Source: Antedon mediterranea (taxonomy: Eukaryota > Echinodermata > Crinoidea > Comatulida > Antedonidae). From it: a stretch of DNA of 64,000 bases. Every line of letters begins with the position of its first letter. The first letter of the stretch is position 1. Location: positions 16,712,922-16,776,921 of the forward strand of contig NC_092678.1 in NCBI RefSeq assembly GCF_964355755.1. Reading direction: 5' to 3'. The notes below the pieces were generated by a model. It searched no databases. It saw only the letters and a program-made list of their open reading frames with translations, and had not been told where the DNA came from. The position numbers and the translations under genes are program-made. Shown here in pieces: positions 1-64,000 of this stretch.

Positions 1-209
1 ATGGCTTTCCAACTCTCTGATTCGCACTGATTCGCTCTGATTCGCTATGAATCGCTCTGGTTCGCTCTGATTCGCACTGATTCGCTCTGATTCGCTATGA
101 ATCGCTCTGATTCGCTCTGATTCGCACTGATTCGCTCTGATTCGCACTGATTTGCTCTGGTTCGCTCTGATTCGCTCTGATTCGCACTGATTCGCTCTGA
201 TTCGCTTTG
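1..209. repeat. 10-bp minisatellite
   Basis: About 20 tandem copies of a 10-bp unit close to TTCGCTCTGA, with variants such as TTCGCACTGA and TTCGCTATGA. It starts at the window edge, so the array may continue to the left. No coding role is seen. It probably lies in an intron or upstream flank of the receptor gene that follows. Confidence 0.9.
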
Positions 210-584
210 ATACTTTTTGTTGGTTATTTATTCTACACTACATCAGTACAAATACAATTGCATGATTTTTTATTTCTTTAATAATCCACAATTTTTTTTA
301 AAGGGATAAAATACGCCGGCAATCCGCATATGCATACCAGTCACTTTAATAAGTATTCTGCATTTCTAAAAGCTAATATTGTTCAGAAATATATAGGTCA
401 ATTTTGCAAAATGAAATGATAACATTTAATCTCTTAAAATGAAAATCAGTATATTTAAATCTCATTCTAATCTGATCTAATCCGCTTCTCGAGATGAATT
501 TACTGCTACTTTTTATGCTATTAGTCATAATATAATAATGATTATAATATTTATTATTATCGAACTAATTCTACATTTTTGCAG
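210..584. other. intron or flank before the CUB exon
   Basis: AT-rich sequence with no ORF or recognisable repeat. It ends in a good 3' splice site (T-run followed by gcag, AG at 583-584). Because the next exon starts inside a codon, an upstream exon must exist, so at least the right part is intron. Confidence 0.6.
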
Positions 585-926
585 AATGTAACAGGGATAT
601 TCATCTTGAATCTGAGAACTCATCATATGTATTTTGGTCTCCTAATTATCCGAAGAACTACGACAACAATTTAAACTGTGAATGGATGGTTACAACCTCT
701 CCAGAGTTGTTAATTCATCTTGAGTTCAACGAAGTTCAACTGGAAGATGGATATGATTATTTGAAAATAGCATTTGCAGAAAATGAATATAATTTTAAGT
801 TTACAGGTTCAATATTTGATTCTCTAGTTTCCACCAACAACACAATGTGGATTGCTTTATCTACTGATAAGACTGTAACAAAGAGAGGATTTAATGCAAC
901 AGTTACAGCAGTAATTGTTACACAAG
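585..926 (+). CDS. CUB domain exon
   Basis: Acceptor gcag at 581-584 and donor ag|gtaaat at 927. The first two bases complete a codon from an upstream exon. The translation has CUB hallmarks: an initial Cys (CNRDIHLES), SPNYPKNYDNNLNCEW with the second Cys, then an acidic LEDGYDYLKI segment at the usual calcium-site position, and a closing FNATVTAV strand. Only the first Cys pair is kept; the second pair of a classical CUB is missing. CUB domains are extracellular protein- or glycan-binding modules of about 110 residues, matching this length. The exon ends one base into a codon, which the next exon completes. Confidence 0.75.
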
Positions 927-3900
927 GTAAATAAACGTTGACCAAATTTAACAAAATATTTTAAAATAATTGAATTGGTTCAAACATGTATTCACATTTT
1001 AGGCTAACCTGTGAGTTTACACGCATCAAAAATAAGTGAAATGAAAATTAGATAAGGATATATCTCTCTCCGGAGAAGGTAGACAAGGAGCCAACGCTAT
1101 GATGGTGCATTGTTATAGACTATACCAATATTTCCATCGGCAGACGAAATTGGACACTGAATTGAGAGACCTTTGAAGTAACAAGAGATTTCTTTTGTAA
1201 TCAATATTTATCCAGTGTGCTGCAAATCCACACATCCAAAATTAAAGATGTACAACAGCAGTGTTTTAAAAAAAATGATATTAGTTCATGATATCTTTGA
1301 AGAATTAAGATACATCTGCATTTTAAACAACGTCCAGTCCTACTAAAGAGCCAAGTCATATACCAGTAATAGTTAAATGACAAACATAGTTAATACATAG
1401 TTAATTTTGTTGCTATTTTTAAATCAGTGTTTTACTGTCCATTTAAGTAAATTCGAAACTATTAACTAGCTATTTTAACAATCATATTTTTTTTACAGAA
1501 CAATTATTCCTAACACAGATATGTCCAATCAAATGCACGTGTTCATTAAGCTATTTAAGATGTCAGAAATATATTAATAAAACAGCAAAATCCGTCAGGA
1601 ACTACAACAATCATCAACCAATAACATTCTTGTAAGTATCATCCAAGAACCTGTTTTGTGCAAAGCGTAGTTACATTGAAACGTTAATCGCAGTTACGTT
1701 ATTTTTACAGTGTATATTATTTTTTTTTAAATATTATAATTTATAATATTTTTATTATTATAGAAATGAGAATCATACAACGGAAAATTTAAATTAGATA
1801 ATGTAACATTGAAACGTTGATCGCAGTTACGTTATTTCTTAAGCTTATATTTTAAAAAATAGTTTATTATGATTATATTATTTGATTTAAAATTATAGAA
1901 ATGAAAGTGATACAACGAAAAATTAAAATTAGTTAATAGTAAAAATTATATATAGATACAGGACTAGCGTAAACGAATCATTCCAATTAGCACCATCCAC
2001 ACAAAACCTCGATTTCAGTCCGTGGTTCATTTTCGATACGTAAGTTCCATAAATCGGTTGATACATTACATTTACGGATTGAACGGCCTGCGGGTCAAAG
2101 TTTTATTTTACACATTCCATGCCATCTTCTTGGACTATTTATTTTTTTAAAATTTGTTTGGCTAATAAAGAAATGAGATACATCGTGTACCGGTACTCAT
2201 TTGAATAACAAATGTGTTTCCAAAATGCCCCTCATCTTGTCACTATCTCAAATCGTAACAAATAGAATAATACAATCGTGGGAGAACAGAATTAAAAAAT
2301 CCTCAATTGAAAAACCAGCATTGCACCGCGCAATTAACCACGGGAACAGGCAATATTATTATTACACAGTGGGTTAACTCATAAAGTAACGGATGTTAGA
2401 ATCAAAGGCACTAAATAACGATTAATATGTACATGCAATTTTATTATTATTTTGGCACTTGACGATAATATTCATAATTAAAAAAACTCTTTGAATTGGA
2501 TCGATGTGTGAGTGTGTGTAGATGCACCGTTTGATCTCATCGAGCTAGTTATCAGATAACATCTATATTCTGTATAGGCCTACATTTCTTTATCTATCGT
2601 TTTGTTATACACTTTAATTATTGTAGACTACATACCCTCAGATTACATCAGCTGTGTTGGTTTGAGTCTAAACATGTACTATTTTGTCTCTATTCTATAA
2701 CAAATAAGTTACCCATACTGTTGCTACGTTTCTGCTTATAGCAAGGGATCGATTATTTATCAATTGCCCTAAGATATATTAAAATGTTGATATATCTCTC
2801 AGTCTTAGAAACGTTTTTCCTGTTAGTGATTATATAAACTAACGATCTATTCCTGACGTATTACGTACACTCAATGAATACATTTTGTATTTTATTTTGA
2901 ATAAAATGTTATTGTTTGTACCGTTATCGACTCTCTTTAGGTTTCACTGACACGTAATACACAATAATAGTACATTACAGACAAAGGGTTTTACCTTCAC
3001 TAATTCATCCACTGACATATAAACACCAAACTGTAACTATCCCTAAAGAAGAAAATTTCAACTCATGAACTGTTATTTTACCAACTATTTTTATTTTGAA
3101 GGGATTTAGAAAGTAACGGCAAAATGCATTTGTTGGTTTGACGTCATTGGTTACACTGTAAGTGTTTTTCCCCATTTTTTTTTCTTACTTGTAAAAATTC
3201 AAATAAATCATGTTAATTGTGAAATTATACATTTAACGGTAGGTTAAACTGTTTAATTTTACTTCTAAAATTATGGTACGTTAGAGTCTGTTAATTAAAG
3301 TGAAGCGTTATGGTGGTATGACTGTGAACAATAACAACTTCTTTGATTTATTCTTTATTGTCAAAGCGGATAAAAGGGTATGTTAGTTGATGATTTTAAG
3401 TTTTATTAGGTTAAGTGTTTTCCTTAAATCCACCGATGTTATTCTTCCAGGTGTTGATCCTTACATACGTATTATTTTGATATAGAAAAAAACCCTTCGT
3501 ATCTTTCAGTATCTGCTTAAATTATTAAACAAATGATGTGCGAGTATGTAGCGGCGCTATAAAAAAAATAATTCGTTAACCTACGAAAACTACCTAATCT
3601 AGACAAACATCCAAAGATCTACTTTATCGATAAACTTTACATTTTTTTGTTCATATTATTATAGGCTAACGTTCGTATTGTTATGGACCTTCTATAGGTA
3701 AAATAAATAAAACAATAATTATCCTAGAAGAATTGAAATTAAAAAAAAAACAGCTCTACAGTTGCACAGTGGGTTAACCTAGGCCTAATATGGACCTAAT
3801 AAATATCATAAATAAAGGCACTAAGATATGTGCGTATCATTTTGATTTTGAGGCTTCCTACGTTCGTAAATTATAGCTTGGGATCATGTTGTATCATTAC

Positions 3901-6900
3901 GTGACCGCCAAATGCCTGGACATCGTTTTGCTGTATATTTAGGTAGTTTATTCAAAAGATCGACGACCAAGCAATGGTTAGGATGCTCCTTTTAAGTTAC
4001 TAAAATGCCTTTGTCCAACTTAAAACTAACTAACGCTAAGTACCAACATCAACGACGTGTTCAGCGATTAGCAAAATGTCCCGTCATAACATAATAGGTT
4101 CATTTTTTCAACGGAAAGGCCTAATAATAGAAGTTTTTTTTAGAACATGAACCACATGAAAGCGTTTACATTGGTATAGGAAAATCTATTCTTTATATGA
4201 ACAATTACTTAATGGCATGGTAAGGCTGTTTTGAAAGTTCATACCCAAATATTTCGATAAACGTGACGCAATGTTCCCGGATATAACTTCATGCGTAACA
4301 TCAATCGACGTTTTGGGAAACGTTTAAATTCAATTTAAGTATATTACTAATACTTTTACAACGTTTTTGCTCATGTATAATAACGGCTTGACTGTTTATC
4401 AATTAAGTTTCAGATGAATGACAGCAGACGAGTTTGATGTCTATCTCTCCATCTTAGAACCCTAACACTATTCGATTAATACACTTTACATTTTTATTTG
4501 TGTAATAACCGAACGTTCGTAACGTTATCTCGGTCATAATATTAATTTCCACTGACACCTATTCTATACATTGTTTTAATAAGTGGCACATTTGCGTAAT
4601 AACCGAACCAACATATTGTTATCACTGGCAAATACGCAAATGTAACTATTTTTTGGCCCCAATCAAAGACGACATCCTTAAAAACAGCTCGTGAATGTTT
4701 TATTACTAACTGCTGTACGTTTTTTGTTGTTGAAGCTCTTTACACGACAACGACTTACAATCATTGCCTGCAAATGTATTTGATGGTTTGAAATCTTTGC
4801 AGACGCTGTAAGTGTTTTTTCTTATAATGTTATACTTCAAAAAAATGTCAATGCTGCAGATTTACATTGCAAATTAATCATGAAATTAGACATGATATAT
4901 GATATGTGTAGGTGTACAGTTTGAACAGTGTAAATTTACTTAGGAAAAACTAAAATTATAAGTCTAGTTTATTTGATTTAACTTTTAGCTTTGTTTACTT
5001 AAAAATATATCCTAACAAATGACAGTACATAATTAATATGGAGTACACTACTCACGTCAATATTGATTGTTGACCACCAAGAAACCAGTTTTAAAACGTT
5101 ATTTTTGTAATCAATTTCATATGATTCTATGAGTCTATTCAAATAATAATGTGATCGCTTTATCATAAAAGATTGGGTGTAGTATATTCTGATACTTTTA
5201 TTACGTTGGTACTGACAATGCAATCAAGTAACTACATAAGCTGGGAGGCTATTTTCGTTACTACATAAGCTGTTGACCGTTTCTACATCATAGTTGGTGT
5301 TGATTTTTATTTACTACATAAGCTGTTGGGGTTTCTACATTAGCTGGAGGTTTTACTTATTAGTGGGTGGATTGTTCTACATTAACGGTTGTTTCGACAT
5401 TAGCTGGAGTTTTCTACATTGTAACAGAGCACTCTTTTTTGGTTGTTTACTGTACCTTGAAACTATACATATCATTATTATACCTTTTTTCACGGTTTTC
5501 AGGGATTTGGGCAGTAATCAAATAACAACATTACCATCAAATGTGTTTGGTGGTTTGACATCATTGATAGGACTGTGAGTGCTTCGTTTTGTTTATCATA
5601 CTTTTGAAAATAGTATATTTTCGTTACTTGTTATGCTTTACAATTACAGAATATTCATTCAAATCTAAAATAATATATCAGGTGTTTTTTGTTGTTTTTT
5701 TATTATTATTATTATCTTAAAGATGTTTTTTCCCTTGAAACACAAACAAAATGAAGGTAAAAATATTTAAATTGGCCATATCAAATTATTATTAAAGTTA
5801 TTCACTTTAAGTCGAAAATTCGAGCCAAAAACAACAATTTTACGTAATTAACAGCTTTATTTTGATTACATTGTCTGGAAAATCGTCGCGAGCAAAAGTA
5901 AACACAGATTTCAAACTATGAGTACGCATTATGCATGATGCTAATTAGGATTGTTTACAACTCGTCACGGTGGTGTTTTCACACAGATTCCGAGGAAGTT
6001 TTATGATTAATACATACAGAGTAGCCAAATAAGCGGGTTGCATTATGAGATATGTTTTGATCGAAAACTTTGACTGGAAGTCAAAGTTATTTTTTGAACC
6101 AAAAAACATCTGTATTTCAGTTAAATGATTTCGACTAATTTTTTGTGAAAGTTAATAACTATTTATACTTCAAAATGAGCCACTTTTTTCGAAATCTTTT
6201 TTTTTAATTTTTTTTTTGGAATTTGACAAAGGGACAATACATCTTTAATGATATAATATAATAACATCTGTAATATTTTACCACAATGTAGTTTGCTTGG
6301 ATTCGGTTGTTGTATTACAGTACGGTAATTTGTTATTATAACTGGTATGTTTTATTAAATGAGAAATTACATAATAATTATAAAATGCATATTAATTCAT
6401 CATTCATAAGAGTTTGCAGAAAATATGTCACACTATGTTCAACGCTGTGATAATAAAAACTAATTTACAAATCATGTAATTCTTTAATAACTGCACCACT
6501 ACTAGCATGGTAAGGAACATTTCGCATTATGTTACAATTATACAATTCGTATAAAATCAGTAGTACTGTGTTATATCTATCGACAAGTTTCTGAAAGGAT
6601 TTAGCTATTAGACAATATATATGTCTCTACGGTACCTTATCCATGTGTACAAGATACAATTTTTGCCTCACAAAATTGTACAGTCACATTTCAGAAGGTG
6701 GTCAAAGCTAAGACCTCCATTCCAAGCCGAAGTAACGTCTAACATACACCTGATTATTGGTAGTGTATTTCGATTTCTCTAGTATCACAGTATTCACATG
6801 TTTCATATGTATCACCTACTATAATAGACTATAACCTAATTCATAAGCTAATGATACATGCAAAACATGTGATATACGTGAGGCTTTGTATTACCAAATT

Positions 6901-9900
6901 ATCCTATATACTGGGGAAATAATTGTCATACGTGAAGACTGAGAACAGGGTAACATAATGGGCATTTCAGACGCACGACGTTAAGTTTGCGTTCACATGT
7001 TCAAGTTTCTCTATGTGGTTGTCCACACGAGAAGGAATGCTCGACATTGTTCCATTCACCTAAAATATGCTGCAATAGTGTAATAAGCTTATTGAGCACG
7101 CGGAACAAATGTTATATATCTCTTATGAAATCGTCATCGGTCATGAGATGCATCTGTTACGTAGGCCCTGCCCGTATATCGTTATCGGTATTTAGGTGAA
7201 TTTAGGACGTATCAATTGTATCGGCACAAATGTGAAAATAATCATCCTTATAATTATCGAAAATGTAGTATGCCATTATTCATAAACTTTGTGTCTCTTT
7301 TTGTATATTCGTCGTTTTGTTCCGCATACAATTGTATCGGCTGAACAATGTGTTTCAACCAGGGAGCTCAGCTGTGTAGTGCTTTGAATCAGGTTTATTT
7401 TCTGGCAAAGTTTTACACTAAGCCGAATACTAATTATTGTATTTTTACATTAATACTTCTAAAGTATCTGTTTCATGTGCAATACGTGCAAGCGTAATAT
7501 CTTTCATTTTGTTCTTCTATGATGAAATAATCCTACAATGAAAAATAAAATAGCAGAACGAATGCATCATCTTCATTTAATAATATGGTAATAAGGACCA
7601 AAGTAACATCAACAAGTATTATTTTTTTCCTTGTACACATTTTAGTGACTTTTTGATGACTTGGTTCACCTTGGAATGTTGGAATGGCACACTTAATCGG
7701 CTACAAAAGCTCTTTGGTTCTTTTAGCACAATAATACAGCTATCTGTGTTTTCAAGAATAAAAAAATAAATAAATGTTGATCGTAATGTACCTGGGAACT
7801 GTAGTAATTATTATTTAACGCATTGTTCACGGTTTCAGGTACTATCCTTTGGTACTGTGTATACTTATTTATATTATTTTTCCACGGTTTTCAGGGGTTT
7901 ATCCTTTAACCAGATAACTACAATACCAGCAAATGTGTTTGATGGTTTGACATCATTGACAGTACTGTGAGTGCTTTCTATTGTTTATCATACTTTTGAA
8001 AATAGTATATTTTCGTTATAATATACATTTATTTCATTTGTAGGCTAATCCTTTGCAATACTGGATTATTTTTTTATGATTGATGTAACCGTTATTCTAT
8101 AACATAGGCTCCTGTAGTTGTATTGTGTGTATTGATGCTTGGATTCGTTAGTTTTACAGTAAATTATTATTATCACTTACATGTTATTGAATGAAAAGTA
8201 ATGTAATTATGACATACATCGGTTATTTATCCCTCCGTACGGAGGAATAGCACTATTTCTTTCTTCGCACGCGCAAAAAATCGGACCTTATTTTGATTGT
8301 AGGTCCAGATACATTATTCACGTTATCCGTCCGTAATATTAACCTAAGTTAAAATGTAAACATACCATTTTCCTAAGTTTAGCCATTTTTCTGATTTTCA
8401 AGTTTTTTATTCTCTTTATTTCTTCCCTCATGTTGTATGGTTCAGTAATAGCTTGCTTGTGAGGTGATAATTCGTGTGTCAGAGAAAGTCTAAATCGGCA
8501 AAATGATGAAAACAATTACATAACTGTACTATGAAATATAGCAGAAAAACTGGATTGTTATTCTAGTTATTGTATTGTTATATAGTAGTATCACTATACT
8601 TCTTGGAAATGTGTGTATATTGATTTATTTGCAGGTATTTAAATGACAACGGTATAACTACCATAGAACAAGGTGCATTTTCTGCGTTTGCTTCGTCACT
8701 GTTAAAACTGTAAGTTAATACTTAACTGTGTAGCAGTCTAATAATCTAAATGCAGTTGTTTGTATGCATGCTCTAAACAATTCATTGGACTACCAAATTC
8801 TATTTTACATACAACACACTACGTATCGTAGACATAGCAAGAAAAAAGTTAACATTTTTTAATAGTTCGAAATACACGTATGCTTTAGGCCACTGGCTTT
8901 GGACACCGACTCGTACGGTTGTACGTTTATAGGAAATAAACAACGACAACAGTTTCTCCTCCTACCTCTACACACTGCATTCATTTCAAGTACATTGGAC
9001 CGTATTAAACACATTGTTACGATGTCATATAAATCTTAATCCAATATAAAGATAAGTCAAAACTAGGGTGAATCTAGAACAAATTGCAAAATAATTTGTT
9101 TTTTGGTTTGTCTGTTGATATTGTTAAAATGAACATCATCTAAAGTTAACCAAAAGGAAAATAATATTATTAAATTTAAATTAAAGTATATGACGTCATA
9201 AGCTAGTTAAAACTATCTGTTTTGTAATGAAATTAGTTTAATTTATTGTAAATATAATAGTAATAACATAGGCTTATATAGTATCTAAAATGAACTGATG
9301 GAAAAAAATAGTATAATATGCCTTACCTTGTCGATTAGCAAATTATCAAATATACTACTTCAAATCTAGGTTTCCACTACTTGACGGCGTAGGAAAAACG
9401 CAAATAAGTTGACACATCCCGTTCGGATGACCTATTATGTTATGTCGTATAGTCAAATTACTTCCTTTTACGTCCTTGCGTTAAGTGTGAACAAAGACAA
9501 CCAATCACCTTACGGTTAGTAACGCACACGGTTTAACCAGGAATGAGAAATGTCCACAGCGACCCCAACTTAACGTTGGCCTTTTTCATGACCTAGCACC
9601 ACTACATCTTTACTTTTACGATTCTCAAATGTTTTTGCAGGTTGATACAAGGCAACGGATTAAAAAAATACAAAGATAGTACTTTTGAAAACTTGATCAA
9701 CTTAAACGAATTGTAAGTATTCACATGGCTTTTTAACTTCCAATGACTACCAATTTGCATTTAAAGCGAAAAACTCGACTGATACGTGTATCTTTGTATT
9801 AAAACATGTAATTGACTACTACAATTAAAAACTAACTAAAGCTAAACTAAACTAAACTATTAACAATGTTATTAATCTTTGATAAATTGCTCAAATGTTG

Positions 9901-12065
9901 GTATGAGAAACAGAGTTTTATGATACGTTGGGGAAACTCTGTTTCCAATGCATTTACAGTATCCATTGGGAGTTAGTCAGGGTGGGGTTATGTCCCCTTT
10001 TCTTTATAACATATATATTAGTACTCTTAATTGTAGACCAAGTGGTTTGTATCAGGGTTGCCAACGTAGAAACATCTTGAACCATCTTAGTTATGCGGAT
10101 GATCTTGTTCTACTTCCCCCCTCAGTTGCTGGCTTCCAGCAATTGGTACATGATTGTGAAGAGTTTTCGCAAGAGAATGATATTTTATTTAATAATCTTT
10201 AGATCTTGCTGTATTAATATGTATTGTGCAGCCCTTTGGTGTATCTATCGTATGAAGAATATTAGATCTCTTAATGTATGTTACAATAATGCTCTGCGCT
10301 GTATACTTAATGTCTCTATAAGTGTCTTTAAGCTTGGTTCCCACTAGAACGTAACGCAAGGACGTAAACGCAACGCAAGCGTTTTAACCAATGACAAGCG
10401 AAGTTATAGACAGTTAGCAATCACAAGCGAATAAGCCATCGCTTGTGATTGGTCAATTCACTTGCGTTGCGTTACGTCCTTGCGTTACGTCGCTAGTGGG
10501 AACCACGCTTTAATGAGTACATTAGTAGAAAATCTACCTATGGTTTCATGCAATGTATGTTGAATAGTGGTAACACATTTGTTGCTTGTGTTTGCAAACA
10601 TATGCTCCATAACTCCAAAATGTATTGTAGATGGAGAAGCACTCTATATACTTAAGTCTAGAGTTTACGATTTTTCTTTTTCTGTTGATGATTTTATTAT
10701 TAATATGGATGATATTTCCGAAATAAAAAGAAATTAAATTGAATTGAAAGCTAGAATCATCTCCAAAGGTGTGCAATTTATTAATATATACAATCCATGA
10801 ACAAAGATAGAAAAAAGTTTATATATTGATATTGTTATTGGTTCAAATTGGTTAAATTAACTTAAACAAATAGAATTTCACATAAAATATAAGATAACTT
10901 AATTCTATAAGTATTCAAAGTGAATAACTGTCATGTGATATCAAAATAGCATATTCAACAAAACAATTCAAAAATCCCTTTTCAGGATGAATAAGGCTTA
11001 GTTATATACACGTTTATATTGCAAATAATACTGTTTTTATTTGTTCATCACCAAAATAGGTACTCGGATTTTGCTCGTCTATGCTGTCTTGTGGGTGACA
11101 TTAAAATCTGCAAGCCGACCGATGTCTTTGCGTCTTGCAAAGACTTGTTAAAAAGAGAAGTCTTACGGGTGTTGATGTTCCTTATTGGGATATCATCCGT
11201 CATTGGAAATTTAGTGGTTATAATCTCACGATGTTATAAAAAGGATGACAACACCGGTAATATCAACAGCAGTGCGAAAAAGGTTCAAACCACACTGATC
11301 ACCAACCTTGCCGTTTCCGACCTGTTAATGGCTATTTATTTAATAACAATAGCAAGTGCGGATGTTCATTACAGAGGACGATACTGGGTAGTTGCAAAGG
11401 ATTGGAAGGACAGCTTCCTGTGTAGCTTTTCCGGAGCTGTTTCTACTCTTTCGGGTGAATGTTCGGTGTTTACTTTGATGGTTATGAGCGTTGATCGCGC
11501 GGTTAACATTGTAAACCCATTTAGCACCAGACGTCTCAACCGCAAATACTGCAGAATTCTCATCGGAATCGCTTGGCTGGTTTTCCTTGTGCTTAGTTTT
11601 CTACCAGTTGTACACAAACTAAGCGTCATCGACATGCCGTATTTCGGCGACAATTACTATGGAAAGCAGAGTGTATGTCTTGCACTTCCGCTAACCAGAA
11701 GCCGATGGCCAGGATGGGAGTACGCCGTTGCCATATTTGTTGTGTTTAATGGAATAGGTTTTATCGTCATCGCTGTGAGTTATGCCACCATTTTCTTCTC
11801 AGTTCAAAGGTCAGGAGCCACCGTCTGTGGACGACGAAAACGAAAGGAACAATTAAAAATGGCACGGAAATTAGGAATCATTGTCTTTACTGATTTTTGT
11901 TGCTGGTTCCCGATAATCCTAATGAGTTTCTGTTCAGAAATGGGGTGGTGGGATATTCCTGACGAAATTTACGTGTGGGCAGCGACGTTTATTATACCAA
12001 TAAACTCGTCGGTCAACCCTTATCTTTTCACAATTGTCTATATGTGCATATGTAAACATAAGTAA
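585..12065 (+). CDS. CUB-LRR-7TM G-protein-coupled receptor gene (LGR/GRL101-like), 5' partial
   Basis: Exons run 585-926 (CUB), 1499-1631 (LRR N-cap), 1962-2039, 4736-4807, 5503-5574, 7895-7966, 8635-8709 and 9641-9712 (LRRs), then 11060-12061/12065 (hinge plus 7TM). Every junction has AG/GT borders and the reading phase is continuous; all LRR exons end two bases into a codon and the next begins with one base. The family (LGR, relaxin receptors, snail GRL101) are plasma-membrane receptors whose LRR ectodomain senses a ligand and whose 7TM domain couples to G proteins. An N-terminal CUB module instead of LDLa repeats is unusual. No start codon is visible, so upstream exons lie outside. The ligand is unknown. 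Three more copies of the last exon follow downstream. Confidence 0.8.
1499..1631 (+). CDS. LRR N-terminal cap exon
   Basis: Acceptor tttacag before 1499 and donor gtaagt at 1632. It starts with the two bases that complete the last codon of the CUB exon. The peptide CPIKCTCSLSYLRCQK has the C-x3-C-x-C-x(n)-C spacing of an LRRNT cap, the disulphide-bonded cap before leucine-rich repeats in LGR, Slit and Trk proteins. It ends two bases into a codon, the phase used by all the LRR exons that follow. Confidence 0.72.
1669..1938. repeat. tandem duplication inside an intron (~132 + 138 bp)
   Basis: The segment 1669-1800 is repeated at 1801-1938. Both contain a shared block beginning acattgaaacgtt, then tcgcagttacgtta, and later gaaatgag/gaaatgaa followed by tacaacg. 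The copies differ by scattered substitutions and an internal T/A-tract length change, so the duplication is not very recent. It lies within the intron between the LRR cap and first LRR exon. Confidence 0.75.
1962..2039 (+). CDS. LRR exon 1 (probable)
   Basis: Bounded by gatacag before 1962 and donor gtaagt at 2040. It is 78 bp with the same phase as the later 72-bp LRR exons. The peptide has the form TSVNESFQLAPSTQNLDFSP, with a weak LRR consensus, as is common for the first repeat after the cap. It has no stop and joins both neighbours in frame. Confidence is lower than for the later exons because the sequence motif is weak. Confidence 0.55.
3102..3157 (+). pseudogene. decayed LRR exon
   Basis: Flanked by an AG acceptor (3100-3101) and a gtaagt donor (3158) and clearly an LRR exon (starts GATTTAGAAAGTAA, ends TTGGTTTGACGTCATTGG), but it is 56 bp instead of 72. 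The 16-bp loss in the middle shifts the frame and produces a TGA in GTTTGA. Inclusion would break the receptor, so it is probably skipped. It is the sister of the intact exon at 4736. Confidence 0.7.
4736..4807 (+). CDS. LRR exon 2
   Basis: Acceptor gttgaag before 4736 and donor gtaagt at 4808; exactly 72 bp. The peptide SLHDNDLQSLPANVFDGLKS is a typical 24-residue extracellular LRR (LxxNxLxxLPxxVFxxLxxLxxL). The phase is the same as in all LRR exons of the gene. Confidence 0.8.
5503..5574 (+). CDS. LRR exon 3
   Basis: Acceptor cggttttcag before 5503 and donor gtgagt at 5575; 72 bp. The peptide DLGSNQITTLPSNVFGGLTS is a canonical LRR. The 60 bp after the donor are almost identical to those after the exon at 7895, so these two exons arose from a recent duplication. 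Confidence 0.85.
5575..7894. other. intron between LRR exons 3 and 4
   Basis: 2.3 kb of AT-rich intron. The small ORFs here (for example at 6987-7199 and across 5294-5578) lack any recognisable domain. At 7839-7856 a splice-site-flanked scrap resembles the ends of an LRR exon with most of the middle lost; it is too short to be sure. Confidence 0.5.
7895..7966 (+). CDS. LRR exon 4
   Basis: Acceptor cggttttcag before 7895 and donor gtgagt at 7967; 72 bp. The peptide GLSFNQITTIPANVFDGLTS is a canonical LRR. It shares upstream (cacggttttcaggg) and downstream intron sequence with the exon at 5503, supporting exon duplication. Confidence 0.85.
8635..8709 (+). CDS. LRR exon 5
   Basis: Acceptor tttgcag before 8635 and donor gtaagt at 8710; 75 bp, one codon longer than its neighbours. 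The peptide YLNDNGITTIEQGAFSAFAS is an LRR with the common E-x-GAF variant. Phase matches. Confidence 0.82.
9641..9712 (+). CDS. LRR exon 6 (last before the 7TM exon)
   Basis: Acceptor tttttgcag before 9641 and donor gtaagt at 9713; 72 bp. The peptide LIQGNGLKKYKDSTFENLIN is an LRR. It ends two bases into a codon, and each of the downstream 7TM exons begins with the single base needed to continue, so any of them could be joined to it. Confidence 0.82.
9915..10745 (+). pseudogene. LINE reverse transcriptase C-terminal relic
   Basis: A fragment of a non-LTR retrotransposon in the intron before the 7TM exon. Frames change near 9965 and 10200. Recognisable motifs are GVSQGGVMSPFLYNIYI (RT block with QGG-x-SP), LSYADDLVLLPPS (catalytic YADD) and, after a gap, LRCILNVS and VCKHMLHNSKMYCRW from the C-terminal region. 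The tail is AT-rich (aaaaagaaattaaattgaattgaaag). The 5' half is missing and the pieces are frameshifted, so it is dead. A 179-bp MITE is inserted at 10331-10509. Confidence 0.75.
10331..10509. mobile_element. MITE with TTA target duplication (PIF/Harbinger-like)
   Basis: Terminal inverted repeats AGCTTGGTTCCCACTAG and, at the other end, CTAGTGGGAACCACGCT; the inner parts (acgtaacgcaaggacgtaa) also form an inverted repeat. It is flanked by TTA on both sides (10328-10330 and 10510-10512). Leaving out the element plus one TTA restores an open reading frame through the host LINE relic, which independently confirms the borders. The 3-bp TTA duplication points to the PIF/Harbinger superfamily. Confidence 0.8.
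11060..12065 (+). CDS. 7TM exon, copy 1 (LGR/GRL101-like GPCR)
   Basis: Acceptor ccaaaatag ends at 11059. The exon opens with the LGR hinge (YSDFARLCC, then CKPTDVFASCKDLL), followed by TM1 (GNLVVIIS), TM2 NLAVSDLLMAIYL, the extracellular HYRGRYW, TM3 ending in VMSVDRAVNI (DRA instead of DRY), TM6 DFCCWFPIILMSF (CWxP core) and TM7 NSSVNPYLFTI (NPxxY changed to NPYLF). Hinge cysteines and the TM2/TM3 pattern are those of LGR and relaxin-receptor relatives. The open frame ends at TAA 12063-12065, but CATAA|gtaagc at 12062 is also a good donor, so a C-terminal tail exon downstream is possible. The in-frame ATG at 11019 lies in the intron and is not the start. Confidence 0.85.
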
Positions 12066-12739
12066 GCCCAAGTATCCATTGAGTTACACGCAAAAGGGTT
12101 TTTCCCGAAGATAGAAAATATTTGTGTACTATACAATACAATTTATAGAGAACGTTTCTATTTAAAATTAAATAGGCCTAAAAGTAGGACGATCCCATAA
12201 AAGACGTAAACAAAGTACATTACATCATTTTTTAATCCATGATTACATATACATTTATCGATGTGGTTTGGTGGATTACATTAGTTTTATGTAAGATTTG
12301 GTATATAAAATTTAGTTTTTATTTCAATTGATGTTGGTTTTATCATTAATTATGACATATACATTTATCGATATAGTTTGGTGGATTTTGTGAATTCATG
12401 TAAGGTTTGGTAGATAAAGTATTTACGGTACTGTATTTTTATCATTTATAATTAATTTTGACTTTTCACTAATCATTAAAATAAAGTTAATAATGTGAAC
12501 ATTTCGTAGGCCATATCAAACAAATAATATTTGTTTAGCATCCCGAACCCTAATACGGATGAAATTGGAGCGACATGATTGTACTTTCCCTTTAAAAAAA
12601 CGAATTGTAAGAGCTGATGTAGGCTACTATGTCCGTTTTGATGACATACCATAACATCTAAAAAAAAAGGCCGACCTCGAAAAGAAGCCCACCTCGAAAA
12701 GATGCCCAATCCCGAAAAGATGCCTTTTTTGTGGTTTGC

Positions 12740-13513
12740 AAAAGTGATCTCGAAACTGTAGTTGTATAACTTTGTCATAAGAAAAAAAAATAGCACCCCA
12801 TTTTATTACTATTGGCTCATCTTTCATACATCCGTCTCAATTAGTTACTAATCTTGGTATAAAACGTGACGAATCTCTAAACATGCAAGCACACATCAGT
12901 TATATTACTAAATCAGTAAACTTTTATCTTCACAATATTGCACACATTCGATGATTTCTTTCGATACGCTCCACATCCTCTATCATTCATGGTTTTATCT
13001 CCTCTCGTCTTGATTATTGCAATTCTCTGTTCTATGCCCTTCCGAATTTTCAAATTAATCGTCTTCAACGACTACAGAACTCGGCTGCTCGTATCATTAC
13101 GTTCACTAACCGTCGCTCTCACATTTCACCTGTTCTTCGAGAACTTCACTGGCTCCCAATTGACAATCGAATCAAATTTATAATCTTGCTCCTTACTTTT
13201 AAAGCACTTCTTTTCAACCAACCTGCTTATATCCGTCAATTGATCACCTTTTATGTTCCTTGACGGACTCTTAGATTATCTGATGATTTTTTACTCTCTG
13301 TTCCACGCATAACCACTAAAACCTTTGGTCATAGATCGTTTTCTTTTGCAGCACCCACACTCTGGAATTCACTCCCCGCACAAATTAAACACTGCTCTTC
13401 TGTTGCCTTATTTAAAAAATTGCTCAAAACTCATTTTTTCGACCACTAACATGCCCAGCGCCTTTGATTTTGTACCTCGGTCTTTGAATTGACGCTTTAT
13501 AAATTTTGATATA

Positions 13514-13547
<34 letters not shown>

Positions 13548-13560
13548 GATTGACTTGTAG
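12740..13560 (+). mobile_element. 5'-truncated LINE tail (L2/CR1-type), array copy 1
   Basis: C-terminal reverse-transcriptase-flanking region of an L2/CR1-type LINE, split over frames: NLGIKRDESLNMQAHISYI, SRLDYCNSLFYALPN, RLQRLQNSAARIITF, LRELHWLPIDNRIKF, then LRLSDDFLLSVPRITTKTF and FAAPTLWNSLPAQIK, ending KKLLKTHFFDH. The 3' end is the usual short tail and a (TAA)n microsatellite at 13515-13548. This copy alone has TGA at 13261-13263 where copies 2 and 3 have GGA. Confidence 0.82.
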
Positions 13561-13752
13561 CTGTAGATGTGCAAGAAACTTCGTTTTATGATTTTAGAGT
13601 TGCACAATGAATTGCAATGATTGATCATAGATTGAAAACCAAAAGTAATTTTGTATTGAAACTTGTTGAAAATTTAAGTCATATCATGCGCAAACTTTCT
13701 ATGAATTAAAAATGGCATGTTTCACAGAAAGTTACGATTTTAAAAATTGTGA

Positions 13753-13760
13753 TGACGTCA
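13753..13760. promoter_or_regulatory. CRE-like palindrome TGACGTCA
   Basis: A perfect TGACGTCA within gatgacgtcatc. It is conserved in the other units at 18881-18888, 24007-24014 and 28866-28873, and a similar gatgacgtcatc occurs at 46697-46710. Because it sits in a repeat, it may be transposon sequence rather than a receptor promoter element. Confidence 0.3.
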
Positions 13761-14780
13761 TCATGTTCAAAAGCGTCACTTATTTTCACCTATTTTGCAC
13801 TGCATGTAGTACGTATACAGTTAGTGTATACTGTATATACTTAGACGTGACACAAATAGGGAGCGCACACGAACATTTTTTCAATGGCATAATCATTTTT
13901 CTGTGCGCAATATTCTAACGTATGACGTGCACGTGGCTTTTGCGCTGCAGATAACCCAAATCTAGTTCAATTTTTATCTTGTCTTTTTCATTAATATACC
14001 ATTTACATTTATATATGACAGTAGTTTGGTGGATTGTATTAGTTTTATGTAATATTTGATAGATAAATACTGATTATTATTATATTAATGTTCGCTTTTC
14101 AGTAATTATTATAAAGATAAAGTTATTAATTTGAATATTTCATATTAGGCCATATAAAACAAATACTAATTTTTTAACGTATTGATACCCACTGATGAAA
14201 TTCATTTATATTAAAGAAAACGAATTTCTAAAAAAGAAGCCGACATCGTAAAGAAGCCCACTTTGAAAAAAAAAAGAACACAGTCAAATAAAAAGAAGCC
14301 GCTCCTTAGCTTGAAATATTAATCTCGAAAAGAAGTCCATCGGAAAAAAGACACTGTGACTATCTGGCTTCTTTTAAAGATAGTTTAGGCTTTTTTCCTA
14401 GAGGGTCGGTTTGGCAGTGCAACGGATGCTATGTGAAGACATTCAGCTGATCGCTCGTGTTCAGTTGCCGGATTACTATATTAAATTTAAATTAATAATT
14501 TAAAAATCGTAATTAAAGACTTTTATTTTAACCAATGTTATGACAGTATGTGAAGCACTCAGATTATGTGCTTTACATATACATGTGCGTTTTTCTGTCC
14601 ACAACGGACAGAACAATAATAGACAAATTAAACCCTTATAATTACAGATTTCACCAACCCCGATCTGTAACTTTGTTGGCTTTATCATGTTGTGATTAAA
14701 TTGTAAGAACCGTATCAATGTATATTCTTGTGAAGATTCTGTGAAGGAATTATTACTGCATGCTTGGTATATTGCTAATG

Positions 14781-14914
14781 TTTGGACCCCTATGGACGCA
14801 ATGCACGGTACGCAACGTTGTTTACCAATCATGCAAGCGATGGATTATTCCAACTGTCGATTGCGATTGGTTAACTCGCTTGCGCATGGCATTGCGTCTC
14901 TAGTGGGAACCAAA
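14781..14914. mobile_element. MITE, array copy 1
   Basis: Inverted ends TTTGGACCCCTATGGACGCAATGC and GGCATTGCGTCTCTAGTGGG-AACCAAA. They resemble the ends of the MITE at 10331 (GGTTCCCACTAG), so this is the same or a sister family. The flanking duplication is not clear. Confidence 0.6.
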
Positions 14915-15599
14915 ATTTACTGTATGTGAACATTTATTAATGTTAGATTTAAATAAATCAATGTTGTAAAAAAAAATATAATTTGTATTTTCTATTGTTA
15001 TAATTGTCTGGTAATAAAGTAAGGCGCTGCTGTCAGATGTAAATATAATAATATTTCTGTATAATTATTTGGCAAATTGACAAGTAGGCATACACTGATG
15101 CCCCTGTGGAAAGACAATCTCTAACTAAAGACACTGTCAGTCTGCTTGATGAGATTGAAGTAGACTCGGGACGCATTTTTTTCCCTATTAGGTTAAGGCA
15201 GAAACTATAGAGGGCCTGATTCCATACAGGAATATTTATGATGTGACGGCAAACCATGGAAATGGTTTTCATCAAGCGGTAACCGAAAATGATCTCTCTT
15301 GATAAACTGCTTGCACATGGCCTTTAATCAAAAGCAGTGAGTTGGTGACTTACTGTTTAAAGATTTACTGTCCCCAAAACATTAAAAAAAAATGAAATTA
15401 ATAAAATCAGAGGACATTTTGTAGTTTTTTATTTCAACAATATTTATCGTACGAGTGTGTTTCATGGACCAAACTGATTATTAGGGAACGTCACAACAAT
15501 ATAATTTGACATACAATAACAAGAAATATAATAGAACAAAATAAAACAAAAATAAGCGGTTAAATGCAATGAAAAAATACTATTTTTACTGTTTTTTTT

Positions 15600-15721
15600 T
15601 TTTTTTTTAAATTACAGTGTTTAGTCGCGTGCAACGCGACTCTACAGCTCACTATGTCGGTCGGTTTGTTGGTCGGTCGGTCGGTTAATCGGTAAATACT
15701 AACTTGAGCACGCGACTGCAG
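15600..15721. repeat. end of array unit 1: T-tract, palindrome and GGTC repeats
   Basis: A run of T is followed by agtcgcgtgcaacgcgact (a palindromic core) and (GGTC)n-like repeats, then gcacgcgactgcag. The same block precedes units 3 and 4 (about 20720-20850 and 25850-25977) but not unit 1, so it marks the unit's right border. Function unknown; it may be part of another short element. Confidence 0.6.
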
Positions 15722-16187
15722 CCAAAATGTATTGTAGATGGAGAAGCATTCTATATACTTAAGTCTAGAGTTTACGATTTTTCTTTTTCTGTTTATAAGT
15801 TTGTTAATATGGATAATATTTCCGAAATAAAAAGAAATTAAATTGAATTGAAAGTTAGAATCATCTCCAAACGTGTGCAATTTATTAATATATACAATCC
15901 ATGAACAAAGATAGAAAAAACATGAACCTACAAGTCGGTGTGAAGTTTATATATTGATATTGTTATTGTTTCAAATTGGTTAAATTAACTTCAACAAATA
16001 GAATTTCATATAAAATATAAGATAACTTAAATCTATAAGTATTCAAAGTGAATGACTGTCATGTGATATCAAAATGGCATATTCAACAAAACAATTCAAA
16101 AATCCCTTTTCAGGATGAATAAGGCTTAGTTATATACACGTTTATATTGCAAATAATACTGTTTTTATTTGTACATCACCAAAATAG

Positions 16188-17193
16188 GTACTCGGATTTT
16201 GATCGTCTATGCTGTCTTGTGGGTGACATTAAAATCTGCAAGCCGACCGATGTCTTTGCGTCTTGCAAAGACTTGTTAAAAAGAGAAGTCTTACGGGTGT
16301 TGATGTTCCTTATTGGGATATCATTCGTCATTGGAAATTTAGTTGTTATAATCTCACGATGTTATAAAAAGGATGACAAAACCGATAATATCAACAGCAG
16401 TGCGAAAAGGGTTCAAACCACACTGATCACCAACCTTGCCGTGTCCGACCTGTTAATGGCTATTTATTTAATAACAATAGCAAGTGCGGATGTTCATTAC
16501 AGAGGACGATACTGGGTAGTTGCAAAGGATTGGAAGGACAGCTTCATGTGTAGCTTTTCCGGAGCTGTTTCTACTCTTTCGGGTGAATGTTCGGTGTTTA
16601 CTTTAATGGTTATGAACGTTGATCGCGCTGTTAACATCGTAAACCCATTTAGCACCAGACGTCTCAACCGCAAATACTGCAGAATTCTCATTGTATTCGC
16701 TTGGCTCGTTTTCCTTGTGCTTAGTTTTCTACCAGTTTTACACAAACTAAGCGTCATCGACATGCCGTATTTCGGCGACAGTTACTATGGAAAGCAGAGT
16801 GTATGTCTGGCACTTCCACTAACCAGAAGCCGATGGCCAGGATGGGAGTACGCCGTTGCCATATTTGTTGTGTTTAATGGAATAGGTTTTATCGTCATCG
16901 CTGTGAGTTATGCCACCATTTTCTTCTCAGTTCAGAGGTCAGGAGCCACCGTCTGTGGACGACGAAAACGAAAGGAACAATTAAAAATGGCACGGAAATT
17001 AGGAATCATTGTCTTTACTGATTTTTGTTGCTGGTTCCCGATAATCCTAATGAGTTTCTGTTCAGAAATGGGGTGGTGGGATATTCCTGACGAAATTTAC
17101 GTGTGGGCAGCGACGTTTATTATACCAATAAACTCGTCGGTCAACCCTTATCTTTTCACAATTGTCTATATGTGCATATGTAAACATAAGTAA
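16188..17193 (+). CDS. 7TM exon, copy 2
   Basis: Duplicate of the exon at 11060 with the same acceptor (ccaaaatag) and the same CATAA|gtaagc donor or TAA end. It is open throughout. It differs from copy 1 at 11 residues, all before the segment KQSVCLALPL; from there to the end the proteins are identical. Changes include SVIGN to FVIGN in TM1, DNTGN to DKTDN in intracellular loop 1, VMSVDRA to VMNVDRA at the TM3 end and LIGIAWL to LIVFAWL in TM4. No LRR exons precede it within the unit. It could be an alternative 7TM exon for the upstream ectodomain or an unexpressed duplicate. Confidence 0.7.
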
Positions 17194-17867
17194 GCCCAAG
17201 TATCCATTGAGTTACACGCAAAAGGGTTTTTCCCGAAGATAGAAAATATTTGTGTACTATACAATACAATTTATAGAGAACGTTTCTATTTAAAATTAAA
17301 TAGGCCTAAAAGTAGGACGATCCCATAAAAGACGTAAACAAAGTACATTACATCATTTTTTAATCCATGATTACATATACATTTATCGATGTGGTTTGGT
17401 GGATTACATTAGTTTTATGTAAGATTTGGTATATAAAATTTAGTTTTTATTTCAATTGATGTTGGTTTTATCATTAATTATGACATATACATTTATCGAT
17501 ATAGTTTGGTGGATTTTGTGAATTCATGTAAGGTTTGGTAGATAAAGTATTTACGGTACTGTATTTTTATCATTTATAATTAATTTTGACTTTTCACTAA
17601 TCATTAAAATAAAGTTAATAATGTGAACATTTCGTAGGCCATATCAAACAAATAATATTTGTTTAGCATCCCGAACCCTAATACGGATGAAATTGGAGCG
17701 ACATGATTGTACTTTCCCTTTAAAAAAACGAATTGTAAGAGCTGATGTAGGCTACTATGTCCGTTTTGATGACATACCATAACATCTAAAAAAAAAGGCC
17801 GACCTCGAAAAGAAGCCCACCTCGAAAAGATGCCCAATCCCGAAAAGATGCCTTTTTTGTGGTTTGC

Positions 17868-18641
17868 AAAAGTGATCTCGAAACTGTAGTTGTATAACTT
17901 TGTCATAAGAAAAAAAAATAGCACCCCATTTTATTACTATTGGCTCATCTTTCATACATCCGTCTCAATTAGTTACTAATCTTGGTATAAAACGTGACGA
18001 ATCTCTAAACATGCAAGCACACATCAGTTATATTACTAAATCAGTAAACTTTTATCTTCACAATATTGCACACATTCGATGATTTCTTTCGATACGCTCC
18101 ACATCCTCTATCATTCATGGTTTTATCTCCTCTCGTCTTGATTATTGCAATTCTCTGTTCTATGCCCTTCCGAATTTTCAAATTAATCGTCTTCAACGAC
18201 TACAGAACTCGGCTGCTCGTATCATTACGTTCACTAACCGTCGCTCTCACATTTCACCTGTTCTTCGAGAACTTCACTGGCTCCCAATTGACAATCGAAT
18301 CAAATTTATAATCTTGCTCCTTACTTTTAAAGCACTTCTTTTCAACCAACCTGCTTATATCCGTCAATTGATCACCTTTTATGTTCCTGGACGGACTCTT
18401 AGATTATCTGATGATTTTTTACTCTCTGTTCCACGCATAACCACTAAAACCTTTGGTCATAGATCGTTTTCTTTTGCAGCACCCACACTCTGGAATTCAC
18501 TCCCCGCACAAATTAAACACTGCTCTTCTGTTGCCTTATTTAAAAAATTGCTCAAAACTCATTTTTTCGACCACTAACATGCCCAGCGCCTTTGATTTTG
18601 TACCTCGGTCTTTGAATTGACGCTTTATAAATTTTGATATA

Positions 18642-18675
<34 letters not shown>

Positions 18676-18690
18676 GATTGACTTGTAGCT
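17868..18690 (+). mobile_element. 5'-truncated LINE tail (L2/CR1-type), array copy 2
   Basis: Same insertion as at 12740, inherited through the unit duplication. Here the last segment is open from 18314 to 18577 (LRLSDDFLLSVPRITTKTF through KKLLKTHFFDH). It ends in (TAA)n at about 18644-18676. Confidence 0.82.
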
Positions 18691-19909
18691 GTAGATGTGC
18701 AAGAAACTTCGTTTTATGATTTTAGAGTTGCACAATGAATTGCAATGATTGATCATAGATTGAAAACCAAAAGTAATTTTGTATTGAAACTTGTTGAAAA
18801 TTTAAGTCATATCATGCGCAAACTTTCTATGAATTAAAAATGGCATGTTTCACAGAAAGTTACGATTTTAAAAATTGTGATGACGTCATCATGTTCAAAA
18901 GCGTCACTTATTTTCACCTATTTTGCACTGCATGTAGTACGTATACAGTTAGTGTATACTGTATATACTTAGACGTGACACAAATAGGGAGCGCACACGA
19001 ACATTTTTTCAATGGCATAATCATTTTTCTGTGCGCAATATTCTAACGTATGACGTGCACGTGGCTTTTGCGCTGCAGATAACCCAAATCTAGTTCAATT
19101 TTTATCTTGTCTTTTTCATTAATATACCATTTACATTTATATATGACAGTAGTTTGGTGGATTGTATTAGTTTTATGTAATATTTGATAGATAAATACTG
19201 ATTATTATTATATTAATGTTCGCTTTTCAGTAATTATTATAAAGATAAAGTTATTAATTTGAATATTTCATATTAGGCCATATAAAACAAATACTAATTT
19301 TTTAACGTATTGATACCCACTGATGAAATTCATTTATATTAAAGAAAACGAATTTCTAAAAAAGAAGCCGACATCGTAAAGAAGCCCACTTTGGAAAAAA
19401 AAAGAACACAGTCAAATAAAAAGAAGCCGCTCCTTAGCTTGAAATATTAATCTCGAAAAGAAGTCCATCGGAAAAAAGACACTGTGACTATCTGGCTTCT
19501 TTTAAAGATAGTTTAGGCTTTTTTCCTAGAGGGTCGGTTTGGCAGTGCAACGGATGCTATGTGAAGACATTCAGCTGATCGCTCGTGTTCAGTTGCCGGA
19601 TTACTATATTAAATTTAAATTAATAATTTAAAAATCGTAATTAAAGACTTTTATTTTAACCAATGTTATGACAGTATGTGAAGCACTCAGATTATGTGCT
19701 TTACATATACATGTGCGTTTTTCTGTCCACAACGGACAGAACAATAATAGACAAATTAAACCCTTATAATTACAGATTTCACCAACCCCGATCTGTAACT
19801 TTGTTGGCTTTATCATGTTGTGATTAAATTGTAAGAACCGTATCAATGTATATTCTTGTGAAGATTCTGTGAAGGAATTATTACTGCATGCTTGGTATAT
19901 TGCTAATGT

Positions 19910-20043
19910 TTGGTCCCCCTATGGACGCAATGCACGGTACGCAACGTTGTTTACCAATCATGCAAGCGATGGATTATTCCAACTGTCGATTGCGATTGGT
20001 TAACTCGCTTGCGCATGGCATTGCGTCTCTAGTGGGAACCAAA
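19910..20043. mobile_element. MITE, array copy 2
   Basis: Copy of the element at 14781; the left end reads TTTGGTCCCCCTATGGACGC and the right end GCGTCTCTAGTGGGAACCAAA. Confidence 0.6.
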
Positions 20044-21316
20044 ATTTACTGTATGTGAACATTTATTAATGTTAGATTTAAATAAATCAATGTTGTAAAA
20101 AAAAATATAATTTGTATTTTCTATTGTTATAATTGTCTGGTAATAAAGTAAGGCGCTGCTGTCAGATGTAAATATAATAATATTTCTGTATAATTATTTG
20201 GCAAATTGACAAGTAGGCATACACTGATGCCCCTGTGGAAAGACAATCTCTAACTAAAGACACTGTCAGTCTGCTTGATGAGATTGAAGTAGACTCGGGA
20301 CGCATTTTTTTCCCTATTAGGTTAAGGCAGAAACTATAGAGGGCCTGATTCCATACAGGAATATTTATGATGTGACGGCAAACCATGGAAATGGTTTTCA
20401 TCAAGCGGTAACCGAAAATGATCTCTCTTGATAAACTGCTTGCACATGGCCTTTAATCAAAAGCAGTGAGTTGGTGACTTACTGTTTAAAGATTTACTGT
20501 CCCCAAAACATTAAAAAAAAATGAAATTAATAAAATCAGAGGACATTTTGTAGTTTTTTATTTCAACAATATTTATCGTACGAGTGTGTTTCATGGACCA
20601 AACTGATTATTAGGGAACGTCACAACAATATAATTTGACATACAATAACAAGAAATATAATAGAACAAAATAAAACAAAAATAAGCGGTTAAATGCAATG
20701 AAAAAATACTATTTTTACTGTTTTTTGTTTTTTTTTTAAATTACAGTGTTTAGTCGCGTGCAACGCGACTCTACAGCTCACTATGTCGGTCGGTTTGTTG
20801 GTCGGTCGGTCGGTTAATCGGTAAATACTAACTTGAGCACGCGACTGCAGCCAAAATGTATTGTAGATGGAGAAGCATTCTATATACTTAAGTCTAGAGT
20901 TTACGATTTTTCTTTTTCTGTTTATAAGTTTGTTAATATGGATAATATTTCCGAAATAAAAAGAAATTAAATTGAATTGAAAGTTAGAATCATCTCCAAA
21001 CGTGTGCAATTTATTAATATATACAATCCATGAACAAAGATAGAAAAAACATGAACCTACAAGTCGGTGTGAAGTTTATATATTGATATTGTTATTGTTT
21101 CAAATTGGTTAAATTAACTTCAACAAATAGAATTTCATATAAAATATAAGATAACTTAAATCTATAAGTATTCAAAGTGAATGACTGTCATGTGATATCA
21201 AAATGGCATATTCAACAAAACAATTCAAAAATCCCTTTTCAGGATGAATAAGGCTTAGTTATATACACGTTTATATTGCAAATAATACTGTTTTTATTTG
21301 TACATCACCAAAATAG

Positions 21317-22322
21317 GTACTCGGATTTTGATCGTCTATGCTGTCTTGTGGGTGACATTAAAATCTGCAAGCCGACCGATGTCTTTGCGTCTTGCAAAGA
21401 CTTGTTAAAAAGAGAAGTCTTACGGGTGTTGATGTTCCTTATTGGGATATCATTCGTCATTGGAAATTTAGTTGTTATAATCTCACGATGTTATAAAAAG
21501 GATGACAAAACCGATAATATCAACAGCAGTGCGAAAAGGGTTCAAACCACACTGATCACCAACCTTGCCGTGTCCGACCTGTTAATGGCTATTTATTTAA
21601 TAACAATAGCAAGTGCGGATGTTCATTACAGAGGACGATACTGGGTAGTTGCAAAGGATTGGAAGGACAGCTTCATGTGTAGCTTTTCCGGAGCTGTTTC
21701 TACTCTTTCGGGTGAATGTTCGGTGTTTACTTTAATGGTTATGAACGTTGATCGCGCTGTTAACATCGTAAACCCATTTAGCACCAGACGTCTCAACCGC
21801 AAATACTGCAGAATTCTCATTGTATTCGCTTGGCTCGTTTTCCTTGTGCTTAGTTTTCTACCAGTTTTACACAAACTAAGCGTCATCGACATGCCGTATT
21901 TCGGCGACAGTTACTATGGAAAGCAGAGTGTATGTCTGGCACTTCCACTAACCAGAAGCCGATGGCCAGGATGGGAGTACGCCGTTGCCATATTTGTTGT
22001 GTTTAATGGAATAGGTTTTATCGTCATCGCTGTGAGTTATGCCACCATTTTCTTCTCAGTTCAGAGGTCAGGAGCCACCGTCTGTGGACGACGAAAACGA
22101 AAGGAACAATTAAAAATGGCACGGAAATTAGGAATCATTGTCTTTACTGATTTTTGTTGCTGGTTCCCGATAATCCTAATGAGTTTCTGTTCAGAAATGG
22201 GGTGGTGGGATATTCCTGACGAAATTTACGTGTGGGCAGCGACGTTTATTATACCAATAAACTCGTCGGTCAACCCTTATCTTTTCACAATTGTCTATAT
22301 GTGCATATGTAAACATAAGTAA
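21317..22322 (+). CDS. 7TM exon, copy 3
   Basis: Encodes exactly the same protein as copy 2, with the same splice signals, so units 2 and 3 separated very recently or have been homogenised. The motifs are as in copy 1 (hinge cysteines, HYRGRYW, DRA, CCWFP, NPYLF). Whether it is expressed cannot be told from the sequence. Confidence 0.7.
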
Positions 22323-22989
22323 GCCCAAGTATCCATTGAGTTACACGCAAAAGGGTTTTTCCCGAAGATAGAAAATATTTGTGTACTATACAATACAATT
22401 TATAGAGAACGTTTCTATTTAAAATTAAATAGGCCTAAAAGTAGGACGATCCCATAAAAGACGTAAACAAAGTACATTACATCATTTTTTAATCCATGAT
22501 TACATATACATTTATCGATGTGGTTTGGTGGATTACATTAGTTTTATGTAAGATTTGGTATATAAAATTTAGTTTTTATTTCAATTGATGTTGGTTTTAT
22601 CATTAATTATAACATATACATTTATCGATATAGTTTGGTGGATTTTGTGAATTCATGTAAGGTTTGGTAGATAAAGTATTTACGGTACTGTATTTTTATC
22701 ATTTATAATTAATTTTGACTTTTCACTAATCATTAAAATAAAGTTAATAATGTGAATATTTCGTAGGCCATATCAAACAAATAATATTTGTTTAGCATCC
22801 CGAACCCTAATACGGATGAAATTGGAGCGACATGATTGTACTTTCCCTTTAAAAAAACGAATTGTAAGAGCTGATGTAGGCTACTATGTCCGTTTTGATG
22901 ACATACCGTAACATCTAAAAAAAAGGCCGACCTCGAAAAAAAGGCCGACCTCGAAAAGAAGCCCACCTCGAAAAGATGCCCAATCCCGT

Positions 22990-23805
22990 TGTGGTTTGCA
23001 AAAGTGATCTCGAAACTGTAGTTGTATAACTTTGTCATAAGAAAAAAAATAGCACCCCATTTTATTACTATTGGCTCATCTTTCATACATCCGTCTCAAT
23101 TAGTTACTAATCTTGGTATAAAACGTGACGAATCTCTAAACATGCAAGCACACATCAGTTATATTACTAAATCAGTAAACTTTTATCTTCACAATAATGC
23201 ACACATTCGATGATTTCTTTCGATACGCTCCACATCCTCTATCATTCATGGTTTTATCTCCTCTCGTCTTGATTATTGCAATTCTCTGTTCTATGCCCTT
23301 CCGAATTTTCAAATTAATCATCTTCAACGACTACAGAACTCGGCTGCTCGTATCATTACGTTCACTAACCGTCGCTCTCACATTTCACCTGTTCTTCGAG
23401 AACTTCACTGGCTCCCAATTGACAATCGAATCAAATTTATAATCTTGCTCCTTACTTTTAAAGCACTTCTTTTCAACCAACCTGCTTATATCCGTCAATT
23501 GATCACCTTTTATGTTCCTGGACGGACTCTTAGATTATCTGATGATTTTTTACTCTCTGTTCCACGCATAACCAACTAAAACCTTTGGTCATAGATCGTT
23601 TTCTTTTGCAGCACCCACACTCTGGAATTCACTCCCCGCACAAATTAAACACTGCTCTTCTGTTGCCTTATTTAAAAAATTGCTCAAAACTCATTTTTTC
23701 GACCACTAACATGCCCAGCGCCTTTGATTTTGTACCTCGATCTTTGAATTGACGCTTTATAAATTTTGATATAATAGTAATAATAATAATAATAATAATA
23801 AGATT
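22990..23805 (+). mobile_element. 5'-truncated LINE tail (L2/CR1-type), array copy 3
   Basis: Same insertion as in units 1 and 2. An extra A at about 23573 (ataaccaactaaaacc) gives a frameshift, and the (TAA)n tail is shorter. Just upstream (22917-22975) the short repeat aaaggccgacctcgaa has gained a unit compared with copies 1 and 2. Confidence 0.82.
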
Positions 23806-25035
23806 GACTTGTAGCTGTAGATGTGCAAGAAACTTCGTTTTATGATTTTAGAGTTGCACAATGAATTGCAATGATTGATCATAGATTGAAAACCAAAAGT
23901 AATTTTGTATTGAAACTTGTTGAAAATTTAAGTCATATCATGCGCAAACTTTCTATGAATTAAAAATGGCATGTTTCACAGAAAGTTACGATTTTAAAAA
24001 TTGTGATGACGTCATCATGTTCAAAAGCGTCACTTATTTTCACCTATTCTGCACTGTATGTAGTACGTATACAGTTAGTGTATACTGTATATACTTAGAC
24101 GTGACACAAATAGGGAGCGCACACGAACATTTTTTCAATGGCATAATCATTTTTCTGTGCGCAATATTCTAACGTATGACGTGCACGTGGCTTTTGCGCT
24201 GCAGATAACCCAAATCTAGTTCAATTTTTATCTTGTCTTTTTCATTAATATACCATTTACATTTATATATGACAGTAGTTTGGTGGATTGTATTAGTTTT
24301 ATGTAATATTTGATAGATAAATACTGATTATTATTATATTAATGTTCGCTTTTCAGTAATTATTATAAAGATAAAGTTATTAATTTGAATATTTCATATT
24401 AGGCCATATAAAACAAATACTAATTTTTTAACGTATTGATACCCACTGATGAAATTCATTTATATTAAAGAAAACAAATTTCTAAAAAAGAAGCCGACAT
24501 CGTAAAGAAGCCCACTTTGGAAAAAAAAAAGAACACAGTCAAATAAAAAGAAGCCGCTCCTTAGCTTGAAATATTAATCTCGAAAAGAAGTCCATCGGAA
24601 AAAAGACACTGTGACTATCTGGCTTCTTTTAAAGATAGTTTAGGCTTTTTTCCTAGAGGGTCGGTTTGGCAGTGCAACGGATGCTATGTGAAGACATTCA
24701 GCTGATCGCTCGTGTTCAGTTGCCGGATTACTATATTAAATTTAAATTAATAATTTAAAAATCGTAATTAAAGACTTTTATTTTAACCAATGTTATGACA
24801 GTATGTGAAGCACTCAGATTATGTGCTTTACATATACATGTGCGTTTTTCTGTCCACAACGGACAGAACAATAATAGACAAATTAAACCCTTATAATTAC
24901 AGATTTCACCAACCCCGATCTGTAACTTTGTTGGCTTTATCATGTTGTGATTAAATTGTAAGAACCGTATCAATGTATATTCTTGTGAAGATTCTGTGAA
25001 GGAATTGTTACTGCATGCTTGGTATATTGCTAATG

Positions 25036-25170
25036 TTTGGTCCCCCTATGGACGCAATGCACGGTACGCAACGTTGTTTACCAATCATGCAAGCGATGGA
25101 TTATTCCAACTGTCGATTGCGATTGGTTAACTCGCTTACGCATGGCATTGCGTCTCTAGTGGGAACCAAA
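25036..25170. mobile_element. MITE, array copy 3
   Basis: Copy of the element at 14781 and 19910 with one or two substitutions. Confidence 0.6.
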
Positions 25171-26444
25171 ATTTACTGTATGTGAACATTTATTAATGTT
25201 AGATTTAAATAAATCAATGTTGTAAAAAAAAATATAATTTGTCTTTTCTATTGTTATAATTGTCTGGTAATAAAGTAAGGCGCTGCTGTCAGATGTAAAT
25301 ATAATAATATTTCTGTATAATTATTTGGCAAATTGACAAGTAGGCATACACTGATGCCCCTGTGGAAAGACAATCTCTAACTAAAGACACTGTCAGTCTG
25401 CTTGATGGGATTGAAGTAGACTCGGGACGCATTTTTTTCCCTATTAGGTTAAGGCAGAAACTATAGAGGGCCTGATTCCATACAGGAATATTTATGATGT
25501 GACGGCAAACCATGGAAATGGTTTTCATCAAGCGGTAACCGAAAATGATCTCTCTTGATAAACTGCTTGCACATGGCCTTTAATCAAAAGCAGTGAGTTG
25601 GTGACTTACTGTTTAAAGATTTACTGTCCCCAAAACATTTAAAAAAAATGAAATTAATAAAATCAGAGGACATTTTGTAGTTTTTTATTTCAACAATATT
25701 TATCGTACGAGTGTGTTTCATGGACCAAACTGATTATTAGGGAACGTCACAACAATATAATTTGACATACAATAACAAGAAATATAATAGAACAAAATAA
25801 AACAAAAATAAGCGGTTAAATGAAATGAAAAAATACTATTTTTACTGTTTTTTGTTTTTTTTTTTAATTACAGTGTTTAGTCGCGTGCAACGCGACTCTA
25901 CAGCTCACTATGTCGGTCGGTTTGTTGGTCGGTCGGTCGGTTAGTCGGTAAATACTAACTTGAGCACGCGACTGCAGCCAAAATGTATTGTAGATGGAGA
26001 AGCATTCTATATACTTAAGTCTAGAGTTTACGATTTTTCTTTTTCTGTTTATAAGTTTGTTAATATGGATGATATTTCCGAAATAAAAAGAAATTAAATT
26101 GAATTGAAAGTTAGAATCATCTCCAAACGTGTGCAATTTATTAATATTATACAATCCATGAACAAAGATAGAAAAAACATGAACCTACAAGTCGGTGTGA
26201 AGTTTATATATTGATATTGTTATAGGTTCAAATTGGTTAAATTAACTTCAACAAATAGAATTTCATATAAAATATAAGATAACTTAAATCTATAAGTATT
26301 CAAAGTAAATAACTGTCATGTGATATCAAAATGGCATATTCAACAAAACAATTCAAAAATCCCTTTTCAGGATGAATAAGGCTTAGTTATATATACGTTT
26401 ATATTGCAAATAATACTGTTTTTATTTGTACATCACCAAAATAG

Positions 26445-28393
26445 GTACTCGGATTTTGCTCGTCTATGCTGTCTTGTGGGTGACATTAAAATCTGCAAGC
26501 CGACCGATGTCTTTGCGTCTTGCAAAGACTTGCTAAAATGAGAAGTCTTACGGGTGTTGATGTTCCTTATTGGGATATCATTCGTCATTGGAAATTTAGT
26601 TGTTATAATCTCACGATGTTATAAAAAGGATGACAACACCGATAATATCAACAGCAGTGCGAAAAGGGTTCAAACCACACTGATCACCAACCTTGCCGTG
26701 TCCGACCTGTTAATGGCTATTTATTTAATAACAATAGCAAGTGCGGATGTTCATTACAGAGGACGATACTGGGTAGTTGCAAAGGATTGGAAGGACAGCT
26801 TCATGTGTAGCTTTTCCGGAGCTGTTTCTACTCTTTCGGGTGAATGTTCGGTGTTTACTTTAATGGTTATGAGCGTTGATCGCGCTGTTAACATCGTAAA
26901 CCCATTTAGCACCAGACGTCTCAACCGCAAATACTGCAGAATTCTCATCGGATTCGCTTGGCTCGTTTTCCTTGTGCTTAGTTTTCTACCAGTTTTACAC
27001 AAACTAAGCGTCATCGACATGCCGTATTTCGACGACAGTTACTATGGAAAGCAGAGTGTATGTCTGGCACTTCCACTAACCAGAAGCCGATGGCCAGGAT
27101 GCGATTTTTTTTTTCGTACATAAGTTGGGGACCCCCTCATGAAACGTCACAAAATAAACATGAATAATTCATCAGTTAAATTTGTTGTTCCGTGTGCACC
27201 CAAGCGTATAGCAACAAGAATTGATTACACGCACAATTAAACTGCGATACGATTCTTTCTACAGTAGGCCTAGGATTCTAGGTCAATTCACGTGATTCGC
27301 GCACTCTACTTCACACGCACACCACTATGCAAAGTGTGTCAGGCTAATCGACAGCTAGGCAAGACATTAGACTAAGTAGTAATTCATTAAACATAGCCTA
27401 AAGAAAGCTTAGACCCACAAGAATAAAAAATGTGTATAGTATTTGTGTACTGTAATTTTTTAATTCTGCTATTTTATTATCAAACAATATACATGTACTC
27501 AAAGGAACTTTAAAAATGCGCGTATATGAACACATGAGATGGGAAGATTAGACCCACGAGAATAAAAAATGTATTTTTGTGTAATGTTTATTGTTTAATT
27601 TTGCTGACTTATTACTCGGTCGGATTGGTTGTGTCATACCTAACACACACACGTCACACACACCGTACCCACACAGCTACTACTAGGCCTAGAATAGACA
27701 TGGGTTTAGAGACTAATAATTAGGCCTAATAGTATTAATAGAAACTATAATTTTAACACGTAATTCTTTAGTAATAAATTATATTAAAAACACCATAAAC
27801 TAAAGGCTGATTATTTCGACAATCCACACAAAACGCCGCTATTCTTCTATGAAATCGCACGCCGCAACAACAGCGGAGATAGGCCTAGAATCGTACCGCA
27901 CTTGTGTAATCACTTCTTGTTGCTATACGCTTGGGTGCACACGGAACAAGAAAATTTAACTGATGAATTATTCATGTTTATTTTGTGACGTTTCATGAGG
28001 GGGTCCCCAACTTATGTACGAAAAAAAAAATCGCGGCCAGGATGGGAGTACGCCGTTGCCATATTTGTTGTGTTTAATGGAATAGGTTTTATCGTCATCG
28101 CTGTGAGTTATGCCACCGTTTTCTTCTCAGTTCAGAGGTCAGGAGCCACCGTCTGTGGACGACGAAAACGAAAGGAACAATTAAAAATGGCACGGGAATT
28201 AGGAATCATTGTCTTTACTGATTTTTGTTGCTGGTTCCCGATAATCCTAATGAGTTTCTGTTCAGAAATGGGGTGGTGGTATATTCCTGAGGAAATTTAC
28301 GCGTGGGCAGCGACGGTTATTATACCAATAAACTCGTCGGTCAACCCTTATCTTCTCACAATTGTCTATATGTGCATATGTAAACATAAGTAA
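26445..28393 (+). pseudogene. 7TM exon, copy 4 (disrupted)
   Basis: Same acceptor and hinge as the other copies, but in CKDLLKREV the Arg codon is TGA (26539-26541; aaatgagaag). A 934-bp transposon then splits the exon after SRWPG at 27100. The remainder resumes at about 28035 and runs to TAA at 28393. Extra changes in the C-terminal half (WWDIPDEIY to WWYIPEEIY, NPYLF to NPYLL) show it is the oldest or least constrained copy. It cannot encode a full receptor. Confidence 0.9.
27101..28034. mobile_element. non-autonomous Mutator-like element (long TIR, 9-bp TSD)
   Basis: The ends begin GCGATTTTTTTTTTCGTAC and form near-perfect inverted repeats of about 130 bp that fade over a further 30-40 bp. 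It is flanked by the direct repeat GGCCAGGAT (27092-27100 and 28035-28043), present once in the intact 7TM copies. A 9-bp duplication with long TIRs is typical of Mutator-like elements. The 934-bp interior has no transposase ORF. Confidence 0.88.
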
Positions 28394-29889
28394 GCCCAAG
28401 TACCCATTGAGTTACACGCAAAAAGTGTTTTTCCCGAAGATAGAAAATATTTGTGTACTATACAAAACAATTTATAGAGAACGTTTTTATTTAAAATTAA
28501 ATAGGCCTAAAAGTAGGACGATCCCATAAAAGACTAAACAAAGTACATTACATCATTTTTTAATCCATGATTACATATACATGTATCGATGTAGTTTGGT
28601 GGATTATATTAGTTTTATGTAAGATTTGGTAGATAATATGTAGTTTTTATTTCAATTGATGTTGGTTTTATCATTAATTATAACATATACATTTATCGAT
28701 ATATAGTTTAGTGGAATTTTTAAATTTTAATGATTGATCATAGATTAAAAACCAAAAGTCATTTTGTATTTAAACTTGGTGAAAATGTAAGTCATATCAT
28801 GCGCAAACTTTCTATGGATTAAAAATGGCATGTTTCGCAGAAAGTTACGATTTTCAAAATTGTGATGACGTCATCATGTTCAAAAGCGTCAATAACTTTG
28901 GTCACTTATTTACACCTACACACTAAAAAAAAAGGTGCAAATCTCTACCTAAAAAGGTGCAAACCGATGCAACAATAGCAGCTCCCTTTAAGGTGCACAA
29001 CTGCACCTTTGACGAAAGGTGCAATTTTGAACCCTGATAAAGGGTGCTATAATGCTCCTTTGGAGTTCACATTTGCACCATATAAGGTGTAATTTTCTAC
29101 CCTAAAAGGTGCAAACTAAATGCAACAATAGCAGCTCCCCAAAGGAGCAAAATTCAACCTCTAAATAAAGGTGCAACTTTACACCCTAATAAAAGGTTCA
29201 ATAATGCTCCTCTAAGATTCAAATTTCTGTTAAAAAGGTGCACAAATAAAAATCACTAAAATACAAAAAATATTGATTAAGCTTTGTATAATTTTATTCA
29301 ACTTTAAAACATTACATTATTCAATTCAACTGCTGAATTAATGGATGGCAATTACCAGTCTCTGCACCTTAAATAGAGTGTGGCCATCTCTTCTCAAACC
29401 AACAATAGGCCTATTGTTAAAATTATCTAATGATGACATCTTTGGCAGTATTCTCTTCTTATCCCCATATATCTGAAACAGTGTTCTTGATGTCTGGTTC
29501 ACCTTTTCCGAACATTTTCACCTGATTATGTACTTTCCTAAAAAGCATGAAATAGGAAGGGAAACTATTATATTAATATTATCATTAATATGACAACATC
29601 ATACAATACATTATTGACATTGTTCTGATTTTTAAAGTCAAATTACCTTGACCACATGCTTCACATACTTTAAAGTATGTTCCTCTCCCTTTCCTGAGCT
29701 CGTAGTATAGTAGGCCCTATATACTAGAGTATTACAGTACATGTGGTCACATTTCTTTCTCCTTTTCTGAACATCTTTATTGCTGCTGATTAGAGCAGAG
29801 GTGCTCTTTCATGTTTTAAACTTATTTTATCCCTCCATGACATCATGTAGGCTGTAACTATAATTAAAAATAATGATAATGTGTATAAG

Positions 29890-30190
29890 AATTTAATATA
29901 GGCCTAGGCCTAATAATACCCAGCTACTGTAATAACTAATATTAATAACTAGGCCCCTGGCCTGCCTAGCTAGGCCTATTATTAATTATAGGCCTAGCAG
30001 GCTAGCTAGGCCTAGGACTGCTTTTAATTAAGTTTAAGGTCTAGGCCTAACCAAGGCATATAGCTAGGCCTATTATGCCTAACCTACTAGCTAGACCCAG
30101 GTAAGTAGGCCTCTAGGCCTAGACTGCATACTTTAGGCTTAACCTAGCCTAGGCCTAATAGAGGCCGCCTAGATAGGCTAGGTAGGAGGC
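29890..30190. repeat. ctaggcct-rich low-complexity stretch
   Basis: Dense irregular repeats of taggcct and ctagctagg, resuming at 31278-31470 on the other side of the nested foldback element. They are not tandem with a fixed period. Confidence 0.7.
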
Positions 30191-30200
30191 CTCTAGCTAG

Positions 30201-31277
30201 GGGTGTCACAAAACCTAAGACCACGAAAGCTAAGATCCCCTAAGACCTAAGATCACGAAAGCTAAGACCTAAGATTACAAATATTTATCTTTCGCACCTC
30301 AGACCTGCCTTGTATTTTAACTCCCAACATTTATTCTGAATACCACACCTTAGAATTGGCACTTTCATGAAAAAGAATCAAATAAAAAGTAACAAATACA
30401 TTTTTAAATTGATGATTTTACAGACGTTTTTCTCGCACACAAAATGACTAGCCTACAGTACACTGGTAGGCCTACCCCATGTTCAATGTTTTTGTTTCTA
30501 TGGAACGTCAAAAGAGCAAAAATTATATAGAGGGCTGAAAACTCTGTGGAGTCCATCTACAGTGTGCATGGAAAAATGTAAAATAAAAATTTTAATGATA
30601 ATAGTATAATCATGCAAGTACGAAGAAATAAATACTGGCAAATAAATTTTAACTTAAAAATCATGATAAGTTTTTTTGTTTTGTTTTCTTTCTGTTTTTA
30701 TACTTGTACTATTATTGTTGCTTTTTTGGTGCTCTATAAAAACAAAAACATTGAGCATGGGGAGCTCGAGGAGTTACATTACAGTATACAAAGAAACACG
30801 TCTGTAAAATCATCAATTTAAAGGATTTATTTATTTGTTATTATGTGTTTCTCCTTCTGAAAGTACTTATAAGTCCTAATTTTAAAGTGTGGTATTCAGG
30901 ATAAAGTTATTAAACAAATTTGGAGTCAAAATACAAGAAAGGCAGGTGCGTAAGAAAAACATCCTCTGAACCAACACATTGAAGTAAAATATATACCAAC
31001 AAACAACCCGTCAAGTTTGTTTGTTGTAAAGAAAAAATATACATTTACTCAACGGGCGAAAATAATGTGAGTTTATCTGTGTTTTGCGGTAGTATTAAAT
31101 TATATTTATGGTATTAAATGAAACCTACTGTGTTTAAAATTATGTATGGATAAACAAGTATTGTTTTTAAGCTGTAGTATATCTTAGAATTTGTAATCTT
31201 AGGTCTTGGGTCTTAGCTTTCGTGATCTTAGGTCTTAGGGGGTCTTAGCTTTCGTGGTCTTAGGTTTCGTGACACCC
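30201..31277. mobile_element. 1.08-kb foldback element with 10-bp TSD
   Basis: Terminal inverted repeats of about 85 bp start GGGTGTCACAAAACC (right end GGTTTCGTGACACCC inverted) and contain the subrepeat CACGAAAGCTAAGA twice. Further inward matching arms are 30293-30350 with 30890-30955, and aaattgatgattttacagac (30408) with its complement near 30798, so most of the element can fold on itself. Direct repeats ctctagctag (30191-30200, 31278-31287) flank it. The target size (9-11 bp) fits Mutator-like elements. The ORF at 30612-30821 has no recognisable domain. Confidence 0.82.
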
Positions 31278-31584
31278 CTCTAGCTAGCCATATTTATTTA
31301 TTTAGCTATCATTTTTAAGTTTTAGGCCTAGCCTAGGCTTATAGGCCTATACAATAATTAATCTAATAAAAACAACCAAACTACATGCCTATAAAGCTTC
31401 GTTACTTACTTTTAACAGCTATCCTACACTGGAGAGGTGTGGGAGCTAGGCCTAGGCCTAGTTTAATTTTATAGCCTGATTTTTTGGGCGCAAACTCCTC
31501 AATTCAAACTGCATGTTTAACAACCGCACGCGCTTAAAATTATTGTTCAATTCCTGTTTCAAATAAATTTAGAATTTTAATTGT

Positions 31585-31880
31585 GAGTGAGTGGCCGAGC
31601 GGTTAAGACAGTGGAACCGTAATCACGTAGCCATAACATCGGCAGAGGTTCGAGGCTCACTCACTCCATGGTTCTGGTGGTAGAACGAGTCTTCTCGGAT
31701 AAGGACTATAAACCGTAGGTCCAGTGTACACAACTTGCTCGTGAGCACTTTAAAGAACCTAGTACACCTTTCGAGACGAGTAGGGGGTTACCCCGGTGTA
31801 CTAGTACATCACAGCCACTGATCACCAACTGGGCCCTCTGGGAGATCAGTCTTTGACTGAAGAGGTTACCTAGTATAAAG
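31585..31880 (+). mobile_element. tRNA-derived SINE
   Basis: The head resembles a class II tRNA: box A-like TGGCCGAGCGGTTAAGAC and box B-like GGTTCGAGGCTC, between gtgagtgagtgg and its complement cactcactcc. The body continues with tctcggataaggac, aggtccagtgtacac and the cactttaaagaacc block often seen in animal SINE central domains. The tRNA part does not fold into a fully paired T arm, so it is a SINE head rather than a tRNA gene. It lies inside the TA-flanked element. Confidence 0.7.
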
Positions 31881-33114
31881 ATAAAACAAACAAGAACAGA
31901 TGCCTACATTATGATATTAGATATTCTAATAATATTGTTAGATATGAAAGAAAAGTTTACTTATTCTAGACTTAAGCAAACCAGAGTAAATAACCTCTGA
32001 AATTCAATATTTTAACAATTGTTTACAGACATCTTGCGTGCGCATACGGTACGAAATTGTACAAACATTGTACAAAAAGGTGCTATTATGCACCTTTTAA
32101 CTGATGTTAAACCTTATAGGGTGCCCAGTTGAACCTTTGAATTTATCATGTTAAAGGTATTAAACTTTAATTTTCAGTTACAAGCCAGCGACTTTCTAAT
32201 GTTCCGTAAAAAAAAGATTTGTTCGAATTCCGATAGCTGTCCCCACAAACCTATCTATATTATTATTAATCTTTCTTATTTTTGTTTTAACTTACCACAA
32301 TAATGTCATTCTAAAAAAATTGTCCTTATCATCACCTTTTAAGCTTTTAGAAGCCCTAAGTTAAACATATCAAGAAGCGTTCATTAATCTAATAGGTCTT
32401 ATTTGTCACACAGTCACCATGGCCTACTTGGGCCTTTGCGGTGCAGTTCTGCACCTTTTTATACTTGTCTGCATTTTTCGATATAAAAGGTGCAAAAATA
32501 AACCTTTTATGAACTCTGCACCATTTTATGAGAAAAAGGCGCAAGTTAGCACCCTTTTATAGGTTTGCATCTTTTATTGCACCTTTAGTTTTAAGTGTGT
32601 ATTCTGCACTGTATGTAGTACGTATACAGTATATAGTGTATACTGTATATACTTAGACGTGACACAAAATAGAGAGCGCACTAACATTTTTTCAATGGCA
32701 TAATCATTTTTCTGTGCGCAATATTCTAACGTATGACGTGCACGTGGCTTTTGCGGTGCAGATAACCCAAATCTAGTTCAATTTTTATGTTGTCTTTTTC
32801 ATTAATATAACATTTACATTTATATATGACAGTAGTTTGGTGGATTGTATTAGTTTTATGTAATATTTGATAGATAAATACTGATTATTATTATAATTAA
32901 TGTTCGCTTTTCAGTAAAGATAACGTTATTAATTAGGATATTTCATATATTAATATATTGAAACATTAATCTCGACGAAAAGAAGTTTCTCGGACACGGT
33001 TTGTGAATTTCGCATGCTCCATGCCATGTTCAATATTGTCGTTTCTATGAAGCGCCAAAAGAGCAACTATGATAGAGAAATTACAATCAAACCCAGAAAA
33101 GTTCAGTTTTCCCC

Positions 33115-35225
33115 GGCCCATATCACAAGCATTTATTAAAACCTGGTGAAACTAAATTGGTTCAACTTTACGGGAAAGTGCCTTCCATCCTCAAGAATTC
33201 CGAGGTTGTATTACTATCTACAAAACATCTTACCGAGGTTAGCCCGAGCAACATGCTAGTTAAATTGCATAGAGGGAACGCTTCAATTCCCGTTACCAAT
33301 AACACTACTAAACATATTTTTCTACATAAACGTCGCCCAGTTGCACATTTTGATACAACAGACACTACCCACATTTGTCAACAACTACCTTCACTGACTG
33401 CCTCAGATAATTTTGTGCATGGTAAGACTTTCCAAGGTAAATTGCGAGAAACATAAAATAACAACTTGCAAAAATATCCTCATCTTCAACCTGATGATTT
33501 ACGGTTAGATTATACTGATATAGAAATGATTCATAATCAAATTGATCTTAAAGATAGTGATTTAACTGAAGTTGAAAAACAACGTGTATTTAATATGTTA
33601 TCTAGAAATAGACAATCCTTTAGTCTTATGGTGAATTAGGTACATGTCCTGGTTTCGAGGTAGACTTCGATCTAACAGATCACACACCGTTTTACATTAG
33701 ACCTTACCCAGTCACAGAGCAGAACAAGAAGTTGATAGACACAGAGTTAACCAAATTAGTAGATTTAGGTATCCTTGCAAAAGGTCATAAGGCATATACT
33801 TCCCCAGTTTTGTTGGTTAACAAGAAAAATGGTGATGAAAAGAGAGTTGTTACAGATTTTAGATACCTGAACTCTCGAATAAAATGCCATAACCATCCTT
33901 TTCAACCATTTAGTCAAGTTATACAACACATTGGACATTGTAATCCCTCTATACTCAGTGTGATTGATATTAAAAGTGCTTTCCATAGTTTGAGTCTTAG
34001 TAAGAAATCACAGGAATATGTTGGTGTATCGTCTTATTCTGGAGGTCAGTCATACTATTATAAACGGTTACCTCAAGGTTTAAGCTGTAGTCCTGCTAGT
34101 TTTCAATAAAAAATTACAGAAGTCATTTCCGCAATCCCTAATTCTCACCAATTTTGTGTTGCTATTCACGACGACATTCTTGTCTTTAGTCGCAGTAAAG
34201 AAGACCATTTTAATCACCTAAACTCCATATTTGCTGCACTTACAAAACAGGGATTTAAAGCATCCCCACAGAAATGTAAATTGTTTAGAAAGGAGTGTAT
34301 ATACCTTGGACATGTCGTCCTTATTGATAAACATAATACAGTCAGTATTAGACCTATGGCAGACAAATGTACTGCTATTCGTGAAATGCCCAACCCAAAG
34401 ACTGTAAAACAGGTTAAGAGATTTATTGGTGCAGTTGGATTCTTATCATTTTTTCTTCCCAAATTACAGGAGTTGTTACAACCTTTACATTGTCTTACTA
34501 AAAAGGGTGCAAAGTTTATATGGACATCTGAACATCAAGAAGCCGTTGATAAGATTAAATGTCTATTAGTGGAGCCACCAATTGTAATGGCCCCACAGCC
34601 GAATGGTAGATTTTCTTTATATTCAGATACGTCACGAATTGCTACGGGTTCTTATCTGACACAAGAAATTAATGGTAAAGGACGTCTGGTTGCTTATTAT
34701 TCTAAACGATTGCCACCTGCAGCAGTCAACTACTCTGTTAGTGAATTAGAACTTTTTGGTCTTCTTATCAATATCACAGGTTTTAAAAATACCCTTTTTG
34801 ATAGAGAATTTGATGCTTATGTAGATCAATCTTCTTTGATTTATATCGTGATATCTAATTCCGTCCCAGCAACATATAGATTAAGTAGGTTGCTTGAGAA
34901 ATTGTCTGAATACAGTTTTACTTTGAATTATAAGAAGGGAGAAGACATTCCTTTGGCTGATTTTCTTTCTAGAGCTCCTAGAGAAGCTGACTCAGAGATT
35001 GATAGAATTATGCCCATTTCTTTATGTGCTCAAGATGCATATCCTATCCAAGGACGTCCATTTACACGTGCGTACGCTAAGGCACAAGGTATTCAGATTC
35101 CGCCTATACAACAACAACAACAACAAACACCTCAAATACCACCAACTTTAAAAAGTAAGCGATGTACAACAACAACAACGACAAAACGAACAGATTAATC
35201 AAAGACGTCAACAACTAAATGAACA
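33115..35225 (+). pseudogene. Ty3/Gypsy-like pol, left part (protease-RT linker, RT, RNase H)
   Basis: Broken retrotransposon pol reading on the + strand. Segment 33120-33456 precedes RT (LVQLYGKVPSILKNSEVVLL). RT runs from DHTPFYIRPYPVTEQNKK through LVNKKNGDEKRVVTDFRYLN, SVIDIKSAFHSL (first Asp), RLPQGLSCSPASFQ, then a stop at 34108, then CVAIHDDILVFS (YxDD box with Tyr replaced). RNase H shows SLYSDTSRIATGSYL, SELELFGL and AYVDQSSL, followed by DFLSRA. There are stops at 33454, 33638 and 34108 and frame changes, so it is inactive. It ends in CAA-rich coding sequence, where a BEL/Pao element interrupts it; the integrase resumes at 38343. Confidence 0.85.
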
Positions 35226-35230
35226 TATAA

Positions 35231-36673
35231 ATGTTCCACAACAAACCGATCATAACACGAGACGTCGACATAATGAACATAATGTATATCAAGACGTCAT
35301 TTGTTTTCAATTTCATTGAGACTCTGAAGAAAGGAAACTTCAATATCAAGAAATGGCAATCCAACGTTAGGAATATGTGTGATGAATCAGAAGACGCCAC
35401 TGCTGCAACAGCTTTGGGAACAAAGTGGGACCTTGTGAACGACACTCTAAAGGTCAAAGAAGTAAAACTAATTCAAGGTCTAATCCCAACTAAACGTAGC
35501 ATTCTGAAACAAACCGCTTCTTACTATGACGTATTCGGTATGCTTTCCGGTATCCTTGTCCGACCGAAAACACTGTTACAAAAACTGTGGCAACTAAACA
35601 TTGATTGGGATACACCACTTAACCAGAGAAGTGAACTTTGTGCTATTCTCAGTGAAATCAATAAAGACCTTGAAAAAGCAAGTGACATAGAACTTCCAAG
35701 ATGTCTTATTTCAGAGCCATTTAGAGGAAAAAGACCATTACCTAAAGTATCTCTGCATGGTGCAAGTGATGCTTCAGAAGATGCTATGGGTATCGGAGTT
35801 TGGCTAAGGTGGTCACATGAAGAATCAACTGAAGCTTATTTGTCGTTTGTGTGCGCCCGAGCCAGACTCACACCACTTAAACAATCAAGCATCCCCAGGA
35901 AAGAACTTCAAGCAATTCTGCTGCTTTTAAGGCTGATGCTCACTGTAAAGAATGCTTTGAGGTTTGACATAGTTTATTCAAAGATTTGGACAGACAGTAT
36001 GACTGCCATCAGTTGGCTGAGAGGTCAATCTAAATTTTTCCGATCGTATGTTGCATACCGTGTAGGTGAGATCACTTCTGAATTTGACCCGATCAAAGAT
36101 ATTGCCTTTGTACCATCAGACCAGAACACTATAGATATTGTTTCAAGAGGAGAAAACATTGACGATATGAAGCAAGTCATCGATGGACCAGGGTTCCTAC
36201 CATCGCCACCAATCTCTTGGCCTAAAACTCCGACAAATGTTCAAGTAGCTCCTGAAGATGGAGAACAAAAGAAATTCCATGTCCGTAATGCTAAGACACC
36301 CAAAATAAAGGCTATCCCTGAATTTGAAAGAACACTTGATCCCACCAAATTTTCTAGTTGGCCAAAACTTAAGATGGTCACAGCAAGAGTTGTGTCCTTA
36401 AAGCAGTTACCAAAGAACCAATGGTTAAAGAAGTTAACTTCACAAATTTCTGAGTGGCCTTCACCACATGCATTGAAGGAAGCTGAGTTGCTTTGGGTCC
36501 GACAGGGACAAGCTGAGATAAATTTCAATGATCACAACATCATGAAGCTAGTTCCAGTCTTCGATGAGAAAGAAGGAGTGTACCGTGTTGGTGGACGGAT
36601 TAAGAATGCACCACTGTCGTATGACATAAGACACCCTTACCTACTACCGAAGGGAAGCATATCAGTTTACTGA
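35231..36673 (+). pseudogene. BEL/Pao pol: RT connection, RNase H, integrase N-terminus
   Basis: Open over 480 codons. The Pao signature is present: GLIPTKRSILKQTASYYDVF-GMLSGILVRPKTLLQKLW, followed by an RNase H with LHGASDASEDAMGIGVWLR, SIPRKELQAIL, IWTDSMTAISWLRG and FVPSDQNTIDIVSRG. The part after 36230 leads into the integrase (VYRVGGRIKNAPLSYDIRHP). The RT catalytic domain, protease and gag are absent. A stop near 36671 and a frame change follow. Confidence 0.85.
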
Positions 36674-37660
36674 TTGTTCGGGATAGACACAGACACTCTT
36701 TACATGGGGGCCACCTGAGAACCGCATCAGAGGTCAGAAAAAAGTGTTGGATTATTGGGGATACCAACATCTCAAAAACAGTTGTACAACAATGTACTAT
36801 TTGTAGGAGACACAAAGGGAAGCCAATAGAGCAGAAGATGGCTGACCTACCAGACTTCCGAGTGAAACCATGCTCACCGCCATTTAGTTCCACACTCGTA
36901 GACTATCTGGGCCCAGTTAACGTAAAACTGAACAAAAATACCACCACAAAAGAATATTGTGCAGTTTTTACGTGTGCCGTAACTAGAGCTGTACACTTAA
37001 TCTGTGTCCAAGATCTTACTACCCAAGCGTTCCTACAAGAAATGGAATGATTTGTAAGCATCAGAGGAGCACCATCTTTGTTGGTGAGTGACAATGGTAC
37101 ATGTTTCAGAGGGGCTGACAATACAATAAGTGAGTTGAATTTGAGACTAGACCAGACGAAGATACGAGAACAATGCCAACGTTATAATGTGCAGTGGAAA
37201 TTTGGACCACCAGGTGGACCTCATCACCAAGGAGCTGTTGAGCGCATGGTTCAAGAGGTGAAGAAAGGCAGGAGACATTTGGTGAAAGCTGACAGACTAA
37301 CATTTGTTGAATGGGAGACGGTGTTCTGTCAGATATCTGGTCTTATCAAATAGTCGACCTCTGACGGCCAAGTCATCATCGCCTATGGATTATCCACCGT
37401 TGACTCCTAATCATTTCCTGATCGGAAGAGGTGATTTACAGTGTCCGGAAGTACCGTGTGAAGAATTCCATGGAAATTTGAGAAAACGGAGAAAAATTTG
37501 TAACTCTATGGTGAATGGTTTCTGGCACCGATGGATGGAGTGTATCCATAAGCTCTCACCAAGACTTAAATGGCAGAAATCAATGGAGAATGTAATGGAA
37601 GGTGACATAGTGCTTGTCATTGGTGAGAACAAGAAACGTGGTAGTGGAAAATGGTAGAAG
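36674..37660 (+). pseudogene. BEL/Pao integrase and C-terminal domain, broken
   Basis: The zinc-binding region (RHRHSLHGGHLRTASE ... CTICRRHKGK) is followed by the catalytic core with LVDYLGPVNVKL (Asp), LLVSDNGTCFRGA (Asp) and HHQGAVERMVQEVKKG (Glu), so the DDE triad is retained. A TGA at 37048 splits the core (QEME*FVSIRGAP), with a frame change at about 37350. The last piece, DYPPLTPNHFLIGRGD through WMECIHKLSPRLKW, is the DUF5641-like tail typical of Pao elements. Confidence 0.85.
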
Positions 37661-37923
37661 TCAGTAAAGTTTATCCAGGGAAAGATGACCTTGTTAGGAT
37701 TGTTGACATAAGATTTGCAGATGGTATCTAAGAAACCGGTTAATAAGTTGATCATGCTAATGAAGAGCACCGAACGTTCAGACATGTAGTGATATGTGGA
37801 TCAGATGATGTTCCTTGACCACTGTGATTGATGATTTAAAGTGTAATTGACATTTATGAACTTTTCATTGTTACATATAAAGTTGTAGACTTTGACCATC
37901 CGTCACTTTTTAGGGAACTGGGA

Positions 37924-38341
37924 TGTCATTACTTCATTTGTTTTCAATTTGTGAGTTGCGTGCCAGTGCGCGTACAATACGCAGGCTGAACGAAATCATA
38001 TACAATTTGGTATCGTGTGAGAGATATTCATGCAGTGTAATCATCTTTATTTGTTATTTGAAACCCTTTGGATGAGTTTTAATTATTATTGTTTATTAAT
38101 ATGTTTAGCCAGGAGTCTGCAGGGGCAGTCTTTGAGTTGTGTACACCTTTAAATATTATATATTTTATTGTTGTTAAAGTTCATATATCTAGGCCTCGCT
38201 TGACGTTATCACTTCGTTTAAGTCGAGTCGGCGTACGAGTGTCTACGTCTTTCTATTACTATAGAGGGGGTAGTCGTACTATTCTTTATTATCATATGTT
38301 TCGAAGTATTTGTTGACTACAGAACTATCTACTTAGTGTAT
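37924..38341 (+). repeat. candidate 3' LTR of the BEL/Pao element
   Basis: Begins TGTCATTACTTCATTTG right after a purine-rich tract and ends shortly before Gypsy coding sequence resumes, giving about 420 bp. No second full copy exists in the window, so the assignment rests on position and on a short match near 35297. The exact right border is uncertain. Confidence 0.45.
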
Positions 38342-38342
38342 T

Positions 38343-39866
38343 TTGTTTGTTCTTATAGACAACCCAACACAGTTGTTGAATAATAAATCTAATAAAGACA
38401 ACACATTGCAACAACGTGTTCACCTCATTATTTCTCACCGATTCCACAACAATGTACAAAGACAAACCGAACAGAACACACTACATCGCCAACAGATAGT
38501 GACAAACAATCAATACGTACAACAATCAAAACAAAATCGAAACACCAATTTCCCTCCTCAGAAAGAGCCACGCATAGTTGATAGGCCTATACATCTCCCT
38601 ACTCCTAATCCTTCAGTAATTGAACAGTTAGTTCTTTCTTCTACTACACCTCCAATTATTGAACATCAGCATGATCACCCTAGCTTAGAGGATGTACAAG
38701 ATTCACATCCATTGCTGGACAACGTTGAGATGATCATCTGTAGCCACATTCCAAATCAGGCACGATTAGATAAAATGATGAAACTGATTAAACGAAAGAT
38801 CCTAAGAGACTTTAATCTTCCTTTTACTACACAACAATTTGCAATGGATCAACAGACTTCTTCATTATATAAACCTATATATGATTTATATCCAACAACA
38901 TTCTACCCAGTGATAAAAAGACAGCTCGATCTATTACATTGCGTGCAGAACAGTATATCGTCTGTAATAATCTGATATTTCGTTTGTTTTTCCTACGTGA
39001 TGATAGTTTTATATTACAGCTCGCAATTCCAGAATCGTACATCGATAAAATAATTTGTCTTTACCATGATTCTTTATTAGGATTTTTAGGTTATGCCCGC
39101 ACATATTTAACGATGCGTAAACTTTTTTTTCTTTCCATCGATGTTCGAAAGGATTACTATCTACATTCGTTCGTGTTCTAGATGCCAACAGATAAAGAAT
39201 AAGCCTAAAACTCTTAGGTTGTATAACGATAGGATTCCTGGACAATTTGTTCCCTTTGAAACGCTTAGTATGGATTTTAAATCTATGCCCACTTCTCCAT
39301 CAGGGTATAAGCATATAATGGTAGTATGTTGTTCTATGACTAGATATTTGATATGTGTACCATTGCAAAGAATCGATGCCGAAACCATTTGTGAGGCACT
39401 CATTCAGAAAGTGTTTACTGTATTTGGTATTCCCACAACCCTAATTACCGATGCCGGTTCGTCATTAGTCGGAAAATTGATGACATGACTTTCTGAATCT
39501 TTAGGCATTGATCACAAAGTGATTAGCGTAGAAAATCATGGATCTCTACAGGTTAAACGTCATATTGGTTCACTTGCAAATCTCATAAAGGCCAATTTAG
39601 GTCAAATGGGAAATGATTGGGTTCGTTATGTTTCTGTAGCCCAATATGCATATAATTCCTTTAGCTCTCCTCAATTAGGTGGATATTCTCCATACTATTT
39701 ACTATTCTTACGAGAACCAATGAATCTTTCAGGCGTGAAATGTCAACCAATGTCAGGTTTATGTAGTTCATACAGAGAATACATAGAACAACTCGAAGAA
39801 CGCGTTAAGCATGTGTCGACTTCAATGGCTCAGTTGCAGAAGTATCAACAGCATGCTCTTGCTTAA
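38343..39866 (+). pseudogene. Ty3/Gypsy-like pol, right part (integrase)
   Basis: Continuation of the element at 33115 beyond the BEL insertion. A low-complexity Asn/Gln/Pro-rich linker (38343-38940) leads to the zinc-binding region (LYHDSLLGFLGYARTYL, CSRCQQIKNKP) and the core: LSMDFKSMPTSPSGYKHIMV (Asp), TTLITDAGSSLVG (Asp), a stop at 39486, then NHGSLQVKRHIGSLANLIKA, where the expected catalytic Glu is Lys. The end reads PYYLLFLREPMNL, the usual core end. Frame changes at about 38970 and 39140 also break it. No LTRs were recognised on either side. Confidence 0.85.
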
Positions 39867-41412
39867 GATTAAAATAAATCATGCAAACGATAACAATAAT
39901 ATTAATTTATCATTACAAAATACATTCGAACTCCTAGGCTAATAATTAAGAGTAAAATAAATCATTGAAACCAAATAATTTTAATTTATCATACAAATTT
40001 AAGGCCCATATTGAATACCATGCTATCGACCTAAATATATTTCACGCCATGATCTTTAGGGTTTGTTAAATACATGCAGTCAAAGACGTGACCTATTATT
40101 TAAGTGTTTAGTTTGCATTCATTGGAATATCCTGTTGTTCCATAGAGAAATAACTTATTTCTTCTTCATGGTCGACCATAGAGATATTATAGTGATGTTT
40201 AATATCTCTATGGCTCGACATATCGCTACAGTTGGAAAATAAATAGTATACAACATAATCACAATTATTATATCGTTAGGTCATTTATACAAATAAGATA
40301 GATAAGTGTGTATCGTCCCCATTCCTACCGATACAATAGATCCAACGTGATCTGTTTTTTTATGTTTTTGTAAAACAAAAATTAGGCACCGATTTGAAAG
40401 ACACTGAAATATAAATCATAAATAATATCACATATACGGAATTATTTTACCTTAATTACTAAAGTGAAAGGTAAAAATATTATAGAAGTTAACAACATTA
40501 ATGATTTAAAGGCCAGGTGCGGCCAAAACATTTCTAATGATCATACATTCCAATAATTATCAATCTATAGTTTGCACTATGTTTCATAAGGTTAGGGATT
40601 TTATTTGTGTTACGAGCTTGTTGAAAATAAGCCCTTTTTTATCAGGGTGTTTGGGGGGGGGGGGGAGATAGTTAAAATTACACAGTAAAATCTATATTCT
40701 TTTATTTTCAAATATACATGTGTATGAGGTATTTTTTAAAAAACTATGAAAATAAACGGTGTGTTATAAAAGGTTATCAGACTATGACTGAATATAGATA
40801 ATATAACTTGAATTTTTGATCATTTTAAGGGAAATTCATCTGTTTTCGTCTTGATTCCTATTACAAATATTTGATTTATGTACAATTAACCAGATATTAT
40901 ATTTAAAATTCATGCATGTACATGAGCTTTAAAAACCATAAGACTTTAGAGTACTGGTAGAAAGCGGATGTGACTTTTTTTCTAACACGCAAGTTTGTCA
41001 TTATTCCGATTCGAATCCAAATACGTCACCTATCTCTGGTGATTATTTTGTTACATAAAAGCCCCACAGCCACTGAAGGTATTAGGGGGTTTATGAGTAT
41101 GGCTAGTTCGAGTTTATAAAATTCCAATTTCTCTCAGCCGTAGAACTCCGTAGTACTATTAGCTTCCGCGTGATACAGTTTTCAAATGCCTCCGCCCTCT
41201 TGAATAATACGAATTTACAAAACTGGACGGGAAGGTGTTCAGTGAATAATGTATGCATGAGCTTTAAAAAAGTGGGTGGAGCTTATCGTGAAATTCCGTC
41301 GTCTTAACTTTTTGAGGACGATAAACTTCTAATTAAACTTAAAAGTGGAATTTCTGAAACTCTAAATAACATTTGAACTTATTATTAGTAATATATGTTT
41401 CGCGGCGTTTAA
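39867..41412. other. no gene seen
   Basis: AT-rich sequence without a convincing ORF. A 13-base G run lies at about 40652-40664. Nothing else could be assigned. Confidence 0.5.
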
Positions 41413-42890
41413 AGGGAAGGTCAAACCTGACTTCTTTTTCCCCTCAGGCTATTACTTACAATAATATAATCTATTATAAACAATATTGACTATATTTAAT
41501 AATCAGGTTTACAAGAAATTCGATGTTTATTACGACTACCTACACGAATTGAAAATCGCCATGTTGAGCGGGCTGTGACGTATGATACGTCCTTTGAAAT
41601 CTACGCTTGGCTGATCACCGTATAAGTAAATACAGTTTTTTAAATAAATCGACCCATTTAAAATGTTATTGAACGTTTGTTAAAGGCGGTTTTTAAAATA
41701 TTTTTTGATGGAAATAAACTAAACTAGCAATAAAATATGTAATACCAAAATAAAAAAAACATTTTTTCAACCGGAGACGCAGTAATTTGGGTGGAAATCG
41801 AGACATATTTCGTCGGAATGAACGAATTTCGCTGATAGCTTAACAACCAATTACGCATGCGTTATGACCTGTCTGCATGTTTTGTAACTCTCTAGATCTC
41901 TGGCATGGTTGTGTAACTACTGCTGTGAGCGTGTGTGTTGGGTACATGAGTCTTAATTTTGGTGTGTGTACTCATGCTGTCGATTGTCGTTTTTTATCAA
42001 CTTTTCTCGCCAAAAAGAAAGTATGGAATCCCTTTGCGACAGTTATGGTTACGGGTGTGATCCTGAATATACAGAGAGCGAATTAGTTGCTCGTAACTTA
42101 AATAGAGACAGGTTAAACGAAATGAATAAACATTCGCGTGTAAACCAGTCGGTTGATAATTAAATGGTGTACATGCGGCCTGTGTTAAGAATGTCCGTTG
42201 ATGTTGAATGTTTTTGCTGTAAAGAATTAGAGACAGGAAAACATGTAATTGAAGGTAACTGCGTATGACATAGCAAAGACTTCACATCAGTATGCTTGGA
42301 CGAGTCGGTGCTGAAAACGGCGTACACTATGCTGATTCATGTTCGAGGTTACCGTGACAGACGAAACACTTTGGCGTTTGACAACAGGTACGTAAGGGAA
42401 ACCGGTTTCGTTGCCGACGTATTTTTTCGCTAGATGTAAGATAACAATTAAAATAATAGTCTTATGTATACAGTACTGTCAAAAAGATTACTAAAGAGGT
42501 GTAGATTTTTTTTATTCGCGAACAACAATGAACAATAAAACAACCCGGAACCACGCGCTCTTCTCGCTCCTCGCTTGACTGCTCGCTGGGTCACCGATTT
42601 CAGCCAATCAATGTAAGGAATTAGATTAACCAATCATAGCATACCTATACAACCGCGAGGCTTAAATTCGAAAAAGGACGTATCTGACGTCATAAATAAG
42701 CTGTAAGAGCATAAGATGGCGATTTTCAATTCAGGAAAAGTCAGCATTAAAATCACGTTTTCTCAATAACTACAAATCGTACAAAATTGAATTATAATAA
42801 TATAATTCAATTTCAGTATATTATACTGATAGTTTGTTCAATTAATGAAGGATTCATGGTTAAAAGATAAAATTAGGCTTGACCTTCCCT
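41413..42890. mobile_element. TTAA-flanked DNA transposon remnant (Kolobok- or piggyBac-like)
   Basis: The ends are AGGGAAGGTCAAACCT and (inverted) AGGGAAGGTCAAGCCT, flanked by TTAA at 41409-41412 and 42891-42894. Subterminal inverted matches extend further in (attgaaaatcgccat at about 41547 with atggcgattttcaatt at about 42716, and gatacgtcctt with aaggacgtatc). The TTAA target and AGGG terminus fit Kolobok better than piggyBac. The interior holds a P2X7R_C-like coding relic but no transposase is seen. Confidence 0.75.
41999..42434 (+). pseudogene. P2X7R_C-like domain relic
   Basis: A coding relic in three frames: MESLCDSYGYGCDPEYTESE then, shifted, KWCTCGLC, then RMSVDVECFCCKELETG, a TGA at 42266, and DFTSVCLDESVLKTAYTMLI followed by RDRRNTLAFDNRYVRETGF. 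The WCxCGxC-x(n)-ECxCC spacing followed by a CL-x(3)-VL-x(2)-A block is the pattern of the zinc-binding P2X7 receptor C-terminal domain, widespread as a stand-alone domain in invertebrate genomes and often near transposons. Two frameshifts and a stop make it a pseudogene. Its position inside the TTAA element suggests it was carried by the element. Confidence 0.55.
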
Positions 42891-42894
42891 TTAA

Positions 42895-44886
42895 TGCGAG
42901 GCCCTAGCTAGGAAGGCAAGGCCTATGCTGTACCACCAGCAGATCAAGCAAAGTGATTCAGATAGAGGTGAGAGAGAGAGAGGTGGGAGAGAGATAATGC
43001 TGTTTTAGGCAGGTTATACACCTAAAAAAATACACCCGGGCCATACAGTAGCTAGTAAGTAGCCAACTCATGATAGGCCCTAATAATTGGCTGTTAATAG
43101 CTTGTAGGCATGGTTGTCTTTCTCCCCGGCCGGTCGTCATCGTCGTAACTATACATAAAACGATTATTTCGACTGTATATGATTTTACGCTCTGTGAAAC
43201 AGAATATTCGTCGTCCTTCCCTAACCAGTCCTGTTTAGTAAAGTCCTTATAATAACTGTCTAAAGGAGGCGCGGCGCAAAAAATAACGAGACGTATAACC
43301 TGTACAGTACTGTTTGTTTGTGGTTTTACACTGTCCTCTAGAGCAGATGGTAAGAATTACATGTAAGGATTTCCGTATAAATAAACGTTCGAAAAGCACA
43401 CGGATTATTAAGAAAATAAAAATAATTGGACAATGGTTTCTTTACTTATACTTTTATTTTATTAAGCGCTGAAAATATCAAAATGTCAGTGTTCTGTAAA
43501 TTGAGATAACAAAAACAATAGTATGTACAATTTATAATCATGGCGATTGTGGACAATTATGCTATTAAATTGTTGTTTTATAACACACCAATCTTGCTAT
43601 TTCATTTGGTATCATGAGGCGTGATTATTACTTCCACAGAACGGTAACATTATAATCGATGGTTCTAGCGAGATGACTCGATGGGCTGGTGAATAATGCG
43701 GCATCAAATCATTACTAAGCAGTGTGTACCAAAATACAACTTCAGCATTTTTGAATGGCCTAGAATTCGGCATTCGTTTGACGATAGAAGCGACTAGATT
43801 ATTTTAATACGTTTGAGAAAAGTAGGTGTGTTATAAAACAAATAAATAGTTTGTATTTTTTTGAATGACGAGAATACCCTTTTTTGCCAAAAGTTTACTC
43901 TATTTAAGTCGCCTCCACCTAATATAATCTTTCCATATTTAATGAAAATATTCACTTCATTCATTTCGTAAACATTCAATAAGTATCATAGTTGTAAATA
44001 CAAGAATAAACAATGAGAGTAACTTCACTCTCTGTAGAGAGTAACTTCACTCTCTGTAGAGAGTAACTTCACTCCCTGTTAACATGATGTTTAAATTTTT
44101 TTTTTTAGATATTTTATTTAAATATTTTAATGTAAAATCTTCGATACATGTTCTTGCAACATACGGTTATTTTAACTATTGTTTATATATATTTTGTTTC
44201 CCTTTTTTTACAATTTTTTTTTAATGTTTTTTTTAATTTTTTTTTTAAATTCGGAAAACTAATTAGTTCAATGTCACCTACATTTAAAGAAATAATAATA
44301 ACGTTTCATAATTATTATACTATCATTACACACTTAAAGGAAAAATAAAATAAATAAATAAAAATAAACATTTTGATTTATCATACCGACGAATGATCTT
44401 CCTGATTAAAGATATTATTTATATAAACATTTAGGTGATCATTTAGAATAAACACCAATTGTTATTGTATGAAATATTTACTATTATTCTTCTTTCTGTA
44501 CACTTGTTGTGTAACAATTATCTCAAAAAGTTGAATGGCAATGATGACAAAAATTTCACAATGTCTTTCAAATACTTTAACTTAGTCCTAATAAGCTTTT
44601 CAGCGTGATCACTCATCCATGACGTCATTTATACGCCATTTTGTGAAATCACATTATCAATCATATCTCCATAATTCATTATCACATATTAATGAAATTC
44701 ACTACACATAAACTTCAGGTCAGGGTAAAAATATTAGCAAATAAAAACGCACGCGCACGTAGGGTCATGCGCGTGAAATCGTGCGTTAAATAATGTAAAA
44801 AAATCAAAAGTACGTTTTTATCAATTTAGAGCATGAATTAGGCCATTTGCGTGTTTAAAAAAATTACTGCGCAAAAACACGTTTCT
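42895..44886. other. no gene seen; short repeats
   Basis: No supported gene. A (GA)n-rich patch lies at 42965-42995 and a 22-bp repeat at 44015. The right end (44745-44878) is rich in cgcgc words and encloses the insertion site of the foldback element. Confidence 0.5.
44015..44080. repeat. 22-bp tandem repeat, three copies
   Basis: Three head-to-tail copies of gagagtaacttcactctctg plus two bases; the third has one C for T change. The unit is itself partly palindromic (gagag...ctctc). Confidence 0.9.
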
Positions 44887-46205
44887 ACGGTGGCCCACAA
44901 CTGTCACGCACATTATAACACAGAATCACACAATTAAAGAAGGAATTACACAATTAAAGAAGGAATCACACAATTAAAGAAGAAATCGCACAATTATAGA
45001 AGAAATCGCATATAAACAAAAGAAAGCATGAAAATATAAAACGAAATGCACAAATAAAGAAGAAACGCGCAATTAAAGAAGAGCTAAGCACAATTAAAGA
45101 AGTCTGCAACAAATTCGAAAGCTCCTCGCACAATTAAAGAAGTCCGCAACAAATTCGAAAGCTCCTCGCACAATTAAAGAATTCCGCAACAAATTCGAAA
45201 AAAGGGCCGAATCAAAAAGAGCCGAACGTAATGTTAAATGGGCCGAATAAAAAAGAGCCGAATGCTGAAAGAGCCGAATGTAATGGTAAATGGGCCGAAT
45301 AAAAAGAGCCGAATGCTGAAAGAGCCGAACGTAATGGTAAATGGACCAAATAGAAATGCGCCGAATGCTGAAAGAGCCGAACGTAATGGTAAAAAGGCCG
45401 AATAGAAATGCGCCGAATGGTAAAAGAGCCGAACGTAATGGTAAAAGAGCCGAATAGAATTAGAGTTTGCTGCCGGAGGCAGCGATGGCGTTCCATACGG
45501 ACTACGGTACTTTAATTGTGCGAGGTACTTTCGAATTTGTTGCGGACTTCTTTAATTGTGTGAGGAGCTTTCGAATTTGTTGCGCGAACTTCTTTAATTG
45601 TGCGAGGTACTTTCGAATTTGTTGCGGACTTCTTTAATTGTGCGAGGAGCTTTTGATTGTGTTGCGAACTTCTTTAATTGTGGGAGGAGCTTTCGAATTT
45701 GTTGCGGACTTCTTTAATTGTGCGAGGAGCTTTCGAATTTGCTGCGGACTTCTTTAATTGTGCTTAGCTCTTCTTTAATTGCGCGTTTCTTCTTTATTTG
45801 TGCATTTCGTTTTATATTTTCATGCTTTCTTTTGTTTATATGCGATTCCTTCTTTAATTGTGTGATTTCTTCTTTAATTGTGTGATTTCTTCTTTAATTG
45901 TGTGATTTCTTCTTTAATTGTGTGAATATTATTATTATTATTATTATTTATTGCCAAAAACCAGTTACAAACAAACAAAACACAGAAACTAAGGGAGTAG
46001 GCAGGAACCTAAAAGTGAACCTAATCACTATAACAAGAGTTCAGGTTCCGTACTCCCAAAGTAACAACAATGATATAAAATAAACTATATAAAAATATTT
46101 AAAAAACAAATAGACGAATCAACAGTGTCAATATAAAATAAACGGAAAAAATACATAAAACAGAATTTGATTTATATAGTGTGCGTGACAGTTGTGGGCC
46201 ACCGT
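44887..46205. mobile_element. foldback transposon with 40-bp subrepeat arms
   Basis: The ends ACGGTGGCCCACAACTGTC and its complement lie at 44887 and 46205, flanked by the direct repeat acgtttct (44879-44886 and 46206-46213). The arms (about 44900-45195 and 45510-45930) are inverted copies of one another, made of a 40-bp unit (cttctttaattgtgcgagga with gctttcgaatttgttgcgga), three copies on the left and about six on the right, plus shorter 17-20 bp units nearer the ends. The centre has another repeat (agagccgaatgctgaa). No transposase is seen. The 8-bp duplication would fit hAT; a 9-bp reading (acgtttcta) is also possible. Confidence 0.85.
45195..45460. repeat. central tandem repeat of the foldback element
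   Basis: Five or so irregular copies of a roughly 45-50 bp unit containing agagccgaacgtaatggtaa and gccgaatagaaatgc variants. The ORF on the - strand (45212-45496) is just the translation of this repeat. Confidence 0.75.
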
Positions 46206-47726
46206 ACGTTTCTATGTACGCACGCGCAAAAACGTGTTTTTGCGCGTGCGTAAATAGAAAGCGTAACAAATAACAATTTTTTGTACAAATTGCATTCTAC
46301 TCATCTTCCTTAGTACATTCACCAAATTTGAGTTTATTTCGACTTAAAATAGTGCTATACGAGCACGTTAAAAATGAAAAAATGCGCACATTAATTGTAC
46401 AAAAGTGCTAGAAAAAAAAAATAAGGCCTTAAGACCCACATTTTCTAAAAACTTATTATGGAAGCCAATGAGTTTTAGATATAAATGTTGGCCTATATAC
46501 ACATTATACGTACAAAATGGTATGACGTCATCATTTGGCCACATGAATTTTTAAAATAGGGGTTTTTTCCCCTTTTATCATAGACCACCATATTCAACAG
46601 AGCGCAACTCGCTTATCTGTGATCGATTTTCTTTTAATTTTTAATATATTCTACTTCAACCAATTATGTTACTCATGAGTTGCCAATATTTTCATTTTGA
46701 TGACGTCATCACCTCTTAAAATTTGAATAACGGTGGTTACGTAATTTCACCTACAACGTATATTTGAATATCTTACACCTCTTCTGAATTAAAGTTGACC
46801 TTCATGTTTATAACTTATTATGAGAGCTGGTGAAATGTAGATATGAATTGAAGTTAAAAAGTAGTTTTTTCATCTCTTTCGTCAAAGTTTTACAAATTTT
46901 AAAGAGCGCGCACCGCGCTTCTACGTGCCAAATTTTCTTCCAATTGTTGTATTTTATTGCTCAATTCATTATCTTTCGATATTGTTATCCACAAGTTTAT
47001 TTTTATGTCATCCGTGCCAAAAAATTAGAACATGATGTGTGTCTGTAATTTCAACAATGCTACACTGTATATAGATATACAGTATATACTGTACATAATG
47101 TATATGGCATGTAATAGGCAAAATTCATCACTATAAGCGTATAATAGGATGGCATACATCAACATTTTCCGATTGTATGTTAACATACGTGCATGTTTAA
47201 AAATATTAATGTCAATAAAATTATAAAAATGATCACCTATATTCAATATGTCACCTAAATAACTTCGTTAAAAATATGCCTGATAGGTAAAGTAACGCTA
47301 AATACCGACCAACATTGTTTTTAATCGGATCTTCCTACAATAGGCTTACGATATTGATTTTTCATAATTATAATATAAACAAATATCTTAAAAAATCTTT
47401 ATTGTAACCAGATTATTATTGTTAAACCTAATTAATATTTGATTGTAGGCATATTTCATAGGAGACCATTCTCAAGTAATTTCAATTTACATCTAAACTT
47501 ATACTGTTATTGTAATAATATAATAATGAGAATATATTTCCTTTACTTAAATGTTGTTTTTTTTATGACAAAAAATGATTAAAACGATTATAATTTCTTT
47601 ATAATACATCTCGTCAATGTATTAGATTTAACAACTATTCGAGAGCAATCTGAATCTTCTTAGCATGTGGCAATAGATACGTAATGTAGCCTAGTGTCGT
47701 TTGCCTACTTTGGTATTAAAGTGGTT
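46206..47726. other. 3' flank of the adhesion GPCR gene; no gene seen
   Basis: AT-rich. Holds CRE-like tgacgtcatc words at 46524 and 46700 and a tata-rich near-palindrome at 47070-47100. The part next to 47727 would contain the 3' UTR of the - strand receptor gene; no single poly(A) signal stands out. Confidence 0.45.
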
Positions 47727-48208
47727 TCAAAGTTTGGTATTTGCAATCCTACGTCGCGGATTTGACATGGCAGTGCTGCTTCCAGTGGCTTCGGTCCGTA
47801 GACAGCAGAAACAACTCGCCCACGCATCTCGGACATCCTTACGACGAATACAGAGAAATACGAAGATAACAAATCCTTGTAGGGAATTGAATACGCAGAA
47901 CAACAATTGGAACGAAAAACGAACTGCGTCAGAAGAATGAATGGAGAAATATCCGAAGATCCACGTTAAGCCAAGCAGCATCATTATCGATATGGCTTGA
48001 CGTAGGCGTGTTGTCAGCTCGTCCATTTTACTTTTATCCTTCAGTTTTGACGACGTTACTGTTCGTTGGCAAGTCAGTCCTCGAATGATTAATACGAACA
48101 TGACCATGTTGATGAAGAGGACGATAGATGAGATGAGTAACAAACCGAAGTATAACGGGTTTCCAGGTTTCATAAAACAACTGAGTGGGCAAATGAAGGT
48201 TAAATTTT
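47727..48208 (-). CDS. adhesion GPCR exon: ECL2, TM5-TM7, C-tail
   Basis: The acceptor is aataacag just before 48208. It opens with ENLTFICPLSCFMKPGNPLY (the ECL2 cysteine), TM5 FGLLLISSIVLFINMVMFVL, an RTVTSSKLKDKSKMDELTTR intracellular loop, TM6 with GLTWIFGYF, and TM7 with NSLQGFVIFVFLCI, the conserved adhesion-family TM7 motif. A short tail ends at TAG/TAA after RRRIANTKL at 47727. The first ATG of the open frame (48173) is internal, not a start. Confidence 0.88.
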
Positions 48209-51099
48209 CTGTTATTGATTGTATACATGAAGTATAAACGTTTTAGTAAAACTTAAGCGTAAACGTATAAAGTCAATTTTATAATGGGTAATCTTATTGC
48301 AGAATATTAGTAAATAATGCATGCGTTTAAATACCGTACTAGTATCAATATTAGCACTACAAGTTGCATTAGTATTAAATAGTATGGAGCTATTGCAGAT
48401 TCAACAGCATGTGTTGTAAATTGTAAGTACTGTAAATCAAATAGTTTTGGTCTTTCACTGAATAGATGTCTAGTTTAATCATACAGTTTAATCATTATTT
48501 AGCCAATATCGTGGATAGACAGAGTGCTGAATACTCGGGTCACAACAGTCCCGAATTAACAATAGTAAGGCCAGGGCAAGAAGAAGTCTCAGCCTTTCAT
48601 GGTTAGGATTAGCCTACTGTTACGGCAATTGTCTATGGGCCTAAAACGACTGCGATCTACCGGTTGGCCTATCTCAAACGTTGTTTTGCAGTTTTTGGAA
48701 TAGCTCAATAAATAGAAACTTACTAATCGCCATTCGAATATGTTTCATCACACTTCACAGCAGCAATGAGTGTAACTGGTATGATAGGAAGAACTGTTCA
48801 AAAAGAAATAAGCAACACTTTGTTATTTATCCTGATGTATTTTAAGATGTACATTTGTGTATTGTTTTTATTTTTGTTAATAATATATTTATGCAAATAC
48901 CGAAGGATAGTTTACTGAAGAGTCTATAAGGTCTGGAACGAAGCGATATAGGAACTACTCCGGTACGGGGTTGAGGGATGCGTACTGACACGGTGCTATG
49001 CTTTAGTAATAATAGTACGGCAGCTTAAATGTATCTACTTACCCCAGCCAATTAAAGCAGACTTTAACAGGAAAAAACGTATTCCATCGTAAAACACTAA
49101 AACGAATTGCAGATACATATTAACGGCTTCGACAAGCATCCAGAAAAGTGTTGTGAGAACAAAGTAATGTAGAAGAATGGCTACCACGATGCAGCAATTG
49201 GGACACGATGTTAAGCCAATACCGACCACAAATGTAGTGTATAGTAACAACAAAGAAAAACACAGATTGACCAGTATACGTTGGGGACGTTTTCCACGTA
49301 ATTTTCTAAATAAATTTTTAAAGAATAACAAAACCACGTTGTTATAAATTTAATTTTAAGTGTTTGTTTAAGATAAAGTATAAACATGTTTTATAGACCT
49401 ACTAAAATTGCTGTTAATAATATAATACAATATTATTGTGGAACTGAAATAGACACATTCCTGACAACCTAATGTACAATGCACATTTACATCATCGTGA
49501 TGCTGTATATTGGCTCAGAGTACATTTACAGACACTTGATTAGAAAATGGTGAAAGAGAAAATAATGAAATCATAATACAGCCCCTAATGTATGTAAATT
49601 TAGTTTCTTGTTTTTTACATCTTACCTGAAATATGTAAATGTAACAATCATAAATACCAAGCAAATGATAGAAATGACACAACCAATGATGCTTATGTAT
49701 GTAAGTACATCCTCGAATGTAGTGGTTTGGCCGGCTTGTCCAGAGTAATCCTGCCCAAAAAAACAAATATGTATACTATACACACATTCACATGAACAGG
49801 TCAATCAAACAAACCATGAATCTAACGATTGATGACATTATGCTGTTGGGTTTTATGGGGCTTTTTTATTGTATCTATTTATTTACTGAACAAAAATGTT
49901 GTTGGGACGAAGGTAAGTTAGAACCTTTGGCCCAATGGCACTATATGAACCATCTCGGTGTTACGTGGCATGTCTTTTAAAAAAAACACCATAATATTAA
50001 ATAAATAACCAAAAATTATGAAAATATAACGAATACATAATATGAAAGTAGTACTGACCATTATGACTGCAAAGTTTGTTAAATGGTCACAGAAGCAGAC
50101 GATACTATCGTCTGATGTTGTGTTGTAGTAACAGCCTTCGTTAGACCAATCACCATGTCCGTTTTGCAATGTAAAATCCCAGAAAACACACTCAGCGTAA
50201 TCAAGTTCATCCTGTGTTAAATACAAATATAGTTATGCTTTCTTTTAAATAATTTCACGATAAAACAATGATCATATATTACCAAAGAAGAAAACAATAT
50301 TGGTAAAATATGTCTCACTAAAACTCAAATTTATCATCATTTTAACATGATATAATATATATTTATCTTTGCTATGTTAAATGTGGATGAAATCACACTT
50401 TAAGATCATCAAACGCCTAGATGGGGGTACGTGTATCTTATAGTATGTCAATGTCCATTTCTTCTGAGCGTGAACATAATCACTGGGTCACCTAGTTCTT
50501 ACCTCAACTGGTAAATATTTGAATTTGATCGGTTCTCGCAGACCTTTTACTATAACCTTTTCAACTGTAGCCGAAATTATAAGACTTCCAATCCGGCTGT
50601 CGTTAATCAATTTCAGACGATTAGATGTAAATAACTTAGACGTTCCATAGACAATGAAGCTCACTTGAGTCTTGTTTAAACCGGTTTGATTTTGACTTAA
50701 TTCAACAATTTCAGGAGGTAAAAAGACTGATGCCTCCGTCTTAAAAGTGCCCAATTCTTCTTTATATGTGTGAATATTCTTTTTTTGAAAACCGGTTCCA
50801 GAAGTATCATCAATCAAATATCCAATGCCATTCCTTAATTCATCAGGAAGATACTGTTTGGTATGCACAGCTATATTCTTCTCAACCGCTTCGTAGTCTG
50901 AGAGTGATGCTAGCTGAGCTTCAAGCGACCGTATGATACTGGAAGTTGAAGCTATGTCTGTTAAAAACAACTCATCATCAACATTCTGTAGGTTACTCAC
51001 AATATTGACTGTAAAGTCGGTTACCTGAAAAATAAATGATATAATATAATAACTAAATTGTCATGTTTTCCCTACTCTAACTTAATTCTGTCCTTTACA

Positions 51100-51141
<42 letters not shown>

Positions 51142-54100
51142 GAACTCGAATGGTAACTAATCCTTCTATACAAAGATAAATTGGGTCATCCAAAATATAT
51201 TGTGATATTTGTTTCTTGAAATATTATATTCATAATAAAAACACCTAAACAATACAATCTAAATCTGCAGGACAGAAGCAGTAAAGTGAATGACAGAGCG
51301 GTTAAGAAAGTACAACACTAATACAGTCATACTAAGAGGCAAGGGTTTGACGCTCACTCACTCGATCCCTGATTCACAGTCATGCGTTTGTGTGACCATG
51401 ACTATTTTAACTTATCAATACATAGAACATAACATGCAATTAGATAGAAGCAGTTAGATCACTCAGTTAATTGACAAAATACATAACAAGTTATAAGAAA
51501 GAAATTTACTCTTTCATTCCCAGCGCCTACGTCAGTTAAACATTTAAGAATCAAGGCAATGGCACCAATAGTAACTTCTTTTTCTCCGTTATATTCACCG
51601 GTAATTATTGATAACTGCCAAGCAACAGCTTCTGCATTTTCTTTAGTTACGTTTACCTAAAAAATCCAAGAAAGTTATAATTTATCAATGGTAGTTTCAT
51701 TATATTATAATGAAGGAAAATAAATGACATACGGTAAATCTAGGATACAACAAATCAATTGAAGAAAATTAATTAAACATTAAAGCATAGACATTTAATT
51801 ATAATTACATATTTACGAAGAGATTAAGTAGTATTGTATTTTTAATGCAAAATAATGACATGACAGAGAAAGAAAGTATGTTTCACTTATAAATAAAACT
51901 TATCTGAAACTGTGTGCATAATTATAATGAAATAGCATTAAGATTAACTTTGGTTGTGGGTACAAGCTTACCTCTTCCAACTCAGTAATGTTATATTTTT
52001 TGAAAGGTTGAAACTCAGAAATTACAGCAAAGTTTGTTAAATGATTACAAAAGCAGACGATCCGATCATCTGATGTTGTGTTGTAGTAACAGCCTTCGTT
52101 AGACCAATCACCATGTCCGTTTTGCAATGTAAAGTCCCAGAAAACACACTTGTGGTTACCAATTTTTCCTTCCTATATTGAATACAATCATATACATTAT
52201 GTAATATTAATCTGTTTTACGCAAGTCACAATAAAAATACACACAATAAGAAAATTCAACTTTTATTACGGCGCGTCTCGATGTTCAACTAACACTATGT
52301 GCATGCCTATTTTTTGGAGTGTTTACTTACCACAACCGGTAAATATGCTGCTCTAATCGGTTCTTTTAAACCTTCAACTGTGACGTTTTCAACTGTAGCA
52401 GAAATTACTAGGCTTCCAACTACTCTGTCTTTATTTAACATCAGACGATTGGATTGAAATAACTTTGATGTCCGATAAACTATGAATCTCACTTGGATCT
52501 TGTTTGAGCCCGTCTGATTCCGACTTAAATCAATAATATCAGGAGGCAGAAATATTGACGTGTCTATCTTCCTGGTTATCAAGGCTTCCGCTTCGTGAAA
52601 TGTGTGAATTTTTGTACCTTCAAAATCGGTGGCAGACGTGTTATTTATAAAATATCCAATACCCTTGTTTAATTCATCAGGAAGATACAGTTTGGTATGC
52701 ACAGCTATATTTTTCTCAACCGCTTCATAGTCTGGCATTGATGCTAGCTGAGCTTCAAGTGACCGTATTATCCCAGAAGCACCAGCTGTACTTAGACTAT
52801 CTGTTGAAAATAGTTCCTCATCAGCATTTTGTATGTTACTCACAACTCTTAAAGTTGCGTTGGTTACCTACAAATTCGAGATGTAAAATTACGATTACTA
52901 TTTCCTAATATTTTCAACGAATTGTAAGCTTGGTTTCCACTACGATGCAAGTTAAAGACGTACCGTAAGCCGCAAGTAATTAGACTAATCACGAAGCGAT
53001 GTATGACGATTATCCATCACCTAAAAATGTGCGTTGCTCTTACATTACGGTATACTTCATTGCATTGCGTCTTATTGGGAATCAAGCTTTAACGTGTTTC
53101 CCTATTATTCAACATTTTTATTGCCATGGCATCAAACTTTATGACAAAACAATATGATGTGCCCATATGGACACAATGACATTTAATCACTATTATATTT
53201 GTACTTATGTGGCCAAACATGATGGTATTTATTTACAAAGATTAGTTAAGCATTTAAAGAAAATAATTCTGTATCGTGAATAATCATCAACCAATTATGT
53301 ATATAAATGACTCAAAGTTAGATAAAACAATATCTAACAATATATATAATACATATAGTTGAAATTACTTACTAGTTTATTTCCCGGGCTTACGTTAGTT
53401 AAATCTTCTAGAATCAAGGCAACGTCATCAATATTAGCTATGTTGTGTATATTTTCTTCACTAGTAACGGTTGACAAATGTGTGGCAATCGCTTCAGCAT
53501 TTTCTTCAATCACATTTATCTAAAACAAATGCAAACAATCTTTTAGTATTATCGATAGATAGAATACGGCGACTACAAAACTACGCGGTTCGGTCTCGCA
53601 CCAATAGATTATTTTTATAAACAAAAGAGAGTCATAAAAAAGCTTATAATTCCTTTTCATAAATAAGATAGAAAGGTTCAATTCAATTCTAAAAAATGGT
53701 AACACTATAACTATGTACCTATTACATATGATGCGATACGGACATTTATGTTAAGGTAATGGACTTCTAGGCCTATCTAAATATAATAATCTTTATTGTC
53801 TTTCTTTCTTGTTTGTTCTTTTGCACATACATAAAATCAAAACTAAAGACAAAAGACCAAAGAAAAAGCTTTCGCTTATCAAGTTTTGGCCTTTTAAAAT
53901 AAATAACTAGAACGTATATCATTGCTGAGAAATAAAAATCTGAAGAAAATTAATTACATAAATGAAAATTAATAACTCACTGGCACTATCAATATGAATA
54001 TGAAATAAGTAATAGAAGAATATTATACACATTTTTTTGTTTGTTTTTTAAATAGAAAAAACTAGAAAAAAAAACTAAAAAAAACTAAGCATCATATAAG

Positions 54101-55582
54101 GTTATTAAATGTTCTTTGACTTTGATGGCAAATTGTGTTCTAAATGAAATTGACTTAATATTTACTGGGAGTTTATTCCAGAGTTTGGGACCTTGGTATG
54201 TTATATTGGTTTGAGATAGAGTCGTACGGCAAAAGGGGATCAAGAGATTAAACGGGTCATTAAATCGGCTGTTAAATGGATGGTTTACATAGGTAAAGTA
54301 TAGTATAATATGATGAGGTAATCTAGAATAAAATAAATCGGAAACAAATTTAAGCACATGCAACTCATACAATTTAAACACATCTAAAATCAACAATTGC
54401 TTAAACAAATGTATAGAATGTGCTCTAAAATCAGAAAACGTAACACAGCGAACGAACATCTTTTGAATAAGTAGAACTTGGTTTAAGTAACTTAAATGTG
54501 TACTTCCCCATACTTCAATACCATAGGTAATTAGTGTTAAAATAAATGATTTATAAATTAAGATCTGAGCTTGCCGATACTACATATGATGCGATATGGA
54601 ATTGTACGTTAAGGTAATGGACTTGTAAGCCCATCTAAGCTTGCCGGTAATGGACTTGTAGGCCTATCTGAGCTGGCCGATAATGGACTTGTAGACCTAT
54701 CTGAGATTGCCGGTAATGGACCTGTAGGCCTATCAGAGCTTGCCAATAATGGACTTGTAGGCCTATCTGAGCTTGCCGATAATGGACTTGTAGGCCTATC
54801 TGAGCTTGCCGGTAATGGACTTATAGGCCTATCTGAGCTTGCCGATACTTGACTCACTGCCTTATAATCTTGTGGTTTGTTACCTTCATTTATTTAAAAA
54901 AAATCATTTTATTCATTTGAAAAAAAACACTTTCAAGTGGATTACCCAATATAAAATAAACAAAATTCATTACGTAGCAAAAAACATAGGCCTAATATAT
55001 TATCCTACCTCTGCTAATTCATCAATGGTGTAGTTTCCGCATAGTTTTACTGTAATTGCTCCCCAGATTCCTACTGCTCCAAGTAGATTGCGATTACACT
55101 TTCGCTCTGCTAATGAACCTAATAAGAAATATGCATGATAATATTTGATATATTATATAACACCTAAATAATTTCTGTCATTATTACTGGACGATTGTTC
55201 GTCATATGGCGTAGACTTATTTTATTGTGTACGAAGAAAAAAAAACATCTCGCGTACTAAAAAAAAAATCTGCGTGCGGAAATCCAATAACAGCACTGTC
55301 TGTTCGATTGGAAGCAGTGACGCTCATGGCGGGTTTCTCATTCACAAAAACAAGATCTGAATAATGTCGATGAAAATGACAAAATATATTTGGATATTAA
55401 ATAAAATAAGTAATGAATAAACGGTAAAAATAATGTCATGAGATGAAATATATAATTCTTGTTTCACTGGGCTTCGCCTCGAGTAAATACTATTTAATCT
55501 TTCACCTCATAAAATTATTGGTATTGTCGCACTCATAAACATTCATTATTTGTATATTTTTATGAACTAATGTGACAGATTA

Positions 55583-55613
<31 letters not shown>

Positions 55614-57389
55614 TTTCCTCATCTTTATCGTTTCAAATTAATTAATTAAATTTCAGTATATCACCGGGCGGTTTAGAATTAATGTTCATTGCCTGATGTG
55701 TTTATATATATAAAAGTATCTCTTCGGAGATCCCGCCTCGTGAATAAAAATACTGAAAGATGAGGGCGTATCAATTTAATCTCTGGTGCGCGTGCGTACA
55801 ACTGAGGACTAGGTTGGGGCGACTTTTTCTCATTCTCACAGATTTCCTCATCTTTATCGTTTCAAATTAATTAATTAAATTTCAGTATATCACCGGGCGA
55901 TTTAGAATTAATGTTCATTGCCTGATGTGTTTATATATATAAAAATATCTCTTCGGAGATCCCGCCTCGTGAATAAAAATACTGAAAGATGAGGGCGTAT
56001 CAATTTGGTCTCTGGTGCGCGTGCGTACAACTGAGGACTAGTGCTGTTCCACCGTACCGCGCCGAGAATGTTAAAGAGTCGCTATCCAATCGAGTTTGAA
56101 CAATACCATGAAAGCCCCAGTGGTCTAATGGTTAGGACATCTGCATATCAAGCAGACGGTCCGAGTTCGAGTCTCGGTTGAGGCGACATTTTCTCATTCT
56201 CACAGATTTCCTCATCTTTATCGTTTCAAATTATATATATATATATATATATGTCTCATCAGACAAAGATACCCCTATACCAGGAAGCCCTTAAAGAAAG
56301 CGGATATTATCCTCAACTTGAATTCAATGCTGAACAGCAGAAGCCCAACAACTCGCGTACCAGAAACATAATTTGGTTTAACCCACCATTCAGCAAAAAC
56401 GTAGCAACCAACATCGGCCACAAGTTTTTAGCTATAGTAGAAGATTGTTTTCCTGCCGGCAACAAGCTCAGAAAAAATATTTAACAGAAATACCTTGAAA
56501 CTAAGCTACAGTTGCTGGTCGTACGAAACAAATTTGTAGTGATTAAAACAATGACGTAACCAAGTTTTCTGCTGTTATTTTAGTTATTTATTTATGCTCT
56601 ACCTTGGTATTGAGCGATGGCAAATGGAGCGACAATACTCGCAAAGAAAAAGAAAACCACTGGGAATTACTACTTAAAACCACACAACCTTTTGGACTTA
56701 ACATTAGGAACATACTCCCAGATCGGTAAAATTATTCCATTGACTACCAAAATTTAAGTTTCAATATTAACCACCATTTAAGCTGTTTTTTAGTCTCATT
56801 CCAAAATTGTTTATATCTCTACCAAGCTACCTTCTTTGTTTTCTACTCTTATTCAGACTCCACCCTGGCTCCCTTTGTTATATTTCTTATATTCCTGTCC
56901 ACCCAGGCAGCACTTGCCAGCTTTATACTATGACGTTATCCAAACTCCTTCACTTGCACTGATGAAGGGCTAGTGTTGCCCGAAAGCTCTGCTAACTTTT
57001 CTGGCTGTTTACTTTATCGTTTTGATTTAGCTTTTCGCTTTTTATTTTTGTATCTCCATTGAGATCCAGCCACTGATACCCACAGCATTGTCATTTTTTT
57101 CAGTAATTTGCCTTTGGATTTATATATATAATTAAATTATACTGTGATGCTTGGAACACTGAAATACTGTATACTTTTAATAACTATGTACAATAACTAC
57201 CACAATATTATAGTATCCAAAGACTAGGAAGTTCTAAAGAGGTTTGAAAAATAGCATACATAACAATGTTATTGAACTTACTGTTATCTATACCACACAA
57301 TTCTATAGAACTCGCTAACATTTCCAACGATGTATATTCAAATGTATAGTTTACATCTTCAACCATTACAACATCATGTGGGCAACCAT
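47727..57389 (-). CDS. adhesion G-protein-coupled receptor with tandem GAIN-GPS modules, 5' partial
   Basis: Eleven exons on the - strand, in transcript order: 57389-57282, 55118-55009, 53519-53373, 52867-52331, 52172-51972, 51656-51510, 51024-50503, 50211-50059, 49750-49626, 49305-49043, 48208-47727. All have AG/GT borders and every junction keeps the reading frame, giving roughly 930 residues. Adhesion GPCRs self-cleave at the GPS within the GAIN domain; the freed stretch acts as a tethered agonist for the 7TM domain. Here the GAIN-GPS module occurs twice in a row before TM1. The 7TM part (LRGKRPQRILVNL, CFMKPGNPLYFG, LRQAISIMMLLGLTWIFGYF) resembles the ADGRG-type group; this subfamily guess is tentative. 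The N-terminal exons lie further right and were not securely found. Confidence 0.85.
49043..49305 (-). CDS. adhesion GPCR exon: TM2-TM4
   Basis: Acceptor ttatttag before 49305 and donor gtaagt (plus-strand acttac 49037-49042). It reads KLRGKRPQRILVNLCFSLLL (loop 1 and TM2), CPNCCIVVAILLHYFVL (TM3 with its conserved Cys), FWMLVEAVNMYLQFVLVF and FLLKSALIGWG (TM4). It starts and ends one base off codon borders, matching both neighbours. Confidence 0.87.
49626..49750 (-). CDS. adhesion GPCR exon: post-GPS linker and TM1
   Basis: Acceptor gggcag before 49750 and donor gtaaga after 49626. The linker DYSGQAGQTTTFEDVLTYIS is followed by TM1 IIGCVISIICLVFMIVTFTY. The phase begins at 0, so it joins the GPS exon at 50211-50059 directly. 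Confidence 0.85.
50059..50211 (-). CDS. adhesion GPCR exon: second (membrane-proximal) GPS
   Basis: Acceptor aacacag before 50211 and donor gtcagt after 50059. It reads CVFWDFTLQNGHGDWSNEGC then CFCDHLTNFAVIM. The four GPS cysteines, both Trp residues and the HL/T cleavage triplet are intact, followed by the usual TNFAVIM tethered-agonist start. It is almost identical to the upstream GPS exon up to the NFAVI. Confidence 0.9.
50503..51024 (-). CDS. adhesion GPCR exon: second GAIN core
   Basis: Acceptor tttttcag before 51024 and donor gtaaga after 50503; phase 0 at both ends, 174 codons. It begins VTDFTVNIVSNLQNVDDELF and contains SIIRSLEAQLASLSDYEAVE, VHTKQYLPDELRNGIGYLID, SVFLPPEIVELSQ and SFIVYGTSKLFTSN, ending KFKYLPVE. 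It is a clear paralogue of the exon at 52867. The strand-rich region before the GPS is the GAIN B subdomain. Confidence 0.85.
51098..51141. repeat. (TA)n microsatellite
   Basis: About 20 TA units in the intron between the second GAIN exons. Confidence 0.9.
51284..51385 (+). mobile_element. SINE fragment (tRNA-derived)
   Basis: gtgaatgacagagcggttaag followed by aagggtttgacgctcactcactcgat resembles the head of the SINE at 31585 (gagtggccgagcggttaag and gaggttcgaggctcactcac) with many changes. An old, partial copy lying in an intron. Confidence 0.5.
51510..51656 (-). CDS. adhesion GPCR exon: second GAIN A part
   Basis: Acceptor ttttttag before 51656 and donor gtaaat after 51510; 147 bp, phase 0. 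The peptide VNVTKENAEAVAWQLSIITG through ALILKCLTDVGAGNER is a paralogue of the exon at 53519 (INVIEENAEAIATHLSTVT), with the same length and phase. Confidence 0.82.
51972..52172 (-). CDS. adhesion GPCR exon: first GPS, with extra tail
   Basis: Acceptor caatatag before 52172 and donor gtaagc after 51972; 67 codons, phase 0. It reads CVFWDFTLQNGHGDWSNEGC and CFCNHLTNFAVIS with intact cysteines, Trp residues and HL/T site. Instead of ending there, it runs on into EFQPFKKYNITELEE, which resembles the end of the exon at 55118 (CGNYTIDELAE), so this exon looks like a fusion of a GPS exon with a GAIN A entry exon. It leads in frame into the next GAIN module. Confidence 0.85.
52331..52867 (-). CDS. 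adhesion GPCR exon: first GAIN core
   Basis: Acceptor atttgtag before 52867 and donor gtaagt after 52331; 179 codons, phase 0. It contains VSNIQNADEELFS, GIIRSLEAQLASMPDYEAVE, VHTKLYLPDELNKGIGYFIN, SIFLPPDIIDLSRNQTGSN and VRFIVYRTSKLF. It is paralogous to the exon at 51024 with a few small insertions. Confidence 0.85.
52927..53088. mobile_element. MITE (same family as 10331)
   Basis: The ends AGCTTGGTTTCCACTA and (inverted) AGCTTGATTCCCAATA match the TIR AGCTTGGTTCCCACTAG of the 10331 element, and inner cgttacgt-like words also pair. The flanks are GTA on the left and TTA on the right, consistent with a TTA duplication with one mutation. Located in a receptor intron. Confidence 0.65.
53373..53519 (-). 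CDS. adhesion GPCR exon: first GAIN A part
   Basis: Acceptor gttttag before 53519 and donor gtaagt after 53373; 147 bp, phase 0. The peptide is INVIEENAEAIATHLSTVTS through VALILEDLTNVSPGNKL. Its helical, charged character fits the GAIN A subdomain. Confidence 0.82.
54050..54580 (-). mobile_element. 5'-truncated LINE fragment
   Basis: C-terminal region of a non-LTR retrotransposon polyprotein: LITYGIEVWGSTHLSYLNQV upstream, then FRAHSIHLFKQLLILDVFKL and ITYQGPKLWNKLPVNIKS, open from 54459 to 54085. The YGxExWG, FKxLxIL and YQGPKLWN words are typical of the region after RT in several LINE clades. It lies in the receptor intron between 53519 and 55009, on the same strand as the gene. Confidence 0.72.
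54568..54848. repeat. 33-bp minisatellite
   Basis: About eight copies of a 33-bp unit (ggtaatggacttgtaggcct plus atctgagcttgcc). Because 33 is a multiple of three, the - strand reads as an 11-residue repeat (SASSDRPTSPL), but this has no splice context and is taken as a by-product. Confidence 0.9.
55009..55118 (-). CDS. adhesion GPCR exon upstream of the first GAIN
   Basis: Acceptor cttattag before 55118 and donor gtagga after 55009. The peptide SLAERKCNRNLLGAVGIWGA then ITVKLCGNYTIDELAE has the spaced C...G-x-WG...C pattern found just before the GAIN domain in several adhesion GPCRs (hormone-receptor-motif-like region). It joins the neighbours at 57282 and 53519 in frame. Confidence 0.75.
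55590..55609. repeat. (TA)n microsatellite
   Basis: A run of TA at the left edge of the 229-bp direct repeat; a second run occurs at 56232-56251 at the end of its third, partial copy. Confidence 0.85.
55610..56231. repeat. 229-bp direct repeat, two copies plus a fragment
   Basis: Copies start at 55610, 55839 and (partial) 56203 with cagatttcctcatctttatc. The two full copies are almost identical and include ctcttcggagatcccgcctc and gcgcgtgcgtacaactgagg. Copies 1 and 3 are each preceded or followed by a ggcgac-tttctcattctca block that also follows the tRNA-like sequence at 56114, suggesting a composite SINE-like repeat. Located in an intron of the adhesion GPCR. Confidence 0.8.
56114..56185 (+). 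tRNA. tRNA-Asp-like sequence (anticodon ATC), gene or SINE head
   Basis: Folds into a full cloverleaf of 72 nt: acceptor GCCCCAG with TTGAGGC (one C-A mismatch and one G-T), D arm GTCTAATGGTTAGGAC, anticodon stem TCTGC/GCAGA with loop ATATCAA, and T arm CCGAG-TTCGAGT-CTCGG. Box A and box B are intact and TTTT follows at 56188. The anticodon would be ATC instead of the standard GTC of Asp. The block after it is repeated elsewhere in the same intron, so a tRNA-derived SINE is the likelier reading. Confidence 0.5.
56251..57125 (+). mobile_element. Penelope-like retroelement remnant
   Basis: Open to 56484 with RNIIWFNPPFSKNVATNIGH and KFLAIVEDCFPAGNKLRK, a stretch between the RT and GIY-YIG domains of Penelope-like elements; after a frameshift it continues IFNRNTLKLSYSC. 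Further on, ENHWELLLKTTQPFGLNIRN resembles the end of the GIY-YIG region. The 3' part has the conserved cactgatgaagggc ... gcccgaaagc motif. The RT is missing. Located in a receptor intron, on the strand opposite to the gene. Confidence 0.7.
56959..56997 (+). ncRNA. hammerhead-ribozyme-like core in the Penelope remnant
   Basis: CTGATGA followed by a stem-loop AGGGC-tagtgtt-GCCC, then GAAA, then GC-tct-GC and TA: the order and spacing of a minimal hammerhead (core, stem II, core, short stem III, UH). Penelope-like elements are known to carry such ribozymes. The flanking bases that should form stem I (cacttgca and acttttct) do not pair well, so this copy is probably inactive. Confidence 0.4.
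57282..57389 (-). CDS. adhesion GPCR ectodomain exon (most upstream securely seen)
   Basis: Acceptor tcttttag before 57389 and donor gtaagt after 57282; 108 bp. The peptide GCPHDVVMVEDVNYTFEYTS then LEMLASSIELCGIDN has two cysteines, which with those of the next exon could form a small disulphide-bonded module before the GAIN domain. It begins two bases into a codon, so further exons exist upstream. Confidence 0.72.
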
Positions 57390-57935
57390 CTAAAAGAAAA
57401 TATTATATAAAAACATTGAATTAATAATCAATAACAATATGAAGATGATTAAGATTACAGGTAATATTATGAAATAATATAAAATACAGATTTATATATA
57501 AAATAAAGATTTATATTTAAAATCAACGCTAAAGCCCGATTGTTGTTAAAACATCATGATTGTATCTTTCAGTGAATTGTACACATTTGCTGTATTTACC
57601 GGACGCTGTAAAAACTTCACGCCTAATATAATCATTTATATAAATATTATTTATGTTATCTGGGGTCTCTTCCTGGTTTTCTGAGACAACCCCATTTCAT
57701 CATTGTGATTGCACATCTAATTATTTGATTTGACCGGTAAACGAGCCTTGCTCTTATGGTCATCCATACCAGCATTTGTTATTTATTTGTATTGAACTTG
57801 ATATGGCAAAATAAATTGATATTGATAGTGATAAATAAATACATATAGGTAAAGCAGTGCGTATACATATCCTTTACCAACATTATAATCCATAATATGA
57901 CATTGAATAAGAAATTAACCTTTTTATAAATAAGA

Positions 57936-58165
57936 CTACCGGTTAGTTCAGTCGACTGAGCGGCGTGTTAACACGAATGCCATCAGTTCGAGTCACACGC
58001 AGGTCTGGTGGAATAGAGTTAAAGTATGCGAGCTACTGTGTTTGGGGTTTACATAATTATACGTCCCCATTTCCACCACACATCATGAGGCAGCAACATC
58101 AATACATCTGGAAACGATCCCAAGGCTGGGACAGGGTCTTAGTGCTGAGGCAAGTCAACTAACAG
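57936..58165 (+). mobile_element. tRNA-derived SINE, second family
   Basis: The head ctaccggttagttcagtcga with ctgagcggcgtg (box A region) and atcagttcgagtcacacg (box B GTTCGAGTC) is tRNA-like but does not close into a good acceptor stem. The body continues to about 58165. The ORF at 57965-58162 is its translation. On the + strand, opposite to the receptor gene. Confidence 0.55.
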
Positions 58166-58371
58166 GACACTGAGATCTCCTTGTCGTTACTGTCTTTGAT
58201 ATTATGTCTGGTTTTGACAAATTCCAACAGTACAGTATGTACATTTTCTCCGCGGCTCGCGGTATCTGTTAAAGGGGCCTGGAACTGATCGTCAGAGCTC
58301 AGTATCCTGTTTTTAGATTGCACCGGAGTCAAAATGCCCTGTATAACTTTGGTTTCTTTAAAAAACTTACC

Positions 58372-58460
58372 AGTACACAACCTATATCTCTACCAACGTC
58401 ACGTACGAAATCAGTATCACATTCACACGAGTGGGTAGAAATTGGATCATAACACACCCC
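58372..58460 (-). CDS. possible EGF-like exon of the adhesion GPCR
   Basis: On the - strand NGVCYDPISTHSCECDTDF then VRDVGRDIGCVL is followed by a good donor (ctg|gtaagt at about 58371). The C-x(7)-C-x-C-x(n)-C spacing fits the second half of an EGF module. No AG acceptor lies close upstream, so it may be a relic or part of a longer exon. The link to the receptor is inferred from strand and position only. Confidence 0.35.
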
Positions 58461-58976
58461 ATTTGCAGATTTATACAAGTAACAATAGTAATAATAATAA
58501 TTAAATACACCAGGTTTCACAAACAGTATCGACAACTTTAAAATGTAAAAGGAAAACATTGATGTCACATTAGATATTTAAATTCGACACATAATCTACG
58601 AAAGTTTACGAAACTATGCTTCGTTATAGAAAACCATTTACATTTTTAACATAGTCCTACTGTACACATGAATTTTTTCAGTCAAAGAGAGCATTTATCG
58701 AAACGTAATAATAGTGGGTTTGTCAACATGCTGCTTATGATTAATTTTAAATGCAAGGGATTTAGGTGACATAGTATTTCACTATGCCGATAAAATGGTT
58801 TTGGGACTTAATGACACAACATTTGCCCTTTTAACTCCTCAAAATGAGTTAACTTAAACAGTCATTGTAATCGTTAAAATCACAAGAATATAACCATACA
58901 CCTAACAATCTAATTTACAATCTAAATTAAAACAATTTTCATAAGTGCAACGTCTATCCTCGACGAAAACCGCGGT

Positions 58977-59250
58977 TGTTACGTCGCACTTTGTAATAAT
59001 TGTCGCACTTTGTAATAATTGTCGCACATTGTAATACCTGTTGGCTTTGTAACGAAGTTGTCGCACATTGTAATACCTGTTGGCTTTGTAACGAAGTTGT
59101 CGCACTTTGTAATACCTGTTGCACTTTGTAATACAAGTTGTCGCACTTTGTAATAACCGACCTGTCGCACTTTGTAATAACCGTCTGTCACACTTTTTAA
59201 TAAACGGAGCTGTCTCATTTTGTAACACATGCTTGTCACACTTTGTAATA
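58977..59250. repeat. ~20-bp and 44-bp minisatellite (gtcgcactttgtaataa)
   Basis: About twelve irregular copies of gtcgcactttgtaataannt, including two copies of a longer 44-bp form with gttggctttgtaacgaa. The overlapping ORFs on both strands are translations of the repeat. Confidence 0.9.
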
Positions 59251-60363
59251 AATTTTGTTCAGGGTTTTACAACTATATCAATGAGTTATTTTTTTTCTTT
59301 AGTAAATCTGATAATACAATGAAGGCCATATATATATATACGATATATACGATATAAACAGCATTACACGCGTACATCGTAACGCGAGAATTTCATTCTA
59401 TGCGCATACGCACTTTTATCGAACATAATTTAAACCAAACCAAATCATACATACAACGATAAGACATCAACCGATTCAGTTCAAAACCAGTTTAAGGTAA
59501 ACATTTTAAATTTAAATAAATTTATGTTTCTATCCACTCTACCATTTTCATATAAAGATATTGTGGAACCACGTCAGGTCAAGTTCAATATTGAATATCG
59601 AAACGTGGCAGGCTGAAGGCGCTTGACCTTTGACAAGATCGCCTACATTTTTAATATATTAACTTTACAATACTTAGTTTTGTATATTCTGGTACAGCCG
59701 CTCCATAATCTCTTTGCTTTTCTTCCTTACATCTATATTTTTAATTTAGGCCTATACTCAGAAATATCTTTTTTATTAATATAATAATAATAATATATCA
59801 AAAATTTATTAAATAATATTCATCGCATAATATGCAATCTACGATAATTTAATTAATTGATATAACAAATAGGTCTATATTAAATACATTACATCATTGG
59901 AATAAAAAGAACAAATCACATATCTACACATAATCATAACATCGTATACTCTATCTCTAACAATTTATTCAATCTTCTATCGACTAAAGCCGAAGTATAG
60001 TCGTTATCTCGGGACCGTTCTATGGCCACCACCAGGTAGGCTTACTTCATTAAGGCTTCTATGAATGGATGTACTGGTTGGGAGCAGGAACGCTAGTAGA
60101 CCAAACCCAGTACCGTTTTGATTACGATCAATCGGGAAATTACCTCATGACGTAATACTGTAGTCAAATACGAGTGACTTAATATCACACAACACCACTT
60201 GATTTTGTTTACTACATAAATATTAAACCAATGATTTACATAAACATAACCCTGTAATACAAGTAGTACTGGTATATGACTTTAACCTTGTGAAATATCG
60301 TGCACGTGCTCAACATATAACAAAGATTGATTTGAACAACAGAGGCATATATAACCAAATCGT
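59251..60363. other. no gene seen
   Basis: AT-rich sequence without a supported gene; a tatatatacgatatatacgata stretch occurs at 59330-59354. Confidence 0.5.
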
Positions 60364-60741
60364 TAAATGCGCACTGTAACCAATAGTGCTGAATGAAGTC
60401 AAAGAGTTAAATGTACACTGTAACCAATAGTGCTGAATGAAGTCAAAGAGTTAAATGCGCACTGTAACCAATAGTGCTGAATGAAGTCAAAGAGTTAAAT
60501 GTGCACTGTAACCAATAGTGCTGAATGAAGTCAAAGAGTTAAATGTGCACTGTAACCAATAGTGCTGAATGAAGTCAAATAGTTAAATGCGCACTGTAAA
60601 CAATAGTGATAAATGAATACAAAGAGTTAATTGCGCATTTGAACCAGTAGTGTTGAATGAAGTCAAAGAGTTAAATGTGCACTGTAAATAATAGTGCTGA
60701 ATGAAGACAAAGAGTTAAATGTGCACTGTAACCAATAGTGC
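60364..60741. repeat. 44-bp minisatellite next to the CR1-like 3' end
   Basis: Between eight and nine copies of a 44-bp unit (gcactgtaaccaatagtgct, gaatgaagtcaaagagttaa, atgt). The copies to the right are more diverged. It abuts the 3' end of the - strand LINE. Confidence 0.92.
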
Positions 60742-60858
60742 TTGCTTGATACTTGCTTGATGTTATGGGTCGGTTAGAAAGCTAAATATAGCTTATATGA
60801 CCCTTCCTGTCTTCTTATGACTCCGGGCTCCGGGTGTACACATAATGTTCCAAAGTGT

Positions 60859-61311
60859 TTATAAATGTGAAAAGGTAAACTTGCAGTCAAGGGACTTCCA
60901 ATGATCATTGAGGAGTGACTTGAACAGATTTAAATTTGGAGCTTTTACAACATTAGATGGTAAGTTATTCCACGAGTCCACAACTCTACAACTAAAGGAA
61001 AACTTCCTGGAATTAAGCCTAAACTTGTTTTTATATAGCTTGTATTCATGACCTCTAGTTCTATGACAATCAACAAATGTAAACAACTTTCTGCATTCTA
61101 TAGCGTCAAGACCATTTATAATTCTGAAGATTTGGATCATATCCACTCTTAATCGTCTGTACTCCAGTGTAGGTAAACCCAAAAACTTCAATCTATACGG
61201 ATATGCCAAATGTTTTATTTCTGACAATGATTTGGTAGCTCTTCGTTGAACTGAGTCGATTTTCTTAATCAGTCCAATTTGATGAGGTGCCCAGACACAG
61301 CAAGATAGGGC
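60859..61311 (-). pseudogene. CR1-like ORF2, C-terminal region
   Basis: In the frame after the shift near 61310: VWAPHQIGLIKKIDSVQRRA, then LAYPYRLKFLGLPTLEYRRL, RVDMIQIFRIINGLD and FSCRVVDSWNNLPSNVVKAP, ending at 60859. This is the standard post-RT region of CR1-like elements. A few codons (corresponding to the usual RPxLEYCxPVW) are damaged at the junction. Confidence 0.85.
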
Positions 61312-61982
61312 GGACTAAAAATATGTATAGACTAAGAAACATATCCTTATCGTTGTAACAAAAAGTCCTTTTGATGAGACCCACTATTTTATTTGCCTTA
61401 GCAACACAGCAATTTTTATGATAATCAAAGTTCAATTTATGATCAAAGTATACTCCGATATCCTTTTCTATAGCAGTCTCTTCAATTTTAACTTTATCTT
61501 GTACATTTACAAAATACTCATTCTTCTCATTTGTTTTCCCAATATACAACATCTTGGACTTGTTGGCATTGAAAGGTAGTTGCCATCTGGTCGACCAATT
61601 AAACATAATATTATTATCAAGTGAGATCTGCAATTGTTCTTTGGATTCCCCATAATCATAAACGTTAGTATCATCAGCGAACATCTTAACTTCTGATACT
61701 GCAACTTCAGGCAAGTCATTGATAAAGAGTAAGAATAAAATCGGACCAAGCACACTTCCTTGCGGAACACCACTTATCACATTCGACCATTTCGCCAGAG
61801 TCCCAATTAACATTACTCGTTGTCTTCTACCTTTTAAGAAGTCTTGCATCCAATTATAGACGTTACCGGAGATACCATAAGCTTCAACCTTCCTTAACAG
61901 TCTCATATGAGGTACACAATCGAAGGCCTTTTGGAAGTCCAAATATGCCACATGAATATCACGCCCATCATCTAAAAGCTTA
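61265..61982 (-). pseudogene. CR1-like ORF2, reverse transcriptase palm
   Basis: Contains VAYLDFQKAFDCVPHMRLL (first catalytic Asp), VISGVPQGSVLGPILFLLFI and VKMFADDTNVY (FADD), then LPFNANKSKMLYIG. It is in the same frame as the upstream part and separated from it only by a TGA at 61983-61985. The frame is lost near 61310. Confidence 0.88.
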
Positions 61983-61984
61983 GA

Positions 61985-63532
61985 TCAATGTTCTACTATC
62001 TCTAATAGTTGCGTTGTTGTGGATCTACCGGACCTAAAGCCATGTCGATGTTCCGATAATAAGTTATTGTTGACAAAATGCTTAATTAAAGAATCTCTAA
62101 CAATGCTTTCCATAACTTTACAACAAACAGCAGTCAAGCTAACAGGCCGATAATTATTTACTTCCACCCTGCTTCCTTTTTTTAAAATAGGTACAATATG
62201 AGCTTCTTTCCAATTCCGAGGAACAATACCTTCTTTCAATGAATTAGAAAACATTTTACTTAGCGGCTCAGAAATATAAGTTCTGCACTCTCTTAAAATC
62301 ATAGGGTGAATACCATCAGGTCCTGGACGCTTAGTCACATTTAACTTCTTTAAATATTTTACAACGATTTGGGGTGATATTTCAACTTCAGAACAAACTG
62401 TATCAAAAACTCTTCTTTGAAACTCTGGTACGTTATCAATATCTTCCCTTACAAAAACTGTAGAGAAAAAAGTATTAAGTATCTCAGTCTTGGACTGATC
62501 ATCACTGTGTGTCACATTGTTCTCATCTTTCAGGGATGGTAGTCTCACCTTAACCTTGGTTTTGGAGTTTACATATCGCCAGAATGATTTGGGTTTCTGT
62601 TTTATTTCGGAAGCAATCATTTTTTCAAAGTTCCAAATGGCCTTCCTTTTCATGGATGTTACTTTATTTCTAGCATCTTTAAATTTTGCTTTATTAGATC
62701 TGCTTGGACAATGGTTATACCTAAACCATGTTTTTCTTTTAAGCTTTATCATTTTCTTCATACCCTTGTTTATCCAAAGAGGCTCTTTGACCTTACTGTT
62801 GTCCCCCTTTTTTGCCTTGGGAATGTGCCGTCCACTAGTTTCTGCAATAATTTCACTAAACAAATTCCAACACTCTTCTGTTCCACCATTTTCAAATTTC
62901 CCCTCCCAATCAGTCTTTTTTAGTTCTTCATTTATTTGAACATAATCACCATAATGATAATTTGGTTTTAACAAGATATTGTCTTGCGACTCAATGTAAC
63001 AATCAAATTTAAATGTTAATACTGCGTGATCGCTTTTACCGAGTCGTGCACTGTAACAAATGTCATCGATCATGTCCTCTTCATTTGTAAAAACCAAGTC
63101 TAAAAGACTAGGATTCTGTCCATCTCTAAATCTTGTTGCTTGTGTTACATGTTGAAAGTAAAAATGATCCTGAACCCAGTTCATAAAATTTGTTCCATCA
63201 TGACTATCAGAGTATCCTGATGCTTGATTAATCCAATCAATGCTACCAAAATTAAAATCACCAGTTATTAATAAATGTGAAAAGTTAGTGCAGCATATAT
63301 TACTCAACTTATCCAAAAATAAAACGTTCTGCTCCTGACTATTACTAGGGCTCCTATACGCACAAACTAACAGTAAGGAATCATTGTTTTTCAATGAAAG
63401 TTTCACACAAATAATATCTCCAATATCTCCACTGGATGATTCTGTCACATATCCACATAAATCTTTTTTTAAATAAATGGCAACACCTCTACCGTCAAAA
63501 TTTGTAGAAAAAAATACTTGATATCCATCCAT
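61985..63532 (-). pseudogene. CR1-like ORF2, endonuclease and RT N-terminal half
   Basis: Open for 515 codons. The endonuclease part has MDGYQVFFSTNFDGRGVAIY, LLITGDFNFGSIDW (Asp and Asn of the active site), and LGKSDHAVLTFKF (the SDH motif). A linker leads to RT motifs RPGPDGIHPMILREC, PILKKGSRVEVNNYRPVSL and HGFRSGRSTTTQLLEIVEH, ending in TGA. The first 50-60 residues of the endonuclease are missing. The ATG is simply where the open frame begins, not the original start. Confidence 0.87.
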
Positions 63533-63554
63533 TTCATTGTATAATTTGCATTTA

Positions 63555-63995
63555 CAGGATCAGCGAAAATGTTCTTGGGGTCTTTGTATAATTTTACCCC
63601 TGGAGATAAATAGATTAGGTTCACCTGCACTAATTCGCTCCTGCAACTCTACTCTCAGCTTTCTATTGGATTCTCTTTGTTGGAATGTTAAATCCGGTGA
63701 AATATATACATTGTTTTCCCATCCTTCTAATTTCTCTTTTAGTTGCTATTTCCGTACACCACACTCTTATCATTCTTGACCTTCTGATATTTTTATTCTG
63801 ACCAGACACTTCCTTGGGTGTTATCCTTGAAATATGCATTTCGCTTGGTTGAAGTATTAATTTATCAAGAATACAATTTATTTTATCCTGGTCACTAGAT
63901 TTTTCCTCTTGGGAAACACCATCTGGAGCCTCAGGGACTCCTTTAAAGATCAAATTATTAACTCTCTTATCCCTTTCTCGATGTTCTCGCACCAC
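63555..63995 (-). pseudogene. CR1-like ORF1, C-terminal part
   Basis: Reads KRVNNLIFKGVPEAPDGVS, INCILDKLILQPSEMHISRI, MIRVWCTEIATKREIRRMG, then after a frame change near 63690 LTFQQRESNRKLRVELQERI and NLFISRGKII. This is the RRM-like domain and C-terminus of the ORF1 nucleic-acid-binding protein of this LINE type. The N-terminus lies beyond the window. It runs straight into truncated endonuclease sequence, showing a deletion. Confidence 0.7.
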
Positions 63996-64000
63996 AATCT

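Follow-up and report, generated by a model that had tools for sequence, protein, structure and literature searches.

The minus-strand gene described here probably encodes one ADGRG6-like adhesion receptor, in which two complete GAIN-GPS modules, both self-cleavage-competent as judged from their sequence, stand in series before the 7TM domain, and this arrangement has most likely arisen via gene fusion. It lies in a window of 64,000 nucleotides of the Antedon mediterranea genome, and positions are those of the window unless another locus is named. One GAIN domain per adhesion GPCR is the usual layout rather than part of a formal definition, and this gene departs from it, since two complete modules are present at the gene level. 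A bindin match in the genome (2.3e-28) points to an echinoderm, bindin being a marker of that group; COX1 gave no match, and mollusc haemocyanin gave none either, with the controls equally silent.

Gene layout and comparison of the two modules

The exons of module A are followed by those of module B and then by the 7TM, which is intact and runs to 47727 (Table 1). The spliced model is open over 908 residues, from the exon starting at 55118 to the stop, with 605 of them in the stretch H to B3, and its introns have GT/AG borders. The borders given for the six module exons in the original prediction are exact to the base: each exon is a multiple of three, is open in frame 0 and has AG/GT flanks.

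Table 1. Features of the double-module gene, in window positions
Feature	Position	Strand	Support or remark
EGF-like exon, 3′ part alone recognisable, use uncertain	58342..58465	-	85% DNA identity with C9:15.93 Mb
HormR-like domain, first half	57282..57389	-	exon; 2 nt + 1 nt split codons at start/end
Exon H: second HormR-like half, then linker to GAIN-A (..CGNYTIDELAE)	55009..55118	-	AG/GT, open
Exon A1: GAIN module A start	53373..53519	-	aligns to start of ADGRG6 GAIN
Exon A2: main GAIN exon, module A	52331..52867	-	66% identity to B2, 65% to C9:14.93 Mb
Exon A3: module A GPS joined in frame to exon-H-tail copy (..FKKYNITELEE)	51972..52172	-	Pfam GPS E 2.6e-16
Predicted module A cut, L/T codons of HLT	52037..52038	-	HLT codons at 52043-52035
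Exon B1: GAIN module B start	51510..51656	-	paralogous to A1
Exon B2: main GAIN exon, module B	50503..51024	-	91% identity to C9:15940979-15941500
Exon B3: module B GPS, Stachel adjoining TM1	50059..50211	-	Pfam GPS E 8.1e-16
Predicted module B cut, L/T codons of HLT	50079..50080	-	HLT codons at 50085-50077
Exon TM1	49626..49750	-	7tm_2 match and splice model
Exon TM2-TM3	49043..49305	-	7tm_2 match and splice model
Exon TM4 to extracellular loop 2	48724..48793	-	in-frame join
Exon TM5-TM7, cytoplasmic tail, stop	47727..48180	-	7tm_2 3.5e-13; stop ends at 47727

The exons of the two modules were proposed to be paralogous in order, and this is borne out by 23/49, 115/174 and 41/51 identical aligned residues in A1/B1, A2/B2 and A3/B3, respectively. 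When the A region was compared with the B region by blastn, the three exon pairs were recovered with E values of 5e-17, 2e-97 and 2e-53, whereas no further match was better than E 0.08, and the introns of A and B gave no alignment. Paralogues of this kind often cause assembly errors, and an error or an unresolved haplotype could have put one module in twice. However, the main exons of A and B are 66% identical, so that 34% of their aligned residues differ (dS 0.63), the nearest paralogues are single-module, and none of five further GPS exons examined has the junction inside A3; together with the unalignable introns, this divergence rules such an error out, its probability being next to nil.

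A GPS is recognised by Pfam in both modules and TM1 follows, which upholds the claim that this adhesion GPCR gene has two intact GAIN-GPS modules, one after the other, ahead of its 7TM. Each GPS exon reads C-V-F-W ... W-S-N-E-G-C ... C-F-C-x-H-L-T-N-F-A-V, and both retain the four Cys, two Trp and HL/T site that had been predicted, as well as the His-positioning Phe and the Gly-Cys motif. According to PMC13062082 the determinants of cleavage include H-X-S/T, Phe S10.49 and Gly before Cys S12.50, with the flaps as a further determinant, and HLS in ADGRB2 is described as insufficient for cleavage; Phe S10.49 directly precedes Trp S10.50 according to PMC11697300. The counterparts of these residues, HLT, CVFW and EGC, are found in A as well as in B, which suggests that both modules may be capable of self-cleavage.

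Compared with the ADGRG6 structure 6v55, module A alone is aligned over residues 2-281 (1.7e-21) and module B alone over residues 2-274 (8.6e-18). A GAIN domain is built of approximately 280-320 residues in two subdomains, with the GPS at its end, and the 279 residues of A and 274 of B align nearly full-length to the ADGRG6 GAIN. Against the GAIN assignment count the Pfam GPR128 GAIN subdomain B, which matched the modules below its cut-off only, and the AlphaFold model of exons A2/B2 (pLDDT 33), the latter also counting against the favoured reading as a whole. The 7TM is of the secretin/adhesion class (Pfam PF00002, 9.4e-20 and 3.5e-13 on its two parts) and has ADGRG6 as its best match (1.6e-43). 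Module B is joined in phase 0 to the TM1 exon, and a GAIN domain with its GPS adjoining TM1, characteristic of adhesion GPCRs, is thus present.

Before the GAIN domains a HormR-type Cys/Trp pattern is spread over two exons, 57282..57389 and H, which are putatively labelled HormR from their Cys pattern; the last base of the former (A) and the GT of exon 55118 make up one codon. The protein encoded by the first-half exon is 74% identical to the C9:15.93 Mb paralogue and 60 and 55% identical to two more, and exon H aligns at 79% DNA identity to the C9:15.94 Mb locus, the alignment being 156 bp long. There was no Pfam HRM match with the two halves scanned apart, and a PDB search with a join containing two residues too many gave no related match. 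The EGF-like exon was labelled by eye and has no Pfam match; it lost its 5′ half, in place of which TTA-rich sequence stands. Selected upstream ORFs matched the LDL-receptor class B repeat (LDL-b) and PAN_1 in Pfam, and no CUB was found among those scanned. LINE-like frames are present inside the upstream intron; they and the truncated EGF-like exon count against the favoured reading.

The chimeric exon A3 and the history of the locus

Exon A3 is a chimera, which is a new observation: its end resembles the tail of an H exon, the kind that usually stands just ahead of a GAIN domain. It extends 16 residues beyond the end of the sister GPS exon, and its final 27 bases are identical at 22/27 positions to the H tail of the C9:15.94 Mb locus, in a tie with the H tail of the window itself, while the second-best site reaches 16/27 and the local score of the tail was attained by none of 2000 shuffles. 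Where five other GPS exons, taken for comparison, have their splice donor, A3 has no GT, and it possesses a canonical donor of its own, GTAAGC. The exon seems to bear the scar of a gene fusion.

In the tree, B and the 15.94 Mb gene are grouped at 100/100 and A stands outside at a weaker fork (81/86), which supports separate ancestry of the two modules. Part of this grouping stems from a 3′ block (B2-to-7TM) that looks to have been copied recently between the two loci. The block 51114-47700 is about 89-90% identical to C9:15.94 Mb including introns. For the three 7TM exons compared, identity to the sister is 93 to 96%. Outside the copied block, B1 is 65% identical to the C9:15.94 Mb gene versus 47% to A1. 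Duplication of a module in place was considered as the full story and rejected on the grounds that B groups with the 15.94 Mb gene, A remains outside, and A3 carries the H-exon tail. In the simplest history two receptor genes fused, the first 7TM was lost, and frame and splicing were retained. The upstream copy would have contributed its GPS exon, joined in frame and inside the exon to the end of the HormR-side exon from the downstream copy. In this process the upstream gene would have lost its 7TM and the downstream gene its N-terminus, the latter keeping its donor and its linker into GAIN-B. The C9:15.94 Mb gene may once have carried module A and then lost it.

One may ask if such a fusion gene is still alive. 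The sister gene has in-frame stops in its GPS and EGF-like exons and by its sequence looks like a pseudogene, so the double-module gene could be heading the same way, its frame still open but no working receptor produced; the EGF-like exon of the window is truncated, and B compared with the sister has a pairwise dN/dS of 0.53. Differences in the fused tail amount to 5/27 coding bases, or 5/33 when the donor is counted (some 0.085-0.11 per site in each lineage), which permits a fusion so young that the frame would still be open in 4 to 18% of copies evolving neutrally; in neutral simulation the B module exons were still open in 1/2000 runs at a distance of 0.3, 83/2000 at 0.1 and 367/2000 at 0.05. 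If the fusion is young, the open state of A stems from earlier selection. In favour of a receptor with two modules stand dN/dS values of 0.25-0.37 for A against six relatives, B left out, with 0.18-0.53 for the 21 pairs without A. All 908 codons are open, every splice site is retained, the cleavage residues persist in A and B, and the compared 7TM exons stay close to those of the sister, which makes decay or death of the gene rather improbable.

Probable use of both modules in one transcript

Since all module exons are in phase 0, the frame survives a direct join from 55009 to 51656, which leaves out A, or from 51972 to 49750, which leaves out B, and it is conceivable that A and B are alternative cassettes, one per transcript, yielding ordinary single-GAIN receptors; the H to B1 and A3 to TM1 joins are both in frame. 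The genome-wide survey agrees with this. At least 139 GPS matches were listed, 150 of 180 candidates being scored, and none of the nine paralogous loci with the three module exons located has a second same-strand GPS within 9 kb on that list, so one module is the rule among them. On the other hand, A3 ends in a copy of the H tail, whose donor precedes B1 just as in an H to B1 join, and lacks the donor by which other GPS exons reach TM1, and omission of a three-exon cassette requires coordinated skipping. Alternative use is therefore unlikely, although it has to be weighed, and inclusion of both modules in one receptor is preferred.

A receptor accompanied by a secreted HormR-GAIN-A protein, made by retention of the A3-B1 intron, was also considered: beyond an unspliced A3 donor the frame continues for 23 residues to a stop, and the 315-base intron contains ATTAAA, without AATAAA. 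The canonical donor of A3 speaks against this, and such a pair of products is very improbable.

The same list contains 11 same-strand neighbouring GPS pairs less than 9 kb apart, 10 of which belong to a recent tandem array on C7, the remaining one being the double-module locus. The run of 11 GPS matches at C7:2.28-2.32 Mb was rejected as a many-GAIN receptor, as the 9.9 kb examined form a recent tandem array that is 97.6-99.5% identical over its repeats of more than 1.3 kb. GPS and TM1-like frames as well as a gag-like frame occur in these 9.9 kb. Domain architectures with two GPS may exist in databases. Tandem or double GAIN domains in one receptor are not named in the titles and abstract beginnings among the literature matches listed, a scope with few subscription papers, and the 'two GPS' of PMC5548486, taken up as a candidate double-GPS adhesion GPCR, are two GPS mutants.

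Known relatives and the predicted two-seam receptor

The best solved relative of both GAIN modules and of the 7TM is ADGRG6 (GPR126) of subfamily G, to which the putative HormR-like region ahead of GAIN may be a further resemblance; the locus differs from it in having two GAIN-GPS modules and upstream frames with LDL-b and PAN_1 matches. ADGRG6 has upstream pentraxin and SEA domains. The C9:15.94 Mb paralogue shares the HormR-like exons, the linker, a GAIN-GPS of the B kind and the 7TM, but has a single module, as well as in-frame stops. Polycystin-1 and the sea urchin receptor-for-egg-jelly proteins have one GAIN each, and their membrane part differs from that of the double-module gene. They are self-cleaving GAIN carriers cut at the GPS according to PMC13197933 and PMC11697300, the former of which also gives ADGRG6 an upstream CUB.

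We infer that both modules enter one transcript and that both are cut at HL/T, and two cuts would leave three pieces held together non-covalently. Two seams would in that case hold the ectodomain together. Seam B, near the membrane, would free the tethered agonist that normally acts on the 7TM, and seam A, the outer one, would offer a second break point for shedding or force. As the Stachel of A is tied to the linker and GAIN-B only, opening of A would drop the ligand-binding end while the 7TM agonist stays unexposed. That the receptor is indeed cut at two serial GAIN domains into three such pieces, and that the outer seam separates ligand release from agonist exposure in the manner of a mechanical fuse or a switch for shedding, is put forward tentatively, the chances being somewhat against it.

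It is a central question of adhesion GPCR signalling whether the N-terminal piece must detach to free the tethered agonist. A natural two-seam receptor, if true, would be a ready-made test of shedding versus activation: with the outer Stachel unattached to TM1, removal of either cut site would separate the one from the other. The GPS exon fused to a HormR-side exon offers a concrete route by which GAIN domains may be stacked in adhesion GPCRs.

Gene model and domain identity

The gene under study lies on the minus strand of the window (C9:16712922-16776921), in a genome of 354 Mb in 18 contigs. Its six module exons stand where the original prediction had placed them; the length of each is a multiple of three, frame 0 is open, and AG and GT flank every one. 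When exon H (from 55118), which holds the second half of the HormR-like region and the linker into the first GAIN domain, is spliced to the exons of both modules (A1-A3, then B1-B3) and on to four 7TM exons, the model has 908 open codons up to the stop at 47727. Pfam recognizes a GPS in both modules (2.6e-16 in A and 8.1e-16 in B) and 7tm_2 in both parts of the membrane domain, while the GPR128 GAIN subdomain B model matches the modules only below its cut-off. Over nearly its whole length, each module alone can be aligned with the ADGRG6 GAIN domain (6v55; 1.7e-21 for A, 8.6e-18 for B), and the nearest solved structure to the 7TM part is also ADGRG6 (1.6e-43). Judged by its sequence, the locus is thus an ADGRG6-like receptor gene that carries two complete GAIN-GPS modules. 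Among the papers listed in a full-text literature search, none deals with a receptor in which GAIN domains occur in tandem, and no such layout is described in the accessible parts of the 2026 consortium review (PMC13197933) and the 2025 GAIN numbering paper (PMC11697300).

Features of the gene, its surroundings and other loci
Feature	Positions	Strand	Remarks
HormR-like exons	57389-57282, 55118-55009	minus	join in phase
LDL-receptor class B repeat	beyond window	same as gene	6.5e-8
PAN domain	beyond window	same as gene	1.7e-12; candidate part of gene
Module A, exons A1, A2, A3	53519-53373, 52867-52331, 52172-51972	minus	A3 holds GPS
Module B, exons B1, B2, B3	51656-51510, 51024-50503, 50211-50059	minus	B3 holds GPS
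Predicted cut, module A	52038/52037	minus
Predicted cut, module B	50080/50079	minus
3′ block shared with P1594	51114-47700		introns included
LINE-like endonuclease and reverse transcriptase frames	60862-63559		intron upstream of HormR-like exons; named by eye
Tandem array, 33-base unit	54613-54893		H-A1 intron; self-match 79% at offset 33
Doubled GAIN exon	C9:18977833-18979053		719-base tandem repeat, 100% identical, before single GPS
GPS array	C7:2284000-2293900		array to about 2321000; eleven GPS matches 2.9-5.7 kb apart
Bindin match	C1:15552879-15553076		2.3e-28, pointing to an echinoderm; one stop in matched stretch

The upstream LDL-receptor class B exon has a counterpart in the single-module paralogue at C9:15.94 Mb (termed P1594), and none was found for the PAN frame in the 16.1 kb searched there. 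The EGF-like exon of the window gene has lost its 5′ half; as the flanking phases read, the frame would be kept if this exon was skipped.

Paralogous loci and probable origin of the second module

Seventeen of the 20 matches listed for each of the queries B2 and A2 are exons on C9. Of these, the window gene and C9:18.97 Mb contribute two each and 13 occur singly; at nine of these 13 loci all three module exons were located. No second GPS on the same strand was found within 9 kb at these C9 paralogous loci (among at least 139 GPS matches genome-wide). At C9:18.97 Mb it is the GAIN exon that is doubled ahead of one GPS, and this repeat reflects either a very recent duplication of the exon or a duplication made in assembly. 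As a separate observation, the C7 array consists, in the 9.9 kb read, of tandem units that share 97.6-99.5% identity over their repeats of more than 1.3 kb and hold GPS and TM1-like frames as well as a gag-like one.

The original prediction had named an assembly error as a finding that would refute the duplication in the window gene. Such an error is rejected on the divergence of the modules (identity of aligned residues 47% in exon 1, 66% in exon 2 and 80% in exon 3; dS 0.63 and dN 0.225 overall) and on their introns, between which no alignment was obtained. The nearest paralogue is P1594, in which a single B-like module comes directly after exon H, and the 7TM part after that. The 3′ block is about 89-90% identical between the two genes against only 75-79% for H and B1, which suggests that this block was copied or converted later between them. 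The reference copy of this paralogue (C9:15.93-15.94 Mb) is probably a pseudogene, since its GPS and EGF-like exons contain in-frame stops. In the three-exon tree B pairs with P1594 (100/100), a signal that comes partly from the copied block, and A falls outside B, P1594 and the gene at 14.93 Mb at a weak fork (81/86); the tree of the main exon only does not resolve how A branches relative to the 14.93 Mb gene and the B pair. For B1, which lies outside the copied block, identity is 65% to P1594 and 47% to A1.

The five other GPS exons compared end at a GT right after FAVI (or similar) plus one residue, and A3, having no GT at this point, continues through SEFQPFKKYNITELEE to the donor GTAAGC. 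The end of this extension matches the end of exon H of P1594 at 22 of 27 bases, or 28 of 33 through the donor, and the alignment score was reached in none of 2000 shuffles. In a scan of 17.5 kb around the gene on both strands (34,946 positions), only the A3 tail and the H tail of the window gene itself reached 22 matches, and the next best site had 16; eight further exons of the gene gave 5 to 14 matches at their ends. The A3 tail agrees with the window's H tail at 19 of 27 bases, and in local alignment the best match of A3 was not the window's H exon. Past the donor, the A3-B1 intron could not be aligned with the H-B1 intron of P1594. The end of the A3 extension thus looks like an H-exon tail, and the simplest origin is that two receptor genes underwent a deletion or unequal exchange by which the GPS exon of one was joined in frame to the H exon of the next. 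Such a fusion would have removed the 7TM part of the first gene and the N-terminus of the second, and would have kept the linker into GAIN-B with its splice donor, for which reason A3 is expected to be spliced to B1.

Age and maintenance of the probable fusion gene

The fused tail and P1594 differ at five positions, out of 27 coding bases or out of 33 when the donor is counted, i.e., 0.17-0.21 per site and 0.085-0.11 per lineage, figures that come from very few bases. In simulations without selection, B modules were still open in 367 of 2000 runs at 0.05, 83 at 0.1 and one at 0.3. The open frame of A is therefore only moderate evidence of upkeep since the fusion, and it would be strong only if the fusion is old. 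The dN/dS of A is 0.35 against B and 0.25-0.37 against six other relatives, the 21 pairs without A spanning 0.18-0.53. It seems unlikely that this is a decaying or dead fusion gene whose frame is still open and from which no working receptor is made. We consider it probable that the fused gene encodes one receptor with two self-cleavage-competent GAIN-GPS modules in series and one 7TM domain.

Predicted cleavage and its consequences

Beyond H-X-S/T, one study relates self-cleavage to Phe S10.49, which holds the catalytic His, to the Gly preceding Cys S12.50 and, as a third determinant, to the flaps (PMC13062082); S10.50 is given as Trp in the numbering paper (PMC11697300). C-V-F-W, E-G-C and H-L-T can be read in modules A and B alike. 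Self-cutting of both modules stays a prediction, since ADGRB2 carries the canonical motif and yet its cutting can fail (PMC13062082).

The receptor would have two seams in series. The N-terminal piece would end in HL, the middle piece would start with TNFAVISEFQ and end in the HL of module B, and the C-terminal piece would carry TNFAVIMDYSG together with the 7TM part. In published models, a seven-residue agonist becomes available to the 7TM domain once the N-terminal piece is lost, and shedding of pieces is also possible (PMC13197933). Only the strand of module B is joined to TM1; that of module A is tied to GAIN-B via a 16-residue linker, so that opening of seam A would release the ligand-binding end while the agonist stays masked. 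We tentatively propose, as a possibility somewhat short of even, that two GAIN cuts yield three non-covalent pieces and that the outer seam may act as a fuse or shedding switch separate from agonist exposure.
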